The notes under the pieces are model-generated. The model searched no databases, was not told the DNA's origin, and saw nothing but the letters and a program-made list of their open reading frames with translations. A stretch of 64,000 nucleotides of DNA from positions 186,001-250,000 of the forward strand of contig JANQPB010000006.1 of the NCBI GenBank assembly GCA_028285495.1. The letters run 5' to 3'. Shown one piece after another: positions 1-64,000 of this stretch. Positions within the stretch are counted from its first letter, which is position 1, and every line of letters starts with the position of its first letter. Origin of the DNA: Acidimicrobiales bacterium. GTDB lineage: Bacteria; Actinomycetota; Acidimicrobiia; Acidimicrobiales; SZUA-35. The position numbers were made by a program, and so were the translations under genes.

Positions 1-471
1 GGCCAGCTTGTCCTCGCCGATGGCCTGGTTGGCCGCCTGCTCGAACGGCAGCACGATGTTGACGCCGAAGGCGTTGTCGAGGCCGGCCCCCTCGAGCCCG
101 GCGGTCATGATCCCCGGCCCGCCGCCGGTGATCGAGGCCCAACCCCGCTCGGCCAGGAGGCGTCCGGTCTCGTGGGCCAGCTGGTAGTCGGGATCGTCCG
201 GCTCGGTCCTGGCCGACCCGAAGATCGTGGCCTTGGCCTGGTGGCCCCAGGGGGAGAACACCTCCCAGGCCCCGAGCATCTCGACCAGCGACTGGTTGGC
301 GATCTTGAGCTCGAGGCGGTCGACGTCGGCTGCGTCCATGTCGAGGGCGGTCACGAGCAGTGAGCGAACGAGATCGTCGTTCCCGTCGCGGCCGACGGCG
401 CCGATGAGCTGGCTGACCAGCCGGTCGACGTCCTCGTCGCCAAAGGTCGATCGAGCTCGGGGGGCTGACAT
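1..471 (-). CDS. LOG-family (TIGR00730-like) Rossmann protein, C-terminus beyond the window
   Basis: The first 157 residues are visible and the gene runs off the left edge. Residues 82-96 (IFGSARTEPDDPDY) and 115-122 (TGGGPGIM) are the nucleotide-binding signatures of the LOG family. Members of this family hydrolyse nucleoside 5'-monophosphates to base and ribose phosphate and were formerly called lysine decarboxylase-like. The catalytic PGGxGTxxE motif would lie beyond the edge, so activity cannot be judged. The ATG at 471 has the strong ribosome site GAGGTGA directly upstream. The gene follows fbiC in the same direction after 127 bp and may be its distal partner. Confidence 0.8.
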   Translation of the reverse strand, partial: MSAPRARSTFGDEDVDRLVSQLIGAVGRDGNDDLVRSLLVTALDMDAADVDRLELKIANQSLVEMLGAWEVFSPWGHQAKATIFGSARTEPDDPDYQLAHETGRLLAERGWASITGGGPGIMTAGLEGAGLDNAFGVNIVLPFEQAANQAIGEDKLA

Positions 472-598
472 CGTTCACCTCGGGGGGCAGGGGGTGGAGG
501 GCCCGATGCTATCGATCGGGCCACGCTCTCCGTCGTGTCGGGTTGCGACCCCAGCCCTCACGAGCAGGGCGACGAGCGGCGCGCCGTCGCCGCTCGGC

Positions 599-3016
599 TC
601 AGGCGTCGACGGCCGCTGCGGCGTCGACCGGTTGGTAGAGCGTCGTCCGCTGGGCCAGCGTCCGGCCGATCGAGTCGGTCACCGCCCGGAAGTCGTCCGG
701 CGTCACCGCCGTGCCGTGGGCGGCGCCCGCGGCCCGGGAGATGTTCTCGTCCATCAGGGTGCCGCCGACGTCGTTGCAGCCGGCCTGGAGGAGCTGGCGA
801 ACGCTGGCCAGCCCGATCTTGACCCAGCCGGACTGGATGTTGTCGATGTAGCCCCGATAGGCGATGCGGGCGACGGCGTGGACGAGCAGGTTCTCCCGGA
901 ACGTCGGACCCCGCCTGGCCCGGCGGCGGAGGTAGACGGGCGAGGCCATGTGCACGAAAGGCAGGCCGACGAACTCGGTGAACCCGCCGGTCTCGGCCTG
1001 GAGGTCCCGGGTGACCAGGAGGTGGCGGGCCCACGACGCCGGGCTCTCGACGGCACCGAACATCATCGTCACGTTCGAGCGCAGCCCGACCGAGTGGGCG
1101 ATCCGGTGGGCCTCCAGCCACTCCTCGGAGTCGACCTTGTCCGGGCAGAGGATCTCGCGGATCGGATCGTCGAGGATCTCGGCCGCCGTGCCGGGGAGCG
1201 AGCGCAGCCCGGCCTCCATGCAGCGCTCGAGGTACTGGGCCAGGGGCTCGCCGAGACGCTTCGCCCCCTCGGTGACCTCGAGCGCCGTGAACCCGTGCAC
1301 GTGGATGTCGGGTGCCGCCTCCTTCACCGCCCGGCAGACGTCGAGGTAGTAGTCGCCGTCGAAGTCGGGGTGGATCCCGCCCTGCAGGCAGACCTCGGTC
1401 GCTCCGGCCTCCCAGGCCTCGACCACCCGCTCCTGCATGTCCTGCAGGGTCAGCAGGTACGGCTTGCCCCGCAGGTTGAGGCTGAGGGGGCCCTTGGAGA
1501 ACCCGCAGAAGGTGCATTTGAACGTGCAGACGTTGGTGTAGTTGATGTTGCGGTTGACGACGTAGGTCACCGTGTCGCCGACGATCTCGGCCCGCAGCTC
1601 GTCGGCCAGGGCGGCGACCGCCGAGACCTCGGGTCCACGGGCGGAGAACAGGGTCACGATCTCGTCGAAGCCGACCTGCTGGCCGGCCCGCACCCCGTCG
1701 ATCACCTCGCCGACGGCGCCGCCGGCCACGGCCTCGGGGTCGATCAGGTCGACCGGGTCGACCGGCGCGCCCGAGTACCACTGGGTCGACCGATCGCCGA
1801 TGAGGACGACGTCGGCCCCGTCGTCGGCCTTCTTCACGAACTCGGTCTTCTCGGGGAACACCGCACCGGGATCGTCGCGGGCCAGGCTCTCGGCATCGGA
1901 GCGGTCGAGCACATTGAAGCGGAGCCCCTCGTCGAGCCAGCGCTCGGGCCGGCTGGCGTACTCGGGGTAGATCGTGAGCCGGGGGGCCAGCACGTGGCCT
2001 CGGGCCTCCGTGACCTCCCGGAGCCGGTCGAGGGCCGGCCAGGGCCGCTCGGGGTTGACATGGTCGGCGGTGATCGGCGAGACGCCGCCCCAGTCGTCGA
2101 TGCCGGCGTCGAGCAAGACGCCGAAGTCCTCGCTCAGGTTCGGCGGGGCCTGGAGGTGGACGTCGTCCGGCAGGATCAGCCGGGCCAGGGCGATGGCCCG
2201 GTGGTAGTCGTCGTCCGGGCAGGGGGCATGGCGCCACATCGCCGTGCCGTCCTTGGGCAGGAAGTTCTGGACGATCACCTCCTGCACGTGCCCGTGGCGC
2301 CGGTTGGCCTCGGCGATGGCGACGAGGGCGTCGACCCGGTCGGCCTCGGTCTCGCCGATGCCGACGAGGATGCCGGTGGTGAACGGGATGCCGAGCTCGC
2401 CTGCGGCGTCGAGCGTGGCCAGGCGACGGGCCGGCTCCTTGTCCGGCGCGCCGCGGTGGGCATCGAGGTCGTCGCGGAGCGTCTCGACCATCATCCCCTG
2501 GCTCGGGGAGACCGGGCGGAGGGCGGCCAGCTCCTCGGGGTGGAGGGCCCCGGCGTTGGCGTGGGGGAGTAGGCCCGTCTCGTCGAGGACGAGCCGGCAC
2601 ATGGCGGCCAGGTAGTCCACCGTGGAGGCGTAGCCGTTGGCCTCCAGCCACTCGGCCGCGACCGGGTAGCGCAGCTCGGGCCGCTCGCCGAGGGTGAACA
2701 GCGCCTCGTGACACCCGGCCCGGGCCCCTCGCTTGGCGATGCGGACCACCTCGTCGGGCGACAGGTAGGGGCTATCGAGCCGGGCCGGCGGCTGGGCGAA
2801 GGTGCAGTAGCCGCACTTGTCGCGGCACAGCATGGTCAGCGGGATGAAGACCTTGGGGGAGTAGGTCACCCGGGTCCCGAACAGCTGGTTGCGCCGCTCG
2901 GCGGCCAGGGCCGTCAGCTCGGCCGTCGACCGCTCGAGCAACGCCGCCGGATCGGCGGCTCGCCCGTTGGCGAGCGCGCCGAGGTCGACCGTATCGGGGG
3001 TGAGCTGGGATGTCAT
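599..3016 (-). CDS. fbiC: FbiC, bifunctional FO synthase (CofG-CofH fusion)
   Basis: This 805-residue protein makes FO (7,8-didemethyl-8-hydroxy-5-deazariboflavin), the chromophore of coenzyme F420, from tyrosine and 5-amino-6-ribitylaminouracil. It has two radical-SAM domains. The N-terminal CofG half carries CxxxCxxC at C64, C68 and C71. The C-terminal CofH half carries a second CxxxCxxC at C497, C501 and C504. The fused form is typical of actinobacteria, whereas archaea have two separate proteins. The ATG at 3016 overlaps the stop of the upstream HxlR gene as ATGA, so translation is probably coupled. The product serves the five luciferase-like oxidoreductases elsewhere in the window. Confidence 0.97.
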   Translation of the reverse strand: MTSQLTPDTVDLGALANGRAADPAALLERSTAELTALAAERRNQLFGTRVTYSPKVFIPLTMLCRDKCGYCTFAQPPARLDSPYLSPDEVVRIAKRGARAGCHEALFTLGERPELRYPVAAEWLEANGYASTVDYLAAMCRLVLDETGLLPHANAGALHPEELAALRPVSPSQGMMVETLRDDLDAHRGAPDKEPARRLATLDAAGELGIPFTTGILVGIGETEADRVDALVAIAEANRRHGHVQEVIVQNFLPKDGTAMWRHAPCPDDDYHRAIALARLILPDDVHLQAPPNLSEDFGVLLDAGIDDWGGVSPITADHVNPERPWPALDRLREVTEARGHVLAPRLTIYPEYASRPERWLDEGLRFNVLDRSDAESLARDDPGAVFPEKTEFVKKADDGADVVLIGDRSTQWYSGAPVDPVDLIDPEAVAGGAVGEVIDGVRAGQQVGFDEIVTLFSARGPEVSAVAALADELRAEIVGDTVTYVVNRNINYTNVCTFKCTFCGFSKGPLSLNLRGKPYLLTLQDMQERVVEAWEAGATEVCLQGGIHPDFDGDYYLDVCRAVKEAAPDIHVHGFTALEVTEGAKRLGEPLAQYLERCMEAGLRSLPGTAAEILDDPIREILCPDKVDSEEWLEAHRIAHSVGLRSNVTMMFGAVESPASWARHLLVTRDLQAETGGFTEFVGLPFVHMASPVYLRRRARRGPTFRENLLVHAVARIAYRGYIDNIQSGWVKIGLASVRQLLQAGCNDVGGTLMDENISRAAGAAHGTAVTPDDFRAVTDSIGRTLAQRTTLYQPVDAAAAVDA

Positions 3017-3543
3017 GAAGGGGTCCTCCCGGGACCGGGCCGGCTCCTGATGGCGCCTGGCGTCACGTTCTGGTCGCAGTGCGGACAGCGGACCGCCTGC
3101 TCGAGTGGTTGGCCACAGCTCTCGTGGACGAGCACGATCGGCGCACCGCCGGTGGCATACCAGCGATCGCCCCAGCCCATCAGGGCGATGAGTGCGGTCG
3201 ACAGGTCGGCACCCTTGGCCGTCAACCGGTACTCGTAGCGGAGCGGTCGATCCTGGTAGGGGACGCGCTCGAGGATCTCGTGGTCGACCAGCTTGGACAG
3301 CCGGTCCGAGAGCAGGTTCTTGGCGATCCCGAGGTCGCCCTGGATCTCGCTGAAGCGGCGGGCGCCGCGGAAGACGTCGCGCAGGATCAGCAGCGACCAG
3401 CGGTCGCCGATCACGTCGAGGGTTGCGGCGATCGAGCAGACGGGCGCGCCGATCGCGGTCTCGGACCCCCCGTCCACGGAGGTCTCGGGCCGCCCCTCTG
3501 GGCGGCCGGCGGCGTTCGAGCGTTCCGCCCGGGTCCCGGCCAT
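3013..3543 (-). CDS. HxlR-family winged-helix transcriptional regulator
   Basis: This 176-residue protein has the HxlR pattern: a conserved cysteine near the start of the domain (APVCSIAATLDVIGDRWS), then a winged helix (LLILRDVFRGARRFSEIQ ... LSDRLSKLVDHEILER). The C-terminal tail has a CPHCD pair and an isolated upstream Cys, so a small metal-binding knuckle is possible. Its stop overlaps the fbiC start by four bases, which places F420 precursor synthesis and this regulator on one transcript. HxlR proteins often sense electrophiles or aldehydes through the cysteine. The ligand here is unknown. A promoter with an overlapping inverted repeat lies just upstream, so autoregulation is likely. 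Confidence 0.9.
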   Translation of the reverse strand: MAGTRAERSNAAGRPEGRPETSVDGGSETAIGAPVCSIAATLDVIGDRWSLLILRDVFRGARRFSEIQGDLGIAKNLLSDRLSKLVDHEILERVPYQDRPLRYEYRLTAKGADLSTALIALMGWGDRWYATGGAPIVLVHESCGQPLEQAVRCPHCDQNVTPGAIRSRPGPGRTPS

Positions 3544-3552
3544 GACCAGGTC

Positions 3553-3581
3553 AACCTAGATCGGTAGGTTTACTTTTGCAA
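3553..3581 (-). promoter_or_regulatory. Promoter and operator of the HxlR-fbiC unit
   Basis: On the minus strand TTGCAA (3581-3576) and TAGGTT (3558-3553) are separated by 17 bases. They end nine bases before the ATG at 3543, so the leader is only a few bases. A perfect inverted repeat, AACCTA-GATCGG-TAGGTT (3553-3570), covers the -10 box and part of the spacer, a natural place for a repressor. A further TTAGGTC half-site lies at 3583-3589. Binding by the HxlR protein is an inference. Confidence 0.5.
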
Positions 3582-3623
3582 CTTAGGTCGGATCGGGCTG
3601 CCGTCGACACGGGCCGGCGGCGA

Positions 3624-4298
3624 TCACCAGCAGCGACCGAAGTCGTCGCGGAAGACGAAGTCCTCGACCGGGTTGCGCCGCAGCTTCGTGTACTGCCGCT
3701 CCGCCACCGGGTGGCCGACGGCGATCAGTGCCGCCAGCGCCGCCCCGTCGGGGGCGCCGAGCAGCTCGTCGACCTGCGGCTGCTCGGCCGCGAGCAGCGT
3801 GGTCAGGGCGGAGCCGAGCCCCTCGGCGGTGCAGGCCAGCAGCAGGTTCTGGACGAAGGTGTAGACCGAGCCGCCCCCGACGATGCTCGGGCGGTCGAGC
3901 TCCCGGTCGGTGATGGCCAGGGTGTCGAGCATGGCGTAGACGACGAGCAGCACCGGCACCTCGTCGAGCCGCTTGGCGAAGTCGTCGGTCCGGTCGAGCC
4001 GTCTGGTCGACGACTCGGTTCCGTGCTCCATCTTGTTGCCCGAGTCGTCGCCCTGGTGCCGCACGGCGCCCTCCCTGGCCTCCCCGAGGTGGGCCTGCCA
4101 CTGCCCGAAGTGGAGCTCGGCGATCGCCGACCTGGTCGACGGCTCGGTGACGACGACCACCCGCCAGCCCTGGCGATTGCCTCCGCTCGAGGCGAACCGG
4201 GCATGATCGAAGACGCGGTGCAACACCGCATCGTCGACCGGTCGATCCTCGAAGTAGCGACATGACGGCGTGTGGCGCATGGCCTGGTAGAGCTCCAC
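3624..4298 (-). CDS. Nitroreductase-family FMN oxidoreductase
   Basis: This 224-residue protein starts with the nitroreductase signature (MELYQAMRHTPSCRYF, then FASSGGNRQGWRVVVV). These contact the FMN phosphate and flavin in the NfsA/NfsB/BluB fold. Family members reduce nitro groups, quinones or enones with NAD(P)H, or act in cofactor metabolism. The substrate cannot be read from sequence. The length is normal and no motif is missing. It lies 80 bp upstream of the HxlR gene on the same strand, but the HxlR gene has its own promoter. BluB-like activity is not supported by any nearby cobalamin gene. Confidence 0.85.
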   Translation of the reverse strand: MELYQAMRHTPSCRYFEDRPVDDAVLHRVFDHARFASSGGNRQGWRVVVVTEPSTRSAIAELHFGQWQAHLGEAREGAVRHQGDDSGNKMEHGTESSTRRLDRTDDFAKRLDEVPVLLVVYAMLDTLAITDRELDRPSIVGGGSVYTFVQNLLLACTAEGLGSALTTLLAAEQPQVDELLGAPDGAALAALIAVGHPVAERQYTKLRRNPVEDFVFRDDFGRCW

Positions 4299-4394
4299 GA
4301 GACCTCCTGAGCTGCGACTGGTCTGGGTCGATGACCGACAAGCCTGCCGGACGACCCCCTGCCGACCAGCGAGCGCCGACCCTACTCGCCCGGG

Positions 4395-4829
4395 TCACAT
4401 CGTCCACAACCATCCGAGGTTGCCCCATGGCGGCCGACCCTGCGCCTCCAGGTTTCGGTGGGGTGCGCGCCGCTCCGGCGGAACCGGAGGCGGCCGGCGA
4501 CCGGCGCGGACGGCCTCGAGCCAAGAACGGCACCGTCTGGCGAAGAGGATCACCCGGCGCATCACCGGCCGACGAGTCGGCCGATACCGGTACACACCAC
4601 GTGTGAGCCGCTCCACCCGACCGGCCCTGACCTCCCAACGCAGCGTGTCGGACACGACCTTCGACGGGCGTCCATTGACCGTGAACCCGGCGGCGTCCAG
4701 GACGCCGACGAGTTCGGCGACGGTCATCGACGGCCGCCGACGCAGCTCGTCGAGCATCATGTATCGAAGGCCCCGGCCCCACAGGGGCTCCATCCTTCGC
4801 TGTCGAGGTGTCGTCGAGAGCTCATCCAT
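4395..4829 (-). CDS. Small winged-helix-like hypothetical protein
   Basis: This 144-residue basic protein has a plausible winged helix at about residues 22-80 (MMLDELRRRPSMTVAELVGVLD ... VVSDTLRWEVRAGRVERL). The layout resembles N-terminal domains of AbiEi-type antitoxins. The C-terminal half is rich in Arg and Pro and looks unstructured. No toxin partner is adjacent, so a toxin-antitoxin role is not supported. The ATG at 4829 is preceded by a palindrome. A DNA-binding role is an inference and I do not recognise a named family. Confidence 0.55.
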   Translation of the reverse strand: MDELSTTPRQRRMEPLWGRGLRYMMLDELRRRPSMTVAELVGVLDAAGFTVNGRPSKVVSDTLRWEVRAGRVERLTRGVYRYRPTRRPVMRRVILFARRCRSWLEAVRAGRRPPPVPPERRAPHRNLEAQGRPPWGNLGWLWTM

Positions 4830-4832
4830 GCA

Positions 4833-4848
4833 TCGAACGATAGTTCGA
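4833..4848. promoter_or_regulatory. Inverted repeat next to the winged-helix gene start
   Basis: TCGAAC-GATA-GTTCGA is a perfect 6-bp inverted repeat with a 4-base spacer, three bases upstream of the ATG at 4829. Its position over the likely transcription start suggests an operator, perhaps for the winged-helix protein itself. This is inference from position and symmetry only. Confidence 0.4.
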
Positions 4849-5071
4849 CGCTGTGACAGTGGGGAGCGGCCACCGTTGCCGACGCGTTCGTCGCCCTCGC
4901 CCTCTCCGCTCGCCCAGCTCCTCCGAGCGGTTGGCCTTCGATCGCCTCAGAGCGACAACTGCGTGCGGTGGCTCGACAACGCCGGCGTCGGCCTGGCGAC
5001 GCTCGCTCCCCGGGCGTCACAACGAGGCGAACCGCCGATCCTCGAACACCTGACGGGGCCCGACACCGCGT
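4849..5071. other. Intergenic stretch with no recognised gene
   Basis: I see no supported coding frame, RNA gene or terminator here. A diverged copy of the repeat core (ACGAGGCGAA, around 5022-5031) lies about 57 bp before the first clear unit of the tandem array. The array may therefore once have extended further left. Confidence 0.5.
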
Positions 5072-5308
5072 TGTCGCTACGAGGCGAACACCAGGCTGCC
5101 AACACCAGGCGGCAACCCCGCCAACCTGTCGCTACGAGGCGAACACCAGGCCGCCAACACCAGGCGGCAACCCAACCAACCTGTCGCTACGAGGCGAACA
5201 CCAGGCTGCCAACACCAGGCGGCAACCCCACCAACCTGTCGCTACGAGGCGAACACCGAGCTACGAACACCAGGCGGCAACCCCGCCAACCTGTCGCTAC
5301 GAGGCGAA
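5072..5308. repeat. 55-bp tandem repeat, four full units plus a partial fifth
   Basis: The core TGTCGCTACGAGGCGAA begins at 5072, 5127, 5182, 5237 and 5292, an exact 55-bp period. Units 1-3 differ at only a few positions. Unit 4 is altered at about 5258-5265. Each unit contains AACACCAGGC twice, and its right half can fold (CAGGCGG with CCGCC and CTG). The period is not a multiple of three and every frame is broken or biased, so it is not a coding repeat. The whole unit is conserved, not just a short repeat between unique spacers, which rules out CRISPR. It lies between the winged-helix gene and the P450 operator. Confidence 0.9.
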
Positions 5309-5389
5309 CCCGCCTGGCACCCGAATCGGCGCTGTCGCGGTGAGGCGCACGGCGGCCGGAGGGGCGAGCCTGCTCCGCTCGACGAGCAG

Positions 5390-5419
5390 TTGAGTCGTTC
5401 GGTACCGAACGTTTAGGCT
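5390..5419 (+). promoter_or_regulatory. Leaderless P450 promoter with embedded 16-bp palindrome
   Basis: TTGAGT (5390-5395) and TAGGCT (5414-5419) flank a perfect palindrome, CGTTCGGTACCGAACG (5396-5411). The ATG at 5427 lies seven bases after TAGGCT, so the transcript should begin at or next to the start codon. A palindrome filling the -35/-10 spacer is typical of TetR-type repressor sites. The regulator is not identified. Confidence 0.6.
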
Positions 5420-5426
5420 CGGCCCC

Positions 5427-6704
5427 ATGGCGACCTACGTCGACGACTACCTGATCGATCGAGGTCCGGAGGACGCCGACCTCACCAGTCACGACACCTA
5501 CACCGCCGGGGTCCCCCACGCCACGTTCGATCGGCTGCGGCGCGACGACCCCGTTCACTGGACCGAGGAGGCGGACGGGTCCGGGTTCTGGTCGGTCCTC
5601 CGCTACGACGACGCGCTCGAGGTCAGCCGGGATCATCAGCGGTTCACGTCGACCCGGGGCATCCGCCTCGAGGAGATGGACGACGAGCAGCTCGCCGCCA
5701 GACGCACGATGATGGAGCACGACCCGCCCGAGCACACTCGCTACCGGCGGCTCGTGTCGAAGGGCTTCACCAGGCGGAGCGTCGAGAGCTACGAGCAGGT
5801 CATCCGCGAGCTGGCGATCGAGGTCATCGAGGACGCGCTCGCCGACGACCGGTTCGAGTTCGTGTCGCGGGTGGCCGAGCAGCTGCCGATGCGGATGCTC
5901 GGTCGACTCCTCGGCACCAGCGACGCCGACGGCCACAAGCTGGTGGCCTGGGGTGACGCCCTGCTCGGCAACACCGACCCCGAGTTCACCGACTTCCCGG
6001 TCGACCTGACCGACACCGAGGCCTACCGGATGGTCCCGTTCCGCAGCCCGGCGGCGCTGCAGATCTTCACCTACGCCCAGGCCCAGGCCGACCTCCGCCG
6101 CCCCGAGGCCGGCGGAACGCCGACCGACGACCTGATCTCCCAGCTCCTCGCTCCCGCCGCCGACGGCCAGCCACTCACCGACCACGAGTTCAACAACTTC
6201 TTCACGCTGCTCGTCGCCGCCGGCAACGACACGACCCGCTACACGCTGACCCACGGGCTCTGGATGCTGATGACCCATCCGACGCTGTGGGACGCCTGGC
6301 GGGACGACCGGTCGCTCACGCCGACGGCGGTCGAGGAGGTGCTCCGGACGAGCGCGGTGACCATGCACTTCCGCCGGACGGCGTCGGAGGACACCGAGCT
6401 CCGGGGTCGTCACATCAGGGCCGGTGACAAGGTCGTGATCTGGTACCCGTCGGCCAACCACGACCCCGATGGCTTCGAGCTGCCCTGGCGCTACGACCTG
6501 GCGAGGGAGCGCAACGACCACATGACGTTCGGCCGCAACGGGCCGCACCTGTGCCTCGGCGCCTGGTTGGCCAGGATGGAGATCCGGCTCGTGTTCGAGG
6601 AGCTGATGAACCGGGTCGAGCGGATCGAGCCGGACGGGCCGATCGAGCGGCTCCGGTCGAACTTCATCGCCGGGATCAAGCGGTTGCCGGTCCGGGTCCG
6701 CTGA
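5427..6704 (+). CDS. Cytochrome P450 (CYP124/125/142-like)
   Basis: This 425-residue soluble P450 has the I-helix motif AAGNDTTRYT, the K-helix ExxR (EEVLR), and the heme loop FGRNGPHLCLG with the heme thiolate at C376. The spacing FGxxGxHxC, one residue longer than the common loop, matches actinobacterial P450s that hydroxylate methyl-branched lipids or steroid side chains. That substrate is an inference. No ferredoxin is adjacent. The gene is alone on its strand, with a palindrome-controlled leaderless promoter. The next gene converges on it 24 bp downstream. Confidence 0.95.
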   Translation: MATYVDDYLIDRGPEDADLTSHDTYTAGVPHATFDRLRRDDPVHWTEEADGSGFWSVLRYDDALEVSRDHQRFTSTRGIRLEEMDDEQLAARRTMMEHDPPEHTRYRRLVSKGFTRRSVESYEQVIRELAIEVIEDALADDRFEFVSRVAEQLPMRMLGRLLGTSDADGHKLVAWGDALLGNTDPEFTDFPVDLTDTEAYRMVPFRSPAALQIFTYAQAQADLRRPEAGGTPTDDLISQLLAPAADGQPLTDHEFNNFFTLLVAAGNDTTRYTLTHGLWMLMTHPTLWDAWRDDRSLTPTAVEEVLRTSAVTMHFRRTASEDTELRGRHIRAGDKVVIWYPSANHDPDGFELPWRYDLARERNDHMTFGRNGPHLCLGAWLARMEIRLVFEELMNRVERIEPDGPIERLRSNFIAGIKRLPVRVR

Positions 6705-6728
6705 GCGCCGACGCACCGACCCGACCCG

Positions 6729-9002
6729 CTACTCGCGGGACAGCTCGGCCGCGCCGGCCCCGTCGTGGTCGACCTCCTGGTCGAGGGCCAGGTCGACCTC
6801 GACCTTGACCAGGTCGCCGGTGAACGCGAACGGTCCGAGGTGGCGACCCGAACCGTCGTAGTCGGCCACCGTCGTCCCCCGGTCGAGCCCGACGTCGAGA
6901 CCCGACCAGGAGATCATCAGCCAGAAGATCCGGTCGGTGGTCATCGACCCGGCCGGCTCGCCGTCGATCAGCACCGTCCCGACCCCGGTCGGGAACGGGC
7001 CGTCGCCCGGTGAGCGACGCATCTCGAACCCGAGGGTGCACGTTCGGCCGACCGGGATCGGCCGGTCGGAGGTGACCAACTGGTGGTTGCCGCCGATATT
7101 GAGGTCGTGGACGAGGCGCCCGTCGCGCACGAAGAGCGAGTAGCCGGAGGTTGCATCGCCGTGGGCCACCAGCACCCCCTCGGCACCGTCGGCCGGGATC
7201 GTCACCTCGGCGGTGATCCGGTAGCTGCGGCTGCGGAGGTCGGGGGCGACGTCGCTCGGCAGGTGGCCCATCCCAGCCCAGAAGACGTACCGGGTGCGGT
7301 CGCCGGTGTGACGCTCGGCGTTCTCGGCGAAGCGCTCGCCGAACCGGTCGTCGAGCGGCAACACCTTGTTGGCCCTGGCCTCGGCCCACCATCGCTGCTG
7401 GAGGTCGGCGAGGCGGTCAGGTTGGGCCGCGGCGAGGTCGACGACCTCGTTGACGTCGATGTCGAGGTGGTACAGCTCCCACGCATCGTCGTCGAAGGCC
7501 GTCCCGGGCTGGTGCCAGGCGACCGCCTTCCAGCCGTCGTGCCAGATCCCCCGGTGGCCGAACATCTCGAAGTACTGGGTCCGCTTCCCCGTGTCGACCT
7601 CGGGATCGGCGACCGACGGGGCGAAGCTGGTTCCGGTCATGTCGTCCGGCACCGGGAGGCCGAGCAGGTCGAGCACCGTCGGGGCGAGGTCCGACACGTG
7701 GCAGAACGGATGGCGCAGCCCACCGGCCTGGTCGGCGCCGTGGGCCCGCGGTAGCCGGAGCACCAGCGGGTCGCGGATGCCGCCGCCATGGGTGTTCTGC
7801 TTGTAGCGCTTGAGCGGGGTATTGGCCGCCATCGCCCACCCGAGCGGGAAGTTGGTGTGGGTGTCGGGGCCGCCGATGTCGTCGAGCCGGGCCAGCTTCG
7901 ACTCGAGCGGCTCGGCCACCAGGTTGAACGGCCCCATGGCGTTGATGAACCCGAGCGGGCCGCCCTCCTGGCTGGCCCCGTTGTCCGACAGCACGAGCAC
8001 CAGCGTGTCGTCGAGCTGGCCCGACGCCTCGAGCCAGTCGATCAGCCGCCCGAGGTGGCGGTCGAAGTGGTCGAGCATGGCCGCATAGGCGGCGGCGAGG
8101 CGGGTGAAGAGGCGCTGCTCGTCCGGGGTGTGATCGGCCCAGGCCCCGACGCCGGGGTTGCGGGGCGGCAGGACCGTGCCGGCGGGGACGATGCCGAGCT
8201 CGATCTGGCGGGCCAGCCGGCGACTCCGCTCGACGTCCCAGCCGTTGGTGAGGAGGCCCTCGTAGTCGTCGATCAGGGCGCGTGGCGCCTGATGGGGCGC
8301 ATGGCAGGCCCCGGGGTTGACCATGCAGAACCACGGCCGGTCCGGCCGGGTGGCCGAGTGACCCTTGAGGAACCCGAGGGCCTGGTCGATCAGGTCCTCG
8401 GTGAGGTGGTAGCCGGAGGCGTGGTCGCCCGGGGCCTCGATGTGGGTGTTGTCGCGGACCAGCTCGGGCGAGTACTGATCGGTCTCGGCGTCGAGGAACC
8501 CGTAGAAGCGGTCGAAGCCCCGACCGAGCGGCCAGCCGTCGAAGGGGCCGGCGGGGCCGGTCTCGGTCAGCCGGGTGGCATGCCACTTGCCGACGAGGTA
8601 GCAGCCGTAGCCGGCCGGCCCGAGGATCTCGGCCAGGGTGGCGGCCTGCGGATCGATCTTGCCCCGGTAGCCAGGGAAGCCCGAGTCGAAGTTGGCCAGG
8701 CAGCCCATGCCAACGTCGTGGTGGTTGCGCCCCGTCAGCAGTGCGGCCCTCGTGGTCGAGCACATGGCCGTCGTGTGGAACCCGGTGTAGCGGAGACCCT
8801 CGGCGGCCAACCGGTCGATGGTCGGCGTGGCGATCGACGACCCGTAGCACCCGAAGTCGGCGAAACCGACGTCGTCGAGCAGCACGACCAGCAGGTTCGG
8901 CCCGGCGGGCCGAGGCTCGGTCGGCCACCACGGCTCCGAATCGGCGACCGTGTCGCCAATCGTCCCCGAGAACGACGCGCCGGGGTTCGCGCCCGCCGTC
9001 AC
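6729..9002 (-). CDS. Arylsulfatase-family hydrolase
   Basis: This 757-residue alkaline-phosphatase-fold sulfatase hydrolyses sulfate esters. Metal ligands D43-D44 lie in LLDDVGFADFGCYG. The maturation motif is C81-S-T-T-R85, in which C81 would become formylglycine. The third position is Thr instead of the usual Pro. The C-terminal 200 residues form a beta-rich appendage as in other large actinobacterial sulfatases. The GTG at 9002 was chosen because it overlaps the ferredoxin stop as GTGA; an upstream extension would run through the ferredoxin gene. No signal peptide is seen, so the enzyme is probably cytoplasmic. No formylglycine-generating enzyme is in the window. Confidence 0.93.
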   Translation of the reverse strand: MTAGANPGASFSGTIGDTVADSEPWWPTEPRPAGPNLLVVLLDDVGFADFGCYGSSIATPTIDRLAAEGLRYTGFHTTAMCSTTRAALLTGRNHHDVGMGCLANFDSGFPGYRGKIDPQAATLAEILGPAGYGCYLVGKWHATRLTETGPAGPFDGWPLGRGFDRFYGFLDAETDQYSPELVRDNTHIEAPGDHASGYHLTEDLIDQALGFLKGHSATRPDRPWFCMVNPGACHAPHQAPRALIDDYEGLLTNGWDVERSRRLARQIELGIVPAGTVLPPRNPGVGAWADHTPDEQRLFTRLAAAYAAMLDHFDRHLGRLIDWLEASGQLDDTLVLVLSDNGASQEGGPLGFINAMGPFNLVAEPLESKLARLDDIGGPDTHTNFPLGWAMAANTPLKRYKQNTHGGGIRDPLVLRLPRAHGADQAGGLRHPFCHVSDLAPTVLDLLGLPVPDDMTGTSFAPSVADPEVDTGKRTQYFEMFGHRGIWHDGWKAVAWHQPGTAFDDDAWELYHLDIDVNEVVDLAAAQPDRLADLQQRWWAEARANKVLPLDDRFGERFAENAERHTGDRTRYVFWAGMGHLPSDVAPDLRSRSYRITAEVTIPADGAEGVLVAHGDATSGYSLFVRDGRLVHDLNIGGNHQLVTSDRPIPVGRTCTLGFEMRRSPGDGPFPTGVGTVLIDGEPAGSMTTDRIFWLMISWSGLDVGLDRGTTVADYDGSGRHLGPFAFTGDLVKVEVDLALDQEVDHDGAGAAELSRE

Positions 9003-9223
9003 GGGGCGGGCTGGGCGAACGAGATCGCCCCGGACGGGCAGCGGTCGAGCAGCTCCAGCGCCGTCACCCGATCCAGCAGGCCAGGGGCGGTCACGGCGGC
9101 GATCCCGGTGTCGTCGTCGACCTCGAACACGTCGGGGGCCAGCAACTCGCACTGGCCGCCGCCGATGCAACGGGTGTCGTCGACCGCCATCACGACCTGC
9201 TCGTCTGCGGCGCCGTCGCTCAT
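8999..9223 (-). CDS. P450-type [3Fe-4S] ferredoxin
   Basis: This 74-residue acidic ferredoxin has C19, C25 and C62 as ligands. The usual fourth cysteine position is G22 (CIGGGQC), the hallmark of single-cluster [3Fe-4S] ferredoxins that pass electrons to bacterial P450s. The start overlaps the P450 stop (ATGA) and the stop overlaps the sulfatase start (GTGA). Its partner is almost certainly the adjacent P450 at 9220-10485. No ferredoxin reductase is nearby. Confidence 0.93.
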   Translation of the reverse strand: MSDGAADEQVVMAVDDTRCIGGGQCELLAPDVFEVDDDTGIAAVTAPGLLDRVTALELLDRCPSGAISFAQPAP

Positions 9224-10485
9224 GCGACCACCGCCATCGGGACCGACAGCACGCCGTTCACGAAGTTGGACGGGACCCGGACGGCGTCACCGGTCCGGCG
9301 CAGGCGGAGGCCCCGGTCGGCCATCTCCTGGAGCAGGACGATCAACTCGAGGCGGGCCAGGAACGCCCCGAGGCACAGGTGGGGTCCGCCACCGCCGAAG
9401 GCCTGGTGGGGGTTGTCGACCCGGCCGACGTCGAAGGCCGTCGGGTCGTCGAACACCGCCTCGTCACGGTTCCCGGATGCGTACCACATCACCACCTTCT
9501 GACCGCCCTCGATGGCCGTGCCGGCCAGCTCGGTCGGGCCCGTCGTGGTCCGGCGCATGTGCAGGACCGGCGTCGACCAGCGGAGGATCTCCTCGACGGC
9601 GGGCTCGACCAGGGAGCGGTCGTCGAGCACCCGCTGCCACTGCTCGGGATGGTCGGCGAGGGCCATGACCCCGTGGGTGATCGCCGTGCGGGTGGTCTCG
9701 TTGCCGGCGAAGACGAGGATGTGGAACAGGTTGCGGTACTCCTCGGGCCGGAGCCGGTCGCCGTCGTCGGCCGCCTGGACGAGCATGGTCACGAGGTCGT
9801 CCTGCGGCTCGGCCCGGCGCTGGTCGCCGAGCTGCTCGCCGTAGGTGAACAGCGCGTGGCTGGCCGGGCTGTTGAAGGGGAGGAGCCGGGGATCGGTGGT
9901 GTTGCCGTAGGCATCGGCGGCCAGCGTCGGACGGTCGGTGGTGCCCTCGACCAGGTGGTTGGACAGCTCGACCAGGTAGGCCGAGTCCTCGACCGGCACC
10001 CCGAGCAGCGTGAGGATCACCCGGATCGGCAGCGGGGCCGCCACCGACTCGACCCAATCGCCCTCGCCGGCGTCGATGAACTCGTCGAGCAGCTGGCCGG
10101 TGATCGACCGGACCGTGTGCTCCCAGCGGCGGATGTTCTTCGGCGTGAAAGCCCGGGCCACGAGCCGACGCAGCCGCGTGTGGTCGGGTGCGTCGGTGTC
10201 GATGAGCGAGCGGCGGGCCTCGAGCGCATCGGCCTCGAGGTCCCACAGGTTGGTGTGGCCGACGGCGGACGAGTAGATCTCCGGCTGGCGCGAGACCAGG
10301 CGGATCTCCTCGTGACGGGTCACGGCCCAGAAGCCGTCCTCGCCGTAGGGGTGCCAGACCAACCCGGGGGTCGCCCGCATCTCGGCGAAGCGGTCGTAGG
10401 GAACGCCGTCGGCGTAGACCGACGACGAGGTCACGTCGGGCGATCGGGGCGCGAGCGCCGCCCCGTTCCCGGCTCCAGTGCTCAT
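9220..10485 (-). CDS. Cytochrome P450 with adjacent ferredoxin
   Basis: This 421-residue P450 has the I-helix motif FAGNETTRTA, ExxR in EEILRW, and the heme loop FGGGGPHLCLG with C371 as thiolate. The loop type is again CYP124/125/142-like. The gene is translationally coupled to its ferredoxin and then to a sulfatase. This suggests a substrate that is both hydroxylated and desulfated, such as a sterol sulfate; that is inference. The ATG at 10485 is preceded by TAGCGT at six bases, so the unit also has its own leaderless promoter inside the end of the upstream gene. Confidence 0.95.
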   Translation of the reverse strand: MSTGAGNGAALAPRSPDVTSSSVYADGVPYDRFAEMRATPGLVWHPYGEDGFWAVTRHEEIRLVSRQPEIYSSAVGHTNLWDLEADALEARRSLIDTDAPDHTRLRRLVARAFTPKNIRRWEHTVRSITGQLLDEFIDAGEGDWVESVAAPLPIRVILTLLGVPVEDSAYLVELSNHLVEGTTDRPTLAADAYGNTTDPRLLPFNSPASHALFTYGEQLGDQRRAEPQDDLVTMLVQAADDGDRLRPEEYRNLFHILVFAGNETTRTAITHGVMALADHPEQWQRVLDDRSLVEPAVEEILRWSTPVLHMRRTTTGPTELAGTAIEGGQKVVMWYASGNRDEAVFDDPTAFDVGRVDNPHQAFGGGGPHLCLGAFLARLELIVLLQEMADRGLRLRRTGDAVRVPSNFVNGVLSVPMAVVA

Positions 10486-10491
10486 GACCAG

Positions 10492-10497
10492 ACGCTA
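10492..10497 (-). promoter_or_regulatory. Leaderless -10 box overlapping the upstream stop codon
   Basis: TAGCGT on the minus strand lies six bases before the P450 ATG at 10485. Its first three bases are the TAG stop codon of the glutamine-synthetase-like gene. No convincing -35 box is visible. Confidence 0.45.
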
Positions 10498-11844
10498 GCT
10501 GTGCTCGATGAAGCGGGCCCGTTCCCAGTCGTTGACGTCGTCGGGGTCGGGGTTGTGCTCGGCCGCCAGGGCCACCTCGGCGGCGGCGATCGAGGCGAAG
10601 CTGCGGGCGAAGCTGTCACCGAGGGCGGCGGCGAGCGGGCTGCCCTCGAAGGCAGCGATGGCCGACATCAGGTCGGTCGGCAGCGCCGCGTGGTCGCCCG
10701 GATTCGTGTAGAGGTCGCCCTCGGACAGCTCACCGGGATCGATGCCACGCTCGACGCCGTCGATCCCCGCGGCCAGCAGCCCGGCCAGCAGCAGATAGGG
10801 GTTGGCGTCCGACCCGGCCGAGCGGTACTCGACCCGGTTGGCCGACGAGCCGGTCTCGACGATGCAACGGGCCAGCACCGTCCGGTTGTCGAGGCCCCAC
10901 GTCGCGTGGGTCGGGCAGAACGTGTAGGGCCGGATCCTCTTCGGTCCGTTGCTGGTCGACGCCCCGAGCAGGGTCAGCGCCTCGGCATGGGCGAGCAGCC
11001 CGCCCGTCCAGTGCCGCATCAGCTCGTTCGGGTTGCCGGTCTCGCTGCTGGCGAACGCGTTGGCCCCCTCGGCGGTGAGGCTCAGGTGGATGTGCATGCC
11101 CGACCCGGACTGCTCGGTCCACGGCTTGGCCATGAAGGTGGCCCGCAGGCCGTGCTGGCGGGCGACCTGCTTGACGATCGACTTGTAGAGAGCGGCGTTG
11201 TCGGCGGCGGTCATCGCGTCGGTCGGACCGGCGTTGATCTCCACCTGGCCGGGCCCGTACTCGGCATTCGACGACTCGACGTCGATGCCGGCGGTGGCCA
11301 GCGCGTGGCGCATGTCGGCCAGGACCGGCTCCAGCTCGGGCATGTCGGTGAGCGAGCTGTACTGGATGTGCTCCTGGACGGGCGACCAGTCCTCGTGGCA
11401 GAGGTAGAACTCCATCTCGGTGGCCATCAGCGGCTCGACCCCGGCGGCCCGGCAGCGCTCGATCTGGTTGGCCAGCACGGTCCGGGGTGCGAGCGGATGG
11501 GGCTCACCCCGGTGGTCGACGGCGTCGGCGAACACCAGGCCGTAGCCGGGGCGATGGCCGAAGACCCGACCGGTGGTGTTGTCCGGCACCAGGTGGCAGT
11601 CGAGGTACCCGGTGTCCATGTTGATGAACTCGTTGTCCGGGAGGTCGTTGGCCATGTCGAACACGAACATGGCGTCGGCGATGTGGGCCCCCGATTCGTG
11701 GACCGAGTCGAGGAAGCGGGCGGCCGGGATCCGCTTGCCCCGCAGGTGACCCTGGGTGTCGGGAGCGGCCAGCTCGATGGTGTGCAGCTGGCGCTCGATC
11801 GCCAGCTCCCGGAACTCGTCGATCGATCCCGCTCGGGGAGTCAT
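10495..11844 (-). CDS. Glutamine-synthetase-like amide ligase
   Basis: This 449-residue protein has the catalytic hallmarks of the glutamine synthetase superfamily: MATEMEFYL (metal Glu), EYGPGQVEIN, GSGMHIHLSL and NRTVLARC. It lacks the adenylylation tyrosine region of the main type I enzyme. It more closely resembles the PuuA/gamma-glutamyl-amine branch, which ligates glutamate to amines. It may therefore act in amine or polyamine catabolism, not primary nitrogen assimilation. It stands first in a run with a P450, ferredoxin and sulfatase, with only nine bases before the P450. Confidence 0.85.
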   Translation of the reverse strand: MTPRAGSIDEFRELAIERQLHTIELAAPDTQGHLRGKRIPAARFLDSVHESGAHIADAMFVFDMANDLPDNEFINMDTGYLDCHLVPDNTTGRVFGHRPGYGLVFADAVDHRGEPHPLAPRTVLANQIERCRAAGVEPLMATEMEFYLCHEDWSPVQEHIQYSSLTDMPELEPVLADMRHALATAGIDVESSNAEYGPGQVEINAGPTDAMTAADNAALYKSIVKQVARQHGLRATFMAKPWTEQSGSGMHIHLSLTAEGANAFASSETGNPNELMRHWTGGLLAHAEALTLLGASTSNGPKRIRPYTFCPTHATWGLDNRTVLARCIVETGSSANRVEYRSAGSDANPYLLLAGLLAAGIDGVERGIDPGELSEGDLYTNPGDHAALPTDLMSAIAAFEGSPLAAALGDSFARSFASIAAAEVALAAEHNPDPDDVNDWERARFIEHS

Positions 11845-11913
11845 GCCAATCCAGTCCTCTCGGTCCCCGGTTCCCTGGCCTCGCCCACCTCGGCGGCCCC
11901 CGGCTGGGCCAGA

Positions 11914-11942
11914 ACTCTAGAACCCACCCAGGGGGCCGGCAA
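11914..11942 (-). promoter_or_regulatory. Promoter of the glutamine-synthetase-like gene
   Basis: On the minus strand TTGCCG (11942-11937) and TAGAGT (11919-11914) are 17 bases apart, predicting a leader of about 60 bases before the ATG at 11844. Nothing else is visible in the 116-bp gap. Confidence 0.5.
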
Positions 11943-11960
11943 GGTCGTCGTCGGCTCCGC

Positions 11961-12932
11961 TCAGCGGCGGGAGATACTGACCGCGAAGTCGCCGGCCGGA
12001 TCGGTCAGCCACTCGACCGGTGCGAGGCCGGCATGCTCGAGATCGGCCTCGAACCGCTCCCGGCGGAACTTGCACGACACCTCGGTCCGCATCAACTCGC
12101 CGGCCTCGAACGAGACGGTGAGGTCGAGGTCGGCGACCCGGACCGTCTGGTCGACGGTCGACCGGAGCAGCATCTCGATCCACTCCTCCTCGGTGTCGAA
12201 ACGAGCGACGTGCTCGAAGGCGGCCAGGTCGAAGTCGGCCGAGAGTCGACGGTTGATGACCGCCAACACGTTCCGGTTGAACTCGGCGGTCACGCCCCTG
12301 GCGTCGTCGTAGGCCCGCTCGAGCCGGGTGACGTCCTTGACCAGGTCGATGCCGATGAGCACGTGGTCGCCCGGCCGCTGCCGCTCGGCGATGACGGTCA
12401 GCAGCTCCCGGCGCTCCTTGGGCTGGTAGTTCCCGATCGTGCCGCCGAGCAGCATCAGCAGCTGCCGGTCGCCGGAGGGCAGGTAGGGCAGGTGATGGTC
12501 GAAGTCGCCGACCACCCCGTGGACGACGAGCGTCCGGTAGCGCTCGGCCAGCACGTCGACCGACTGGCGCAGGAACGCCTCGGACACGTCGAACGGCACG
12601 AATCGACGCAGCGTTCGGTGGCGGACGGCGGCGTCGAGGACGGCGCCGGTCTTGTCGGACGTGCCCGATCCGAGCTCGATGATGGTGGCCGGACTGGTCA
12701 GCTCGACGATGGCCGCTGCGTTGTCGACCAGGATGCGGCGCTCGGCCTCGGTCGGGTAGTACTCGTCGAGGCGGGTGATCTCGTCGAAGAGCTCACTGCC
12801 CCGCTCGTCGTAGAACCACTTCGGCGGGAGCTCCTTCGGCTCGGCGGTCAGCCCGCCGGTCACGTCGGCCCGGAGGGCCTTGTCGATGTCGTCGGTGCCC
12901 AGGTGGACGTCGACGACGCGTCGATTGGTCAT
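11961..12932 (-). CDS. egtD: EgtD, L-histidine N-alpha-methyltransferase
   Basis: This 323-residue enzyme trimethylates histidine to hercynine with SAM, the first step of ergothioneine synthesis. The SAM site is IIELGSGTSDKT. The family signature WFYDERGSELFDEITRLDEYYPTEAE follows the start and is interrupted nowhere. The length matches the mycobacterial enzyme. It follows egtB by 51 bp on the same strand, so the two are likely cotranscribed. The usual partners egtA, egtC and egtE are not here. Confidence 0.96.
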   Translation of the reverse strand: MTNRRVVDVHLGTDDIDKALRADVTGGLTAEPKELPPKWFYDERGSELFDEITRLDEYYPTEAERRILVDNAAAIVELTSPATIIELGSGTSDKTGAVLDAAVRHRTLRRFVPFDVSEAFLRQSVDVLAERYRTLVVHGVVGDFDHHLPYLPSGDRQLLMLLGGTIGNYQPKERRELLTVIAERQRPGDHVLIGIDLVKDVTRLERAYDDARGVTAEFNRNVLAVINRRLSADFDLAAFEHVARFDTEEEWIEMLLRSTVDQTVRVADLDLTVSFEAGELMRTEVSCKFRRERFEADLEHAGLAPVEWLTDPAGDFAVSISRR

Positions 12933-12983
12933 GGCGTGTCGCCCTTCGTTCGTCTCGATCGCTGGCTCGTGGTCGAGGCCGGT

Positions 12984-14381
12984 TCAGCGGTCGGCCGCCA
13001 GGCGGAGGCCACCGAAGTGCCACCGGGCCCGGGCCGGGAAGAAGTTCCGGTAGGTCGACCGGATGTGGCCGCCGGGGGTGACGGTGCAGCCGCCCCGCAG
13101 GACCTGCTGGTCGATCATGAACTTGCCGTTGTACTCGCCGACGGCGCCGGGGGCCGGGCGGAAACCGGGATAGGCGGTGTAGGGGCTGGCGGTCCACTCC
13201 CACACGTCACCGAACATCTGCCGCAGGCCGCTGCCGGTGCCTCGGCTGGCGCCGTCGTCGGCGACCGGGGCCGGGTGGAGGTGCTCGGCCGGCAGCAGGT
13301 TGCCGTCGACGGCGACCGAGGCCGAGGCGGCCTCCCATTCGGACTCGGTCGGGAGGCGGGCGCCGGCCCACCGAGCGAAGGCGTCGGCCTCGTAGTAGGA
13401 CACGTGCACGACGGGCTCGGCCGGATCGACCGGGCGCTCACCGTCGAGGGTGTGGACCAACCAGCTGCCATCGTCGGCTCGGCGCCAGTACATCGGTGCC
13501 TGCCAGTCGTTCGTGTTGCGGTGGTGCCAGCCGTCCGACAGCCACAGGTCGACCGTCTCGTAGCCGCCGTCGTCGACGAACAGCAGCCAGTCGCCGACGG
13601 TGACCGCCCGGTCGGCGAGCCGGAACGGCCGCAGCAGCACGTCGTGGGCCGGGCCCTCGTTGTCGAAGGCGAAGCCCTTGCCCCGGTGCCCGATCGAGGC
13701 GATGCCGCCGTCGAAGTCGACCCACGTCCAGACCGGATTGGCCGTCGGGTCGGCGGCCCGGCGACCCCGGTAGGCGGGCTTGAGGATCGTGGAGCTCAGC
13801 ACGTGCTTGATGTCCATCAGCAGCAGCTCCTGGTGTTGCTGCTCGTGGTTGAGCCCGAGCTCGACCAGGCTGCGGACGCCCGGCTCGTGAACCCGGGGGC
13901 CGTTCAGCAGCTCACCCATCGCGTCGTCGACCTTGGCCCGGTAGGCCGCGATCTCGTCGACGGTCGGGCGGGTGATCAGGCCACGCTCGGGCCGCGGGTG
14001 CCGGGCCCCGACCGCCTCGTAGTAGGAGTTGAAGAGGAACCCGTAGTCGGGGTCGGCCCCGTACCCGGGGAGCAGCGGCGCCAGCAGGAACGTCTCGAAG
14101 AACCAGGTGACGTGCGCCCGGTGCCACTTGGTCGGGCTGACGTCCGGCATCGACTGGACCACCTGGTCCTCGGCCGAGAGGGGAGCGGCCAGGCGCTCGG
14201 TGGTCGACCGGACCTCGGTGTAGCGCTCGAGCAGGTCGAGGCCGTCTGGCCGCTCGTCGAGTGGGCCGGCGACGGCCGGCGAGACATCGGAGGACGTGGT
14301 CGACTCGTCGGTCGCCGGGTCGACGACCGCGACTGAAGAAGACCCGCTTCGGGGTCGTGAAGAAACAGGCAAGGGGATCAC
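12984..14381 (-). CDS. egtB: EgtB, iron-dependent hercynine sulfoxide synthase
   Basis: This 465-residue enzyme joins a thiol to hercynine with O2, forming the sulfoxide precursor of ergothioneine. The N-terminal DinB-like domain supplies the 3-His iron site, probably H90 (KWHRAH) with H179 and H183 (NHEQQH). The C-terminal half is a formylglycine-enzyme-like (C-type lectin) domain ending in RWHFGGLRLA. Whether it uses gamma-glutamylcysteine or cysteine cannot be settled by eye. The GTG at 14381 was chosen as the last good start before the conserved domain, although GAGGAG lies unusually close to it. The first 40 residues look disordered. A TAGGCT box lies about 45 bases upstream. Confidence 0.94.
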   Translation of the reverse strand: MIPLPVSSRPRSGSSSVAVVDPATDESTTSSDVSPAVAGPLDERPDGLDLLERYTEVRSTTERLAAPLSAEDQVVQSMPDVSPTKWHRAHVTWFFETFLLAPLLPGYGADPDYGFLFNSYYEAVGARHPRPERGLITRPTVDEIAAYRAKVDDAMGELLNGPRVHEPGVRSLVELGLNHEQQHQELLLMDIKHVLSSTILKPAYRGRRAADPTANPVWTWVDFDGGIASIGHRGKGFAFDNEGPAHDVLLRPFRLADRAVTVGDWLLFVDDGGYETVDLWLSDGWHHRNTNDWQAPMYWRRADDGSWLVHTLDGERPVDPAEPVVHVSYYEADAFARWAGARLPTESEWEAASASVAVDGNLLPAEHLHPAPVADDGASRGTGSGLRQMFGDVWEWTASPYTAYPGFRPAPGAVGEYNGKFMIDQQVLRGGCTVTPGGHIRSTYRNFFPARARWHFGGLRLAADR

Positions 14382-14518
14382 GCTCCTCGTGAGCTTGGAA
14401 CCGCCGGGCCCCGTCAGCCTATTCCAACCGAGCGCGAATATCGAACGAATGTACGAGGTTTCGCGGGTGATTTCCGCCGATGGGTGAGGGCGCCCGTCGG
14501 CGACGTGCGCCGCTGCGC

Positions 14519-15631
14519 CTACGAGCCCCTGGTCATCTGGCCGGCCCGGTCGCCGAGGGTGCCGAGCACCTCGTCGAAGCTCTTGGCGAAGCTCCCGACG
14601 CCTTCTTCCTCCAGCTTGACCGCCACCTCCTCCAGGTCGATCCCGAGCGCGGCCAGGTCGGCGACGACGCCGGCCGCCGCATCGGGGTCGGCGTCGATGG
14701 TCCTGGCCACCGTGCCGTGGTCGTCGAACGCAGCGAGCGTGGCGTCCGGCAGCGTGTTGACCGTGTCCGGGCCGATCAGGGTGTCGACGTAGAGCGTGTC
14801 CGGGTAGCTCGGGTCCTTGGTCGAGGTCGACGCCCACAGCGGCCGTTGCACCCGTGCGCCCCTGGCGGCCAGTGCCTCCCATCGAGGCCCGCTGAACGTG
14901 GCCAGGAACCGCTGGTAGGCGAGCTGACCCTGGGCGATGGCGGCCTTGCCCCGGAGGCCGAGCGCCAGCTCCGAGCCGATCTCGTCGAGCCGGCGGTCGA
15001 CCTCGACGTCGACCCGGCTGATGAAGAACGACGCCACCGACGAGATCGACGACAGATCGTCGGCCCCGGCCGCCACCCGGGCCTCCAGGCCGGCGATGTA
15101 GGCCTCCATCACCTCGGCGTAGCGGTCGAGGCCGAAGATCAGCGTCACGTTGATCGAGCGACCCTCACCGATGAGGGTCTGGATCGCCGGCACCCCCTCG
15201 GCGGTCGCCGGGACCTTGATGTACAGGTTGGGGGCCTCGATGCGGTCGTCGAGCTCGCGGGCGGCGGCGATCGTCCCGTCCGTGTCGTTGGCCAGGTCGG
15301 GGGCGACCTCGACCGAGACGTAGCCGTCCTCGCCCCCCGACGCGTCGTGAACCGGGCGCAGCAGCTCGATGGCCCGGCGGATGTCGCCGACCACGAGCTC
15401 CCAGTAGGCGGCCTCGACGCTGGCGCCCCCGGCGGTCAGGGTCTGCAGCTCGGCGTCGTAGTCGTCGGTCTCGGTCATCGCCTTGGCGAAGATCGACGGG
15501 TTCGAGGTCAGGCCCCGGACCCCCCGGTCGATCCACTCCTGCAGCTCGCCCGAGGTCATCCAGCCCCGGCGCAGGTTGTCGAGCCAGGGACTCTGGCCCT
15601 GGTGGTCGTAGAGGTCGTGCAGTCGGCCCAT
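14519..15631 (-). CDS. tal: Transaldolase
   Basis: This 370-residue protein is a full-length actinobacterial-type transaldolase of the non-oxidative pentose phosphate pathway. It moves a dihydroxyacetone unit between sugar phosphates. The Schiff-base lysine is K139 in NLYIKVPAT, and the early motif GVRGLTSNPSIF is intact. It lies 99 bp downstream of transketolase on the same strand, the usual pairing for this pathway. Confidence 0.95.
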   Translation of the reverse strand: MGRLHDLYDHQGQSPWLDNLRRGWMTSGELQEWIDRGVRGLTSNPSIFAKAMTETDDYDAELQTLTAGGASVEAAYWELVVGDIRRAIELLRPVHDASGGEDGYVSVEVAPDLANDTDGTIAAARELDDRIEAPNLYIKVPATAEGVPAIQTLIGEGRSINVTLIFGLDRYAEVMEAYIAGLEARVAAGADDLSSISSVASFFISRVDVEVDRRLDEIGSELALGLRGKAAIAQGQLAYQRFLATFSGPRWEALAARGARVQRPLWASTSTKDPSYPDTLYVDTLIGPDTVNTLPDATLAAFDDHGTVARTIDADPDAAAGVVADLAALGIDLEEVAVKLEEEGVGSFAKSFDEVLGTLGDRAGQMTRGS

Positions 15632-15730
15632 GGTGGTCGCTCCTTGCCGGCCCGTCGTCGGGTGTCTGGCGGTTGGTCGTTCGGACGTCGAGATCGATGC
15701 GGTCGGTCGGCTGGTCGGCTGGCTCGGCGA

Positions 15731-17713
15731 TCAGCCGGTCTGGTCGAGCAGCTCGCGAGCGGCGTCGGCAACCGCGTCGGCGGTCATGCCCAGCTTCTCG
15801 AGTGCGAGCGAGCCGGGGGCCGAGGCCCCGAACCGGTCGATGCCGAGACAGGTGTCGGCCCACCGGTGCCAGCCAATGGTCACGCCGGCCTCGATCGAGA
15901 CCCGGGGGACCGAGGGATCGATGACCGAGCGCTGCTCGGCCACCGAGCGGGCGTCGAACGCCTCCCAGCACGGCATCGAGACCACGCGGGCCCGGATCCC
16001 ACCGGCGGCCAGCTGCTCGGCCGCCTGCACGCACAGCGACACCTCGCTGCCGGTGCCGATCAGGATCACGTCAGGATCGGCGACGTCGTCGAGGGAGTAG
16101 GCACCCTCGGCGACGCGGGCGGCATCGGTGGCGGCGAGGACGGGCACGTTCTGGCGGGACAGGACGATCGCAGACGGCCCCTCGCTGGCGAGGGCATGGG
16201 CCCAGGCGCCGACGGTCTCGGGCCCGTCCGCCGGGCGGAGGACGCGCAGGCCGGGGATCGCCCGCAGGCTCATGATCTGCTCGACCGGCTGATGGGTCGG
16301 CCCGTCCTCGCCGACCCCGACCGAGTCGTGGGTCCACACGAAGACGCACTTGGCGTTGGACATCGCCGCCAGGCGGACCGGGGGGCGCATGTAGTCGGCG
16401 AACACGAGGAACGTGCCGCCGATCGGGACGAGGCCGCCGTGGCGGGCGGCGCCGACGAGGGCCGCTCCCATGCCGTGCTCGCGCACCCCGAAGTAGAGCT
16501 GGCGGCCGGCCGGTGTGCCGACGTCGGCGACGACGTCGTCGACCTTGGTCCCGGTGTTGCCGGTCAGATCGGCCGAGCCGCCGAACAGGTCGCCGCCGGC
16601 CGCTGCGGCCGTCACGCACGTCTGCGACGCCTTCCGGGTGGCCAGGCTCCCGCCCCGCTCGAAGCCGGAAACGACGGCGTCGACGTCGAACGTCGGGCGT
16701 TGCTCCCAGGCCTGCCGCCAGCGGTCGGACTGGGGCGAGGCGTCGAGCCGCCGCTGCCAGGCGTCGCGCTCGGCCCGGCCCCGCCGGCCGGCCGACCGGT
16801 ACATGGTGAGGACGTCGTCGGGGATCCAGAAGGTCTCGTCGACCGGGAGGCCCATCACCTGCTTGGTCGTGGCGATGTCGTCGTCGCCGAACGCGAGCCC
16901 GTGGGCCTCGTGGTGGTCGGTCCAGTCGGGGGAGGGGAAGCCGATCCGGCTCCTGAGCACGATCAGGGTCGGCTTGTCGGTGATCGAGCGGGCCCGTTCG
17001 AGGGAGGCGGTGAGGGCGTCGAGGTCGTTGGCCACCTCGCCGATCTCGTCGACGTCCCAGCCGTAGGCCCGGAATCGGGCTGCGGCATCGTCGGCCAGCG
17101 CCAGATCGGTCGGGCCGTCGATCGTGATGTGGTTGTCGTCGTAGACGACGTTGAGCCCGCCGAGGCCCTGGCGTCCGGCCAGCGACGCCGCCTCGTGGCT
17201 GACGCCTTCGGAGAGGCAGCCGTCTCCGGCGATCACCCAGGTCTGGTGGTGGCACAGCTCGTCGCCGAACCGGGCCCGCAGGTTGCGCTCGGCCAGCGCC
17301 ATGCCGACGCCGTTGGCCAGCCCCTGCCCCAGTGGGCCGGTGGTGACCTCGATGCCGGCGGTGTGCCCGGCCTCGGGATGCCCGGGCGTGAGCGAGTCCC
17401 ACTGGCGGAACTGGCGGAGATCCTCCAGCTCGAGTCCCTGACCGGTGAGGTGGAGCATGGCGTAGTGCAGGATCGAGGCGTGGCCGGCCGACAGCACGAA
17501 GCGATCCCGGTCCGGCCAGTCGGGATCGTCGGCGTCGTAGCGGAGGATCCGGGTGAACAGCACGTGGGCGAGCGGGGCCAGCGCCATCGCCGTCCCCTGG
17601 TGGCCGGACCGGGCGGCGTTCGGGGCGTCCATGGCCAGACCGCGGACGACGTCGATGCCCTTCTGCTCCAGCTCGGGGGACAGCGCCGGGTTGTCGGTGG
17701 CGACTTCGGTCAT
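15731..17713 (-). CDS. tkt: Transketolase
   Basis: This 660-residue thiamine-diphosphate enzyme transfers two-carbon ketol units in the pentose phosphate pathway. The early SGHQGTAMALAPLAHVLF helix, the ThDP motif AGDGCLSEGVSHEAA and the ending of the motif (NVVYDDNH) are clear. The middle Pyr domain shows FGVREHGMGAAL with the catalytic Glu. The ATG at 17713 has GGAAGGA three bases upstream. The 292-bp gap before it holds a TACCGT box but no gene I can support. The gene leads a tkt-tal pair. Confidence 0.96.
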   Translation of the reverse strand: MTEVATDNPALSPELEQKGIDVVRGLAMDAPNAARSGHQGTAMALAPLAHVLFTRILRYDADDPDWPDRDRFVLSAGHASILHYAMLHLTGQGLELEDLRQFRQWDSLTPGHPEAGHTAGIEVTTGPLGQGLANGVGMALAERNLRARFGDELCHHQTWVIAGDGCLSEGVSHEAASLAGRQGLGGLNVVYDDNHITIDGPTDLALADDAAARFRAYGWDVDEIGEVANDLDALTASLERARSITDKPTLIVLRSRIGFPSPDWTDHHEAHGLAFGDDDIATTKQVMGLPVDETFWIPDDVLTMYRSAGRRGRAERDAWQRRLDASPQSDRWRQAWEQRPTFDVDAVVSGFERGGSLATRKASQTCVTAAAAGGDLFGGSADLTGNTGTKVDDVVADVGTPAGRQLYFGVREHGMGAALVGAARHGGLVPIGGTFLVFADYMRPPVRLAAMSNAKCVFVWTHDSVGVGEDGPTHQPVEQIMSLRAIPGLRVLRPADGPETVGAWAHALASEGPSAIVLSRQNVPVLAATDAARVAEGAYSLDDVADPDVILIGTGSEVSLCVQAAEQLAAGGIRARVVSMPCWEAFDARSVAEQRSVIDPSVPRVSIEAGVTIGWHRWADTCLGIDRFGASAPGSLALEKLGMTADAVADAARELLDQTG

Positions 17714-18005
17714 GGGTCCTTCCAGCTTCTCGACGACGCCGCGGCCACGGGTCCGGGCGATGGTGTTCGGTGGGGCGAGCTGCGAACGGCGACGCCGAAC
17801 GGCCCGCAGGTCGGGTGGGAGGTTGCTCGGGCTCCGGCGTGGCCGAGGCCCCGGGAGGTCAACGGTAGCCGGCCGGTCCGGCCGTGGCGGGCACCGGAAC
17901 CGCGATTCCGCGCCGTCCCGACCCGAGAGGAGGAACCGCCGGCGGTGGCCGTCGATTCCTCGGGTTGGCCGACCCGCCGACTCGATGGCCGGACGGGCCC
18001 GCCCG

Positions 18006-18407
18006 CTACTCGACCGGCGGCAGGACCGTGTAGGGGACGACCTGGGCCGGTCCGCCGTCGATGCGGCAGCGGGCCAGCACGGTGCCGTACTCGTCGAAGG
18101 CCAGCTCGGCCCGGACGAGCCGGTAGTTGAACTTGCCCGGCTCGATCTGGAGCGGCTGCACGTTGCGGGCCATCGGCTCGCCGTCGGGATCGTCGCCCTC
18201 CCGGTGGAAGACCACCTCGAGGGCCCCGAGATCCTTGCCGTCCGGTGGGTTCCAGACCAGCACGACGAGGTGGGGGGCGATCGTGACCGGAACGGGCGAC
18301 GGTGCCGGGGCCGAGAACTGGATGCCGGCGAGGTCGATCCTGGTCGAGGGGCCTGGCACCGACCGGAGCTCGATGTCGTCCATGAACAGCGCAGCGATGA
18401 TCTCCAC
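18006..18407 (-). CDS. DUF6941-like conserved hypothetical protein
   Basis: This 133-residue protein begins near [16 protein letters not shown] and has a predicted beta-sandwich pattern ([35 protein letters not shown]). It resembles the DUF6941 family of small actinobacterial proteins of unknown function. The GTG at 18407 is preceded at eight bases by TACCGT, consistent with a leaderless start; an internal ATG at 18383 is the alternative. An upstream extension to 18491 looks non-coding. It is divergent from the TetR gene and shares a 100-bp promoter region with it. Confidence 0.6.
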
Positions 18408-18415
18408 GGCCCCCG

Positions 18416-18421
18416 ACGGTA
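18416..18421 (-). promoter_or_regulatory. Leaderless -10 box of the DUF6941-like gene
   Basis: TACCGT on the minus strand lies eight bases before the GTG at 18407. Confidence 0.4.
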
Positions 18422-18491
18422 GCGGACCGGCTGTCGGCGCGGGCCACCGGTCGCCGCCCCGACCGGCGGCACAGCGGTCGCCCGCGGGCAC

Positions 18492-18497
18492 TATCGT
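18492..18497 (+). promoter_or_regulatory. Leaderless -10 box of the TetR gene
   Basis: TATCGT lies eight bases before the GTG at 18506. It is 70 bp from the divergent box at 18416, so the TetR protein could control both genes. Confidence 0.45.
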
Positions 18498-18505
18498 CAG
18501 AACCC

Positions 18506-19153
18506 GTGTCCGACCCGTCGACGAGGGATCTGATCCTGGAGGAGGCGAAGCAGTGCTTCGCCAACCAGGGCTACGAGGGCACGTCGCTCAACGACATCGC
18601 CGCCGGCGTCGGCATCCGCCGCCCCAGCCTGCTCCACTACTTCCCGTCGAAAGAGGCCATCTACCGCCAGGTCATGCAGGACGCCCTGACCGACTGGGAC
18701 CTCCGCCTCCGGGAGGGCCTGCAGGCCCCGCCACGGGGCTGGGAGCTGGTCGACACGATCCTCGAGATCAGCTTCGAGTTCTTCCGCTCCAACCCGGAGC
18801 TGGTCAGCATCGTCCGCCGCGAGGCGCTCGACGAGAAGGGCCATCTCGGCTTCGATCTCGGCACGGCGCTCCGGCCCTACTTCCTGCGGGCGGTCGCCTT
18901 CTTCGAGCGGGAGATGGACGCCGGCCGGTTCCGCCGGCACGACCCCGAGAACCTGGTCGTGACCGGCTACGGAGCGCTGCTCAGCTACTTCTCGGACCAC
19001 TGGATGCTCCGGGGACTGCTGAACCGTGATCCGCTGTCGGCCGATGCGCTCGAGGCCAGGTTCGAGCACATCCGGTCGTTCGTCCGGGCCGCCCTCGAGC
19101 CCGAGAACGGGGGCGAGGCCACCCGCCGCCCCTCGGGTGGTGCCAGCGGCTAG
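18506..19153 (+). CDS. TetR-family transcriptional regulator
   Basis: This 215-residue protein has a textbook TetR helix-turn-helix at residues 9-55 ([18 protein letters not shown] ... [16 protein letters not shown]). The C-terminal ligand domain is all-helical and has no recognisable effector signature. It is transcribed away from the DUF6941-like gene and toward the carboxypeptidase gene 206 bp on. It may act on its own promoter region, but no clear palindrome is seen there. Confidence 0.92.
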
Positions 19154-19359
19154 ATTCGACCGGTCGGGGCTCGACGACGGCGGTCCGTACCGCCCCTCGA
19201 TCGCCCCCGCGACCAGCCGGCCGACACCACGACGAACACCACCCGGCCCAAGGAAGGCCCGTCCGATGCTCCCCCTGCCGCCCCGCTGCGAGACCGCCAG
19301 GGCCACCCCGTGCCCCGACCGCGGCCTCCGCTCCGGCTCGGGTCGGCGGCACCCCTGAC

Positions 19360-20823
19360 ATGCGGTTGCTCCGGACGCTGCGCCGGTGGGCGCTCCCCGC
19401 GCTCCTCGGGATCGTCGCCCTCGGCGCCTGGCAGGCCGCCGACCGGGCCGACTTCGACCGGGTCGCCACCACCCCGGTCGTCTACGAGCAGACACTGTCG
19501 ACCCCGATGCTGTCGGGACGGCGGGTGCCGAGGACGCTGCGGGCGCCGGTCAGCGACGACCTGATCTCGGCCGAGATCGATCGCATCACCACCGTGCTCA
19601 ACGGCCAGCAGGCCTGCGTCGCGGTCGACAACGGCGAGCGCACCCTCGGACAGGTGCGGGAGGTGGCCGGCGGAGTCATCCCGGCGTCCAACCAGAAGCT
19701 GTTGACGACGTGGGCTGCGCTGGAGATCCTCGGCCCCGACTTCGCGTTCACGACCCGGGTGACCAGCCCGACCGGCGTGAACGCCGGCGTGGTCGACGGC
19801 GACCTGCACCTGGTCGGCGACGGCGACCCGTTCCTCGTGACCGAGAACTGGATCGCCCAGTTCGAGGAGAGCAGCCTCCGGTTCCACACCCCGTTGGAGG
19901 AGTTGGCCGACGCCGTGGTGGCATCCGGCGTCACCGAGGTGACCGGCTCGGTCGTCGGCGACGAGTCGCTGTACGACGACGTCCGCTACGGCCCGTGGGA
20001 CAACCGGCTGATCATCCAGAAGCAGTCCGGCCCGCTTTCGGCCCTCACCGTCAACGAGGGCTTCAACGACTGGCCCGAGGAGTTCCGATCGGCCTTCCAG
20101 CGCCGGGAGACCGACAACCCACCGGTGCACGCGGCCTCGGTGTTCACCCAGCTCCTCCGCGAGCGGGGCGTCGTGGTGGCCGGCGGTCCGATCGCCGGGG
20201 TCACGCCGGCCGGCTCGGTCGACATCACGTCGATCCGCTCACCGGCGCTGACCCAGCTGGCCACCCACGTCAACACCTACAGCTCCAACCTCGGTGCCGA
20301 GCTCCTGTTGAAGCGGCTCGGGCTCGTCACCCGCGGGCAGGGCTCGACCGAGGCCGGCGCCGCAGCGGTGGCCGAGCTCCTGGCCGAGCGGGGGTTGCCG
20401 ATCGACAACGTCATGGTGTTCGACGGCTCCGGCCTGGCCGAGACCAACCGGCTGACCTGCACCCTGCTGGCCGCGCTGCTGGCCTCCGAGGGGCCCGAGA
20501 CCGACCTCGGCCGGTCGCTGGCCATCGGCGGCGAGACCGGCTCGCTGACCGAGCGCTTCGTCGACGCCCCGGCCGACGGACTGGTGTTGGCCAAGACCGG
20601 CACCCTGCAGGGGGTGCGGGCGCTGTCGGGCTACGTGTGGTCGGACGCCGAGGACTCGGAGGAGGGCCGCTACGTCTCCTTCGCCCAGATCCTCAACGAC
20701 GACGATGCGGTCGAGGAGGAGCAGATGTTCGCCATCCAGGAACCGCTGGTCAACGCCCTGGTGACCTACCCATCCGGGCCATCGGTCGAGGAGCTCTCGC
20801 CCCGCGAGCCCGCCACCGGGTAG
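19360..20823 (+). CDS. dacB: D-alanyl-D-alanine carboxypeptidase/endopeptidase (PBP4, S13 family)
   Basis: This 487-residue protein trims or cleaves peptidoglycan peptides outside the membrane. An N-terminal signal or anchor helix (ALPALLGIVALGAW) follows three arginines. The three active-site boxes are present: SxxK at S110-K113 (ASNQKLL), SxN in YSSNLGAE, and KTG in LAKTGTLQG. Length and order fit the S13 family. A short frame with a fair ribosome site ends one base before this ATG and may only reflect base composition. Confidence 0.92.
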   Translation: MRLLRTLRRWALPALLGIVALGAWQAADRADFDRVATTPVVYEQTLSTPMLSGRRVPRTLRAPVSDDLISAEIDRITTVLNGQQACVAVDNGERTLGQVREVAGGVIPASNQKLLTTWAALEILGPDFAFTTRVTSPTGVNAGVVDGDLHLVGDGDPFLVTENWIAQFEESSLRFHTPLEELADAVVASGVTEVTGSVVGDESLYDDVRYGPWDNRLIIQKQSGPLSALTVNEGFNDWPEEFRSAFQRRETDNPPVHAASVFTQLLRERGVVVAGGPIAGVTPAGSVDITSIRSPALTQLATHVNTYSSNLGAELLLKRLGLVTRGQGSTEAGAAAVAELLAERGLPIDNVMVFDGSGLAETNRLTCTLLAALLASEGPETDLGRSLAIGGETGSLTERFVDAPADGLVLAKTGTLQGVRALSGYVWSDAEDSEEGRYVSFAQILNDDDAVEEEQMFAIQEPLVNALVTYPSGPSVEELSPREPATG

Positions 20824-20915
20824 GCGGCCCGGCGGGCCGCCATGCGGTCGATCGACCAGAACCTGGCGGCCCGACCCGTCACCGCCGGCCGCCAATCGCT
20901 AGCGTCGAGGAACAG

Positions 20916-21530
20916 ATGACCGAGATGCCCCAGTTCCCACTGCGGACCGTGCTGTTCCCGACGATGCTGCTGCCGCTGCACGTCTTCGAGCCCCGGTACC
21001 GCACGATGGTCCACCATCTGCTCGAGGGTGACCGTCGCTTCGGCGTCGTCATGATCGAGCGGGGCCTCGACACCGGCGGCGAGGACCACCGGTCCGATTT
21101 CGGCACCGTCGCCCAGATCGTCGAGGCCGAGGAGTTCCCGGACGGGCGATGGGCGCTGGCCACCGTCGGTGTCGAACGGTTCCGGGTCAACCGATGGCTC
21201 GACGACTCGCCCTACCCGAAGGCCGATGTCGAGGTGTGGCCGGACCCCGACCCGGACGCGATCGACGGCGATCGCTTCTCGGCGGTCGAGGCGAAGTTCC
21301 GTCGCTGCATGGCCCTCGCCTCCGAGATGGGAGTCGACACCGGGCCGCTGCCCGACCGCATCGAGGCGAGCTGCCTCGGCACGATGCAGCTGGCCGCGCT
21401 GCTCCCGGTCGGCCCGCTCGACAAGCAGCGGTTGCTCGGGGCCGAGTGCGGCGCCGACCGGCTCGACCTCCTGGGGCGGACGATCGACGAGGCGCTCGAG
21501 CTGATCGAGCTGGAGCTGCGCCAGGCCTAG
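20916..21530 (+). CDS. LON substrate-binding domain protein
   Basis: This 204-residue protein is a stand-alone N-terminal LON (PUA-like) domain with the opening MPQFPLRTVLFPTMLLPLHV. It has no AAA+ or protease domain, so it is not a protease. Such proteins are common in actinobacteria and their function is unknown; a substrate adaptor role is possible. The ATG at 20916 has GAGGAA at a good distance, and a TAGCGT box lies ten bases upstream. Confidence 0.85.
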   Translation: MTEMPQFPLRTVLFPTMLLPLHVFEPRYRTMVHHLLEGDRRFGVVMIERGLDTGGEDHRSDFGTVAQIVEAEEFPDGRWALATVGVERFRVNRWLDDSPYPKADVEVWPDPDPDAIDGDRFSAVEAKFRRCMALASEMGVDTGPLPDRIEASCLGTMQLAALLPVGPLDKQRLLGAECGADRLDLLGRTIDEALELIELELRQA

Positions 21531-21699
21531 GGTGGCGCCGGGTCCGGCACGGCCGCCCGGCCACAATCGGCCCACCGGTTCGCCGCCCGGGTGACCTACA
21601 CTCTCGGTGAGCACAGGGCGTGACCGCTCGACCCGCAGGCGGCGCGGGCCGGACGGCCGACACCTGCGCCGCTGAGAAGACGGTTGAGAAGGAGCAACG

Positions 21700-22017
21700 G
21701 TGGCGAGACCCAACCCGGTCGAGGGTGCGCAGGAGGTCCAGCGCATGCTCATCGACTACGCCAAGCAGGAGACGATCGAGCCGCTGAAGCACCTCGGTCG
21801 GTACCTGGGGCTCGGGATCGCCGGCGCCATCCTGATGTTCATGGGCGTCTTCTTCGTCGGTCTGGCCACCCTCCGGTTGCTGCAGTCCCTCGATGCGTTC
21901 GAGGGTGGGTCGTGGATGTCGACCCTGCCGTACCTGGTGGCCATCGCCGTGCTCGTCGTCGCCATCGGCCTCATCTACCTCTCCCTGTCCCGAGCCAGAA
22001 GGAAGGTCCTCTCATGA
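21700..22017 (+). CDS. Holin-superfamily (Phage_holin_3_6-like) membrane protein
   Basis: This 105-residue protein has an amphipathic N-terminal region and two membrane helices (about residues 37-60 and 74-97). It matches the actinobacterial Phage_holin_3_6 family, which is usually chromosomal and not linked to lysis. The GTG start has AAGGAG at the right distance. Its stop overlaps the next gene as ATGA. With the next two genes it forms a tight operon of small membrane proteins, probably acting in the envelope. Confidence 0.8.
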   Translation: MARPNPVEGAQEVQRMLIDYAKQETIEPLKHLGRYLGLGIAGAILMFMGVFFVGLATLRLLQSLDAFEGGSWMSTLPYLVAIAVLVVAIGLIYLSLSRARRKVLS

Positions 22018-22223
22018 CCGAGACCGCGGGCATCACCCCGGCCGACATCGAAGCCAAGTTCCGCGACATCCAGGGTCAGATGGATGTGGTGGCCGAGGAC
22101 TCCAAGAAGAAGCTGGCCGTCGCCGGCACCGCCCTGACCGTCATCATCCTCCTCATCGTCTACGTGATGGGCCGCAACGCCGGCAAGAAGACCAGCTCGG
22201 TGCTGGAGATCCGCCGGCTCTGA
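22014..22223 (+). CDS. 69-residue single-pass membrane protein
   Basis: This short protein has an acidic helical N-terminal part (DIEAKFRDIQGQMDVV), a lysine cluster, and one membrane helix (AGTALTVIILLIVYVMG). It overlaps its neighbours at both ends (ATGA upstream, TGATG downstream), which argues strongly that it is real. No family is recognised. It probably works with the holin-like protein. Confidence 0.75.
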   Translation: MTETAGITPADIEAKFRDIQGQMDVVAEDSKKKLAVAGTALTVIILLIVYVMGRNAGKKTSSVLEIRRL

Positions 22224-22474
22224 TGCTGCAACGGCTGCTCGTCTGGATGGTCCGGACCTACATCCGCGGTCCGGGCCGGTCCTGGATCTACACCTCTCTC
22301 GCCCTCTGGTTGGTGCGGTTGGTCAGACGGGTGACCGGGCGGCGGCCGGTGGTCGAGACGCTGACCGTCTCCCCGGGCCAGAACCTGACGATCGACCACC
22401 TGCAGGTCACCCACCGCACCCAGATCAGAGACGAGAAGCGGGCCCGCCGCCGCCTGCGTCGTCGCTCGGACTGA
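22223..22474 (+). CDS. 83-residue basic membrane-associated protein
   Basis: This protein has one hydrophobic stretch (RSWIYTSLALWLVRLV) and a very basic C-terminus. Its ATG shares a base with the previous stop (TGATG). It is the third gene of the small-membrane-protein operon. Its function is unknown. The basic tail would sit on the cytoplasmic face by the positive-inside rule. Confidence 0.7.
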   Translation: MLQRLLVWMVRTYIRGPGRSWIYTSLALWLVRLVRRVTGRRPVVETLTVSPGQNLTIDHLQVTHRTQIRDEKRARRRLRRRSD

Positions 22475-22527
22475 TCGACCGACCGGAACGGGTCGGCAGG
22501 CCTGCCGCCCGGTGGCATGCTGGGGGC

Positions 22528-22758
22528 GTGAAGGTGTTGCTGCGGAACCCGCGCCGCGAGCTCGACATCGCCGGCCCGATGTCGGTGGTGAAGCTGCTCA
22601 ACCGGCTCGAGCTCAACCGCGAGTCGGTGCTGGTGATCAGCGGCGGCACGCTGGTGCCCGGTGACGCGATGCTCGACGACGACGCCGAGATCGAGATCCG
22701 GCCCGTGATCAGCGGCGGCCAGTGGCCGACGGCGACGGCGACTGGGCGCGACTCGTGA
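22528..22758 (+). CDS. ThiS/MoaD-like sulfur carrier with a tail after the Gly-Gly
   Basis: This 76-residue beta-grasp protein resembles TtuB, the sulfur donor for tRNA 2-thiolation. The diglycine that should be the free C-terminus is G63-G64 (VISGG), but 12 more residues (QWPTATATGRDS) follow before the stop. A carrier of this type must expose the Gly-Gly to be adenylated, so proteolytic removal of the tail is implied. QbsE is a known sulfur carrier with residues after Gly-Gly. The stop overlaps the TtuA-like start as GTGA, so the two are coupled. The start is GTG at 22528. Confidence 0.8.
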   Translation: MKVLLRNPRRELDIAGPMSVVKLLNRLELNRESVLVISGGTLVPGDAMLDDDAEIEIRPVISGGQWPTATATGRDS

Positions 22759-23681
22759 AGTGCCGCGTCTGCCGCCAGCCGGCGATCATCGACCTGCGGC
22801 GCCACAACGCCAACTTCTGCGTCGACCACTTCCTCCGCTACTGCGACCAGCAGGTGGCCAAGGCCATCGACGAGTTCGAGATGCTCCGGCCGGGCGAGCG
22901 GGCGCTGGTGGCGGTGTCGGGCGGCAAGGACAGCCTCGCCATCTGGGATCTGCTGGTCCGGGCCGGCTGGGAGGCAGACGGGCTCTACGTCGGCCTCGGG
23001 ATCGGCGACTACTCGGAGGCGTCGGCCGGCTACGCCCGCCGCTTCGCCGCCGAGCGGGGGCTCGCGCTGGTGGAGATCGACCTCCGGGCCGATCACGGCT
23101 ACGACGTTCCCACCGCCGCTGCGGTGACCCGCCGGGTGCCGTGCTCGGCCTGCGGCCTGTCGAAGCGGCACCTGTTCGACCGGGCCGCCCTCGACGGCGG
23201 CTACGACGCCCTGGTCACCGGGCACAACCTCGACGACGAGGCCGCCGTGCTCTACGGCAACACCATGCGGTGGCAGACCGACTACCTGGCCAGGCAGCGG
23301 CCCGTCCTGCCCGCCGGCCCCGGGTTCCCGCGGAAGGTCAAGCCCCTCGTCCGCCTCACCGAGCGCGAGACCGCGGCCTACTGCGTCCTGCGCGGCATCG
23401 ACTATCTGGTCGAGGAGTGCCCGATGGCGGCCGGCAACAAGCACCTCGCCTACAAGGAGGCGCTCAACGAGATGGAGCTCCGCTCGCCCGGGTCGAAGGC
23501 CGACTTCTACTTCGGCTTCCTGGCCAGGGCCGCCGATCGGTTCGAGGCCGGCGCCCGGCGGGATGACCTCGGGGCCTGCCGGAGCTGTGGCGGACCGGCC
23601 GAGTCGGAGCTGTGCGCCTTCTGCCGGCTCGTCGAGCGAGCGGCCGGGGCCGAGCCCGTCCCGGTGGAGCTGCGTCGATGA
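22755..23681 (+). CDS. ttuA: TtuA/NcsA-type tRNA 2-thiouridine synthetase
   Basis: This 308-residue enzyme of the TtuA/Ncs6 group adenylates a tRNA uridine and inserts sulfur. Zinc knuckles lie at both ends (C3, C6, C22 and C275, C278, C287, C290). The PP-loop is SGGKDS at 55-60. The cysteines C130, C133 and C222 match in spacing those that hold the [4Fe-4S] cluster in Thermus TtuA. The GTG at 22755 was chosen because family members start with MKCRxC; a GTG at 22722 is possible. It sits between a TtuB-like carrier and TrmI with 4-base overlaps. This suggests T-loop (U54) modification, although another thiolated position is possible. Confidence 0.85.
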   Translation: MKCRVCRQPAIIDLRRHNANFCVDHFLRYCDQQVAKAIDEFEMLRPGERALVAVSGGKDSLAIWDLLVRAGWEADGLYVGLGIGDYSEASAGYARRFAAERGLALVEIDLRADHGYDVPTAAAVTRRVPCSACGLSKRHLFDRAALDGGYDALVTGHNLDDEAAVLYGNTMRWQTDYLARQRPVLPAGPGFPRKVKPLVRLTERETAAYCVLRGIDYLVEECPMAAGNKHLAYKEALNEMELRSPGSKADFYFGFLARAADRFEAGARRDDLGACRSCGGPAESELCAFCRLVERAAGAEPVPVELRR

Positions 23682-24520
23682 GCGAGACGACCGACACGAC
23701 CGAGACGAGCACGGCGACCGGGGCGATCGACGGCGAGGCCGACACCACCGAGCGGCCGCTGGTCGAGGGTGACCTCGTGCTGCTGGTCGACGCCAAGGGC
23801 CGCCGGTACCTGGTGACGCTGGCCGCGGGCACCGAATTCCAGACCCACGCCGGCGTCGTTCCCCACGAGCAGCTCATCGGCCGCTCCGAGGGCATCGTGG
23901 TGTCGACGACGAAGGGCCAGCGCTTCACCGCCTACCGGCCGTCCCTGAGCGAGTACATCCTGGCCATGCCCCGCGGGGCTCAGGTCATCTACCCGAAGGA
24001 CATCGGCCCGATCCTGATGCTGGCCGACATCGAGCCCGGTTGCCGGGTCTTCGAATCGGGCGTCGGCTCGGGAGCCCTGTCGATGGGGATGCTGCGGACC
24101 GGGGCCACCATCGTCGGCTACGAGCTGCGGGAGGACTTCGCATCCCGGGCGACGAAGAACGTCCGGGGCTTCCTCGGCCCCGAGGCCCTCGATCGCTACG
24201 ACGTGCAGCTGCAGGACAGCTACGCGGGGATCGACCACACCGGTTTCGATCGGGCGGTGCTCGACCTGCCCGAGCCGTGGCGGGTCGTTCCCCACCTGGC
24301 CGACGCCATGCGGCCCGGCGCCATCGTCGTGTCCTACAGCCCGTCGATCATCCAGGTCACGCAGACCCGGGAGGCGCTCGACCGGGCGGGCTTCGCCGAG
24401 GCCTCCACGATGGAGGTCCTCAACCGCAACTGGCACATCGACGGCAACGCCGTCCGCCCGGACCACCGGATGGTGGCCCACACCGGGTTCCTGACCAGGG
24501 CCCGCCGACCGGCCCGTTGA
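23678..24520 (+). CDS. trmI: TrmI, tRNA (adenine-58-N1)-methyltransferase
   Basis: This 280-residue SAM-dependent enzyme makes m1A58 in the tRNA T-loop. The SAM site is VFESGVGSGALS (124-135) and the catalytic-site motif is LDLPEPW. The N-terminal 30 residues are Thr/Glu-rich and disordered, and precede the usual small beta domain. The ATG overlaps the ttuA stop as ATGA. In mycobacteria trmI neighbours the proteasome ATPase gene, which is absent here. The partnership with ttuA is notable because m1A58 aids U54 thiolation in Thermus. Confidence 0.95.
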   Translation: MSETTDTTETSTATGAIDGEADTTERPLVEGDLVLLVDAKGRRYLVTLAAGTEFQTHAGVVPHEQLIGRSEGIVVSTTKGQRFTAYRPSLSEYILAMPRGAQVIYPKDIGPILMLADIEPGCRVFESGVGSGALSMGMLRTGATIVGYELREDFASRATKNVRGFLGPEALDRYDVQLQDSYAGIDHTGFDRAVLDLPEPWRVVPHLADAMRPGAIVVSYSPSIIQVTQTREALDRAGFAEASTMEVLNRNWHIDGNAVRPDHRMVAHTGFLTRARRPAR

Positions 24521-24619
24521 GCGGGGCCCGGCCACGCCCCGCGGGCCGAGGTATCGCGGACATCCCGCCACCCCAGCGGTAGGCTTGGCGCCGTCGAACC
24601 CTGCCGAGCGGGCTCGACG

Positions 24620-25168
24620 ATGCCGGAGAGGCGGACCTTGGCCGCTCGGCGCGGACCTCGGGAGGGTCGGTTGCTCGACAGACTGGAGCGCAGCGACGTC
24701 CTCAACGCAACGGCGCTGGCCGTGGTCCTGCTGGTGCTCGGCCTCGGCCTGCTCCGGGTCATCGACTCCTTCTCCTCGACGGTCGACGAGGGCCTCTGGA
24801 CGGCCGAGGGCGGCGACGACCTCAACGCCGGCGCCGTGGCCGCTCCCCAGACCGCCTCGCTCCGCCCACCGAACGAGATCACCATCCGGGTCGGGAACGG
24901 CTCCGAAGGACGCCAGGGGCTGGCCGGGCGAGCGACCGGACGGCTGGCCGACCTCGGCTACGGCACCCTCGACGCCCTCAACAAGGAGGGCCAGCCGATC
25001 GACGACAGCTTCGTGTACTACGTCGACGGCTACAAGGTCGAGGCGATCGAGATCGCCGGCGCACTGAACATCGACGAGGCCCAGGTGCGCCCGCTGCTCG
25101 GCGATCCGGGTCTCCCGACCGACGGTGCCGACGTCATCGTGGTCCTCGGTCAGAACGCCGAGTTCTAG
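24620..25168 (+). CDS. LytR_C-domain membrane protein
   Basis: This 182-residue protein has one membrane helix at about 28-47 (LNATALAVVLLVLGLGLLRV), and then an extracellular LytR_C domain (ITIRVGNGSEGRQGLAGRAT ... ADVIVVLG). LytR_C domains accompany LCP cell-wall ligases, but there is no LCP catalytic domain here. It may act as an accessory wall protein. ATG 24620 is used; a TTG at 24671 preceded by GGGAGG is an alternative. TAGGCT at 24582-24587 is a likely -10 box. Confidence 0.8.
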   Translation: MPERRTLAARRGPREGRLLDRLERSDVLNATALAVVLLVLGLGLLRVIDSFSSTVDEGLWTAEGGDDLNAGAVAAPQTASLRPPNEITIRVGNGSEGRQGLAGRATGRLADLGYGTLDALNKEGQPIDDSFVYYVDGYKVEAIEIAGALNIDEAQVRPLLGDPGLPTDGADVIVVLGQNAEF

Positions 25169-25222
25169 ACCCCGGCGGCGCGGCGCAGACCGCAGCCGGA
25201 GCGAGCCGTCGCCGACCGGGGG

Positions 25223-25720
25223 TCAGCCGGCCGGCGTGATGTCGAGGGGCGGGTCGGGCAGCGGGCCGGCGATCAGCTGCGGCAGCAGCTCCGGCAGCCG
25301 GGGCGGCAGGAAGCCGATCTCGGCCCCCCGCACCTCGTCGAGGGTCCACCACCTGGCCTCCTGGAACGCCAACACCTCGAGGGCCTCGAGGCCCTGCGGC
25401 CGGCGGATGTCCCGCTGGGTGGTGCGAGCGACGTGGATGACCTCGTCCTGGTCGAAGTGGTAACCGCCGAACTGGAACTCGACGTGCTGGACCCAGACGA
25501 CCGGCCCGACCTCGGCCTCGGTGATCCCGGCCTCCTCGTACAGCTCCCTGGCCGCGGTCTGAGCCGACGTCTCACCCGGATCGATGCCACCACCGGGTAT
25601 CTCCCACCAGGCCGGCTTCGACGGATCGGCCGGGTCGACCGACTTGATCAGGAAGACCTCGTCGAGGTGGTTGAGCAGGACGACCCGGGCCGCCTGACGC
25701 TTGAGCACCCACGCACACAT
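25223..25720 (-). CDS. Nudix hydrolase
   Basis: This 165-residue protein has a complete Nudix box at residues 44-66 (G44-x5-E50-x7-R58-E-L-x-E62-E63-x-G65), the Mg-binding loop that cleaves nucleoside diphosphates linked to X. The substrate is unknown. The ATG at 25720 is preceded at seven bases by TAGTCT, fitting a leaderless transcript. A longer frame to 25807 has a composition unlike coding sequence. It is divergent from coaA. Confidence 0.9.
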
Positions 25721-25727
25721 CGGGTCA

Positions 25728-25733
25728 AGACTA
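25728..25733 (-). promoter_or_regulatory. Leaderless -10 box of the Nudix gene
   Basis: TAGTCT on the minus strand lies seven bases before the ATG at 25720. Confidence 0.45.
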
Positions 25734-25815
25734 CCCCTCGTCGATCCGCTCGGCCGGAACCGCTCCGACGCCCCTCGGTTGCCCGCCCGGACGAATCGTG
25801 CCACCATGCCGCCAC

Positions 25816-26760
25816 ATGGCCCCCCAAATCGATGGCCGGCTCTCGCCCTACATGACGTTCACGGCCGAGCAGTGGGGGAGGCTTCGAGCGTCGACCCCGC
25901 TCAGCCTGTCCGAGGAGGACCTCGATCACCTCCGTGGCCTCAACGTCGCCCTGAGCCTCGACGAGGTGGCGACCGTCTACCTGCCGCTGTCGCGGCTGTT
26001 GAACCTGTATGTCGGGGCGTCGCAGGAGCTGTACCGGGCCAGCGACACGTTCCTCGGCAAGCTGCCGGCCAAGACGCCGTTCATCATCGGGGTCGCCGGC
26101 TCGGTCGCCGTCGGCAAGTCGACCACCTCCCGCGTCCTCCAGACCCTGCTGGCCCGCTGGCCGAACCACCCGCAGGTCGACCTGGTCACCACCGACGGCT
26201 TCCTGTACCCGAACGCGACCCTGATCGAGCGGGACCTCATGACCAGGAAGGGGTTCCCCGAGAGCTACGACCGGCGGCGCCTGCTCCGGTTCCTGGCCGA
26301 GGTGAAGTCGGGCCAGCCCGAGGTCGTCGCCCCGGTCTACTCCCACCTGACGTACGACGTGCTGCCGGACGAGGAGGTCGTCGTTCGCCAGCCCGACATC
26401 CTGATCGTCGAGGGTCTCACCGTGCTGCAGTCGGCCAGCCCGGACGAGCACACGGTGTTCGTGTCCGACTACTTCGACTTCTCGATCTACGTCGACGCCG
26501 AGGTGTCCGACATCCGTCGCTGGTACGTCGAGCGGTTCCAGACCCTGCGGGAGACCGCCTTCCGCGACCCCCGGTCGTACTTCCAGCGCTACGCCAAGCT
26601 GACCGACGCCGAGGCGCTCGACACGGCGACGACGATCTGGAGCACGATCAACGAGAAGAACCTGTTCGAGAACATCCTGCCGACCCGCGAGCGGGCCGAC
26701 CTCATCCTGACCAAGCAGGGGGACCACTCGGTGTCGGAGGTCAGGCTGCGGCGCCTCTGA
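25816..26760 (+). CDS. coaA: Pantothenate kinase, type I
   Basis: This 314-residue enzyme phosphorylates pantothenate, the committing step of coenzyme A synthesis. It closely follows the mycobacterial PanK pattern: [11 protein letters not shown] at the start, P-loop [11 protein letters not shown] (92-102), [23 protein letters not shown], and the ending LRRL. ATG 25816 gives the usual length; GTG 25798 is an alternative with no better ribosome site. The enzyme is cytoplasmic. Confidence 0.96.
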
Positions 26761-26786
26761 GCCTCGGCGGCACCGGCTCGGTCGGC

Positions 26787-27365
26787 TCAGCGATCTGGTC
26801 TGGCGGGGCGCTCGTCGGTGGCGAGCAGCTCCATCAGGAGGCCGTCGGCCCAGGTCCCGTCGGCCTGGCGCTCGTAGGCCCGCAGCGTGCCGACCGGCCG
26901 GAAGCCGACGCCGGCATAGCAGTCGATGGCGGCTTCGTTGTCGGCCGCCGGGTCGATGGTGATGCGATGGTGCCCCCGCTCGCCGAACAGGTGGTCGACG
27001 ACGGCGTCGATGGCTTCGGTGGCGTAGCCGAGGCGGTGGTGCGCCGGGTCGATGAACAGGTCGATCGAGGCGTGCCGGTAGTCGGGGTCCTCCTCCTCGG
27101 CGTACTGGATGTAGCCGACGACGTCGCCAGCGGCGTCGATGACGGTGAGCGGCTCGACCTCGTCACCGCGGTCGAGCAGCTCCGAGAACTCGGCGTCGAG
27201 GTCGTCGCCCGGCCATCGGCGCCGGACCTCCGGGGTCGATCGCATGGCCACGACGGCCGCCCGGTCGGCCTCGACGGTGGTCCGCAGCACGAGACGCGGC
27301 CCCCGCAGCTCGACCGGGCCGTCCGACCCGGCGATGGTGCGGTCGTCGGGAGCTGATCGGCCCAT
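26787..27365 (-). CDS. GNAT-family N-acetyltransferase
   Basis: This 192-residue protein has the GNAT fold: an opening strand [11 protein letters not shown], acetyl-CoA loop region [14 protein letters not shown], and the closing motif [12 protein letters not shown]. It resembles aminoglycoside 6'-N-acetyltransferase and ribosomal-protein acetyltransferases, but the substrate is not readable. The ATG at 27365 is six bases after TACGGT, so the transcript is probably leaderless. It converges with coaA. Confidence 0.85.
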
Positions 27366-27371
27366 GCCACC

Positions 27372-27377
27372 ACCGTA
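27372..27377 (-). promoter_or_regulatory. Leaderless -10 box of the GNAT gene
   Basis: TACGGT on the minus strand lies six bases before the ATG at 27365. Confidence 0.4.
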
Positions 27378-27517
27378 GCGGAGGGCGGGCGGCGCGCCGG
27401 GCGGCCGATTCGGGCCCCGATCGCTTGAGTCGTCCCCTCGATCGGCCGAGGGGATGCATGGGACTCGACGACCGCGGACCGGCGCGTCGGCCACTGACCG
27501 AGAGGGAGCGACCAGGG

Positions 27518-28843
27518 ATGACCGGCGTCAAGCGAAGCCAGATCCTCGCCGCCCTGCGTCGCGCCGGGCGACCCGAGCCGGCGGAGGGCGGCGACGGCGA
27601 GCCGGACGACGACGACGGCGGCGGCCTGGTCGACTTCGACGAGGACGGTCTCCGCAACGTCCTCACGGACCTCGCCGGACGGGAGCTGTCCCTCGTCGCC
27701 CACTCGTCGACCGAGCTGATCGGAGTCCAGAACGCGGCCATCAGGACGAGCAGCACCGAGCTGGCCGCCATCGTCGACCGCATGGGCTCGGTCGAGGCCA
27801 ACGTCGAGGAGGTCGAGCGGGTCGTCGGCCAGGTCGTCGACGAGGCCCAGGAGCGGGCGGCCGAGATGGCGCGCATCAACGAGGAGATGGCCTCGCTGGA
27901 GAGCCGCTTCGTCGACATCAACGACCTGGTCGACGTCGTCGACGAGATCGCCAACCAGACGAACCTGCTGGCCCTCAACGCCAGCATCGAGGCGGCCAGG
28001 GCCGGGGAGGCCGGCGCCGGCTTCGCCGTCGTCGCCAACGAGGTGAAGACCCTGTCGGCCACCACCAAGGCCGCCAACCTGCAGATCCGCGAGACGATGC
28101 AGCAGATCAGCGAGGAGAGCGGTCGGCTCCTCGGGCTGGTCAACCAGTCGGTGACCCGGATGCAGGGCTCGGTCGACACCGTGTCGGGGACGCGGGAGAA
28201 GGCGGCCGCCATCGCCGCCGAGACGGCGGCGTTCGGCGGCAAGCTCGAGGCCTCCCGGGCGACCTTCGATGAGCTGGCCGGCTCATCGGTCCGGCTCGAG
28301 AACGAGGCGGTCGAGATCCGTTCGATCGGCCAGACGTTCGCCTACCTGCAGCAGCTGAGGCGGATCCAGGGCGTGTCGTTCGAGACCGTCGACCCGCTCG
28401 CCCGGCTCGGGCCGGTCGTGGCCGACAGCGACTTCCAGGCCAGCGACCGGTTCACGGGCGGCGAGGAGGAACTGGTGCTCGGCGAGGACGACGTGCTGAT
28501 CTCGGCCACCGACACCACCGGCCGGATCACCGTGGCCAACAACACCTTCTGCCGCTTCGCCGAGTACGAACCAGGCGAGCTGGTCGGCCAGCCCCACAGC
28601 ATCATCCGCCACCCCGACATGCCCCGCACCGCCTTCGCCGACCTGTGGCAGGTCATCGAGGACGGCAAGCTCTGGCAGGGCTACGTGCTCAACCGGACCA
28701 AGTACGGGCGCGTCTACTGGGTCAAGGCCAGCGTCTTCCCCTGCTTCGAGCACGACCGCATCGTCGGCTACATCTCCATCCGCACCAGGCCGGCCCGACA
28801 GGACATCGACCGGGCGATCGCGGCCTACCGGTGCCTGCCCTGA
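27518..28843 (+). CDS. Soluble methyl-accepting chemotaxis-type receptor with C-terminal PAS domain
   Basis: This 441-residue protein has no membrane helix. A coiled-coil signalling domain holds the highly conserved hairpin tip around residues 144-182 ([29 protein letters not shown]). A PAS domain of the Aer type follows at about 340-430 ([32 protein letters not shown]). Usually the PAS sensor is N-terminal; here the order is reversed. No CheA, CheW or flagellar gene is in the window, so it may signal to another pathway. The Aer-like PAS may bind FAD and sense redox state, which is an inference. ATG 27518 has GGGAG upstream. Confidence 0.9.
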
Positions 28844-28909
28844 GCCCAGTTGGTCCGAACGACCTATTGTTACGCAGAGTGCCCATTGATTCACTGAACG
28901 TGCGGGTAG

Positions 28910-29012
28910 TAGGAAGTGCGGTCCCGGCGCCCTCTCTGGCGGGTGGGGTGCCGGTCGCCGACTTCCACTCGGGCCCGGAGGTCGCTCATCGAGCTGCCTC
29001 CGGGCCTTTCTC
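28910..29012 (+). ncRNA. Candidate small RNA ending in a strong terminator
   Basis: The 200-bp gap after the chemoreceptor gene has a lower-GC head, with TTGATT (28886-28891) and TAGGAA (28910-28915) spaced 18 bases. A transcript of about 90 bases would then carry a small hairpin with a CUCUCU loop (CGCC-CTCTCT-GGCG, near 28928-28941) and end at the terminator at 28972. A C/U-rich loop could pair with ribosome sites. It may equally be just the 3' UTR of the chemoreceptor gene. Confidence 0.3.
28972..29009 (+). terminator. Intrinsic terminator downstream of the chemoreceptor gene
   Basis: GGCCCGGAGG (28972-28981) pairs perfectly with CCTCCGGGCC (28997-29006). An inner GCTC-ATC-GAGC hairpin sits in the loop and TTTCTCGTT follows. 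The T tract is only on the plus-strand side. Confidence 0.8.
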
Positions 29013-29044
29013 GTTGCCGGGACGCCGCCCGGGGCCGCCGGCCG

Positions 29045-30058
29045 TCAGCCGACCTCGGCCCGGACGGCCGGCATCACCACCTCGCGGTAGGCCGCCAACG
29101 CCTCCCCGTCGACCGGGGCCCGGAGGGCGATGTTGACCAGGTCGGCGCCGGCCTCGGCATAGGCCAGCACCTGGCCGATCGCCTGGTCGGGCGTGCCGAC
29201 GAGGGCCCCGGTACGGATCCGCTCGAACATCGGACCCCACTGCTCGGCCAGATCGGCCTCGGCCCTCGTTGCGCCCGCCTCGTCCGCCCCCATGGCGAAG
29301 ACCAGGTTGACGGACCGCTCCACGGTGGTCGGATCGCGGTCGACGTCGGCGCAGCGATCGCTGAGGATGCCGCCGAGCCGACCGAACTCGGCCGCCGAGA
29401 TGTAGGCGGCGTTCCAGCCGTCGGCGTACCGGGCCGCCATCGGGATCGTCCGCCGCTCGCCGACCCCGCCGAGCCACAGCGGCAGACCGCCTTGGACCGG
29501 CGCCGGCAGGTTCGAGGCATCGGCCAGGCGGTAGTGGTCGCCGGCGAAGCTGAATCGCGCCGGTCGGCCGTCGACGCCCGGGTCCTCGGTTGGCGCGCCG
29601 TCGGCGAAGCGGCTGGCGCCGACGAGCGGGCCGATCACCTGGGCCGCCTCGTCGAGCATGTCGAGGCGGGTCCCGACGCCGGGGAAGTCGTAGCCGTAGG
29701 CCTCGGCCTCCCACTGGTGCCAGCCGCCGCCGATGCCCAGCTCGAACCGCCCGCCGGACAGGTGATCGATGGTGACCGCGGCCTTGGCCAGCAGCCCCGG
29801 GTTGCGGTAGCCGACGTAGAACACGAGGCAGCCGAGACGGGCGTTCGTCGTCTCGACGGCGAGCGCAGCCAGCGTGGCCACGGCCTCGAAGTGGGGCACG
29901 GTGCCGGGCCCCCCGGCCAGGTCCGGTGGGGCCTCGTAGATGTGGTCCCAGGCCGAGATCCAGTCGAAGCCGTTGTCGTCGAGCCAGCGCCACAGCGCCC
30001 GCATCTCGTCCATGCCCAGGTTCTGCTGACCGACGTGGGCGCCGAGCTGGACCGTCAT
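29045..30058 (-). CDS. LLM-class (F420-type) oxidoreductase
   Basis: This 337-residue TIM-barrel protein of the bacterial luciferase superfamily shows the usual motifs (FDWISAWDHIYE, TIDHLSGGRFELGIGGGWH, LPLWLGGVGERR). Members in actinobacteria mostly use reduced F420, some FMN, to reduce or oxidise lipids and xenobiotics. The substrate is unknown. The ATG at 30058 overlaps the stop of a 32-codon upstream frame (ATGA). It is divergent from the aminotransferase gene. Confidence 0.9.
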   Translation of the reverse strand: MTVQLGAHVGQQNLGMDEMRALWRWLDDNGFDWISAWDHIYEAPPDLAGGPGTVPHFEAVATLAALAVETTNARLGCLVFYVGYRNPGLLAKAAVTIDHLSGGRFELGIGGGWHQWEAEAYGYDFPGVGTRLDMLDEAAQVIGPLVGASRFADGAPTEDPGVDGRPARFSFAGDHYRLADASNLPAPVQGGLPLWLGGVGERRTIPMAARYADGWNAAYISAAEFGRLGGILSDRCADVDRDPTTVERSVNLVFAMGADEAGATRAEADLAEQWGPMFERIRTGALVGTPDQAIGQVLAYAEAGADLVNIALRAPVDGEALAAYREVVMPAVRAEVG

Positions 30059-30153
30059 GTCGACACCACCGAACCGCCGCCGGCCACCCGGACCGGTGTA
30101 GCCGCACCCCCGGTGCTCGGCGTGTCTGTCGTCGGTGCCCCGTTGCCGTCCAT
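30055..30153 (-). CDS. Possible 32-residue leader peptide coupled to the LLM gene
   Basis: A short frame starts with ATG at 30153, six bases after TAGGTT, and so could be translated from a leaderless transcript. It encodes a Gly/Thr/Val-rich peptide (begins MDGNGAPTT) and ends in a TGA that overlaps the ATG of the LLM gene as ATGA. The role may be only to deliver ribosomes to the LLM start. No family is recognised, and the peptide itself may have no function. Confidence 0.4.
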   Translation of the reverse strand: MDGNGAPTTDTPSTGGAATPVRVAGGGSVVST

Positions 30154-30159
30154 CCGGCG

Positions 30160-30165
30160 AACCTA
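30160..30165 (-). promoter_or_regulatory. Leaderless -10 box for the leader frame and LLM gene
   Basis: TAGGTT on the minus strand lies six bases before the ATG at 30153. The rest of the 301-bp gap 30059-30359 shows no other gene. Confidence 0.45.
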
Positions 30166-30347
30166 GCCGGCCGGCCGATGGCCGTCAGGTCCCATCGCCC
30201 GGCGCATCCGCCCCCCGAATGGTCGGTCACGAGCGGTCGGGCGAGCGACTGGCTTCGAGCGGCCGTCCCGGATGGCGACGCCGGGCGACGGTGCCAGGCG
30301 ATCGCCGCCGGCCCGACCCGGGCCCGGGCGGGGCCGTCGACCTCCGG

Positions 30348-30353
30348 TAGGGT
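30348..30353 (+). promoter_or_regulatory. Leaderless -10 box of the aminotransferase gene
   Basis: TAGGGT lies six bases before the ATG at 30360. Confidence 0.5.
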
Positions 30354-30359
30354 GCGGGC

Positions 30360-31508
30360 ATGCAGCCGACGGTCCGGAGCGGTGTCGCTCCCTTCTACGT
30401 GATGGAGGTCATGCGGGCGGCCGAGGCCCGCGAGGCGGCCGGCCTGCCGGTGCTGCACCTCGAGGTCGGTCAGCCGTCGACGCCCGCCCCGGCCGGCGCC
30501 AGGCGGGCGGCCATCGAGGCCATCGAATCGCAGACGCTCGGCTACACCGGCGCCGCCGGCCTCCCGGCCCTCCGCCGGGGCCTGAGCGACTGGTACCGGC
30601 GGCGCCACGACCTCGACGTCGCGCCCGAGCGCATCGTGGTCACCACCGGCGCATCGGGGAGCTGCGTGCTCGGCTTCCTCGCCCTGTTCGAGGCCGGCGA
30701 CCGGGTGGCCGTGCTGGAGCCCGGCTACCCGTGCTACCGCAACGACCTGGAGGTGCTCGGCATCGACGTCGTGCCCGTCCCGGTCGGCCACGAGACCGGT
30801 TTCCGACCGACGATCGAGCAGCTCGAGGGGCTCGGACCGCTGGCCGGGCTGATCGTGGCCAGCCCGTCGAACCCGACCGGCACCGTGCTGGGGACCGACC
30901 TGCTCGGCCCGCTGACCGCCTGGGCCAGGGCCGGCGGCGTCCGGCTGATCGTCGACGAGATCTACCACGGCATCACCTACGGCGAGCCGACGCCGACGGC
31001 GCTGGCCAACGGCGACGACGTCATCGTGTTCAACAGCTTCTCCAAGTACTTCTCGATGACCGGCTGGCGGGTTGGCTGGATCGTGGCCCCGCCGGCCGTG
31101 GCCGCAGCGGTCGAGAAGCTGGCCCAGAGCCTGACGGTGGCACCGCCGACCGTTGGCCAGATCGCGGCCATCGCCGCCCTCGACTGCGTCGACGAGCTGG
31201 AGACCAACGTCGCCCGCTACCGGACCAACCGGGACATCGTGCTCGACGGGCTGGTCGCCGCCGGCCTCGATCGCAGCGCCCCGGCCGACGGCGCCTTCTA
31301 CGTCTGGACCGACGTGTCCGCCGTCGGCGTCGACAGCCAGGAGCTGTGCCGGCGCTGGCTCGACGAGACCGGCGTCGCCGTCACCCCCGGCATCGACTTC
31401 GACCGTCCCCGCGGCCACGACTTCGTCCGGTTCTCCTACGCCGGCGCCGGCGCCGACCTCCGCGAGGCCATGGACCGGTTGGCCGATTGGCTCGGCCGCC
31501 ATGGCTGA
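30360..31508 (+). CDS. Class I/II pyridoxal-phosphate aminotransferase
   Basis: This 382-residue fold-type I enzyme carries the PLP lysine in SFSKYFSMTGWRVGW and other hallmarks (VTTGASGSCVLGF, ASPSNPTGTV, RFSYAG). It transfers amino groups between amino and keto acids. The amino acid used cannot be told from sequence, although the AspC-like branch is most similar. The stop lies inside the next gene with an 8-bp overlap. Confidence 0.93.
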   Translation: MQPTVRSGVAPFYVMEVMRAAEAREAAGLPVLHLEVGQPSTPAPAGARRAAIEAIESQTLGYTGAAGLPALRRGLSDWYRRRHDLDVAPERIVVTTGASGSCVLGFLALFEAGDRVAVLEPGYPCYRNDLEVLGIDVVPVPVGHETGFRPTIEQLEGLGPLAGLIVASPSNPTGTVLGTDLLGPLTAWARAGGVRLIVDEIYHGITYGEPTPTALANGDDVIVFNSFSKYFSMTGWRVGWIVAPPAVAAAVEKLAQSLTVAPPTVGQIAAIAALDCVDELETNVARYRTNRDIVLDGLVAAGLDRSAPADGAFYVWTDVSAVGVDSQELCRRWLDETGVAVTPGIDFDRPRGHDFVRFSYAGAGADLREAMDRLADWLGRHG

Positions 31509-32043
31509 CGGGAACGGTGACGGGGGCGAGGCCGCCGACACCCCCTCACGGCCGGCCGACCCGACCCCGGTCGATCCCGGTGACCAGGCGCCGGGCCCCG
31601 ACGCATCGGTCCCGGCCGAGTCGGTGACCGGCGGTCGGGCGGTGCCGCTCGGCCGGCTGCTGGCCCGCGGCGCCACCCTGGCCTGCCCCGCCTGCGGTGC
31701 CCGCGGTCACTTCCGGCAGTGGGTGCGGATGGCCGAGCGATGCCATCGCTGCGGCCTCAGGTTCGAGCGCATCGAGGGCCACTGGATCGGGGCGATCGGC
31801 CTCAACACGATCGTCAGCTTCGGCGCGCTGCTGGTGTTCCTGATCGTCGCCCTCGTCCTGACGATCCCCGACATCCCGGTCGGACCGCTCGTGCTCGGGA
31901 ACATCGTCGTCGCCCTCGTGGTTCCCGTCGTGTTCTACCCGGCCAGCCGCACCCTGTGGACCGCCGTCGACATCGCCATGCGACCGCTGGAGGCCCACGA
32001 GGTCGACTGGACCGAGGTCGGATGGGGCGCATCGGACCGCTGA
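31501..32043 (+). CDS. DUF983 zinc-ribbon membrane protein
   Basis: This 180-residue protein has a Pro/Gly/Asp-rich disordered N-terminal 50 residues. A zinc ribbon (CPACG and CHRCG) follows, and then two membrane helices (VSFGALLVFLIVALVLTI and VLGNIVVALVVPVVFY). This is the DUF983 layout, of unknown function. It overlaps the aminotransferase by eight bases and is probably cotranscribed with it. Confidence 0.82.
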   Translation: MADGNGDGGEAADTPSRPADPTPVDPGDQAPGPDASVPAESVTGGRAVPLGRLLARGATLACPACGARGHFRQWVRMAERCHRCGLRFERIEGHWIGAIGLNTIVSFGALLVFLIVALVLTIPDIPVGPLVLGNIVVALVVPVVFYPASRTLWTAVDIAMRPLEAHEVDWTEVGWGASDR

Positions 32044-32102
32044 GCCCGAGTCGTCCCCCGGCGGGGGCCGACCCGGTCGGGCCGAGGCACGACCGGCCCC
32101 GC

Positions 32103-32257
32103 TAGCGTGCGGGTTCACCGGGCCGGCACGACCGGACGACGGTCGCACGCCGAGACCAACCCGCACACGAGCGCCAGGCGAGACCGAGACGCAGACCCCG
32201 ACGGGGACCGAGACAGAGTCGAAAAACTGAGACGAAACAGAGACAGAGCGCGACGAC
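32103..32257 (+). promoter_or_regulatory. Promoter and GAGAC-rich leader of the mtr gene
   Basis: TAGCGT at 32103-32108 is a likely -10 box. The predicted leader of about 140 bases contains five exact GAGAC copies (starting at 32180, 32186, 32210, 32229 and 32240) in a purine-rich, lower-GC stretch just before the ATG. There is no ordinary ribosome site. The repeats may act as an extended ribosome-loading region or a protein target; this is inference. Confidence 0.4.
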
Positions 32258-33622
32258 ATGGACACCTTCGACCTCATCATCATCGGCAGCGGTTCGGGCA
32301 ACGCCATCCCGGCCGAGCTCGCCGACTGGCGGATCGCCCTCATCGAGAAGGGCACGTTCGGCGGCACCTGCCTCAACGTCGGCTGCATCCCGTCCAAGAT
32401 GTTCGTCCTCCCGGCCGACATCGCCGAGGCCGCCCGCCACGGCTCCCGCCTCGGGGTCGACACCAGCTTCAACGGCGTGGACTGGCCGGCCATCCGGGAC
32501 CGGGTGTTCGGCAAGATCGACCCCATCGCCGCCGGCGGCGAGGAGTACCGGGCCACCGGCACCCCAAACCTCGAGCTGATCCGGGGCACCGCCCGCTTCG
32601 TCGACCAGCGGGTGCTCGAGGTCGACGGTCGCCGGCTGACCGCCCCTCGCGTCCTCGTCGCCACCGGTTCAAGGGCCATCGTGCCGGACCACGGCGGCCT
32701 GCTCGACGTCCGGCACCACACATCCGACACGATCATGCGCCTCGACCGGCTGCCCGAGCGGCTCGGCATCCTCGGCGGCGGGTTCATCGCAACCGAGATG
32801 GGCCACGTGTTCTCCGGGTTCGGCAGCCGGGTCACGCTGTTCAGCCGTTCGGCGCCGCTGCTGCGGGCCGAAGACGCCGAGATCGCGGAGCGCTTCACCG
32901 AGGTCTTCGGCCGCCGGGTCGACCTCCGCCTCGGCCGCGTCCCCGACCGGTTCGAGACCGCGGGCGACGCCATCCGCATCCACTCGGGCGACGAGGTGAC
33001 CGAGGTCGACGAGCTGCTCGTCGCCATCGGCCGCCAGCCCAACTCCGACCTGATCGACGCCAGGGCCGGCGGGCTCGAGGTCGACGAGTGGGGCGTGATC
33101 AAGGTCGACGCCACGATGGCGACCACCGTCGAGGGCGTCTGGGCCATCGGCGACGTGGCCAACGAGCACCAGCTCAAGCACCTGGCCAACGCCGAGGCCA
33201 AGGTGGCGTTCTGGAACATGGCCAACCCGGACGAGCCGAGGACCGTCGACTACCGGGCCGTGCCCCACGCGGTGTTCAGCGACCCGCAGGTCGGGGCCGT
33301 CGGCCTCACCGAGCAGCAGGCGACCGATGCCGGCATCGACCACGTCGTCGGCCGGCGCGACTACGCCGGCACCGCCTTCGGCTGGGCGCTCGAGGACGGC
33401 GACTCGTTCGCCAAGGTCCTCATCGCCCGTGACACCGGGCTGATCATCGGCGCCCACGTGCTCGGGCCCCAGGCCGCCACCCTCGTCCAGCCGCTGATCC
33501 AGGCGATGCAGTTCGAGCGGCCGGCGGCCGAGTTGGCCAACGACGTCTTCTACATCCACCCGGCCCTCACCGAGGTGGTCGAGAACGCCCTGCTCGACGG
33601 CCTGGAGAAGCTGGGCGCGTAG
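32258..33622 (+). CDS. mtr: Mycothione reductase
   Basis: This 454-residue flavoprotein disulfide reductase keeps mycothiol reduced with NADPH. The FAD site is IIIGSGSGN, which has the SGN variant typical of Mtr. The redox pair is C38-C43 (GGTCLNVGCIPSKM). The C-terminal active-site base is in HPALTEVVENAL. It follows the mycobacterial Mtr pattern closely (VFGKIDPIAAGGEEYR, HHTSDTIMRL), which separates it from glutathione or lipoamide reductases. It implies mycothiol as a low-molecular-weight thiol, beside ergothioneine. Confidence 0.94.
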   Translation: MDTFDLIIIGSGSGNAIPAELADWRIALIEKGTFGGTCLNVGCIPSKMFVLPADIAEAARHGSRLGVDTSFNGVDWPAIRDRVFGKIDPIAAGGEEYRATGTPNLELIRGTARFVDQRVLEVDGRRLTAPRVLVATGSRAIVPDHGGLLDVRHHTSDTIMRLDRLPERLGILGGGFIATEMGHVFSGFGSRVTLFSRSAPLLRAEDAEIAERFTEVFGRRVDLRLGRVPDRFETAGDAIRIHSGDEVTEVDELLVAIGRQPNSDLIDARAGGLEVDEWGVIKVDATMATTVEGVWAIGDVANEHQLKHLANAEAKVAFWNMANPDEPRTVDYRAVPHAVFSDPQVGAVGLTEQQATDAGIDHVVGRRDYAGTAFGWALEDGDSFAKVLIARDTGLIIGAHVLGPQAATLVQPLIQAMQFERPAAELANDVFYIHPALTEVVENALLDGLEKLGA

Positions 33623-33744
33623 CGGGGCACCGCCCGGGGCTGGCGAGCGGGTCGGATGGCCCGGTCGCCCTAGCCCCGTGGGTGAGGTGGCTCTTCATGG
33701 CCGCGGACGGCTGCCGGTACAACGGAACCACATGAGGTGCCGGC

Positions 33745-34602
33745 ATGTCTGCTGAGATCGAACGTTACGAGGCCGTCCTGTCGTCGACGCCCCTCGGTTG
33801 CCTGCTGCTGGATTCGGGGGTGATCCAGCTGGTCAACCCGGAGGCGGTCGAGACCCTGGGGATCCCGGTCGACCGGCTGGTCGGCGTTCCCCTGACCGAG
33901 CTGCTGGTACCGGACGACGAGGCCGGCTGCCGCGAGCTGCTGACCCGGGCGGTCGACGAACCGCTGATCCGGGCCAGGACGACGTCGGTCCGCCTGGCCA
34001 GAGGCCTGGCCCCCATGGAGCTGCTGGCCCGCTCCGTCGGCGACGGCCTGGTGATGGTCGGCGTCCGCTCGATGGCGGCCGAGCACCAGTACTCGGCCCA
34101 GGCCGGCGGCGCCCTGACCCACGACCTGGTGACCGGCTTCCCCGACCACTACCACGTGCTGTCCCAGCTCAACGACCGGCTGGCCATCCCCAACCGCAAG
34201 CCGCTCGCGCTGCTCGGCCTCTGGATCGACGACCTGCCGTCGATCGCCGACGTCAACGGCCGCCGGGCCCTCAACCGGGTCATGCGGGAGACGGGGCTCC
34301 GGCTCCAGGACCGCCTCCGTGGCCCCGACGTGCTCGGACGGTTCGACGAGACCGGCTTCCTGGTGCTGATGTCCAGCGAGGCCAGCGCAGACGAGCTCAC
34401 CGCAGTGGCCGAGCGGCTGCGGTCGGAGGTGGCGTTTCCCGTCGAGCTCGACCAGGGCCTCGTGTCGTTCTCGGCCAGCGTCGTCGTCGGGTCGATCACG
34501 AGCGCCCGGGTCTCGATCGAGCGGGTCCTGGCCCTGCTCGAGGCGGCGGCGAACCGGGCCGCCTCCAGCAAGGGCAACCGCACCGACTTCCTGTCGATCT
34601 GA
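33745..34602 (+). CDS. PAS domain plus degenerate GGDEF domain protein
   Basis: This 285-residue protein has an N-terminal PAS fold (about 5-110) and a C-terminal GGDEF-like fold (about 124-285; LTHDLVTGFPDHYHVLSQL). Where an active diguanylate cyclase has GG(D/E)EF there is GRFDETGF (198-205), so catalysis is unlikely. It may bind GTP or c-di-GMP, or act through dimerisation. There is no membrane helix, and the gene is flanked by unrelated metabolic genes. Confidence 0.8.
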   Translation: MSAEIERYEAVLSSTPLGCLLLDSGVIQLVNPEAVETLGIPVDRLVGVPLTELLVPDDEAGCRELLTRAVDEPLIRARTTSVRLARGLAPMELLARSVGDGLVMVGVRSMAAEHQYSAQAGGALTHDLVTGFPDHYHVLSQLNDRLAIPNRKPLALLGLWIDDLPSIADVNGRRALNRVMRETGLRLQDRLRGPDVLGRFDETGFLVLMSSEASADELTAVAERLRSEVAFPVELDQGLVSFSASVVVGSITSARVSIERVLALLEAAANRAASSKGNRTDFLSI

Positions 34603-34735
34603 CCCGGGTCCGCCCGTTCGCCCGGCGTTGGCTGGTCGCCACCGGTCGGCCCGGGTAACGTCACGACACGCCCAAGACCTGCGGCGAGACTGATCTCCAG
34701 GGCACCGGACCGGAGCCGACGACGGAGGAACGAGG

Positions 34736-35695
34736 TTGTCCAACGACGCGCCGATCGGCACCCCCTACGAGAAGGGCCTGTTCGAGGTGGCCGACGGGGT
34801 CCACGCCTACCTCCAGCCGGACGGTGGCTGGGGGTGGAGCAACGCCGGCCTGGTCGCCGGCGACGAGGGCTCGCTGCTGGTCGACACGCTGTTCGACCTC
34901 CGGCTGACCGCCGAGATGCTGGCGGCGATGTCGGCGGTGACGGACACCAGGCCGATCCAGACGCTCGTCAACACGCACGCAAACGGCGACCACTGCTACG
35001 GCAACCAGCTCGTCGAGGGGGCCACCGTCATCGCATCGGCGGCCTCGGCGGCGGAGATGGAGCAGCTGCCACCGGCCGCGCTGGCGGCGATGATGCGGGC
35101 CGACTTCGGTGAGACGACCAACGCCTACCTCCGGGAGGCCTTCGGGCCCTTCGAGTTCGACGGCATCGCCGCCCCGACCGTCGACCGCACGTTCAGCGGG
35201 CGGCTGACCGTCGAGACCGGTGGCCGGTCGATCGAGCTGATCGAGGTCGGGCCGGCCCACACCGCCGGCGACGTGCTCGTCCACCTGCCCGACCAGCGGG
35301 TGATCTTCACCGGCGACATCCTCTTCATCGACGGCACCCCGATCGTGTGGGACGGCCCGATCCAGAACTGGATCGATGCCTGCCGGGCGATCATCGACCT
35401 CGACTGCCAGACGATCGTGCCCGGTCACGGACCGCTGACCGATGCCGCCGGCGTCCAGGCCGTCGCCGACTACCTGAGCTACATCCGGGCCGAGGCCACC
35501 GCCCGCCACGAGGCCGGGATGCAGGCCGACGATGCGGCCCGAGACATCGAGCTCGGACCGTACGCCGACTGGCTCGACTGGGAGCGGGTGGTGATCAACG
35601 TCGAGGCGGTCTACCGGGAGCTGGAACCGGATCGCCCGCCGGCCGACGTGATGAACCTCTTCCGGGGCATGGCCGAGCTCAAGCTGCACAAGTGA
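34736..35695 (+). CDS. Metallo-beta-lactamase-fold hydrolase
   Basis: This 319-residue protein has the metal motif NTHANGDHCYGN (H81-x-N83-x-D85-H86), in which Asn replaces the second His. Later ligands are in GPAHTAGDV, FTGDILF and VPGHGPL. The substrate is unknown. The TTG at 34736 is the start, supported by GGAGGAACGAGG upstream. TAACGT at about 34657 may be the -10 box. An oxidoreductase gene follows 20 bp later in the same operon. Confidence 0.85.
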   Translation: MSNDAPIGTPYEKGLFEVADGVHAYLQPDGGWGWSNAGLVAGDEGSLLVDTLFDLRLTAEMLAAMSAVTDTRPIQTLVNTHANGDHCYGNQLVEGATVIASAASAAEMEQLPPAALAAMMRADFGETTNAYLREAFGPFEFDGIAAPTVDRTFSGRLTVETGGRSIELIEVGPAHTAGDVLVHLPDQRVIFTGDILFIDGTPIVWDGPIQNWIDACRAIIDLDCQTIVPGHGPLTDAAGVQAVADYLSYIRAEATARHEAGMQADDAARDIELGPYADWLDWERVVINVEAVYRELEPDRPPADVMNLFRGMAELKLHK

Positions 35696-35714
35696 CGGCA
35701 CGAGCGATGGCGCG

Positions 35715-36767
35715 GTGACCGAGCTCCGGGTCGGTTTCGTCGGCTGCGGCCTGATCGCCCGGCACCACGCCGCCAACCTCGCGGCCGACCCGAGGGCGGA
35801 GATTGTCGCCGTCACCGACCTCGACCGGTCGAGAGCCGAGCGGTTCTCGGCGGACGTGGCCCCCTCAGGCGCAGCCGCCGTGCTGGACGACGCCGAGTCG
35901 GTGATCCGGGCGAGCGACGCCGTCTACGTGTGCACCTGGACCAGCGCCCACCCCGAGGTGGTCGTCGCCGCGGCCGGGGCCGGTCTGGCCGTGTTCTGCG
36001 AGAAGCCCCTCGCCACCTCGCTGGCCGAGTCGGAGGCCATGACCGAGGCGGTCGAGCGGGCCGGGGTCACCAACCAGGTCGGCCTCATCCTGCGACGCTC
36101 GCCGGCGTTCCGGCTGCTCCACCACGAGCTGCGTCGCCCCGGCACCGGGCCGGTCATGAACCTGGTGTTCCGCGACGACCAGTACCTGCCGACGCAGGGG
36201 ATGTACGGGTCGACCTGGCGGGCCGATGCGGCCAGGGCCGGCGGCGGCACGCTGCTGGAGCACTCGATCCACGACCTCGACCTGATCGAGTGGCTGCTCG
36301 GCCCGATCGCCGAGGTGTCGGCCAGGCTCGGCTCGGTGCACGGCATCGAGGGGATCGACGACCAGGCCACGGTGACGCTGGTGGCCGAGAGCGGGGCCCA
36401 GGCGGCGCTGGTCTCGGTGTGGCACGACGTGCTCAGTCGACCGTCGCAGCGCCGGGTCGAGGTCTTCGCCAGCAACGCCCACCTGTCGCTCGAGGGCGAC
36501 TGGAGCGGTCCGGTCCGCTTCGACCGGTCGACCACCTTCGAACCGGACCCGGCGGCGACCGGGGAGCTGGCCGGGGCCGAGCTGGCGGCCGAGGCGGCCG
36601 CCATCGACGGCCTCGTCGACGACCCGGACCGGGCGTTCGTCACCGCCGTGCTCGATGGCGGTCGGGCCAGCCCGTCGTTCCGCGTCGCCCTGCGGGCCCA
36701 CGAGCTGGCCGACGCCGCCTACCGCTCGACCGCAGACGGCGGCCGGGTCGTCGACGTCCGGACCTGA
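35715..36767 (+). CDS. Gfo/Idh/MocA-family NAD(P)-dependent oxidoreductase
   Basis: This 350-residue protein has an N-terminal Rossmann site (RVGFVGCGLIARHH), the signature E96-K97-P98 (CEKPLA), and the C-terminal beta-sheet domain. Members oxidise or reduce sugars, inositols or related alcohols. The substrate is not readable. The GTG at 35715 follows the metallo-hydrolase stop by 20 bases, suggesting joint action on one pathway. Confidence 0.9.
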   Translation: MTELRVGFVGCGLIARHHAANLAADPRAEIVAVTDLDRSRAERFSADVAPSGAAAVLDDAESVIRASDAVYVCTWTSAHPEVVVAAAGAGLAVFCEKPLATSLAESEAMTEAVERAGVTNQVGLILRRSPAFRLLHHELRRPGTGPVMNLVFRDDQYLPTQGMYGSTWRADAARAGGGTLLEHSIHDLDLIEWLLGPIAEVSARLGSVHGIEGIDDQATVTLVAESGAQAALVSVWHDVLSRPSQRRVEVFASNAHLSLEGDWSGPVRFDRSTTFEPDPAATGELAGAELAAEAAAIDGLVDDPDRAFVTAVLDGGRASPSFRVALRAHELADAAYRSTADGGRVVDVRT

Positions 36768-36812
36768 GCCGTCTGGACCGACGCGGGGAACCGGCGCGGC
36801 GATCCCGACCAG

Positions 36813-37661
36813 TCAGCGCTCCAGCAGGGGGGCCAGGTCGTCGAGCGCCTTCAGCACCTCGTCGCGCGGGCCCTGGGGCAGGGCGAACACGGCCTCGACG
36901 ACGCCCTGGCCGGCCAGCTTGTCGAGCACGGCCGGGTCGGGCTTGCAGCCGAACACGCCGAGCCACAGCGACGCCGGATCCCGGTCGACCGCCTCGCAGG
37001 CGGTGACGATCTGGTCCCAGCCGGCGTCGAGCGGGTAGCGACCGCCGATCGGCATCCAGCCGTCGCAGAACTCGGCGATGTGGGCGGCGGTCTTCGGGCC
37101 GACGGCGCCGCCGAGGATGACCGGCGGGTGGGGCTGCTGGGTCGGCTTCGGCCAGGCCCAGCTCGGCGACAGGGTGACCTGCTCGCCGTCGAAGGCCGCC
37201 TCCTCCTCGGTCCACAGCGCCTTCATGGCCAGGATGCTCTCCCGGAGCCGGGCCCGCCTCGTCCCGTAGGGTCGGCCGTGGTCCTCCATCTCCTCGACGT
37301 TCCAGCCGTAGCCGACGCCGAACCGGAACCGGCCCCCCGACAACCGGTCGACCGATGCCACCTCCTTGGCCGTCCAGATCGGGTCGCGCTGGGAGACCAG
37401 GCAGATGCCGGTGCCGAGCCGGATCCGCTCGGTGGTCGCGGCAACGGCGCCGAGGGCGACGAACTGGTCGTAGGTCCGCCAGTAGAACTCGGGGAGCGGA
37501 GGTGCGCCCTCCCGGCCGCCCCATGGCGTGGTGCGATCGGTCGGGATGTGGGAGTGCTCGGGGAACCACAGCGAGGCGAACCCCATCTCCTCCGCCAACC
37601 GCCCGAGCTCGACCGGTTCGATCGTCTGGTCGGTCGGGAAGATCGTCAGTCCCAGGTCCAT
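36813..37661 (-). CDS. LLM-class (F420-type) oxidoreductase
   Basis: This 282-residue luciferase-like protein has MDLGLTIFPTDQTI at the start, SVDRLSGGRFRFGVGYGWN in the middle and HPPVILGGAVGPKTA later. It resembles the TIGR03619 branch of F420-dependent enzymes. The ATG at 37661 with GGAGG upstream is chosen over one at 37715. It converges with the oxidoreductase gene 45 bp away. Confidence 0.9.
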   Translation of the reverse strand: MDLGLTIFPTDQTIEPVELGRLAEEMGFASLWFPEHSHIPTDRTTPWGGREGAPPLPEFYWRTYDQFVALGAVAATTERIRLGTGICLVSQRDPIWTAKEVASVDRLSGGRFRFGVGYGWNVEEMEDHGRPYGTRRARLRESILAMKALWTEEEAAFDGEQVTLSPSWAWPKPTQQPHPPVILGGAVGPKTAAHIAEFCDGWMPIGGRYPLDAGWDQIVTACEAVDRDPASLWLGVFGCKPDPAVLDKLAGQGVVEAVFALPQGPRDEVLKALDDLAPLLER

Positions 37662-37737
37662 GTCTGCCTCCGAGCGGCCGTCGAGTGCGCTCATCTCACC
37701 ACATCGCTCCGGCACCGTCGAATGCCGGCGGCGCCCC

Positions 37738-38442
37738 TCAGCGGCGGGCGATCGCCTGGGCGACGTGGGGATTGCCGCCGAGCGAGGCGGTCAGCTGGGC
37801 GGGGAGCTCGTGGGCCAGGACGTCCCACATCCGGTCGAGCAGCTCGGCCGCCATCAGGTCCTCGACCTCGACCCCGAGGGGGGCCTGTCGCCGGAGCCCG
37901 TCGGCCACCGAGCGGATGCCGACCAGGGTGGCGGCGACGCCGAGATCGAGCGGGGCGGCGCCGGCGGCCCTGGCCGCCCTCACCCGCGACTCGGCGTCAC
38001 GGGCCAGCTGGCCGACCAGGCGGTCGACGACGGCGTCGTACTCGGCCCTGGCGCCGCGGGGGTGGCGGATCAGCAGGGTCTGGGTGGCGCTGCGGCCGGC
38101 CTGACGACTGAGCCGGGCCATCTGGGCCTGGACCCCGGCGACCCAGGCCTGCCGGCGGGAGCCGGTGCCCGGACGGGACGGCGGGACGACGATGCGCGGC
38201 GGCAGCTCGGGCACCCGGACCGTGACGTCGTAGAGGCGGCGGAGCCGGGCGTCGGACAGCACCCGCCACGCCTCGTTGACCGCCGCCATCGACCTCGACC
38301 CGTCGCTCCTCGACCGCTCGCCGGCGACGTCCGGGTGGTGCTCCCTGGCCATGCGACGGTAGGCGGCCCGCAGCTCGTCGAAGGAGCAGTCGGGGCGGAC
38401 ACCGAGGACCTCGTAGTGGGTCGGGTCCCGGATCGGCGACAT
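37738..38442 (-). CDS. J-domain protein
   Basis: This 234-residue protein has an N-terminal J domain (residues 8-70) with the HPD motif at H36-P37-D38, needed to stimulate Hsp70 ATPase. The C-terminal two thirds are helical, without the Gly/Phe or zinc-finger regions of DnaJ, so it is a type III co-chaperone of unknown client. ATG 38442 is used; the preceding GTG at 38445 is equally possible. No dnaK is in the window. Confidence 0.9.
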   Translation of the reverse strand: MSPIRDPTHYEVLGVRPDCSFDELRAAYRRMAREHHPDVAGERSRSDGSRSMAAVNEAWRVLSDARLRRLYDVTVRVPELPPRIVVPPSRPGTGSRRQAWVAGVQAQMARLSRQAGRSATQTLLIRHPRGARAEYDAVVDRLVGQLARDAESRVRAARAAGAAPLDLGVAATLVGIRSVADGLRRQAPLGVEVEDLMAAELLDRMWDVLAHELPAQLTASLGGNPHVAQAIARR

Positions 38443-38563
38443 CACCCCATTGTGGCCCGCGACGCGCCGGCCAACGACCCGGCTCCGCGAACATCTGCGG
38501 TCGCGCCCGGCCCCCCGCTCGGCCGACCCGGCCCACAGCCTGTCGTCACCCGGCCCGGATCCC

Positions 38564-38569
38564 TAAGCT
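38564..38569 (+). promoter_or_regulatory. Leaderless -10 box of the SCO6745-like gene
   Basis: TAAGCT lies six bases before the ATG at 38576. Confidence 0.5.
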
Positions 38570-38575
38570 CACGCC

Positions 38576-39349
38576 ATGGCAGACGAGACGAGCGACGTGT
38601 CGGCAGGGGAGCGGGTGGCCGAGGCCGTCGCCATCCCCGTCCTCGAGTACGGCCGGGCGTGGATGGCGGCGCCGGGAACGGCGGCCCGGGCCGGCGAGCT
38701 CGGCTTCGAGCACCCGATGGGGTTCTGGGTCAACGGCCGGGCCGGGGTGCTCGGCGCCGTCGACGGCGACGTCGCCGCGGCGGCGATCGGGTTCATGGCC
38801 CCGGACCTGACCGGACGGCTCTGGGAGGCGAGGCCGGCCGGCCTGTCGCCGATGGCGGCGACCGTCGCCTACGCCGAGGCGGCTGCGGCCTGGGGCCGGG
38901 AGACCCTGACCGGCGTCGCCGACGACGATCTGACCCGCCTGGCCGACCTCGCCGACCGGGTGTGCGCGGCGGCGCTGCCGTCGGTCGGGATCCTCTTCGC
39001 CGGCTGGCGGGCCCTCCCGACCCCGTCCGATCCGGCCGGAAGGGCCACCGTCGTGCTCAACGTCCTCCGGGAGCTGCGGGGTGGCGCCCACCTGAGTGCG
39101 GTCGACGCCGTCGGGATCGGGCCGCACGGCGCGATCCTGGCCGCCCCCGACCCGGTGCGGGGCGGCCAGGCCGGAGCCGAGCGGTTCGGTTGGCCCGAGC
39201 CCCACCCGCAGCCGGACCACGACCGCCGGGCCGAGGCCGAGCGGCTGACGACGGCGATCTGCGGGCCGGCGTTCGCCGCCCTCACCGAGGCGGAGGGCGC
39301 CGAGCTGATCGGGTTGGTCGGGGCCGCCCGGGCGGCGATGGACGGCTGA
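38576..39349 (+). CDS. SCO6745-family hypothetical protein
   Basis: This 257-residue all-helical, Ala-rich protein resembles the actinobacterial SCO6745 family (GFEHPMGFWVNGRAGVLG, SVGILFAGWRALP, VLNVLRELRGGAHL). The family has no proven function. There is no membrane helix or known catalytic motif. A TAAGCT box six bases upstream predicts a leaderless transcript. It converges with the enoyl-CoA hydratase gene. Confidence 0.75.
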   Translation: MADETSDVSAGERVAEAVAIPVLEYGRAWMAAPGTAARAGELGFEHPMGFWVNGRAGVLGAVDGDVAAAAIGFMAPDLTGRLWEARPAGLSPMAATVAYAEAAAAWGRETLTGVADDDLTRLADLADRVCAAALPSVGILFAGWRALPTPSDPAGRATVVLNVLRELRGGAHLSAVDAVGIGPHGAILAAPDPVRGGQAGAERFGWPEPHPQPDHDRRAEAERLTTAICGPAFAALTEAEGAELIGLVGAARAAMDG

Positions 39350-39394
39350 CCGGGGGACACGGCTCCGGCTGACCGGCGGCCCCTCGGCGGCTCC

Positions 39395-40168
39395 TCAGCG
39401 CCCCTTCCACTGCGGCGCACGCTTCTCGGCGAACGCCTTCGGACCCTCGATGTAGTCCTCGCTCTTGACCATGGCCCGCACGCCCTCGTATCGGGCGTCC
39501 TGGGCCGCCTCGACACCGGCGTGGGCCAGCCCCTGGTAGACCGCCTGCTTCGAGGCCCGGATCGACATCGGCGAGCACTCGAGGATCTGCCCGGCCCAGC
39601 GCCGGGCGGCGTCCATCAGCTGTCCGTCCGGCACGACCTCGTTCACGAACCCGAGCGCCTGACCCTCGGCCGCCGGCACGTGGCGGCCGGTCAGGATCAT
39701 CCCGAGGGCCTGCTTGGTCCCGATCTCGCGCGGGAGGCGATGGATCCCGCCGGCCAGCGCGGCCAGGCCGACCCGGGGCTCGGGCAGGGCGAAGGTCGCG
39801 CTCTCGGCGGCGATGATCAGGTCGCAGGCCAGCGCGATCTCGAAGCCGCCGCCCATGGCCACCCCGTTGACGGCGGCGATGACCGGCTTGTCGAGGTCGT
39901 AGCGGGCGGTCAGCCCGGCGAACCCGCTGCTCGGCTGGGCCGAGCGGTCACCACCCTCGGCCTGGTACTTCAGGTCGTTGCCGGCGCTGAAACCGCGGCC
40001 GGCGCCGGTGATGATGGCCACCCACGCCTCGTCATCGGCCGCGAACCGGTCGAAGACCTCGGCCAGCTCGGCGTTGGCCGGCGGGTGGAGGGCGTTGAGC
40101 CGCTCGGGCCGGTTGAGCGTGACGATCAGCAGGTTGCCGTCCATCTCGGTCGTGCAGAACTCACCCAC
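39395..40168 (-). CDS. Enoyl-CoA hydratase/isomerase
   Basis: This 257-residue crotonase-fold protein has the oxyanion-hole motif GFSAGNDLKYQ, and AMGGGFEIALACDLIIAAE, then FALPEPRVGL with a Glu near the usual catalytic position. It acts on acyl-CoA intermediates of fatty-acid or side-chain breakdown. The GTG at 40168 has GGAGGTG five bases upstream. It follows a thioesterase gene by 149 bp on the same strand. Confidence 0.92.
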   Translation of the reverse strand: MGEFCTTEMDGNLLIVTLNRPERLNALHPPANAELAEVFDRFAADDEAWVAIITGAGRGFSAGNDLKYQAEGGDRSAQPSSGFAGLTARYDLDKPVIAAVNGVAMGGGFEIALACDLIIAAESATFALPEPRVGLAALAGGIHRLPREIGTKQALGMILTGRHVPAAEGQALGFVNEVVPDGQLMDAARRWAGQILECSPMSIRASKQAVYQGLAHAGVEAAQDARYEGVRAMVKSEDYIEGPKAFAEKRAPQWKGR

Positions 40169-40317
40169 GGGACACCTCCAGGGTCTCGGGTCTCGGTTTC
40201 GCAGCGCAGCCGTGGCCGCCCCGGAGCGGCCATCGGTCACCACAGGACAGCACTCGCCGCAGCACGAGGCCAATCTCGATCGGGCCGACCGGTGGCCGGC
40301 ACCCGGACGGGCCGCCG

Positions 40318-41130
40318 TCAGTGGCGGCGCTCCCGCAGGAGCACCTCCTGGGCGATCGTGGCCACGTGGGTGCCGTCCGGTGCGAACAGGTTGCCGACCG
40401 TCATGCCCCTCGCCCCGGTCAACCCGTGGCAGTCCCAGTCGTAGAGGTGCCAGCGATCGGCCCTGGTCGGGTGGTGGAACCACATGGCGTGGTCGAGGCT
40501 GGCCCCCATGAACGCGTCGCGGTACTGCTCGCGGGGCACCTGGAGCGGGTGGATGCTCCTGGCCGAGTCGAACTGGACGGTGTCGGAGGTGAAGGCCAGC
40601 CCGCAGGTGTGCAGGCGGGGATCGTCGGGCAGGTCGTCGAGGAGGCGGACCCACCCCATCGACTGCCCGGCACCGGGATAGGACCGCATCGAGCGGCGCT
40701 CCATGATCCAGGGCCAGTTCTCCTCGGGGTGGGGTCGGATGTCCTCGGGCAGCGGGGCAAGGGGCATGCGGGCGGTCTGGACCTCGGCGTCCTCCTCCCG
40801 GCGGTGGAACGAGCACGAGAGGTGGAGGATCGCCCCGCCGGACTGGCGGGCGACCACGGCTCGGGTGCAGAAGCTGCGACCGTCGCGGAGCCGGTCGACC
40901 TCGAACCGGACCGGCTCGGTCGGATCGCCGCCCCGGATGAAGTAGGCGTGCAGCGAGTGGGGGGCGACCTCGGGGTCGACGGTCTGGAGCCCGGCCCAGA
41001 GAGCCTGGGCCACCACCTGGCCGCCGTAGATCCGGCCCCAGGCGTAGGCCGCGCTGACCCCGACCCAGGTGTCGGGCCCGTGCTGTTGCAGGGCGATCAG
41101 CGTCTCGAAGTCGGTCGGGGCCTGGTCCAC
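40318..41130 (-). CDS. tesB: Acyl-CoA thioesterase II (TesB-like)
   Basis: This 270-residue protein has a double hot-dog fold: the first half with WGRIYGGQVVAQALWA and RFEVDRLRDGRSFCTR, and the second with SLDHAMWFHHP. It hydrolyses acyl-CoA to free acid and CoA. Length and both halves match TesB. It probably works with the neighbouring enoyl-CoA hydratase in lipid turnover. Confidence 0.92.
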   Translation of the reverse strand: MDQAPTDFETLIALQQHGPDTWVGVSAAYAWGRIYGGQVVAQALWAGLQTVDPEVAPHSLHAYFIRGGDPTEPVRFEVDRLRDGRSFCTRAVVARQSGGAILHLSCSFHRREEDAEVQTARMPLAPLPEDIRPHPEENWPWIMERRSMRSYPGAGQSMGWVRLLDDLPDDPRLHTCGLAFTSDTVQFDSARSIHPLQVPREQYRDAFMGASLDHAMWFHHPTRADRWHLYDWDCHGLTGARGMTVGNLFAPDGTHVATIAQEVLLRERRH

Positions 41131-41187
41131 CCGGGACAGACTAGGCCCGGCCGTCGGCCCGGCGCTGATGGTCGTCGTGGAGCACGG

Positions 41188-42081
41188 TCAGAGCAGCCGC
41201 AGCTGGGAGGCCGGACGGCCCGGCTCGGGCAGCGGGGCCAGATCCGGCCGCAGCGCCGCCACCTCGGCGTGGAAGCGGCGGGCCAGCTCCGGGGCGACCA
41301 GGTTGTCCGGCGTGTGGACGAACACCAGCGGCGTCCGGCCCTCGTCGAGCCACGTGGCCACCTTCGGCACCCACTTGCTCCACCAGCCGGGGTTGGCCTC
41401 GGCGTCGGTCTGGCCGATGAAGCGGACGACCGGGTGGCGGCCGATGGCGACCGGACGCACGGGCAGACGGGGCTTGCGCTCGTGGGCCTCCTGCTCGGCC
41501 GGGGTGTCGCGGGGTCCGGCGAAGACCGCCCTGGTGTCGATGATGATCCGATCGGCCCCCCGTTCGGCCAGCAGGTCGTTGAGCCGTCGCTCGGTCGACC
41601 CGCCCTCGGCGAAGTCCGGATGGCGGACCTCGACCGCCCACGAGTGCTCGACCGGGAGCCCGGTCAGGAACCGGTCGAGCACCGGGAGGTCATCGGGACC
41701 GAACGATGCCGGCAGCTGGATCGAGTGGGGCGCGGCCCGAGGGCCGAGCGGGGACAGGCGATCGAGGAACTCGGCGACCTCCCGGTCGGCGTTGCGGAGC
41801 CGCCGGTCGTGGGTGACCGTGCGCGGTAGCTTGAACAGGAAGCGGAAGTCGGGTGGTGCGTCCCCGGCCCAGCGCTCGACGGTGGCCGGCTCGGGCAGCC
41901 CGTAGAACGTGGTGTTGCCCTCGGCCGCCGTGCACCACGTGCCGTAGGCCCGGAGCTCACGGCCGGGTGGCGTGTCCGGCGGGAAGTAGCGCCCGACCCA
42001 GTCCCGCAGGGCCCACATGGCGCAGCCGACCAGCAGAACCGGCCGGTCGGCGGCCCCACCGTCGCTCGCTCCAGCGGACAC
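41188..42081 (-). CDS. DUF72 (YecE-like) family protein
   Basis: This 297-residue TIM-barrel-like protein has the DUF72 motifs (AEGNTTFYGLPEPATVERW, FRFLFKLPRTVTHDRRL, SWAVEVRHPDF). The function of the family is unknown. The GTG at 42081 is six bases after TAGGTT and therefore probably leaderless. It is divergent from the microprotein gene. Confidence 0.88.
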   Translation of the reverse strand: MSAGASDGGAADRPVLLVGCAMWALRDWVGRYFPPDTPPGRELRAYGTWCTAAEGNTTFYGLPEPATVERWAGDAPPDFRFLFKLPRTVTHDRRLRNADREVAEFLDRLSPLGPRAAPHSIQLPASFGPDDLPVLDRFLTGLPVEHSWAVEVRHPDFAEGGSTERRLNDLLAERGADRIIIDTRAVFAGPRDTPAEQEAHERKPRLPVRPVAIGRHPVVRFIGQTDAEANPGWWSKWVPKVATWLDEGRTPLVFVHTPDNLVAPELARRFHAEVAALRPDLAPLPEPGRPASQLRLL

Positions 42082-42087
42082 GGGCGC

Positions 42088-42093
42088 AACCTA
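42088..42093 (-). promoter_or_regulatory. Leaderless -10 box of the DUF72 gene
   Basis: TAGGTT on the minus strand lies six bases before the GTG at 42081. Confidence 0.45.
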
Positions 42094-42119
42094 CCACGGC
42101 GAGACCGACCGCCGAGCAC

Positions 42120-42139
42120 CGAAGATGCTCGAATCTTCG
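42120..42139. promoter_or_regulatory. Inverted repeat between DUF72 and microprotein genes
   Basis: CGAAGAT-GCTCGA-ATCTTCG is a perfect 7-bp inverted repeat with a 6-base spacer in a lower-GC intergenic stretch. It may be an operator for either divergent gene, or a small hairpin in the leader of the microprotein transcript. Confidence 0.4.
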
Positions 42140-42254
42140 CGAATCCACAGCGAAGGCCTCCTTTTCTGCCCGAAGACTCTGGAAACCTCACCCCGCGATC
42201 GGACACGCTCATCTGACCGCACCCGGCGATGGGTTCACGAGGAGAAGCATCACG

Positions 42255-42395
42255 ATGGAAACCGGCTACGGCTTCAACGACGAGGACAGCCACGATCTCC
42301 ACTGGATGGAGGACTTCGACGATCTGACGGTCGACGACCTCCGCGAGCTGCCCCACTCGATGCAGCTCGGCATGGACCTCTCGGTCTTCGACTAG
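42255..42395 (+). CDS. 46-residue acidic microprotein
   Basis: This short protein is very acidic (about 14 Asp/Glu against one Arg) and ends in LGMDLSVFD. The ATG has a strong ribosome site (GAGGAGAAG) at eight bases, and a GC-rich hairpin follows the stop, so it looks like a real, separate gene. The middle LTVDDLREL resembles an amphipathic helix. I do not recognise a family. Possibilities include a protein inhibitor, a DNA mimic or a peptide precursor; none is supported by neighbours. Confidence 0.55.
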   Translation: METGYGFNDEDSHDLHWMEDFDDLTVDDLRELPHSMQLGMDLSVFD

Positions 42396-42417
42396 GCCCC
42401 GCCGGGTCGCCCCTTCG

Positions 42418-42437
42418 CCGCCCGGCCGATCGGGCGG
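42418..42437 (+). terminator. GC-rich hairpin after the microprotein gene
   Basis: CCGCCCG (42418-42424) pairs with CGGGCGG (42431-42437) around GCCGAT, 23 bases after the stop. There is no T tract, so termination is only suggested. Confidence 0.35.
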
Positions 42438-42612
42438 GGGGACCTCGGCGCCCTCGACCGAGCCGGGCGATCCGATCGACCGGTCGCCCGCCGCCGCACG
42501 GATCAGCGGCACCCCCGTCGCCAACCATGGCGAATCATGGCAGACTACCTGGACCACCTCGGCGGCAACGGCGGCGATCGTCGGCGATCGGCCGCTCGGG
42601 CAGGAACGGACC

Positions 42613-43950
42613 ATGACAGCGAACACCCTCGCCCAGCAGATCGAGTCGTCTGCGGTCTCCTTCTCCGACCTGGAGAAGGACTACCGGCCGATGCTGAAGC
42701 TCGTCGAGCAGATGATCGGCGTCGTGCCGAACTGCGACCCGTACCTCGAGATCTGGCCGACCGGCTTCCGGACCTACAACCTGCTGGTCCCCAACCTGCT
42801 CAACGTGCCCCAGGCGATCCTCGGCCAGGGCGCACCGAAGGACCTCGTCGGCCTGTCGATGTACGTGGCCAGCCGGGCCGCCGAGTGCATGTACTGCTCG
42901 GCCCACACCTGCTCGTTCGCGCTTCGCCGGGGCACGTCGCCCGAGGCGCTGGTCGGCGACTACTCACCGGTCGAGGCCGCCGTCGCCCGGGTGGCCGAGG
43001 GCATGTCCCGGGTGCCGGCCAACCTGAAGAAGTCCGACATCGAGGTGCTGCGCGAGCACCTCGACGACGGCGACATCGAGTGGGTGATCCTCGGGGCGGC
43101 CATGATGGGCTTCCTCAACAAGTTCATGGACACGATGGGCATCGAGCTCGAGCAGTCCGCCATCAACGACGTGTCCGACCTGATCACCTCGACCGGCTGG
43201 CGGGCGGGCAAGCACAACTGGTCGGAGAACGTCTACGACGACTTCGGGCTGACCGAGGGCCGGCCGCTGCCGGCCCCCGACCGGTCGACGAACGGCGACC
43301 AGCCGACCGGCTCGTACCGTGACGTGCCGAAGGACGGGATGGGGACCTACTTCAAGGTGCTCAAGTCGACCCCGGCGGCCCTGCGCAAGGACATCCAGTG
43401 GAGCCGGGGCATGTCGAACCGGCCAGGCATGGCGCTGCTCCGGCTCGAAGAGCAGATCGGTCACGCCTACACCACGCTCGCCAGCCTGAACCACACCCGT
43501 GCGGTCCGGGCGATCGCCACGACGGTCCGCGACAACCTCGACCACGAGACCACCGAGCTCGGCCTCGGCAGCAAGTGCCTGATCGCCCTGGTCTACGCCA
43601 GGGTCGTCGGCAACGACGTGCTGACCGCCGAGGCCGTGCAGATGGCCGAGCGCCTGGCGCCCGAGATCGGTCACCGCAAGCTGACGGCGATCGGTCGCTT
43701 CGCCTCGGCCGACATGACCACGGCCACCCTGCCCCCCGGCCTGTCGACCGTCGAGGCGGCGTCGGTCATGCTGGCCAAGGCGGCGGCCCCGAGCCCGTCG
43801 GCGGTGAACGGCATCACGATCGCCACCGTCGCCGACTCGCTCACGCCGGCCCAGATCGTCGAGGCGGTCGTGTGGCTGTCGGTGCAACAGTTGCTGCACC
43901 GGCTCTACGTCTTCTACGACGCCGACAACGACTTCGTCGACTTCGACTAG
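42613..43950 (+). CDS. AhpD-like / carboxymuconolactone-decarboxylase-like protein, long form
   Basis: This 445-residue protein contains an AhpD-like helical domain with the redox pair C92-C95 followed by H98 (AECMYCSAHTC). The usual family length is 110-180. The C-terminal half (about 245-445) is helical and looks like a second, cysteine-poor copy (LGLGSKCLIALVYARV). A thiol peroxidase or alkyl-hydroperoxidase role is the family-based guess. It lies 217 bp after the acidic microprotein, on the same strand. Confidence 0.75.
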   Translation: MTANTLAQQIESSAVSFSDLEKDYRPMLKLVEQMIGVVPNCDPYLEIWPTGFRTYNLLVPNLLNVPQAILGQGAPKDLVGLSMYVASRAAECMYCSAHTCSFALRRGTSPEALVGDYSPVEAAVARVAEGMSRVPANLKKSDIEVLREHLDDGDIEWVILGAAMMGFLNKFMDTMGIELEQSAINDVSDLITSTGWRAGKHNWSENVYDDFGLTEGRPLPAPDRSTNGDQPTGSYRDVPKDGMGTYFKVLKSTPAALRKDIQWSRGMSNRPGMALLRLEEQIGHAYTTLASLNHTRAVRAIATTVRDNLDHETTELGLGSKCLIALVYARVVGNDVLTAEAVQMAERLAPEIGHRKLTAIGRFASADMTTATLPPGLSTVEAASVMLAKAAAPSPSAVNGITIATVADSLTPAQIVEAVVWLSVQQLLHRLYVFYDADNDFVDFD

Positions 43951-43980
43951 GGCCGAGCCACCCGGTCGGCCACTCGCCGG

Positions 43981-45018
43981 CTACTCGCTCCAGGCCTTGA
44001 TCTTCTCGATGACCTCGAGCGGGTTCTCGCCCCGGGGGTCGATGTTGAGGTGGGTCACGCCGACCTCCTTGTAGACCTCGAGCCGCTCGCGCACGTAGCC
44101 CTCGTCGCCGCACAGCATCGACAGGTCCAGGTACTCGTCCGGCACGGCCGCCGTTGCCTCCGCCCGCTTGCCCGACAGGAAGAGGTCCTGGATGGTCTCG
44201 GCCTCCTCGACCCAGCCGTAGCGCTTGAACAGGTCGTTGTAGAAGTTCTTCGACTTGGCCCCCATGCCGCCGACGTAGAAGGCGATGTGGGCCCTGGCGT
44301 CCTCCCTGGCCTCGGCGACGTGGGCCCCCGAACCGAGGGCGACCGGGCCGCCGGCCATGATCTCCAGCGGACCGAGCTCGGCGCTGCGGCGCGACCGTCC
44401 CGCGGCGAGGGCGTCGCCCCACACCTGCTCGAAGCGGTCGGGCACGAAGTGGATCGGCTGCCAACCGTCGGCCAGCTCGGCGGTCAACTCGACGTTCTTC
44501 GGCCCGATCGAGGCGACGACGATCGGGATGTCCCGGCGATGGGGCCGGCCGACGAACTTGAGCGGCTTGCCCAGTCCGGTGCCCCGCTCCTCGGGCAGGG
44601 GCAGCTGGTAGGCCGGGCCGTCGTGGGTCACCCGGTCGCCGCTCCACACCTTGCGGCAGATCTCGATCGTGTCACGGGTCCGACCGAGCGGCTTCTCGAA
44701 GGGGACGCCGTGCCAGCCCTCGATCACCTGGGGGCCGGAGGTGCCGAGGCCGAGCACGAACCGCCCCTGCGAGAGCGTGTCGATCGTCGCTGCGGTCTGG
44801 GCGATCAGGGCCGGGCTGCGGGAGTAGACGGGCAGGATGCCGGTCATCAGCTCCAACCGCTCCGTCCGGCCGGCGAGGTAGGCGAGCACCGAGACGAGGT
44901 CGAACCCGTAGATCTCGCCGCCCCAGACCCGGTCGATGCCGGCCGACTCGAGATCGCGGGCCCGCCGGGCCAGCGCCTCCGGGTCGCCGTTGAATCCGAT
45001 GGCGGTACCGAGTTTCAT
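43981..45018 (-). CDS. LLM-class (F420-type) oxidoreductase
   Basis: This 345-residue luciferase-like protein (TIGR03559-like) has GIDRVWGGEIYGFD, IDTLSQGRFVLGLGTSGPQVIE, and SIGPKNVELTAELADGW. The ATG at 45018 has AAGGAGCG upstream; an earlier start would add a non-conserved extension. The cofactor is probably F420 and the substrate unknown. It is divergent from the esterase gene and 30 bp from the convergent AhpD-like gene. Confidence 0.9.
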   Translation of the reverse strand: MKLGTAIGFNGDPEALARRARDLESAGIDRVWGGEIYGFDLVSVLAYLAGRTERLELMTGILPVYSRSPALIAQTAATIDTLSQGRFVLGLGTSGPQVIEGWHGVPFEKPLGRTRDTIEICRKVWSGDRVTHDGPAYQLPLPEERGTGLGKPLKFVGRPHRRDIPIVVASIGPKNVELTAELADGWQPIHFVPDRFEQVWGDALAAGRSRRSAELGPLEIMAGGPVALGSGAHVAEAREDARAHIAFYVGGMGAKSKNFYNDLFKRYGWVEEAETIQDLFLSGKRAEATAAVPDEYLDLSMLCGDEGYVRERLEVYKEVGVTHLNIDPRGENPLEVIEKIKAWSE

Positions 45019-45224
45019 CGCTCGCTCCTTCGACCGTTGCGCTGCCCGCAGTATGGCCGGCTCGGCCAGCAGCCTCCATTCGATGGGCGGCTCGGCAGCG
45101 GGCGGCGCCGGCCGGCCGGGCGCCGCGATCGACTTTCGGGCCCCATCGGCCGGCACTAGCGTCGAGCCCCCGGGCCTCGACCCGGCGAAGGGGAACCAGA
45201 AGCGCTGTCAAGGAGCCTGTCGAC

Positions 45225-46295
45225 ATGAGTACCTCGCCCCACCTCCCGGGACGCCTCGGCGACCCGTCCATGAGCCTGGCCACCGATCCCCGGGCCGACC
45301 CCCGGATGGTGGCGGTCATGGCCCAGTTCGAGCTGGACGGCCACACGCCACCGTCCGCGGTTGGTCCCGACGACTCGATGGACGCCATCCACGAGGTGCT
45401 CAGCGCCACCGAGGAGGGCTACGGCGCCATCTGGCAGATCCTGTTCGGCGACCTGCCGCCGGTCGAGGGCGTCACGTCGCGGACCGAGGTCATCCCCGGG
45501 CCGGACGGCAACGACGTCAGCCTCTACATCCACGAGCCGGCCGATCGCTCTGGTCCGGTGCCGGCGATCGTCCACACCCACGGCGGGGGCATGGTGGTGG
45601 CCGCCGCGGCCGACGCCAACTACGTGCGGTGGCGCGACGAGCTCGCCGCCACCGGCCTGGTGGTGGTCGGGACCGAGTTCCGCAACGGCGGCGGCAAGCT
45701 CGGCCCCCACCCGTTCCCGGCGGGGCTGAACGACTGCGCGGCGGGTGCCAGGTGGGTGACCGACAACGCCGAGCAGCTCGGGGTGTCCGCGGTCGTGCTC
45801 TCCGGTGAGTCGGGTGGCGGCAACCTGGCGCTGGCCACCGCACTCAAGGCCAAGCAGGACGGCTGGATCGACCGGATCGCCGGCGTCTACGCCCAGTGCC
45901 CCTACATCTCGGGCGTGTACACCGAGCCGCCGTCCGAGCTGACCTCGCTCCACGAGAACGACGGCTACTTCCTGTCGAACGACATGATGGCGCCGCTGGC
46001 CCGGGCCTACGACCCGGCCGGCGACCACGCCACCAATCCGCTGGCCTGGCCCTACCACGCCGCGGTCGACGAGCTGGCCGGGCTGCCGCCCCACGTCATC
46101 TCGGTCAACGAGCTCGATCCGCTGCGCGACGAGGGCCTGGCCTACTACCGCAAGCTCCTGGCGGCCGGGGTCGACGCCTGGAGCCGCACGGTCAACGGCA
46201 CCTGCCACGCCGGCGACTGCATCTTCCGGGGGGCGATGCCCGAGGTCTACGCCGCCACCGTGCGGGACATCTCGGCCTTCGCCACCTCGCGCTGA
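45225..46295 (+). CDS. Alpha/beta-hydrolase of the hormone-sensitive-lipase type
   Basis: This 356-residue esterase has the oxyanion motif HGGGM and the nucleophile elbow GESGGG, with an acid in NELDPLRDEG and a late His in GTCHAGDC. These fit HSL family IV esterases acting on short acyl esters. An AAGGAG site precedes the ATG, and TAGCGT at 45158 may be the -10 box. There is no signal peptide. Confidence 0.9.
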   Translation: MSTSPHLPGRLGDPSMSLATDPRADPRMVAVMAQFELDGHTPPSAVGPDDSMDAIHEVLSATEEGYGAIWQILFGDLPPVEGVTSRTEVIPGPDGNDVSLYIHEPADRSGPVPAIVHTHGGGMVVAAAADANYVRWRDELAATGLVVVGTEFRNGGGKLGPHPFPAGLNDCAAGARWVTDNAEQLGVSAVVLSGESGGGNLALATALKAKQDGWIDRIAGVYAQCPYISGVYTEPPSELTSLHENDGYFLSNDMMAPLARAYDPAGDHATNPLAWPYHAAVDELAGLPPHVISVNELDPLRDEGLAYYRKLLAAGVDAWSRTVNGTCHAGDCIFRGAMPEVYAATVRDISAFATSR

Positions 46296-46331
46296 GCCGC
46301 CGAGGCCCGGGTCGCCGCCCCCGGGCCTCGC

Positions 46332-47534
46332 TCAGCCGACCGTGACCGCCATCCGACCGATGCCCCGACCGAGCTCGTTGCCCGACCAGGGCTGGTCCGG
46401 CACGGCCGGGCGCAGTCCCGGCCTGGCCCGGTAGAGGGCTCGGAGGGCGACGGTCAGCTCGAGGCGGGCCAGGGGCGCGCCGAGGCAGTGGTGCAGCCCC
46501 CACCCGAACCCGAGGTGAGGATTCGGGTCGCGACCGAGGTCGAGCCGCTCGGGGTGCTCGAACACCGACGGGTCGTGGTTGGCGGTCAGGATGACGAGGA
46601 AGACCCTGTCGCCTGGCTGGAGGCGATGGCCGTCGAGGTCGAAGGCCTCCGGTCCGACGCGCCGCACCATCGTCTTGGCCGGCCCACCGACCCGGAGCAG
46701 CTCGTCGGCGGCCGTCGGGGTCACGTCCTCGCCGTCGACGAGCCGCCGTCGCTGATCGGGATGGTCGTGCAGCAGCTTCACCGCGCTGACCAGCATGTTG
46801 GTCGTCGTCTCGTGGCCGGCGAACAGCAGCAGCGTGCAGGCCCCCACCAGCTCCATCGCCGTCAGGTTGTCGGCCCCGCCGGCGACCATCGTGCTCACGA
46901 GGTCGTCGCCCGGGTGGCGGCGGCGCAGGTCGATCAGCTCGGTGAAGAAGGTCGTGAACTCGTCGACGGCGCCGGCCACCGTGTCGCCGTCGACCGCGTC
47001 GGGCCTGACGGAGAAGACGATCTCGGCCAGGCCGTCCGACCACGACTTGAACCGGTGACGCTCCGACGCCGGAACACCGAGGAAGGCGGCGATGACCTGC
47101 GCCGGCAACGGCTCGGCGAAGACGCGTCTGAAGTCGACCTCACCCCGGGCGGGCAACCGGTCGATCAGCTCGTCGACCAACTCGACGACGTCGGTCCGAA
47201 CCCCGTCGACCACCCGCGGGGTCATGGCCCGACGTACCGGATCGCGCAGGTGGGTGTGAGCCGGGGGATCGCGGAAGATCATCCATCCGGACAGCAGCTC
47301 GACCGCCCGACCGAACTGCTCGGGCCGCTCCCGGGCCAGGCGCTGGAGCGGCTGGATCCGGTCGGCCGACAGGCGGCCGTCGCGGAACCCGGAGCCGACC
47401 GCGTCGTGGGACAGCAGGAGCCAGGCCCGGTGGCGGTCGCTCCACTGCACGCCGCCCCGCTCGAGCACCAGGCGGGTGAACATCGCCGGGTCCTGGTTGA
47501 GTGCGGGTGCGGTGAGATCGAGCTCGGGGTCCAT
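46332..47534 (-). CDS. Cytochrome P450
   Basis: This 400-residue P450 has LFAGHETTTN, ExxR in DELLRVGG, and the heme loop FGWGLHHCLG with C350. The loop has the standard spacing, unlike the two P450s at the left of the window, so it belongs to another subfamily (CYP107-like in general appearance). No ferredoxin is adjacent. It is divergent from the thioesterase-like gene across 138 bp. Confidence 0.94.
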   Translation of the reverse strand: MDPELDLTAPALNQDPAMFTRLVLERGGVQWSDRHRAWLLLSHDAVGSGFRDGRLSADRIQPLQRLARERPEQFGRAVELLSGWMIFRDPPAHTHLRDPVRRAMTPRVVDGVRTDVVELVDELIDRLPARGEVDFRRVFAEPLPAQVIAAFLGVPASERHRFKSWSDGLAEIVFSVRPDAVDGDTVAGAVDEFTTFFTELIDLRRRHPGDDLVSTMVAGGADNLTAMELVGACTLLLFAGHETTTNMLVSAVKLLHDHPDQRRRLVDGEDVTPTAADELLRVGGPAKTMVRRVGPEAFDLDGHRLQPGDRVFLVILTANHDPSVFEHPERLDLGRDPNPHLGFGWGLHHCLGAPLARLELTVALRALYRARPGLRPAVPDQPWSGNELGRGIGRMAVTVG

Positions 47535-47659
47535 GGCCAGTCGGCGGCCGGCCGGTTCATCGGACGCCGGGCTGCCCCGGCCGGACCGGCCGCTGCGACG
47601 AGGCTAACCCTCGGCGGTCGGCCGGGCGAGCTGGCTGTCGCCCCAGCTCCAGCCGCCGC

Positions 47660-47665
47660 TACCCT
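47660..47665 (+). promoter_or_regulatory. Leaderless -10 box of the thioesterase-like gene
   Basis: TACCCT lies seven bases before the GTG at 47673. Confidence 0.4.
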
Positions 47666-47672
47666 CCACGCT

Positions 47673-48653
47673 GTGGTCGTCGCCGGGCCATCCCACCTGT
47701 TCCGCCTCGATGCTCGCGCCGATGGCGATGTGCTGGTCCCGACCGACCTGGTCCGGGGTCCGTGGGACCCGACGCTGCTCCACGGCGGTGCCGTGAGCGG
47801 GGCGCTGGCGTGGTCGATCGTCCGCCATCGCGAGCGCCTCGGTGCCACCGCCCCGGCGCCGGGTCCCACCGACGCCGGGCCGCACCGCAACGCCGGGGAT
47901 CCGGAGCTCGACCCGTTCCGGCTGTGCCGGCTGACGGTCGAGATCCTCCGACCGGTCCCGGTCGGGCCCCTCTTCGTCAGGGCCGAGACGGTCCGGGCCG
48001 GACGCCGATCCCAGGTCCTGGCGGCCGAGCTCCGCCGTGGCGAGGGCGCCGACAGGCCGCCGGTTGCCCGGGCCTCGAGCCTGTGGTCCCGGGTGCGCCC
48101 GCCCGAGGACGGAACCGACGCCGACGGCGGGACCAACGGCGACGGCGGCGGCAACGGTGACCTCGCCGCCGCGCCGATCCAGGTCCCGGCCGACGTCGCC
48201 GTGCCGAGGCGGCCGACCACCGCAACCGACCCCGGCGCCGCCGATGGCGTCGGCTACCCCCGCCCCGGCTTCAACTGCGACGTCTTCGAGCTGCGCTGCC
48301 TCGTCGGCAGCACCGAGGACCCCGGGCCCGGGATCGTGTGGACCAGGCCGAAGACCGGCCTCGTCGAGGGTCAGCCGACCGGTCCCGTCGAGCTGCTGGC
48401 CACCGTGGCCGACCTCGCCAACGCCGTCGGGTGGGACCGCTCGCCGAACGAGCAGCCGATGATCAACCCCGACCTGACGCTGCAGGTGCTGCGCTACCCC
48501 AGGGGCGAGTGGGTGTGTCTCGACGCACGACCGGCGGCAACGGCGGAGGGAATTGGCATGATGGAGACCACACTGTGGGATGGAGACGGCCGGTTCGGAC
48601 GGGTGCTGAGCACCACCGTCGAGTCACCGGTCTCCCTGGCGGTCGATCTCTGA
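47673..48653 (+). CDS. Acyl-CoA thioesterase-like double hot-dog protein
   Basis: This 326-residue protein has a TesB-like first half (PTDLVRGPWDPTLLHGGAVS, CRLTVEILRPVPVGPL) and a second half with NAVGWDRSP and MINPDLTLQVLRYPRGEW. A Gly/Asp/Asn-rich linker of about 20 residues separates them. It probably hydrolyses or binds acyl-CoA. The GTG at 47673 is seven bases after TACCCT. It precedes an SDR gene by 39 bp, a likely operon for acyl-chain metabolism. Confidence 0.8.
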   Translation: MVVAGPSHLFRLDARADGDVLVPTDLVRGPWDPTLLHGGAVSGALAWSIVRHRERLGATAPAPGPTDAGPHRNAGDPELDPFRLCRLTVEILRPVPVGPLFVRAETVRAGRRSQVLAAELRRGEGADRPPVARASSLWSRVRPPEDGTDADGGTNGDGGGNGDLAAAPIQVPADVAVPRRPTTATDPGAADGVGYPRPGFNCDVFELRCLVGSTEDPGPGIVWTRPKTGLVEGQPTGPVELLATVADLANAVGWDRSPNEQPMINPDLTLQVLRYPRGEWVCLDARPAATAEGIGMMETTLWDGDGRFGRVLSTTVESPVSLAVDL

Positions 48654-48692
48654 GCGGTGAAGCCGATGGGAAGCGAAGAACGGAGAGCGTAG

Positions 48693-49649
48693 ATGGGTTC
48701 GTTGGATGGACGGGTGGCGATCATCACCGGGGCGGGCCGTGGCATCGGCCGCGAGCACGCCCTGCTGATGGCTTCCGAGGGAGCCAGGATCGTGGTCAAC
48801 GACCTCGGCGGTGCCACCGACGGCACGGGGGCCGACGCCGGGCCGGCCCAGGAGGTCGTTGCCGAGATCGAGGCCATGGGCGGCGAGGCGATCGCCAACG
48901 ACGCCAACGTGACCGACTGGGAGGGCGTCCAGGGGATGATCAACCAGGCCGTCGAGCACTTCGGCGACCTGCACATCCTGATCAACAACGCCGGCATCCT
49001 CCGCGACCGGGTGATCGTCAACATGACCGAGGAGGAGTGGGACGGCGTGATCGCCGTGCACATGAAGGGCCACTTCGTACCGACCCGCTGGGCCGCCGCC
49101 TACTGGCGTGAGCAGTCGAAGGCCGGCAACGATGCGCCCCGCTCGGTGGTCAACACGGCGTCCGGGGCCATGCTTGGCAACCTCGGGCAGTACAACTACT
49201 CGGGGGCGAAGGCGGCGATCGCGGCGATGACGCTGGTCGCGGCCGGCGAGCTCGGCCGCTACGGCGTGAAGGTCAACTGCCTGGCCCCGATCGCCAGGAC
49301 CCGCATGACGCTGGCCACCCCCGGCCTCGAAGACGTCGTCAAGGCGCCAGAGGACGGGAGCTTCGACATCTGGGATCCGGCCAACATCTCGCCGCTCGTC
49401 GCCTACCTGTCGACCGCCGACTGCCCCTTCACCGGCGGCGTGTTCCACGTCGGCGGCAACGAGGTCGGCCTCTACGGTGGCTGGTCGCTCGACAACGACG
49501 ACATCATCGCCACCGAGGGCCGCTGGTCGGTCGCCGACCTCCAGGCCAAGGCCGGGAAGCTGGCCGAGGGCCGCAAGGACCTGGCCTCGGTCACCACCAG
49601 CATCGGCGACACGTTCAAGCTGTTCGGGCAGCGGGGCCCGACCGGCTGA
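48693..49649 (+). CDS. Short-chain dehydrogenase (MFE-2/17-beta-HSD4-like)
   Basis: This 318-residue SDR has TGAGRGIG at 12-19, NNAG at 98-101 and the catalytic S157, Y169 and K173. The C-terminal extension and the motif DLGG...GTG resemble the 3-hydroxyacyl-CoA dehydrogenase domain of multifunctional enzyme 2. A role in beta-oxidation of branched or steroid side chains is likely but inferred. It ends at a strong hairpin shared with the convergent SDR. Confidence 0.93.
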   Translation: MGSLDGRVAIITGAGRGIGREHALLMASEGARIVVNDLGGATDGTGADAGPAQEVVAEIEAMGGEAIANDANVTDWEGVQGMINQAVEHFGDLHILINNAGILRDRVIVNMTEEEWDGVIAVHMKGHFVPTRWAAAYWREQSKAGNDAPRSVVNTASGAMLGNLGQYNYSGAKAAIAAMTLVAAGELGRYGVKVNCLAPIARTRMTLATPGLEDVVKAPEDGSFDIWDPANISPLVAYLSTADCPFTGGVFHVGGNEVGLYGGWSLDNDDIIATEGRWSVADLQAKAGKLAEGRKDLASVTTSIGDTFKLFGQRGPTG

Positions 49650-49653
49650 GATC

Positions 49654-49702
49654 TACCCGGTCCGCTACCACCGGTCGGGGGGTCGGTGGTACGGACCGGG
49701 TA
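49654..49702. terminator. Bidirectional hairpin between convergent SDR genes
   Basis: TACCCGGTCCG (49654-49664) pairs with CGGACCGGGTA (49692-49702), and ACCACCG (49667-49673) with CGGTGGT (49684-49690), around a 10-base G-rich loop. It sits exactly between two convergent stops. T tracts are absent, as is common in GC-rich actinobacteria. Confidence 0.65.
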
Positions 49703-49744
49703 TCCCCGCATCGCCGGCCCCACCCGGCCACCGCGCCGGCGGTG

Positions 49745-50482
49745 CTACACGTGCTGTCCGCCGTTGATCTCGATCTCGACGCCGGACACGTAGGCGCTGG
49801 CGTCGGTGCACAGGAAGTAGATCGTCCTGGCCACCTCCTCGGGCGTGCCGAGGCGGCGCATCGGGATGTCGGCGACCAGGTCCTCGGTGCCGGGCGAGAG
49901 GATGTCGGTCTCGATCTCGCCCGGGGCGATGGCGTTGACCCGGATGCCGAGCGGCCCGAAGTCGTTGGCCATCTCCCGGGTCAGGGCGGCGAGCGCCGCC
50001 TTCGAGGTGGCGTAGGCGGCCCCCGCGAACGGGTGGACCCGGCTGCCGGCGATCGAGGTCACGTTGACGACGGTGCCCCTGGCCGCCGTCAGCTCGTGAC
50101 GCAGGCCACGGGCCAGCACGACCGAGGCGAAGAAGTTGACGTGGAACACGTGACCCCAGGTCCGCAGGTCGGTGGTGATCGTGTTCAGCCGCTCGCCGTC
50201 GTCGCCCTTTGGCGAGATGCCGGCGTTGTTGACCAGGGCCTCCAGGCGACCGCCGGGGAGGCGGCTGCGGATCTCGTCGACGGCGGCGATCGTCGAGTCG
50301 GGGCTGGCGAGATCGACCTGGATGTGATCCTCCTCGCCGGCCTCCCACGGGCAGTCCTCGGGGAAGGCCTGGCGTGAGCAGGTGATCACCCGCCACCCGG
50401 CCGACGAGAAGCGCTTGACCGTGGCGTGACCGATGCCCCGGCTGGCGCCGGTGAGCAGCAGGGTCCTGCGGTCGTCCGGCAT
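49745..50482 (-). CDS. Short-chain dehydrogenase/reductase
   Basis: This 245-residue classical SDR has TGASRGIG at 11-18, NNAG, and YATSK (catalytic Tyr and Lys). It ends in the tetramer-type motif SGVEIEINGGQHV. The substrate is not readable. The ATG at 50482 has GGAGGAT upstream. It follows another SDR gene on the same strand across 132 bp. Confidence 0.92.
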   Translation of the reverse strand: MPDDRRTLLLTGASRGIGHATVKRFSSAGWRVITCSRQAFPEDCPWEAGEEDHIQVDLASPDSTIAAVDEIRSRLPGGRLEALVNNAGISPKGDDGERLNTITTDLRTWGHVFHVNFFASVVLARGLRHELTAARGTVVNVTSIAGSRVHPFAGAAYATSKAALAALTREMANDFGPLGIRVNAIAPGEIETDILSPGTEDLVADIPMRRLGTPEEVARTIYFLCTDASAYVSGVEIEINGGQHV

Positions 50483-50614
50483 CAGCTGATCCTCCCATCG
50501 CCGTCGCCCGGCGCTCGCCGGTGCGCCCATCGCCACCCGGCCATCAGCAGGGTAGTGGTCGCGCCGGGCTGCGGGACCGGGACGACCATCCCGGCGGGTG
50601 CCGGGTGGTCCCGA

Positions 50615-51478
50615 TCAACGATCGGGTGGGCGGTGGTGGCGGATCGGGCGATGGGTCCTGGCGAACTCGGGCCAGCGGGAGAACGGGGGACCGGCATCGA
50701 AGCCTCCGTCGACCACGAACTCCTGCCCGGTGACCCAGGTGGCGTCGTCCGAGGCGAGGAACAGGGCCATGGCTGCGATGTCGTCGGCCTCGCCGACCCG
50801 GCCCATGACCTGGGCGCCGGAGCTGATGTCGCGCATCTTCTGGATCCGCTCGGCGTCGGCATCGGGATGGCCGGCGGCCAGCGGGGTGGCGATGAAGCCG
50901 GGGCAAATGGCGTTGACCCGGACCCCGTGCTCACCGAGCTCGAGAGCGACCGAGCGGGTCAGGTGGATCACCGCGCACTTGGCCGTCGAGTACAGGTGGG
51001 GGGCGTAGCCGGCCCGGAGCCCGGCGACGCTGGCGGTCGAGATGATCGACCCCGACCCCTGCTCGGTCATCACCGGGGCGGCGTGCTTCATGCCGAGGAA
51101 CACGCTCTTGACCAGGACGTCCATCGTCAGGTCGTAGTCCTCGACCGACGTCGACGAGATCGGACCGAGGGCCCCGCCGAACCCGGCGTTGTTGAACAGG
51201 CAGTCGAGGCGGCCCCACAGGTCGGTGGCCTCGGCCACCATGGCGGCAACGTCCTCCTCCTTCGACACGTCGGTGGCCAGGAAGGCGGCGGCATCGCCGA
51301 GCTCGTCGGCCAGGGCGGCGCCCCGCTCGGCGTCGAGGTCGGCGATCAGCACCCTGGCCCCCTCGGCCACGAACCGCCTGACCGTCCCGGCCCCGATGCC
51401 GCTGCCTCCACCGGTGATCACCGCCACCTGCCCGTCGAGCCGCCCTCGCGAGGCGGCGCCTCCCTCAGCCTGCGCCAT
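50615..51478 (-). CDS. Short-chain dehydrogenase/reductase
   Basis: This 287-residue SDR has TGGGSGIG, NNAG, and YSTAK, with the ending GQEFVVDGG followed by a basic, disordered tail of about 25 residues. The ATG at 51478 shares a base with the stop of the upstream LLM gene (TGATG), so the two are translationally coupled and likely act in one pathway. Confidence 0.92.
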   Translation of the reverse strand: MAQAEGGAASRGRLDGQVAVITGGGSGIGAGTVRRFVAEGARVLIADLDAERGAALADELGDAAAFLATDVSKEEDVAAMVAEATDLWGRLDCLFNNAGFGGALGPISSTSVEDYDLTMDVLVKSVFLGMKHAAPVMTEQGSGSIISTASVAGLRAGYAPHLYSTAKCAVIHLTRSVALELGEHGVRVNAICPGFIATPLAAGHPDADAERIQKMRDISSGAQVMGRVGEADDIAAMALFLASDDATWVTGQEFVVDGGFDAGPPFSRWPEFARTHRPIRHHRPPDR

Positions 51479-52398
51479 CAGTCGCCTCCCACGGCGTCGT
51501 CGATCCTGGTCTTGAGCCGGCCCAGCTCGTCGAGCATGGCCTCGACCGAGCGGGCCCCCGACTGGAAGATGGCGGTGGCGTTGAGCGACACCCACTCGAA
51601 GCCCATCCCGGCCAACGCCTCGACCCGCCGGACCACCCGGTCGTGGTCGGCGTACCAGTCCTTGTCCTCCGGCCTGCTCGGAGGCGGCTGCAACATCATC
51701 TGCAGGCCGATCTCGGCGGGATTCCGCCCGGCGGCCTCGGCCTCGCGCCGGATCGTGTCGATCGCCCGGGTGATCTTCGACTCGTCGACCATGGCGCTGC
51801 CCATCCAGCCGTCGCCGAGCCGGGCGGTGCGGCGCAGGGCCGCCCCCGAGCCACCGCCGATCCAGATCGGCGGCCCGCCCTCCTGGGCCGGCTTCGGCTC
51901 CATCGCCATCGCCGTCGACGTGTAGTGCTCACCCCGGTAGTCGATGCGATCGTCCGACCAGTAGGCCCGCAGCAGCTCGATGGCCTCGTCCATCCGCCGC
52001 CCCCGGTTCGAGAAGTCCTCCTCCAGGGCGTCGTACTCGGCCTCGTGCCAGCCGACCCCGACGCCGAGCCGGACCCGCCCGCCCGACAGGAGGTCGATGG
52101 TCGAGATCTGCTTGGCCACCAGTACCGGCTGGCGCTGGGGGAGCACCAGGACCTCGCTGGAGAGCCCGATCCGCTCGGTCACCGCCGCCAGTTGGGCCAG
52201 CAGCACCACGGCTTCGAGGATCGGCATCTGCGGCGGGTAACGGGGGGCCTCCCGGTCGTCGGTGCCGAAGCCCATCACGACGTGGTCGAACACGGCGATC
52301 TCGTCGTAGCCGATCTCCTCGAGGCCCCGCCCGAAGTCGAGGACCTTTTCAGGGCCCTCCCGGTAGGCGACGCTCGGGTAGTCGACGGTCAGTTTCAC
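51478..52398 (-). CDS. LLM-class (F420-type) oxidoreductase
   Basis: This 306-residue luciferase-like protein has GYDEIAVFDHVVMG, STIDLLSGGRVRLGVGVGWH and PPIWIGGGSGAALRR. The GTG at 52398 has an excellent ribosome site, GAGGAGG. It lies 46 bp after the MerB-like gene and is coupled to the SDR that follows. A hydride-transfer step feeding that SDR is the likely arrangement. Confidence 0.92.
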   Translation of the reverse strand: MKLTVDYPSVAYREGPEKVLDFGRGLEEIGYDEIAVFDHVVMGFGTDDREAPRYPPQMPILEAVVLLAQLAAVTERIGLSSEVLVLPQRQPVLVAKQISTIDLLSGGRVRLGVGVGWHEAEYDALEEDFSNRGRRMDEAIELLRAYWSDDRIDYRGEHYTSTAMAMEPKPAQEGGPPIWIGGGSGAALRRTARLGDGWMGSAMVDESKITRAIDTIRREAEAAGRNPAEIGLQMMLQPPPSRPEDKDWYADHDRVVRRVEALAGMGFEWVSLNATAIFQSGARSVEAMLDELGRLKTRIDDAVGGD

Positions 52399-52444
52399 GT
52401 TGGCCTCCTCATGGCGACACTCCCGATGCGGCCTGCCTGGGCGC

Positions 52445-53170
52445 TCACACCCCGCTGGTCAGACGGTCCCGCAGGCCGGCCCAGGCCGCTCGACCTTCGT
52501 CCGAGCCGGCCCAGGTCAGGTAGTCGGTCCGCCCTCGCTGGCGAAACACCGGCGACGAGAACACGTCGGCCCACCAGGCGACCGGGCGCAACATGCGGTC
52601 GGCCGTCGCCGGCTCGAAGCCGGACCAGGCCCTGGCCGTCTCTTCCGACCGGAAGAGGTTCATGTTGCTTCACCGGAAGGGTCTGGTCGACGGGTCGCCG
52701 CCGACCTCGGCGCTCGTGTAGCCGACGAGCGTCTCCGGCTCGACGAGGAGGAGCTCCTCGTCCCGCATCTCGACCACCATCGGCTCACCGGTGGTCAGGT
52801 CCGGAGCGTCGACCCGGACCGTCCTGCCGGGTACGAGCCAGCGCACGGCCAGCGACTCGAAGCCTCACTGACCGAACCACCCGTGCTGGCCGTCGATCGA
52901 GATGCGGTACTGGGTCGGCTGGGCGTTGAACGGCGGGAACGAGGCGATCCAGTCGGTCCCCGGATGGGTCCAGCCGGGGGTCAGCTCCATTAGCCGGTGG
53001 ACCAGCGTGCGGCCGTCCTCGACCGCGACCCCGAGCGAGGCGGCGACGTCGGTGAAGTGCAGGGTCTCGCCCCGTTCGACGAGGGCGGCCATGATCGTCG
53101 CATAGGCCGCGTCCAGGTGGCGATCCAGGTCGGCGGCCGGACCCGCCGGATCGTCGCTCGAGGTCGACAT
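52445..53170 (-). CDS. MerB-like organomercurial lyase with two in-frame TGA codons (probable diselenoprotein)
   Basis: One reading frame of 241 codons is interrupted only by TGA at 52867-52865 (codon 102) and 52672-52670 (codon 167). Read through, it matches MerB: a winged-helix N-terminus, QYRISIDG, GRTVRVDAPDLTTGEP, EELLLVEPE and NLFRSEETARAW. From memory of E. coli MerB, codon 102 aligns with catalytic Cys96 (WCALD) and codon 167 with Cys159 (FCCHVHFF). Their spacing is 65 against 63. Asp99 corresponds to E105. Both TGAs are followed by hairpins like bacterial SECIS elements, so selenocysteine is the best reading. The enzyme would cleave carbon-mercury or similar bonds. The start ATG 53170 has TTGACA-17-AAACCT seven bases upstream. 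A pseudogene or reinitiation at ATG 52663 are alternatives. Confidence 0.78.
52640..52657 (-). promoter_or_regulatory. Candidate SECIS hairpin for the second TGA
   Basis: In the mRNA, CUCUUCC pairs perfectly with GGAAGAG around a GGUC tetraloop. The stem starts 12 bases after the TGA at 52672-52670 and the loop begins at base 20. The GGUC loop is the one I recall from the E. coli fdhF SECIS, and the distance lies in the working range for bacteria. Confidence 0.7.
52835..52858 (-). promoter_or_regulatory. Candidate SECIS hairpin for the first TGA
   Basis: Six bases after the TGA at 52867-52865, GAGUCGC pairs with GC-U-GGCUC (one bulged U and one G-U pair). The nine-base loop UGGCCGUGC has GG at bases 15-16 after the TGA. 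It is weaker than the second hairpin but correctly placed. Confidence 0.5.
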
Positions 53171-53177
53171 GGGCCCG

Positions 53178-53206
53178 AGGTTTCCGCGGTCGACCCGAGC
53201 TGTCAA
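53178..53206 (-). promoter_or_regulatory. Promoter of the MerB-like gene
   Basis: A consensus -35 box TTGACA (53206-53201) and AAACCT (53183-53178) are 17 bases apart, and the ATG at 53170 follows seven bases later. This predicts leaderless expression independent of the upstream phosphotransferase gene. Confidence 0.5.
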
Positions 53207-53215
53207 CTCCGTCGC

Positions 53216-54313
53216 TCAACTCGATGCGGTGGCGATCCCGAGCAACTCGGCCGCCCGCTCGACCCGACGCTCGACCGTCTGCCGGTACTGGTCGAGGTCG
53301 AGCTCTTCGTCCTGGGCCCCCTGCTGGCCGTTGAGGTAGCGGGCGTACACCCCCTCGCCGATGCACGCCAGGCGCCAGCTGGCCCACGCCCGGTAGTAGT
53401 CGACCTGGCCGAGCTCGACGCCGGTGGCGTCGGCGTAGCGCCCGGCCAGCTCCTGCTGGTTGGCGAATCCGGGCAGGCCGGTCGTCTCGTTGTCGCCACC
53501 GGCGTCGGGGTCGGCGGGATCGTGCCAGTAGCCGAGCAGTCCGGCCAGGTCGGCCAGCGGGTCGCCGAGCGTGCACAGCTCCCAGTCGAGGACGCCGACG
53601 ACGGGGCCGTCTGGGTCCATCATGCAGTTCGAGAGTCGGTAGTCGCCGTGGGCGATCGTGGTTCGGGCCGCCACCGGTACCCGCGCCGTCAGGGTGTCGC
53701 GGACCCGGTCGATCAGGGGGATGTCTCGGGTCTTCGACTGCTCCCACTGGCCCGACCACCGTCGGATCTGGCGCTCGATGTAGCCGCTCCGCTTGGCCAG
53801 GTCGCCGAGACCGACGTCGTCGATGTCGACCTCGTGGAGGGCGACCAGGGTGTCGATCAGATCGTCGGACATGCGGGCCCTGGCCTCGGGGGCGATGGCC
53901 CGGCCGATGTCGATGTCGCGGACGATGACCCCGTCGAGGAAGTGCATGACGTAGAAGTCGCGCCCGTTGACCTCCGGGTCCTGGCACAGGCCGATCAGGC
54001 GGGGGACGGGCACCGGGCTGTCGCGCAGGGCGTGCATCAGCCGGTGCTCGCGGGCCATGTCGTGGGCGCTCGGGAGGAGCTCGCCCATCGGCGGGCGCCG
54101 CAGCACGAAGCGGCGCCCGGCGGCGTCGGTGACGGTGAAGGTCATGTTCGACCGCCCTCCGGCGATCAGGTCGAAGCGGAGCGGGGGCTCGATCTCGGCC
54201 CGCTCGGCCAGCCACCGGGTCACGTTCGCCACGTCGATCGCGTCCGGGGCCGTCGGTGAACCGGTCGGGTCGGCGTTGTCGTCGGGAACCGATGCTGCCT
54301 GCATGGCCGTCAT
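53216..54313 (-). CDS. Phosphotransferase-family protein (APH/ACAD10-like kinase fold)
   Basis: This 365-residue protein has an aminoglycoside-phosphotransferase-like kinase fold: an N-lobe with GGRSNMTFTV, the catalytic loop HGDYRLSNCM and the metal-binding VLDWELCTLGDPLADL. Relatives in actinobacteria and in the N-terminus of ACAD10/11 phosphorylate 4-hydroxyacids for acyl-CoA breakdown, which fits the lipid-rich context better than antibiotic resistance. Starts at 54313 or 54304 are both possible. The MerB-like gene starts 45 bp downstream. Confidence 0.88.
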   Translation of the reverse strand: MTAMQAASVPDDNADPTGSPTAPDAIDVANVTRWLAERAEIEPPLRFDLIAGGRSNMTFTVTDAAGRRFVLRRPPMGELLPSAHDMAREHRLMHALRDSPVPVPRLIGLCQDPEVNGRDFYVMHFLDGVIVRDIDIGRAIAPEARARMSDDLIDTLVALHEVDIDDVGLGDLAKRSGYIERQIRRWSGQWEQSKTRDIPLIDRVRDTLTARVPVAARTTIAHGDYRLSNCMMDPDGPVVGVLDWELCTLGDPLADLAGLLGYWHDPADPDAGGDNETTGLPGFANQQELAGRYADATGVELGQVDYYRAWASWRLACIGEGVYARYLNGQQGAQDEELDLDQYRQTVERRVERAAELLGIATASS

Positions 54314-54475
54314 CTTCGCACCGGGACCAGATCGGGGCGAGCGGGCGGGGCGACCCGGGCCGCGGGCCGGCGCGGCCGACCGACTTGACCGCGGCGAGCC
54401 CAGACCGGAGGCTTGGCCAATGCTCGTCACGGCCCCGACCAACGATCCTCCGATGCGACCGACGAACGGCACACG

Positions 54476-55363
54476 ATGAAGGTCCGGATCGGCGTGGCCG
54501 CCGGCGCCCGCGTCGCCGAGGACCCGGTGGCGCTGTTCGGCCTCGTCGATTCGCTTGAGGACCTCGGGTACGACTCGCTCTGGGTCCCCGACGTCGTGAC
54601 CACCCCGACCCTCGATCCCATCGCCGCCCTCGCCGCCGCCGCCGGGCGTCGATCGAAGCTGAAGCTCGGGACCCACCTGATCGTGCCGGGGCGCAACCCG
54701 GTGTTGCTGGCCCGCCAGCTCGCGTCCCTCGATCGGCTGTCGGGCGGCCGCCTGCTGCTGATGGCCGTCATCGGGATCCGCCGGCCGGACGAGCTGGCGG
54801 CCCAGGGCGTTGCCGCCGAGGACCGCACGTCGATGCTCGAGGAGTCGCTCGAGGTCATGCGGGCGCTCTGGCGGGGTGAACGGGTGACCTTCGACGGCCG
54901 TCACGTGCACGTCGACGACGTGGCGCTCGGGATCCGGCCGGTCCAGGACCCGCTCGAGGTGTGGCTCGGCGGCATGGTCCCGGCGGCGCTGCGGCGATGC
55001 GGCCGGCTGGGGGAGGGGTGGATGCCGGGACTCTGCACCCCGGCCGAGGCCGAGCGGGCCCGGGCCACGATCGAGGCCGAGGCGGAGCGGATGGGGCGCA
55101 CCATCGACGCCGAGCACTTCGGGGTCAACCTCACGTTCGTGACCGGGGCCATCGATGCTCGGGTCAGGGCGACGATCCAGGCGAGGCGGACGGACCTGGC
55201 GCCCGAGGAGGTCGTCGCCGTCGGCCCCGGCGGACTGGCCCGCCAGGTCCAGGCGTTCCTCGATGTCGGCTTTTCCAAGTTCGTCATACGACCGACCGTC
55301 GAGCCCCAGTCGTGGACCGACGCGGTCGAGGCGGTGTCGGAGGTGCTCGAACTCCAGTCCTGA
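54476..55363 (+). CDS. LLM-class (F420-type) oxidoreductase
   Basis: This 295-residue luciferase-like protein has GYDSLWVPDVVTTPTLDP, SLDRLSGGRLLLMAVIG and LEVWLGGMVPAALRR. The ATG at 54476 starts the conserved first strand (KVRIGVAAG). It is the fifth such enzyme in the window and is divergent from the phosphotransferase gene. Confidence 0.9.
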   Translation: MKVRIGVAAGARVAEDPVALFGLVDSLEDLGYDSLWVPDVVTTPTLDPIAALAAAAGRRSKLKLGTHLIVPGRNPVLLARQLASLDRLSGGRLLLMAVIGIRRPDELAAQGVAAEDRTSMLEESLEVMRALWRGERVTFDGRHVHVDDVALGIRPVQDPLEVWLGGMVPAALRRCGRLGEGWMPGLCTPAEAERARATIEAEAERMGRTIDAEHFGVNLTFVTGAIDARVRATIQARRTDLAPEEVVAVGPGGLARQVQAFLDVGFSKFVIRPTVEPQSWTDAVEAVSEVLELQS

Positions 55364-55542
55364 AGGCGGTTCTGGCCCGTCGTCGACGCCGCCGCGGGCC
55401 CGCTCGTCGACGAATCTCGACGATTGTCGTGTCATCAGTCCGTAATGTGACTAGAGTTGCGGCGACGCGGTTCGACACGGGTCGCGTGGCGGAGTACGTG
55501 CGGAGTACGAGCCCGAGGCACTCGGGCCGAGCAAGGCTGGCA

Positions 55543-56877
55543 ATGGCACCCTCGAGCCGTTCAGGCGACAGCGCATCGAGCCATCCCCGACCGACGTCGG
55601 TTCGGCGTTCCCACGCCGGTACCACCGCCGTCGATCGCCAGCCCCCGCCACCGTCCCATCGCTCGCCACCGCCTCGTCGTCCCGTGGCTGCGCCGGCTCC
55701 CCGGCCCGCCGGTGGACGACTCCCGGTCCCACCGCCGACCCATCGCGGGCCGAGCCCCGAGCAGCGACCCCAGGGCCGACCCCGGTCGGTCGGGCTGCTC
55801 GACCGACCGACCGCACCGGTGCCGATCGCCGGTGACCGGCCGACCGCGCCGGCGCCACGGCCGCAGCTCCCGCCGGCGATCCGGCTGGATCCGGAGCCCC
55901 CCGGGCTCGACCAGCCCGCCGGGCCCCGCTCGTGGCCGAGACGGCTCGCCGGCGTCGCCGTCGTCTGCTGCTTGACGGCCGCCGTGGCCGTCGGCGCGCT
56001 CAGCCTCGGCGACGATCCTGCCGACGGCGAGCAGACCGGCTCGACCACCCGGGTGGAAACCGCCGACGGTCCTCGGGCGTCGGCCGCCCTGCTGCGGTCC
56101 GATGGCGCCATCGAGGTCGACGGGCGCCTGACCGACGCCGGCGAGCTGACGCGGGCCGCGGAGTCGCTGGTGGCCATGCCCGACCCGTCCGGCCCGGTCC
56201 TGCTCGACTCGACGACCATGAGCGCCGTGGTCGAGCCGTCGGCCGCCACCCCGGACGGCGCCGACGTCGCCTCGCGCCCGGCCACCACGACCACCACCGT
56301 CTGGACCGAGCCCACCCTGCCCCCCGAGAGCGACTGGGTCGATGCGGGTAACGGGGTCGCCGTCCCCGACCTGCTGCTGCGCATCCGCTTCTGCGAGTCG
56401 ACCAACGACTACCAGGCGGCGAGTCGGTACTCGACCGCCAGGGGTGCCTACCAGTTCCTCATCGGCAGTTGGGAGTGGTACGGCCACGCCGCGCGCTTCG
56501 GTGTCGCCGAGGCCCACCTGGCCACGCCGGCCCAGCAGGACCAGGCGGCGCTGGCCACCCTGCGGGCCGAGGGCACCGGCCCCTGGTCCGAGAGCCGTCC
56601 CTGCTGGAGCGACCCCGACATCGACCCCCGGTACGCCACCGCTCGCCCGCCGACGCCGACGAACCCGCCGGCCACCACCACCACGACGACCGGCACCTCG
56701 TCGACCGGTGGCACCGGTTCGAGCACGACCGCAGGCTCGAGCTCGACCACCACCAGCACCTCGACGCCGAGCACCGACACCACGGCCGCCTCCAGCACCA
56801 CCTCGTCGACCGCCTCCACCTCGACGACGACGACCGACGGCTCGGCCAGCACCGACTCGACGACCACCACGACCTGA
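55543..56877 (+). CDS. Membrane-anchored Rpf/transglycosylase-like protein
   Basis: This protein of about 444 residues has a Pro/Arg-rich cytoplasmic part (1-130), one membrane helix (135-154), an acidic outer linker, and a lysozyme-like Rpf-type domain at about 275-355 (LRIRFCESTNDY, GAYQFLIGSWEWYG). E285 is the likely catalytic acid, and C284 with C354 a likely disulfide. A Ser/Thr-rich low-complexity tail (370-444) could be glycosylated or span the wall. It probably cleaves peptidoglycan during growth or resuscitation. The start is uncertain; GTGs upstream near 55485 are possible. TAGAGT at 55452 may be the -10 box. Confidence 0.8.
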   Translation: MAPSSRSGDSASSHPRPTSVRRSHAGTTAVDRQPPPPSHRSPPPRRPVAAPAPRPAGGRLPVPPPTHRGPSPEQRPQGRPRSVGLLDRPTAPVPIAGDRPTAPAPRPQLPPAIRLDPEPPGLDQPAGPRSWPRRLAGVAVVCCLTAAVAVGALSLGDDPADGEQTGSTTRVETADGPRASAALLRSDGAIEVDGRLTDAGELTRAAESLVAMPDPSGPVLLDSTTMSAVVEPSAATPDGADVASRPATTTTTVWTEPTLPPESDWVDAGNGVAVPDLLLRIRFCESTNDYQAASRYSTARGAYQFLIGSWEWYGHAARFGVAEAHLATPAQQDQAALATLRAEGTGPWSESRPCWSDPDIDPRYATARPPTPTNPPATTTTTTGTSSTGGTGSSTTAGSSSTTTSTSTPSTDTTAASSTTSSTASTSTTTTDGSASTDSTTTTT

Positions 56878-56962
56878 GCCGGGGGACGGTCCTGGAGAGC
56901 GCGACCAACCGGGACGGCGGGGTGCCTTGCGCGCCGCCGACGACGATGTGGCACGATACGGC

Positions 56963-57529
56963 ATGCTCGAACTCGTGGCCCTGATGTCGGACGCCGAGGC
57001 CGGGCGGCGGCTGGCCGACGAGCTCGGCGGCACGTCGTACCGCAACCACGACGGCGAGAGCGACCGCCGGCCCTACTCGGGGATGGTCCGGGTCGCCACC
57101 GACCGGATCGAGCCGCTGCGGGCGGTGGCCGACGTCGGCCTCTTCACCGCGTTCGCCCGGATCGTGAAGGCCCCGCGCGAGCCGTCGCCGCAGCGGGTCG
57201 TGTGCTCGTTCGGGCTGGTGGCCAACCCCGACCTGGGGCACGGGCCGGCCGACGATCACTGGCGGGACCGCCACGGGCCGCTGGCGTTACGCAGCCACTC
57301 GGCGATGTGCGACTACACACAGCTGTCGATCGTGGCCGTGCACCAGGGGATGGCACTCGACGGCATCGCCCTGTGCGCCTTCGACTCGCGTCAGGACGCC
57401 AGGGAGCGCTTCTTCGACGATGACGACGCCAGGGCCGCGATCGCAGCCGACGTGGCCGAGTTCGCCGACCTGCGCAACTCGCCAAGGCGGGTCGTGCTCG
57501 TCGAGAACGGTCCCGGCTCGACGACATGA
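56963..57529 (+). CDS. EthD-domain protein
   Basis: This 188-residue protein has the EthD/dimeric alpha-beta-barrel motif (DDHWRDRHGPLALRSHS, then YTQLSIVAVHQ). Relatives assist P450s or catalyse ring-forming and degradative steps. The role here is unknown. The stop overlaps the acyl-CoA dehydrogenase start as ATGA, so it likely belongs to the same catabolic step. Confidence 0.75.
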   Translation: MLELVALMSDAEAGRRLADELGGTSYRNHDGESDRRPYSGMVRVATDRIEPLRAVADVGLFTAFARIVKAPREPSPQRVVCSFGLVANPDLGHGPADDHWRDRHGPLALRSHSAMCDYTQLSIVAVHQGMALDGIALCAFDSRQDARERFFDDDDARAAIAADVAEFADLRNSPRRVVLVENGPGSTT

Positions 57530-58737
57530 GCGGCGCCGGCCCGGCCACCGATCCCGAGGTCGCCGACCACATCGTCGAGACGGTGGCCCGCTGGGTCGAC
57601 CGCGAGGTCGTCCCCGCCGCGCCCGACCTGGAGCACGCCGACGCCTATCCGGACGAGCTGGTGGCGCAGATGGCCGACTTCGGCCTCTTCGGGGCCACCA
57701 TCCCCGAGACCGACGGTGGCCTCGGGCTCGACGTCTCGACCTATGCCAGGGTCGTCGAGGAGCTGGCCCGCGGTTGGATGTCGTTGGCCGGCGTCATCAA
57801 CAGCCACCTGATCGCCGCCAACCTGATCAGCCGCTTCGGCACCGACGACCAGCGACGGCGCTGGCTGCCGGCCATGGCCAGCGGCGAGCGGCGGGGCTGC
57901 TTCTCGCTCTCCGAGCACGACTCGGGCAGCGACGCCGCCGCCCTCCGGTGCCGGGCCACCCGCGACGGCGACGAGTGGGTGATCGACGGCACCAAGATGT
58001 GGGTCACGAACGGCCGCCGGGCCGGTCTGGTCGCCCTCCTGGCCCGGGCCAGGGAACCGGACGGCGCCGGCGGTGACCGATCGGAGGGCGACGGCGATCT
58101 CGGCATCACGTGCTTCCTCGTCGACAAGGAGCCCGGCGCCACCAGCGGCGGGATCACCGTCGGCGACAACCTCGACAAGCTCGGCTACCGGGGCCTCGAG
58201 ACCGTCGAGATGACCTACGTCGGCCATCGGGTCCCAGCCGACCGCGTCCTCGGCGGCCCGGACGGGGTCGGCCGGGGCTTCGGCTGGTGCCTCTCGGCGC
58301 TCGAGGTCGGGCGGGTCAACGTGGCCGCACGAGGCGTCGGTGTGGCCCGAGCCGCCCTCGACGCCGCCATGGCCTACGCCGGGACCAGGGAGACCTTCGG
58401 CCGCCCGATCGGCCACCACCAGGGCATCCAGTTCAAGCTGGCCGAGATGGCGACCAAGGTCGAGGCGGCACGTCTCCTGACCAGGGAGGCCGCGGCCAAG
58501 GTCGACGCCGGCCGTCGAGCCGACCTGGCCGCCGGGATGGCCAAGCTGTTCGCCTCCGAGACGGCGGCCGAGGTGGCGCTCGACGCCATGCGGATCCACG
58601 GCGGCAACGGCTTCACCACCGCCTACCCGGTGGAGCGCTACTACCGGGACGCACCGCTGATGATCATCGGCGAGGGCACGAGCGAGATCCAGAAGATGGT
58701 GATCGGCCGGGCCCTGATGCGGGGGGAGCGCCCGTAG
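57526..58737 (+). CDS. Acyl-CoA dehydrogenase
   Basis: This 403-residue FAD enzyme introduces the alpha-beta double bond into acyl-CoA. It has CFSLSEHDSGSDAAAL, DGTKMWVTNG, the arginine region RETFGRPIGHHQGIQF, and GEGTSEIQKMVIGRAL with the catalytic Glu. The length is that of a soluble tetrameric member. The start overlaps the EthD gene stop by four bases. The electron acceptor (ETF) is not in the window. Confidence 0.95.
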   Translation: MSGAGPATDPEVADHIVETVARWVDREVVPAAPDLEHADAYPDELVAQMADFGLFGATIPETDGGLGLDVSTYARVVEELARGWMSLAGVINSHLIAANLISRFGTDDQRRRWLPAMASGERRGCFSLSEHDSGSDAAALRCRATRDGDEWVIDGTKMWVTNGRRAGLVALLARAREPDGAGGDRSEGDGDLGITCFLVDKEPGATSGGITVGDNLDKLGYRGLETVEMTYVGHRVPADRVLGGPDGVGRGFGWCLSALEVGRVNVAARGVGVARAALDAAMAYAGTRETFGRPIGHHQGIQFKLAEMATKVEAARLLTREAAAKVDAGRRADLAAGMAKLFASETAAEVALDAMRIHGGNGFTTAYPVERYYRDAPLMIIGEGTSEIQKMVIGRALMRGERP

Positions 58738-58782
58738 GGCCGGAGCGCCGACCGACGGCGCGGCTGGCCGGGGCGGGCCAGC

Positions 58783-59481
58783 TCAGAGGTGGTCGACGAA
58801 CCAGCGGTGCACGTCGGCGCACGCCACCAGTCGCTCGGTGCAGTGATCGACGAACGCGGCGGCGCCGAAGCTGTCGGGAATCGGCTCGAGCCATCGGGCC
58901 TGGAGGCCCATCTTGTGCCGCAGCAGGTCGGCTCGCGGGTGGTCCTCGGCGTGGGGCTTCGGCACCTTCTTGTAGCCCTGCCCGTCGATGTCGAGGTCGC
59001 GGCCGTGGCCGAGGGCGGCCAGCGCATCGGCCAGCGCTGACCCGGTGGCCTCGTCGGCGACCAGGGCGCGCCAGCGGTCGACATCCATGATCGGGGCCCC
59101 CGTCGCATAGCCGATCCCCTCGACGCCGACCCGGAGGAACAGGGTCGGCGCCGACTTTCGCTCCGGTCCCTCCCAGAATCGGAGCAGGACGTGGTCCTTG
59201 TACGGGCTCCGATCCGGGTTGAATCGGAGGTCGTTGGTGATCGGGCCGATCGAGCCGTTCGTCTTCGGCTCGGCGACGATCGCCGAACCCATCTCCTCCC
59301 GCAGCCGGTCGCCCATGGCCACCACGAACGCCTTCATCGGGTCGGTGACGGCGTCCCGGTAGCGCGTCTTGTTGGCCTGGAACCAGACCTTGTCGGCTCC
59401 GCTCAGCTCGGTCAGGAACGGCAGGAAGTCATCGGGGAAGCCGGCGAACGCCGGCTGCTCGGATCGGGAGGTCGGGGCCAT
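58783..59481 (-). CDS. DUF2461 (TIGR02453) family protein
   Basis: This 232-residue protein has the DUF2461 pattern (FPDDFLPFLTELSGADKVWF, NRDRSPYKDHVLLRFWE-like segment, GYKKVPKPHAEDHPRADLL). The family has no proven function. The ATG at 59481 has GAAAGG upstream. It is convergent with the acyl-CoA dehydrogenase and divergent from the cupin. Confidence 0.85.
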   Translation of the reverse strand: MAPTSRSEQPAFAGFPDDFLPFLTELSGADKVWFQANKTRYRDAVTDPMKAFVVAMGDRLREEMGSAIVAEPKTNGSIGPITNDLRFNPDRSPYKDHVLLRFWEGPERKSAPTLFLRVGVEGIGYATGAPIMDVDRWRALVADEATGSALADALAALGHGRDLDIDGQGYKKVPKPHAEDHPRADLLRHKMGLQARWLEPIPDSFGAAAFVDHCTERLVACADVHRWFVDHL

Positions 59482-59654
59482 GTCGATGCCTTTCGATCGG
59501 TTCGGGATCAGGATGGGCGGCGGGATCGCCGGCCCTGACCAGTCGACGAACGGGCGGCGACGATTTCGACCGTCGCGGCGTCGGTCCACCACACCTCCCC
59601 GCCGATTCGGGCCGAGGGGTCGACCACCGCCGGTGCGCTACGCTCGGTGGCGAC

Positions 59655-60131
59655 ATGGGACGGGACGACGCCGGCGCCGACGAGATCATCGAGGAGCTCG
59701 GGCTCGAGCCGCTGACGGCCGAGGGCGGCCAGTGGACGGTCGCCTGGCGGGACGAGGGTCTGACGTCGATCTACTACCTGGTCCGGCCGGGCGACTTCTC
59801 GGCCATGCACCGGCTGTCGGTGACCGAGGTCTGGCATCACTACGGCGGCGCGCCGACCAGGATGCTCCTGCTCGACGAGGACGGTTCGATCGAACGACCG
59901 GTGCTCGGTCCCGACCTGGCCGCAGGCCAGCGGCCATTGGTCGGTGTCCCCGCCGGGGTGTGGATGGGGGCTGCGACCGATGGGGCGTGGAGCCTGCTCG
60001 GCACGACCCTCACCCCGCCGTGGGACGACTCGTTCTTCACCCTCGGCCGCCGCGACGAGCTGGTCGCCCGCTTTCCCGATGCCGCCGAGGAGATCGACGC
60101 CCTGACCCGACCGGAGGGCGAGGAGCCGTGA
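59655..60131 (+). CDS. DUF985-type cupin protein
   Basis: This 158-residue protein has the cupin core IYYLVRPGDFSAMHRL and VTEVWHHYGGAP, with His and Glu available for metal, then PAGVWMGA. It matches the DUF985 cupins of unknown function. TACGCT lies ten bases before the ATG. The stop overlaps the SDR start as GTGA. Confidence 0.85.
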   Translation: MGRDDAGADEIIEELGLEPLTAEGGQWTVAWRDEGLTSIYYLVRPGDFSAMHRLSVTEVWHHYGGAPTRMLLLDEDGSIERPVLGPDLAAGQRPLVGVPAGVWMGAATDGAWSLLGTTLTPPWDDSFFTLGRRDELVARFPDAAEEIDALTRPEGEEP

Positions 60132-60934
60132 CCGATCGCTCGCACGGCCTCGGAACCGCCGGCGCCGACGTGGTGCCCCCACCGGCCGAGCTGCTCGACC
60201 TCACCGGTCGGGTCATCGTGGTGACCGGCGCCGGCGGGGGCATCGGGGCCGGGATCGCGGGCCGGCTCATCGCCGCCGGCGCCGACGTGGTGGCCAACAC
60301 CCGATCGTCACCGGTCACGCTCACGACGCCAAGCGGGGGGCCGGTCCCGGTGGTCACCGCCGACCTCACGGCCGAGGACGGGCCGGGCCGGGTGGTCGAC
60401 GAGACCCTCCGGCTGCGGGGCCGGATCGACGGCCTGGTCAACAACGCCGCCATCCAACCGGTGGCCGCCCTGGCCGACCTGGCCGACGACGACTGGCGGG
60501 CCATGCTCGACACCGACCTGACCGCCGCCCACCGCCTGACCCGACTGGCGGCCGCAGCCATGGTCGACGCCGGTCACGGTGGATCGATCGTGCACATCGC
60601 CTCGATCGAGGCCACCCAACCGGCCCCGGCCCATGAGCACTACGGGGTGGCCAAGGCCGGCCTGGTCATGCACGCCCGCGCCGCCGCCTCGGCCTACGGA
60701 CGGTCCGGCATCCGGGTCAATGCGGTCTCACCAGGGCTCATCGACCGGCCGGGCCTGGCCGACGACTGGCCCGACGGTGTCGGGCGGTGGCTGTCGGCCG
60801 TCCCGCTCGGCCGGCTCGGCGCCCCCGACGACATCGGCGACGCCTGCATGTTCCTCTGCTCGGACCTCAGCCGCTGGATCACCGGGGCCAACCTGGTCGT
60901 CGACGGCGGGGTCCTGACCCGACCGACCTGGTAG
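60128..60934 (+). CDS. Short-chain dehydrogenase/reductase
   Basis: This 268-residue SDR has TGAGGGIG, NNAA in place of NNAG, catalytic Ser in HIASIEAT and HYGVAKAG (Tyr and Lys), and the ending LVVDGGVLTRPTW. It is coupled to the cupin gene by a GTGA overlap, which suggests joint action. The substrate is not readable. Confidence 0.92.
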   Translation: MTDRSHGLGTAGADVVPPPAELLDLTGRVIVVTGAGGGIGAGIAGRLIAAGADVVANTRSSPVTLTTPSGGPVPVVTADLTAEDGPGRVVDETLRLRGRIDGLVNNAAIQPVAALADLADDDWRAMLDTDLTAAHRLTRLAAAAMVDAGHGGSIVHIASIEATQPAPAHEHYGVAKAGLVMHARAAASAYGRSGIRVNAVSPGLIDRPGLADDWPDGVGRWLSAVPLGRLGAPDDIGDACMFLCSDLSRWITGANLVVDGGVLTRPTW

Positions 60935-60962
60935 CCGGTTCGATCGGTCGGGCCGCCCGGCG

Positions 60963-60968
60963 TAGGCT
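60963..60968 (+). promoter_or_regulatory. Leaderless -10 box of the VOC gene
   Basis: TAGGCT lies seven bases before the ATG at 60976. Confidence 0.5.
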
Positions 60969-60975
60969 CGCCGCC

Positions 60976-61752
60976 ATGTGGATGCGCCTCCGTCAGATCG
61001 CCGTCGTCACCGAGGACCTGCGCCGATCGGCGCTCGACATCGGCGCAGTGCTCGGCGTCGAGGCGTGCCACGTCGATCCGGGCGTCGCCACCTTCGGGCT
61101 GAAAAACACGCTCTGGCCGATCGGCACCCAGTTCCTCGAGGTGGTCACCCCGTTCCAGGAGGGCACGGCCGGCGGTCGCTACCTCGAGCGCCGCGGCGGC
61201 GACGGCGGCTACATGTGCATCTGCCAGGTCGACGACGTGGAGCGGCGCCGGGAGCGGGCCGCCGAGCTCGGCATCCGGACCGCCTTCGAGCTGTCCGACC
61301 GGGAGGGTGGCCACGACGGCTTCCAGCTGCACCCGGGCGATACCGGCGGGACGTTCTGGGAGATGGACCAGATGCTCGGCGATGGCGGCGACGCCGAGGG
61401 CGGCCCCTGGTACCCGGCCGGCCCGGCCTGGGAGCCGTTCGTGCGGACCGACCGGGTCGACGGCATCACCGCGGCCGAGATCCAGAGCCCGGAGCCGGAG
61501 CCGCTGGCCCAGCGCTGGTCGGCGATGGCCGAGATCGACCTGGAGACCGACGCCGCCGGCCACCCCGTCCTGCCCCTCGACAACGCCACGATCCGCTTCG
61601 TCGAGGCCACCGACGGGCGAGGCGAGGGACTCGGGGGGATCGACGTCTCGACCACCGATCGCGGCGCCGTGCTCCAAGCCGCCGACGAGCGCGGGTGCCG
61701 CATCGGCGACGACCGGGTCGATCTGCTCGGTCTCCGGGTCAAGCTCGCCTGA
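60976..61752 (+). CDS. VOC-superfamily (glyoxalase-like) protein
   Basis: This 258-residue protein has two linked beta-alpha-beta modules (RLRQIAVVTEDLRRSALDIG, YMCICQVDDVERRRERAAEL, GGTFWEMDQML). VOC proteins are metal-dependent isomerases, dioxygenases or binding proteins; the substrate cannot be told. TAGGCT seven bases upstream predicts a leaderless transcript. The kinase gene follows 20 bp later. Confidence 0.85.
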   Translation: MWMRLRQIAVVTEDLRRSALDIGAVLGVEACHVDPGVATFGLKNTLWPIGTQFLEVVTPFQEGTAGGRYLERRGGDGGYMCICQVDDVERRRERAAELGIRTAFELSDREGGHDGFQLHPGDTGGTFWEMDQMLGDGGDAEGGPWYPAGPAWEPFVRTDRVDGITAAEIQSPEPEPLAQRWSAMAEIDLETDAAGHPVLPLDNATIRFVEATDGRGEGLGGIDVSTTDRGAVLQAADERGCRIGDDRVDLLGLRVKLA

Positions 61753-61760
61753 CCGGTCGG

Positions 61761-61766
61761 TACCGT
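61761..61766 (+). promoter_or_regulatory. Leaderless -10 box of the PfkB gene
   Basis: TACCGT lies six bases before the ATG at 61773. Confidence 0.4.
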
Positions 61767-61772
61767 GTGCCG

Positions 61773-62705
61773 ATGGCCGACGCCCCCATCGTCACGCTCA
61801 CCCTCAACCCGGCGCTCGACATCTCGTCGTCGGTTCCGGTCGTCTCGCCGAGCCACAAGCTGCGGTGCACGGCGCCTGTCGTCGAGCCCGGCGGCGGCGG
61901 CATCAACGTCAGCCGGGTCTGCCAGCGCCTGGGCGAGCGCAGCGTCGCCGTCGTCCCGGTCGGCGGAGCGGTCGGCAACCGACTCACCGACCTGCTCGCC
62001 GCCGAGGGCATCGACGCCCGTGTGGTGCCGCTGGCCGAGGAGACGCGGGAGAGCATCTCGATCACGGAGGAGACGACCGGGCACCAGTACCGGTTCGTGC
62101 TCCCCGGCCCGGCCCTCCAGGCCGGTGAGATCGAGGCCTGCCATCGGGCGGTCACCGAGGCCGCGGCCGATGCCCGATGCCTGGTCGTCTCCGGCAGCCT
62201 CCCGGAGGGCGTCGACCCGAGGATCATCGCCGACCTGGTGGCCGCCCTGCCGGACGTCGACGTGCTCGTCGACACCTCGGGCTCGGCGCTGCCGGCCGCC
62301 CTGCAGTCCGGCGCCTACCTGGTCAAGCCGAGCGCCCGCGAGCTGGCCAGCGTGGTCGGGCGGACGCTCCACACCGAGGCCGAGGTGACCGAGGCTGCGA
62401 TCGAGGTCCACGGCTCTAGCCGGGTCGAGGTCCTCGTCGCCTCGATCGGCGCCGGCGGCGCGATCGTGGTCGACCATCGTGGCCCGCACCGGCTCCGGGC
62501 CCCGTCGGTCCAGGTCCGCTCGACCGTCGGGGCCGGCGACTCGATGGTGGCCGGCCTCGCCGTCGGGCGACAGCGGGGCCTCGACGCCGACCGGGCGGCC
62601 GCCCTCGGCGTCGCCGCCGGCACCGCGACCGTCCTGACCGAGGGGACGGGCCTGTGTCGCCGCGACGACGTCGAGCGCCTGCTCGGGGCCGTCGCCGTCG
62701 GCTGA
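61773..62705 (+). CDS. 1-phosphofructokinase-type PfkB kinase
   Basis: This 310-residue PfkB-family kinase has VTLTLNPALDISS at the start, GGGGINVSRVCQRLG, and the ATP/anion motif RSTVGAGDSMVAG with the catalytic Asp. The opening and GGGxNVxR motif are those of enzymes acting on phosphorylated hexoses (FruK, LacC or PfkB). Fructose 1-phosphate, tagatose 6-phosphate or fructose 6-phosphate remain possible, as no PTS or fru genes are near. Confidence 0.9.
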   Translation: MADAPIVTLTLNPALDISSSVPVVSPSHKLRCTAPVVEPGGGGINVSRVCQRLGERSVAVVPVGGAVGNRLTDLLAAEGIDARVVPLAEETRESISITEETTGHQYRFVLPGPALQAGEIEACHRAVTEAAADARCLVVSGSLPEGVDPRIIADLVAALPDVDVLVDTSGSALPAALQSGAYLVKPSARELASVVGRTLHTEAEVTEAAIEVHGSSRVEVLVASIGAGGAIVVDHRGPHRLRAPSVQVRSTVGAGDSMVAGLAVGRQRGLDADRAAALGVAAGTATVLTEGTGLCRRDDVERLLGAVAVG

Positions 62706-62737
62706 CGCCCGCTTCGGCTGGCCGGCCGTGAGCCTCG

Positions 62738-63403
62738 TCAGCGGGGGGCGAAGCGCATCTCCCTGGCCAGCTCGGTGGCCGCCTCGATGCCGGCCCGGTG
62801 TCCGGCGGCGGTGACCAGCAGCCGGCCGTGCACGATCCGGGCCGACGACGGTCGGGCCCCCAGGTCGGCGAGGAGATCGGCGGCCAGCCAGTGGCCGGTT
62901 GCGTCCCGGTCGGCCAACACGCCGACCGAGGCCAGCAGGAGGCTGCCGGTCGACACCGCCAGGACGCCCCGGGCCGACCGGGCGACCCGACCGAGCCATC
63001 GGGCCACCTCGGGTCGATCGGCCTCGAGCTTCCAGGCCAGGCCGCCGGGAACGACGAGACCGAACGGCTCGGGCACGTCGTCGAGCGGCTCGGTCACGAT
63101 CTGGCGCGCCGGCTCGACCGCCACCACCGGGCCGCCGTCGGCCGAAACCAGTCGGACCTCGGCGGCCAGGGCGCGGGCCAGGGCATCGCCGACCAGCTCG
63201 ACCTCGGTGCTCGACACCCCGCGGTAGGTGAGGACGGCGACGACGGGCGGCGGCCGATCGCTCGGGCCACGGGCGGTGCCGTGGGACCAGGGCCGCAGCG
63301 GCTCGAGCTCGCCAGGGGCTCGACCGAGCTCGGTCCGGGCCCGCCGGGCCGCCGCCAGCTCGACCAGCCGGGCCCGAAGCTGGGTTGCCCATCTGGCTGC
63401 CAT
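62738..63403 (-). CDS. DJ-1/PfpI-like domain protein with Ser at the nucleophile position
   Basis: This 221-residue protein has a DJ-1/PfpI fold (VVAVLTYRGVSSTEVELVG, FGLVVPGGLAWKL, GVLAVSTGSLLLASVG). The nucleophile elbow usually reads CTGS; here it is S151-T-G-S154, so cysteine chemistry is lost. The pattern resembles the N-terminal domain of GlxA-type AraC regulators, but no DNA-binding domain follows. It may bind a ligand. A Ser-based hydrolase is less likely. Confidence 0.78.
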   Translation of the reverse strand: MAARWATQLRARLVELAAARRARTELGRAPGELEPLRPWSHGTARGPSDRPPPVVAVLTYRGVSSTEVELVGDALARALAAEVRLVSADGGPVVAVEPARQIVTEPLDDVPEPFGLVVPGGLAWKLEADRPEVARWLGRVARSARGVLAVSTGSLLLASVGVLADRDATGHWLAADLLADLGARPSSARIVHGRLLVTAAGHRAGIEAATELAREMRFAPR

Positions 63404-63471
63404 CGAGCCGTCGACCTCCTCGCGCCGCCGGTTCCATCGTCGCCCGACGGCACCGAGGGGTCAACCGGGGC

Positions 63472-64000
63472 TCACAGGTGCACCAGCAGGTCGGCGAACA
63501 CCTCCTCGGGGTCGACGTCGAGCCCACGCCGCCGGAACCATCGGCAGACGTTGGTCACGTCGGCGTGCAGGTAGTTGAGACCCTGGGGGTTGGCGGCCAG
63601 GTCGACGGCCTGCGGGAAGTCGATGAACCAGACCCGATCGTCCCACCAGAGCAGGTTGTAGGCCGACAGGTCGCCGTGGGCCAGGCCCTCGCCGACGACG
63701 ATCCGGAGGCCGTCGACCACCTGGTCGAAGGCGTTGGCGAGCCCAGGCCCGTCGAGCCTGGCCCCGTGCAGCTGGGGGGCGGCGCCGTCGTGGTCGCCGA
63801 CGTACTCGAGGTCGAACACGTCCTCGGCGTAGGCGATCGGGTAGGGCACCGCGAGCCCGGCCGCCCAGAGCCGGGCCATGACCTGGTGCTCGTGGCCGGT
63901 CCAGCGGTCCTGGAGCAGGCGCTTGCCGTAGGCCGACATCCGCTCGACGGCCCGACGGTCGCGGGACTTCCGGAACTGGCGGCCCTCCCGGTACTCGACG
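63472..64000 (-). CDS. RIO-type atypical protein kinase, N-terminus beyond the window
   Basis: The visible 176 residues are the C-lobe of a RIO1-like kinase: VEYREGRQFRKSRDRRAVER near the edge, the catalytic loop GLAHGDLSAYNLLW and the metal site VWFIDFPQAVD. The N-lobe with the ATP lysine lies beyond position 64000. Bacterial RIO kinases are of unknown role; the eukaryotic ones act in small-subunit ribosome maturation. The stop is at 63472, and the gene ends 68 bp before the DJ-1-like gene on the same strand. Confidence 0.88.
   Translation of the reverse strand, partial: VEYREGRQFRKSRDRRAVERMSAYGKRLLQDRWTGHEHQVMARLWAAGLAVPYPIAYAEDVFDLEYVGDHDGAAPQLHGARLDGPGLANAFDQVVDGLRIVVGEGLAHGDLSAYNLLWWDDRVWFIDFPQAVDLAANPQGLNYLHADVTNVCRWFRRRGLDVDPEEVFADLLVHL

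What the first reader, a model, noticed from the sequence alone, without database searches (positions are those of the whole stretch)
52445..53170. MerB-like organomercurial lyase in which both catalytic cysteines are TGA: a probable diselenoprotein
Seen: a single frame with two in-frame TGA codons, at codons 102 and 167, and MerB-like sequence on both sides of each (QYRISIDG, GRTVRVDAPDLTTGEP, EELLLVEPE, NLFRSEETARAW). Known family: MerB uses Cys96 and Cys159 (E. coli numbering) with Asp99 to cleave carbon-mercury bonds. In my alignment from memory the TGAs fall exactly on those two cysteines (spacing 65 against 63), with E105 at the Asp99 position. Inference: two random nonsense mutations would not hit just the two catalytic residues, both as TGA, with hairpins after each. 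Selenols bind mercury and related soft metals far more tightly than thiols, so this may be a distinct organometal-detoxifying enzyme. I recall that selenium-linked MerB relatives have been proposed for anaerobes; I cannot check whether this aerobic actinobacterial form is among them.
Basis: partly seen in the sequence, partly recalled or inferred. Interest (0 to 1): 0.96.

Follow-up and report, generated by a model that had tools for sequence, protein, structure and literature searches.

The report
Double-selenocysteine cousin of mercury enzyme MerB
A bacterial gene related to the mercury-detoxifying enzyme MerB carries TGA codons exactly where MerB has its two catalytic cysteines; the cell is predicted to insert selenocysteine at both, the same double-TGA form recurs in genomes of several phyla, and the protein would likely break carbon-mercury or similar carbon-metal bonds, so surveys that demand the normal cysteines would miss it.

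Summary
The frame lies on the minus strand, 53170 to 52445 (241 codons plus stop). It scores 59.3 bits against Pfam MerB (cut-off 27). Its two in-frame TGAs align with Cys96 and Cys159 of MerB, with Glu at Asp99 and Asp at Cys117. SECIS-like hairpins follow both TGAs; the site-2 stem shows compensatory changes. The genome has SelA, SelB, SelD (with its own TGA) and tRNA-Sec. So the gene very probably encodes a diselenoprotein of a family seen in Actinomycetota, Chloroflexota, Deltaproteobacteria and others. The predicted fold matches MerB best. Activity is inferred: a Sec/Glu/Sec version of MerB carbon-metal cleavage. The literature I could search shows MerB-like selenoproteins with one Sec (SaoL) or unspecified ("MerB2"), none with Sec at both catalytic sites. 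New variant of a known kind.

The parts
52445..53170 (-). MerB-fold gene, 241 codons plus TGA stop, two in-frame TGA predicted to be read as selenocysteine
52865..52867 (-). TGA codon 102, site 1, aligned with MerB Cys96
   Evidence: TGA in 45, Cys in 38, gap in 1 of 84 loci
52837..52853 (-). SECIS-like hairpin of site 1: GCUGGC, 5-nt loop, GCUGGC, starting 11 nt after the TGA
   Evidence: complete in 43 of 45 TGA loci, 13 of 38 Cys loci
52856..52858 (-). Glu105 (GAG), at the place of catalytic Asp99 of MerB
   Evidence: Glu in 83 of 83 loci with a residue at site 1
52799..52801 (-). Asp124 (GAC), at the place of MerB Cys117; this column is Cys in at least 90% of the 34 rows of alignment A2, the window being an exception
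52670..52672 (-). TGA codon 167, site 2, aligned with MerB Cys159
   Evidence: TGA in 84 of 84 loci
52640..52657 (-). SECIS-like hairpin of site 2: CUCUUCC, GGUC loop, GGAAGAG, starting 12 nt after the TGA
   Evidence: compensatory changes; complete in 72 of 84 loci
51478..52398 (-). neighbour downstream, 306 aa, LLM-type (F420-dependent oxidoreductase-like; name recalled from the sequence, no call), same strand, 46-nt gap, ends in TGA
53216..54304 (-). neighbour upstream, phosphotransferase-like (name recalled, no call), same strand, 45-nt gap, ends in TGA; the start at 54304 is one Met chosen by me inside a longer open frame

Best explanation
The gene encodes a protein of the MerB family with TGA codons at the positions of both catalytic cysteines, predicted to be read as selenocysteine, and it would likely cleave carbon-mercury or similar carbon-metal bonds with a Sec-Glu-Sec active site in place of MerB's Cys96-Asp99-Cys159. 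Shown from sequence: the MerB homology, the two TGAs on the catalytic positions, their conservation, the hairpins, the Sec machinery, the Glu. Inferred: SelB delivers Sec-tRNA at both UGAs through the hairpin just downstream of each. Inferred from the known MerB mechanism: one selenolate attacks the metal of R-Hg-X, the second joins it, and Glu105 hands a proton to the carbon so that RH leaves and the metal stays on the two selenolates. Selenolates are stronger nucleophiles and softer ligands than thiolates at neutral pH (general chemistry), so such a site would suit trace concentrations. No MerA reached its cut-off in this genome, so the bound metal is perhaps passed to thiols or kept as a metal selenide instead of being reduced by MerA.
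Against: No activity, selenium or expression data. No partner gene stood out across loci and no mer gene is next to it (judged by eye); no MerA over cut-off. Asp99 is replaced by Glu and, in the window, Cys117 by Asp, so the chemistry may have shifted. The NCBIfam MerB equivalogs score far under their cut-offs (29.8 of 193; 27.5 of 200). A plain 45-nt folding z at site 1 does not differ between TGA and Cys loci (p 0.33) and is +0.6 for the window itself (site 2: -1.7). Allowing for the tree, 6 independent contrasts exist at site 1, too few to reach significance. No Rfam family matched the region with support. 3 of 50 carrier genomes lack SelB over cut-off. For the window against its seven nearest double-TGA loci pN/pS is only moderately low: 0.41-0.66 before, 0.32-0.45 between, 0.48-0.71 after the TGAs.
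Confidence: 0.68

Rival explanations
1. The protein is a true double-selenocysteine MerB homologue, but it does not cleave carbon-mercury bonds: it would be a metal(loid)-binding, redox or other organo-element enzyme that kept the MerB fold.
For: Glu for Asp99 in 83 of 83 loci and loss of Cys117 in the window; no mer neighbours seen; no MerA over cut-off in the genome; MerB2, best in the fold comparison, is known to me as an Asp99 variant that also binds other metals (recalled).
Against: Both metal-binding positions are Sec or Cys codons in the 83 loci with a residue at both, and a carboxylate stands three residues after site 1 in all 83; that is the MerB triad in softer form.
Confidence: 0.27
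2. Only one TGA is read as Sec and the other as something else (Cys, Trp or slow read-through), so the protein is a single-Sec MerB.
For: Site 1 is Cys in 38 loci while site 2 is TGA in all 84; the site-1 hairpin has two G-U pairs and no plain folding signal.
Against: Site 1 has its own hairpin in 43 of 45 TGA loci, far over the synonymous control (mean 4.8, maximum 11 of 45), and 45 loci in several phyla keep TGA there.
Confidence: 0.04
3. The frame is a decayed merB with two nonsense mutations.
For: Two in-frame stops by the standard code.
Against: The same two codons are TGA in 45 of 84 loci; no further internal stop in the window frame; synonymous change exceeds amino-acid change after each TGA.
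Confidence: 0.005
4. The genome reads TGA as an amino acid everywhere (a variant code).
For: None beyond the two codons.
Against: This gene and both neighbours end in TGA; SelA, SelB and tRNA-Sec are present; hairpins lie next to the TGAs.
Confidence: 0.005

Closest known systems
MerB organomercurial lyase (alkylmercury lyase, PF03243; solved chains 3f0o, 3f2g, 1s6l)
   Same: Family, fold, and the positions of the two metal-binding residues and the acid.
   Different: Cys96 and Cys159 are TGA, Asp99 is Glu, Cys117 is Asp; 17-20% identity in the structural alignments; no mer genes next to it.
SaoL, MerB-like organometallic lyase (NF040728; listed with motif CU and one Sec in PMC13188914 Table 1, part read)
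   Same: A MerB-like protein predicted to hold Sec; weak profile match (16.2 bits for the window, 43.3 for L118).
   Different: Under the cut-off of 140; the residue before each TGA is not Cys, so the CU motif is absent; two TGAs, at the catalytic positions.
'Organic mercuric lyase MerB2', named as a predicted selenoprotein in PMC7435645 (one table line, passage seen)
   Same: Says that a MerB-type protein with Sec has been predicted.
   Different: No sequence, number of Sec or position is given in the passage seen; it may be the Cys/Asp/Sec type that I also find in 18 loci.
MerB2 of solved structure 5c17 (mercury-bound)
   Different: 18% identity; to my recall an ordinary Cys protein.

Membership tests
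Pfam MerB superfamily PF03243 | Profile score over the gathering cut-off | tested here: met
   59.3 bits against 27 with Cys put for Sec; 42.7 bits in the genome scan
Pfam MerB superfamily PF03243 | MerB fold | tested here: met
Classical MerB (NCBIfam NF009710, NF033555) | Score over the curated cut-off | tested here: not met
   29.8 of 193 and 27.5 of 200 bits
Classical MerB (NCBIfam NF009710, NF033555) | Cys96, Asp99, Cys159 (and Cys117) | tested here: not met
   TGA, Glu, TGA, Asp at these places
Classical MerB (NCBIfam NF009710, NF033555) | Cleaves carbon-mercury bonds | not testable with these tools
   Needs an enzyme assay
SaoL (NF040728) | Score over the equivalog cut-off | tested here: not met
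   16.2 of 140 bits; best of the five members tested 43.3
SaoL (NF040728) | Sec in a CU motif, one Sec | tested here: not met
   Motifs are QU and RU, two TGAs; motif of SaoL from PMC13188914 Table 1
Bacterial selenoproteins | In-frame UGA aligned with Cys of homologues | tested here: met
   Site 1: Cys in 38 of 84 loci; site 2: Cys in P0004 and in solved MerB
Bacterial selenoproteins | bSECIS hairpin just after each UGA, apical loop about 16-37 nt away with G at its start (rule recalled) | tested here: met
   Loops 17 and 19 nt after the UGAs, G in the first two loop bases; 43 of 45 and 72 of 84 loci complete. Against: no plain folding signal at site 1, no Rfam match with support
Bacterial selenoproteins | Host has SelA, SelB, SelD, tRNA-Sec | tested here: met
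Bacterial selenoproteins | Selenium found in the protein | not testable with these tools
   Needs 75Se or mass spectrometry

The most novel reading that the evidence does not exclude
A widespread, mer-independent demethylase of methylmercury (or another organometal) that works with two selenocysteines and a glutamate, holds the freed metal on a pair of selenolates and may hand it on as inert selenide; it sits in lineages known from metagenome-assembled genomes, among them Desulfobacteraceae and other Deltaproteobacteria, and merB surveys that require Cys96, Asp99, Cys117 and Cys159 throw it away.
Probability: 0.35. Interest if true: 0.94.

Novelty: new variant of a known kind. Interest (0 to 1): 0.86.

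Why it matters
Here Sec stands at both distant catalytic positions of one active site, and the pair that it replaces is a mercury-binding pair. In the part of Table 1 of the 2026 inventory PMC13188914 that I saw (section 7, part 1 of 3, and passages), entries with two Sec carry short motifs such as UxxU, CxxU, CxU or UxxT, and the one MerB-like entry has one Sec. The enzyme would test directly why a cell pays for selenium to handle a soft metal. [quoted passage not shown] the window protein has none of the four. If it demethylates mercury, counts of demethylating microbes are incomplete.

Tried and rejected
Pseudogene and variant-code readings were rejected. I looked for an operon partner by clustering open frames of 83 loci plus the window surroundings; I saw the 40 largest clusters and judged their examples by eye; besides the gene and its shadow frames, ordinary metabolic genes recurred in at most 15 or so loci and none looked like a mer gene. 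A general folding test at site 1 gave no difference between TGA and Cys loci; the aligned-hairpin test did, but the tree-corrected version has too few contrasts. Rfam gave six weak matches, all far under their cut-offs and none a SECIS family. MerA was not found over cut-off. A wrong accession was guessed for SelB (a citrulline enzyme family) and the result ignored. The phylum-wide SelA search did not complete; SelA was searched in the own genome only. Haft and Gwadz 2023 and Haft and Tolstoy 2025 are not held, so I know them only from the reference list of PMC13188914. PMC5029168 and PMC2398784 were searched for MerB and hold no such term in the main text. One paper search gave nothing. Rows dropped: L119 (gap at site 1, match split in two frames) from the 83-row tests; the second frame of L020 (a misaligned piece) and L056 (broken frame) from the TGA-MerB genome count; for alignment A2, 46 distinct rows were first asked for, 12 were left out and one (L093) shortened, leaving 34.

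Full report
What is there. On the minus strand, 53170 to 52445, an ATG opens a frame of 241 codons that ends in TGA; codons 102 and 167 are TGA as well. Read with Cys at the TGAs it scores 59.3 bits against Pfam MerB (E 4.9e-16, cut-off 27). It is the one MerB match at E <= 0.001 in the 6.75-Mb genome (45 contigs, 98.8% complete, 3.8% contamination), found there with two TGA. In the phmmer alignment to solved MerB chains, residue 102 falls on Cys96, 105 (Glu) on Asp99, 124 (Asp) on Cys117 and 167 on Cys159 (I counted the positions on the printed alignment).

Relatives. A protein search gave 389 relatives, 120 listed; of these 120, 117 end at ...RPFR, the residue before site 2: gene callers stop there. 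The other three are P0004 with Cys at both sites, P0003 with Trp at both and P0005 with Cys and Trp; the Trp forms may be TGA read by another code, which I did not check on DNA. A scan of named genomes found 154 relatives and kept the best 80; the two patterns used lie upstream of both sites, so they do not select for TGA. Site 2 is TGA in 84 of 84; site 1 is TGA in 45, TGC in 35, TGT in 3 and a gap in 1 (L119, whose match is split over two frames); three residues after site 1 stands Glu in 83 of 83. Every other TGA in the stretches read lies in the first 13 positions or beyond position 220, that is, near the start or end of the gene. Record titles name Acidimicrobiia and other Actinomycetota, Chloroflexi and Dehalococcoidia, Deltaproteobacteria and Desulfo- lineages, Rokubacteria and Poribacteria; the 80 titles are all of metagenome-assembled genomes. 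Some rows are near-copies (L106 and L112 are identical in the tree). In 61 genomes near the window's, its own included, 14 carry the family in 15 copies, 9 with two TGA and 6 with one; two further weak matches (27 and 29% identity) have none. Some of these are probably the same genomes as.

A second, single-TGA kind. In 396 genomes of the phylum, 48 have a MerB match. In the loci fetched from these, 18 keep Cys at site 1 with Asp three residues on and have TGA at site 2; four have TGA at both and Glu. So TGA at site 2 occurs on both the Asp and the Glu side of the family.

Hairpins. After site 2 the window reads a stem CUCUUCC, loop GGUC, stem GGAAGAG, starting 12 nt after the TGA. Over 84 loci the pairs change together: the Arg-Ser pair is C-G in 75, A-T in 8 and C-A in 1; the Leu-Glu pair is C-G in 77 and G-C in 7; the outer pair is C-G in 66, T-A in 7, T-G in 1, with 10 C-A mismatches. 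The first of the two Glu codons is GAA in 78 of 84, against 41% GAA elsewhere in these genes. The stem is complete in 72 of 84 loci against a synonymous control mean of 7.6, maximum 15; mean folding z is -1.88 against -0.18 at other places (p 3e-29, rows not independent). The same stem is complete in 11 of the 18 single-TGA loci of the Asp kind and has 5 or 6 of 7 pairs in 6 more; L054 has 3. After site 1 a stem GCUGGC/GCUGGC with a 5-nt loop starts 11 nt after the TGA; it is complete in 43 of 45 TGA loci (control mean 4.8, maximum 11) and in 13 of 38 Cys loci (control mean 1.7, maximum 7), Fisher p 1.4e-9. The consensus folding energy is -7.8 in the TGA set (45 sequences) and -0.7 in the Cys set (35 distinct). 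Against this: a plain 45-nt folding z at site 1 does not differ between the sets (p 0.33) and is +0.6 for the window, whose site 2 has -1.7; with the tree taken into account there are 6 independent contrasts, of which on average 2.3 go with the hairpin, 0.0 against and 3.6 show no difference, too few for a test. Rfam gave only weak matches under cut-off, none a SECIS family.

Machinery. Own genome: tRNA-Sec C8:164628-164719 (64.8 bits, ARAGORN anticodon tca), SelA C8:118396-119565 (403.7 bits), SelB C8:117239-118294 (272.4 bits), SelD C34:101680-102603 (352.8 bits) with a TGA in HGAGUACK. Carriers: 47 of 50 genomes tested, of 80, have SelB over cut-off; the misses are G407, G415 and G424, and G415 has a SelB-like piece at a contig edge. 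In the phylum sample 214 of 396 have SelB over cut-off; by my count 19 of 21 TGA-MerB genomes do, against 195 of 375 others, p 4.5e-4 (for some genomes I judged 'over cut-off' from the E-value); the two misses are 73% and 68% complete.

Selection and history. Median pN/pS among double-TGA pairs is 0.26 before site 1 (479 pairs), 0.29 between (288) and 0.28 after site 2 (87), pairs with pN under 0.25 only; synonymous change is near saturation, so the numbers are rough. For the window against its seven nearest double-TGA loci the ratios are higher: 0.41-0.66 before, 0.32-0.45 between, 0.48-0.71 after. On a tree of 83 rows with both sites masked, the site-1 state changes at least 8 times, 6 forced by well-supported branches. 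Double-TGA loci lie on both sides of the midpoint root, and single Cys loci sit among them (L096, L104, L115, L129). I read this as an old double-Sec form with repeated Sec-to-Cys change at site 1; the direction is not tested.

Mechanism. In MerB (established knowledge), Cys96 and Cys159 take the mercury of R-Hg-X and Asp99 helps to protonate the carbon. Here the two sulfurs would be selenium and the acid Glu. This is inference. Selenolate is a better nucleophile and a softer ligand; the price is slow release of the metal. With no MerA over cut-off and no mer neighbours seen, transfer to thiols or selenide is my guess. Glu in 83 of 83 loci suggests a shifted geometry or substrate, which is why I keep the rival of another organo-element or metal-binding role at 0.27.

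What is known. PMC13188914 (part 1 of 3 of section 7, with the first part of Table 1, and passages) lists one MerB-like selenoprotein, SaoL, motif CU, one Sec. PMC9312934 lists an alkylmercury lyase MerB-like selenoprotein with no motif given (passage). PMC7435645 lists 'Organic mercuric lyase MerB2' among predicted selenoproteins (passage). In the listings and in passages of these three papers I saw no description of Sec on both catalytic sites; the library lacks most subscription papers, and two Haft papers were not held. No NCBIfam model takes the window protein over its cut-off, nor the four relatives tested. [quoted passage not shown] PMC9948709 (passages) built its search on conserved Cys 96 and 159; its reference list cites work on oxidative demethylation by methanogens and sulfate reducers.

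Verdict. Double-Sec protein: about 0.94. Carbon-metal lyase given that: about 0.7. New variant of a known kind.

Noticed in passing
L027, L029, L032, L035, L036, L043-L055 (18 loci): A second actinobacterial MerB group keeps Cys96 and Asp99 but has TGA at the Cys159 position, mostly with the same hairpin after it (complete in 11 of 18). The FRSEE motif after site 2 may be kept by the RNA hairpin as much as by the protein.
   Followed up: partly
G468 (L153, L164): One relative genome has two copies of the family, both with two TGA (63% and 46% identical to the window protein).
   Followed up: no
P0003: A metagenome homologue has Trp at both sites; possibly a double-TGA gene read with TGA as Trp by the gene caller.
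   Followed up: no
window 32267-33580, + strand: A MerA-like frame (274.6 bits, under the MerA cut-off of 454.45) lies in the same window about 19 kb away; five more with 259 to 326 bits are elsewhere in the genome. Probably other disulfide oxidoreductases.
   Followed up: no
G000:C34:101680-102603 (L060): selD of this genome carries its own in-frame TGA (HGAGUACK), the usual Sec place of SelD (recalled).
   Followed up: partly
L040, L041, L042: Three double-TGA loci have a C-terminal extension of some 65 residues that the window protein lacks, and group with two Chloroflexota loci in the tree.
   Followed up: no
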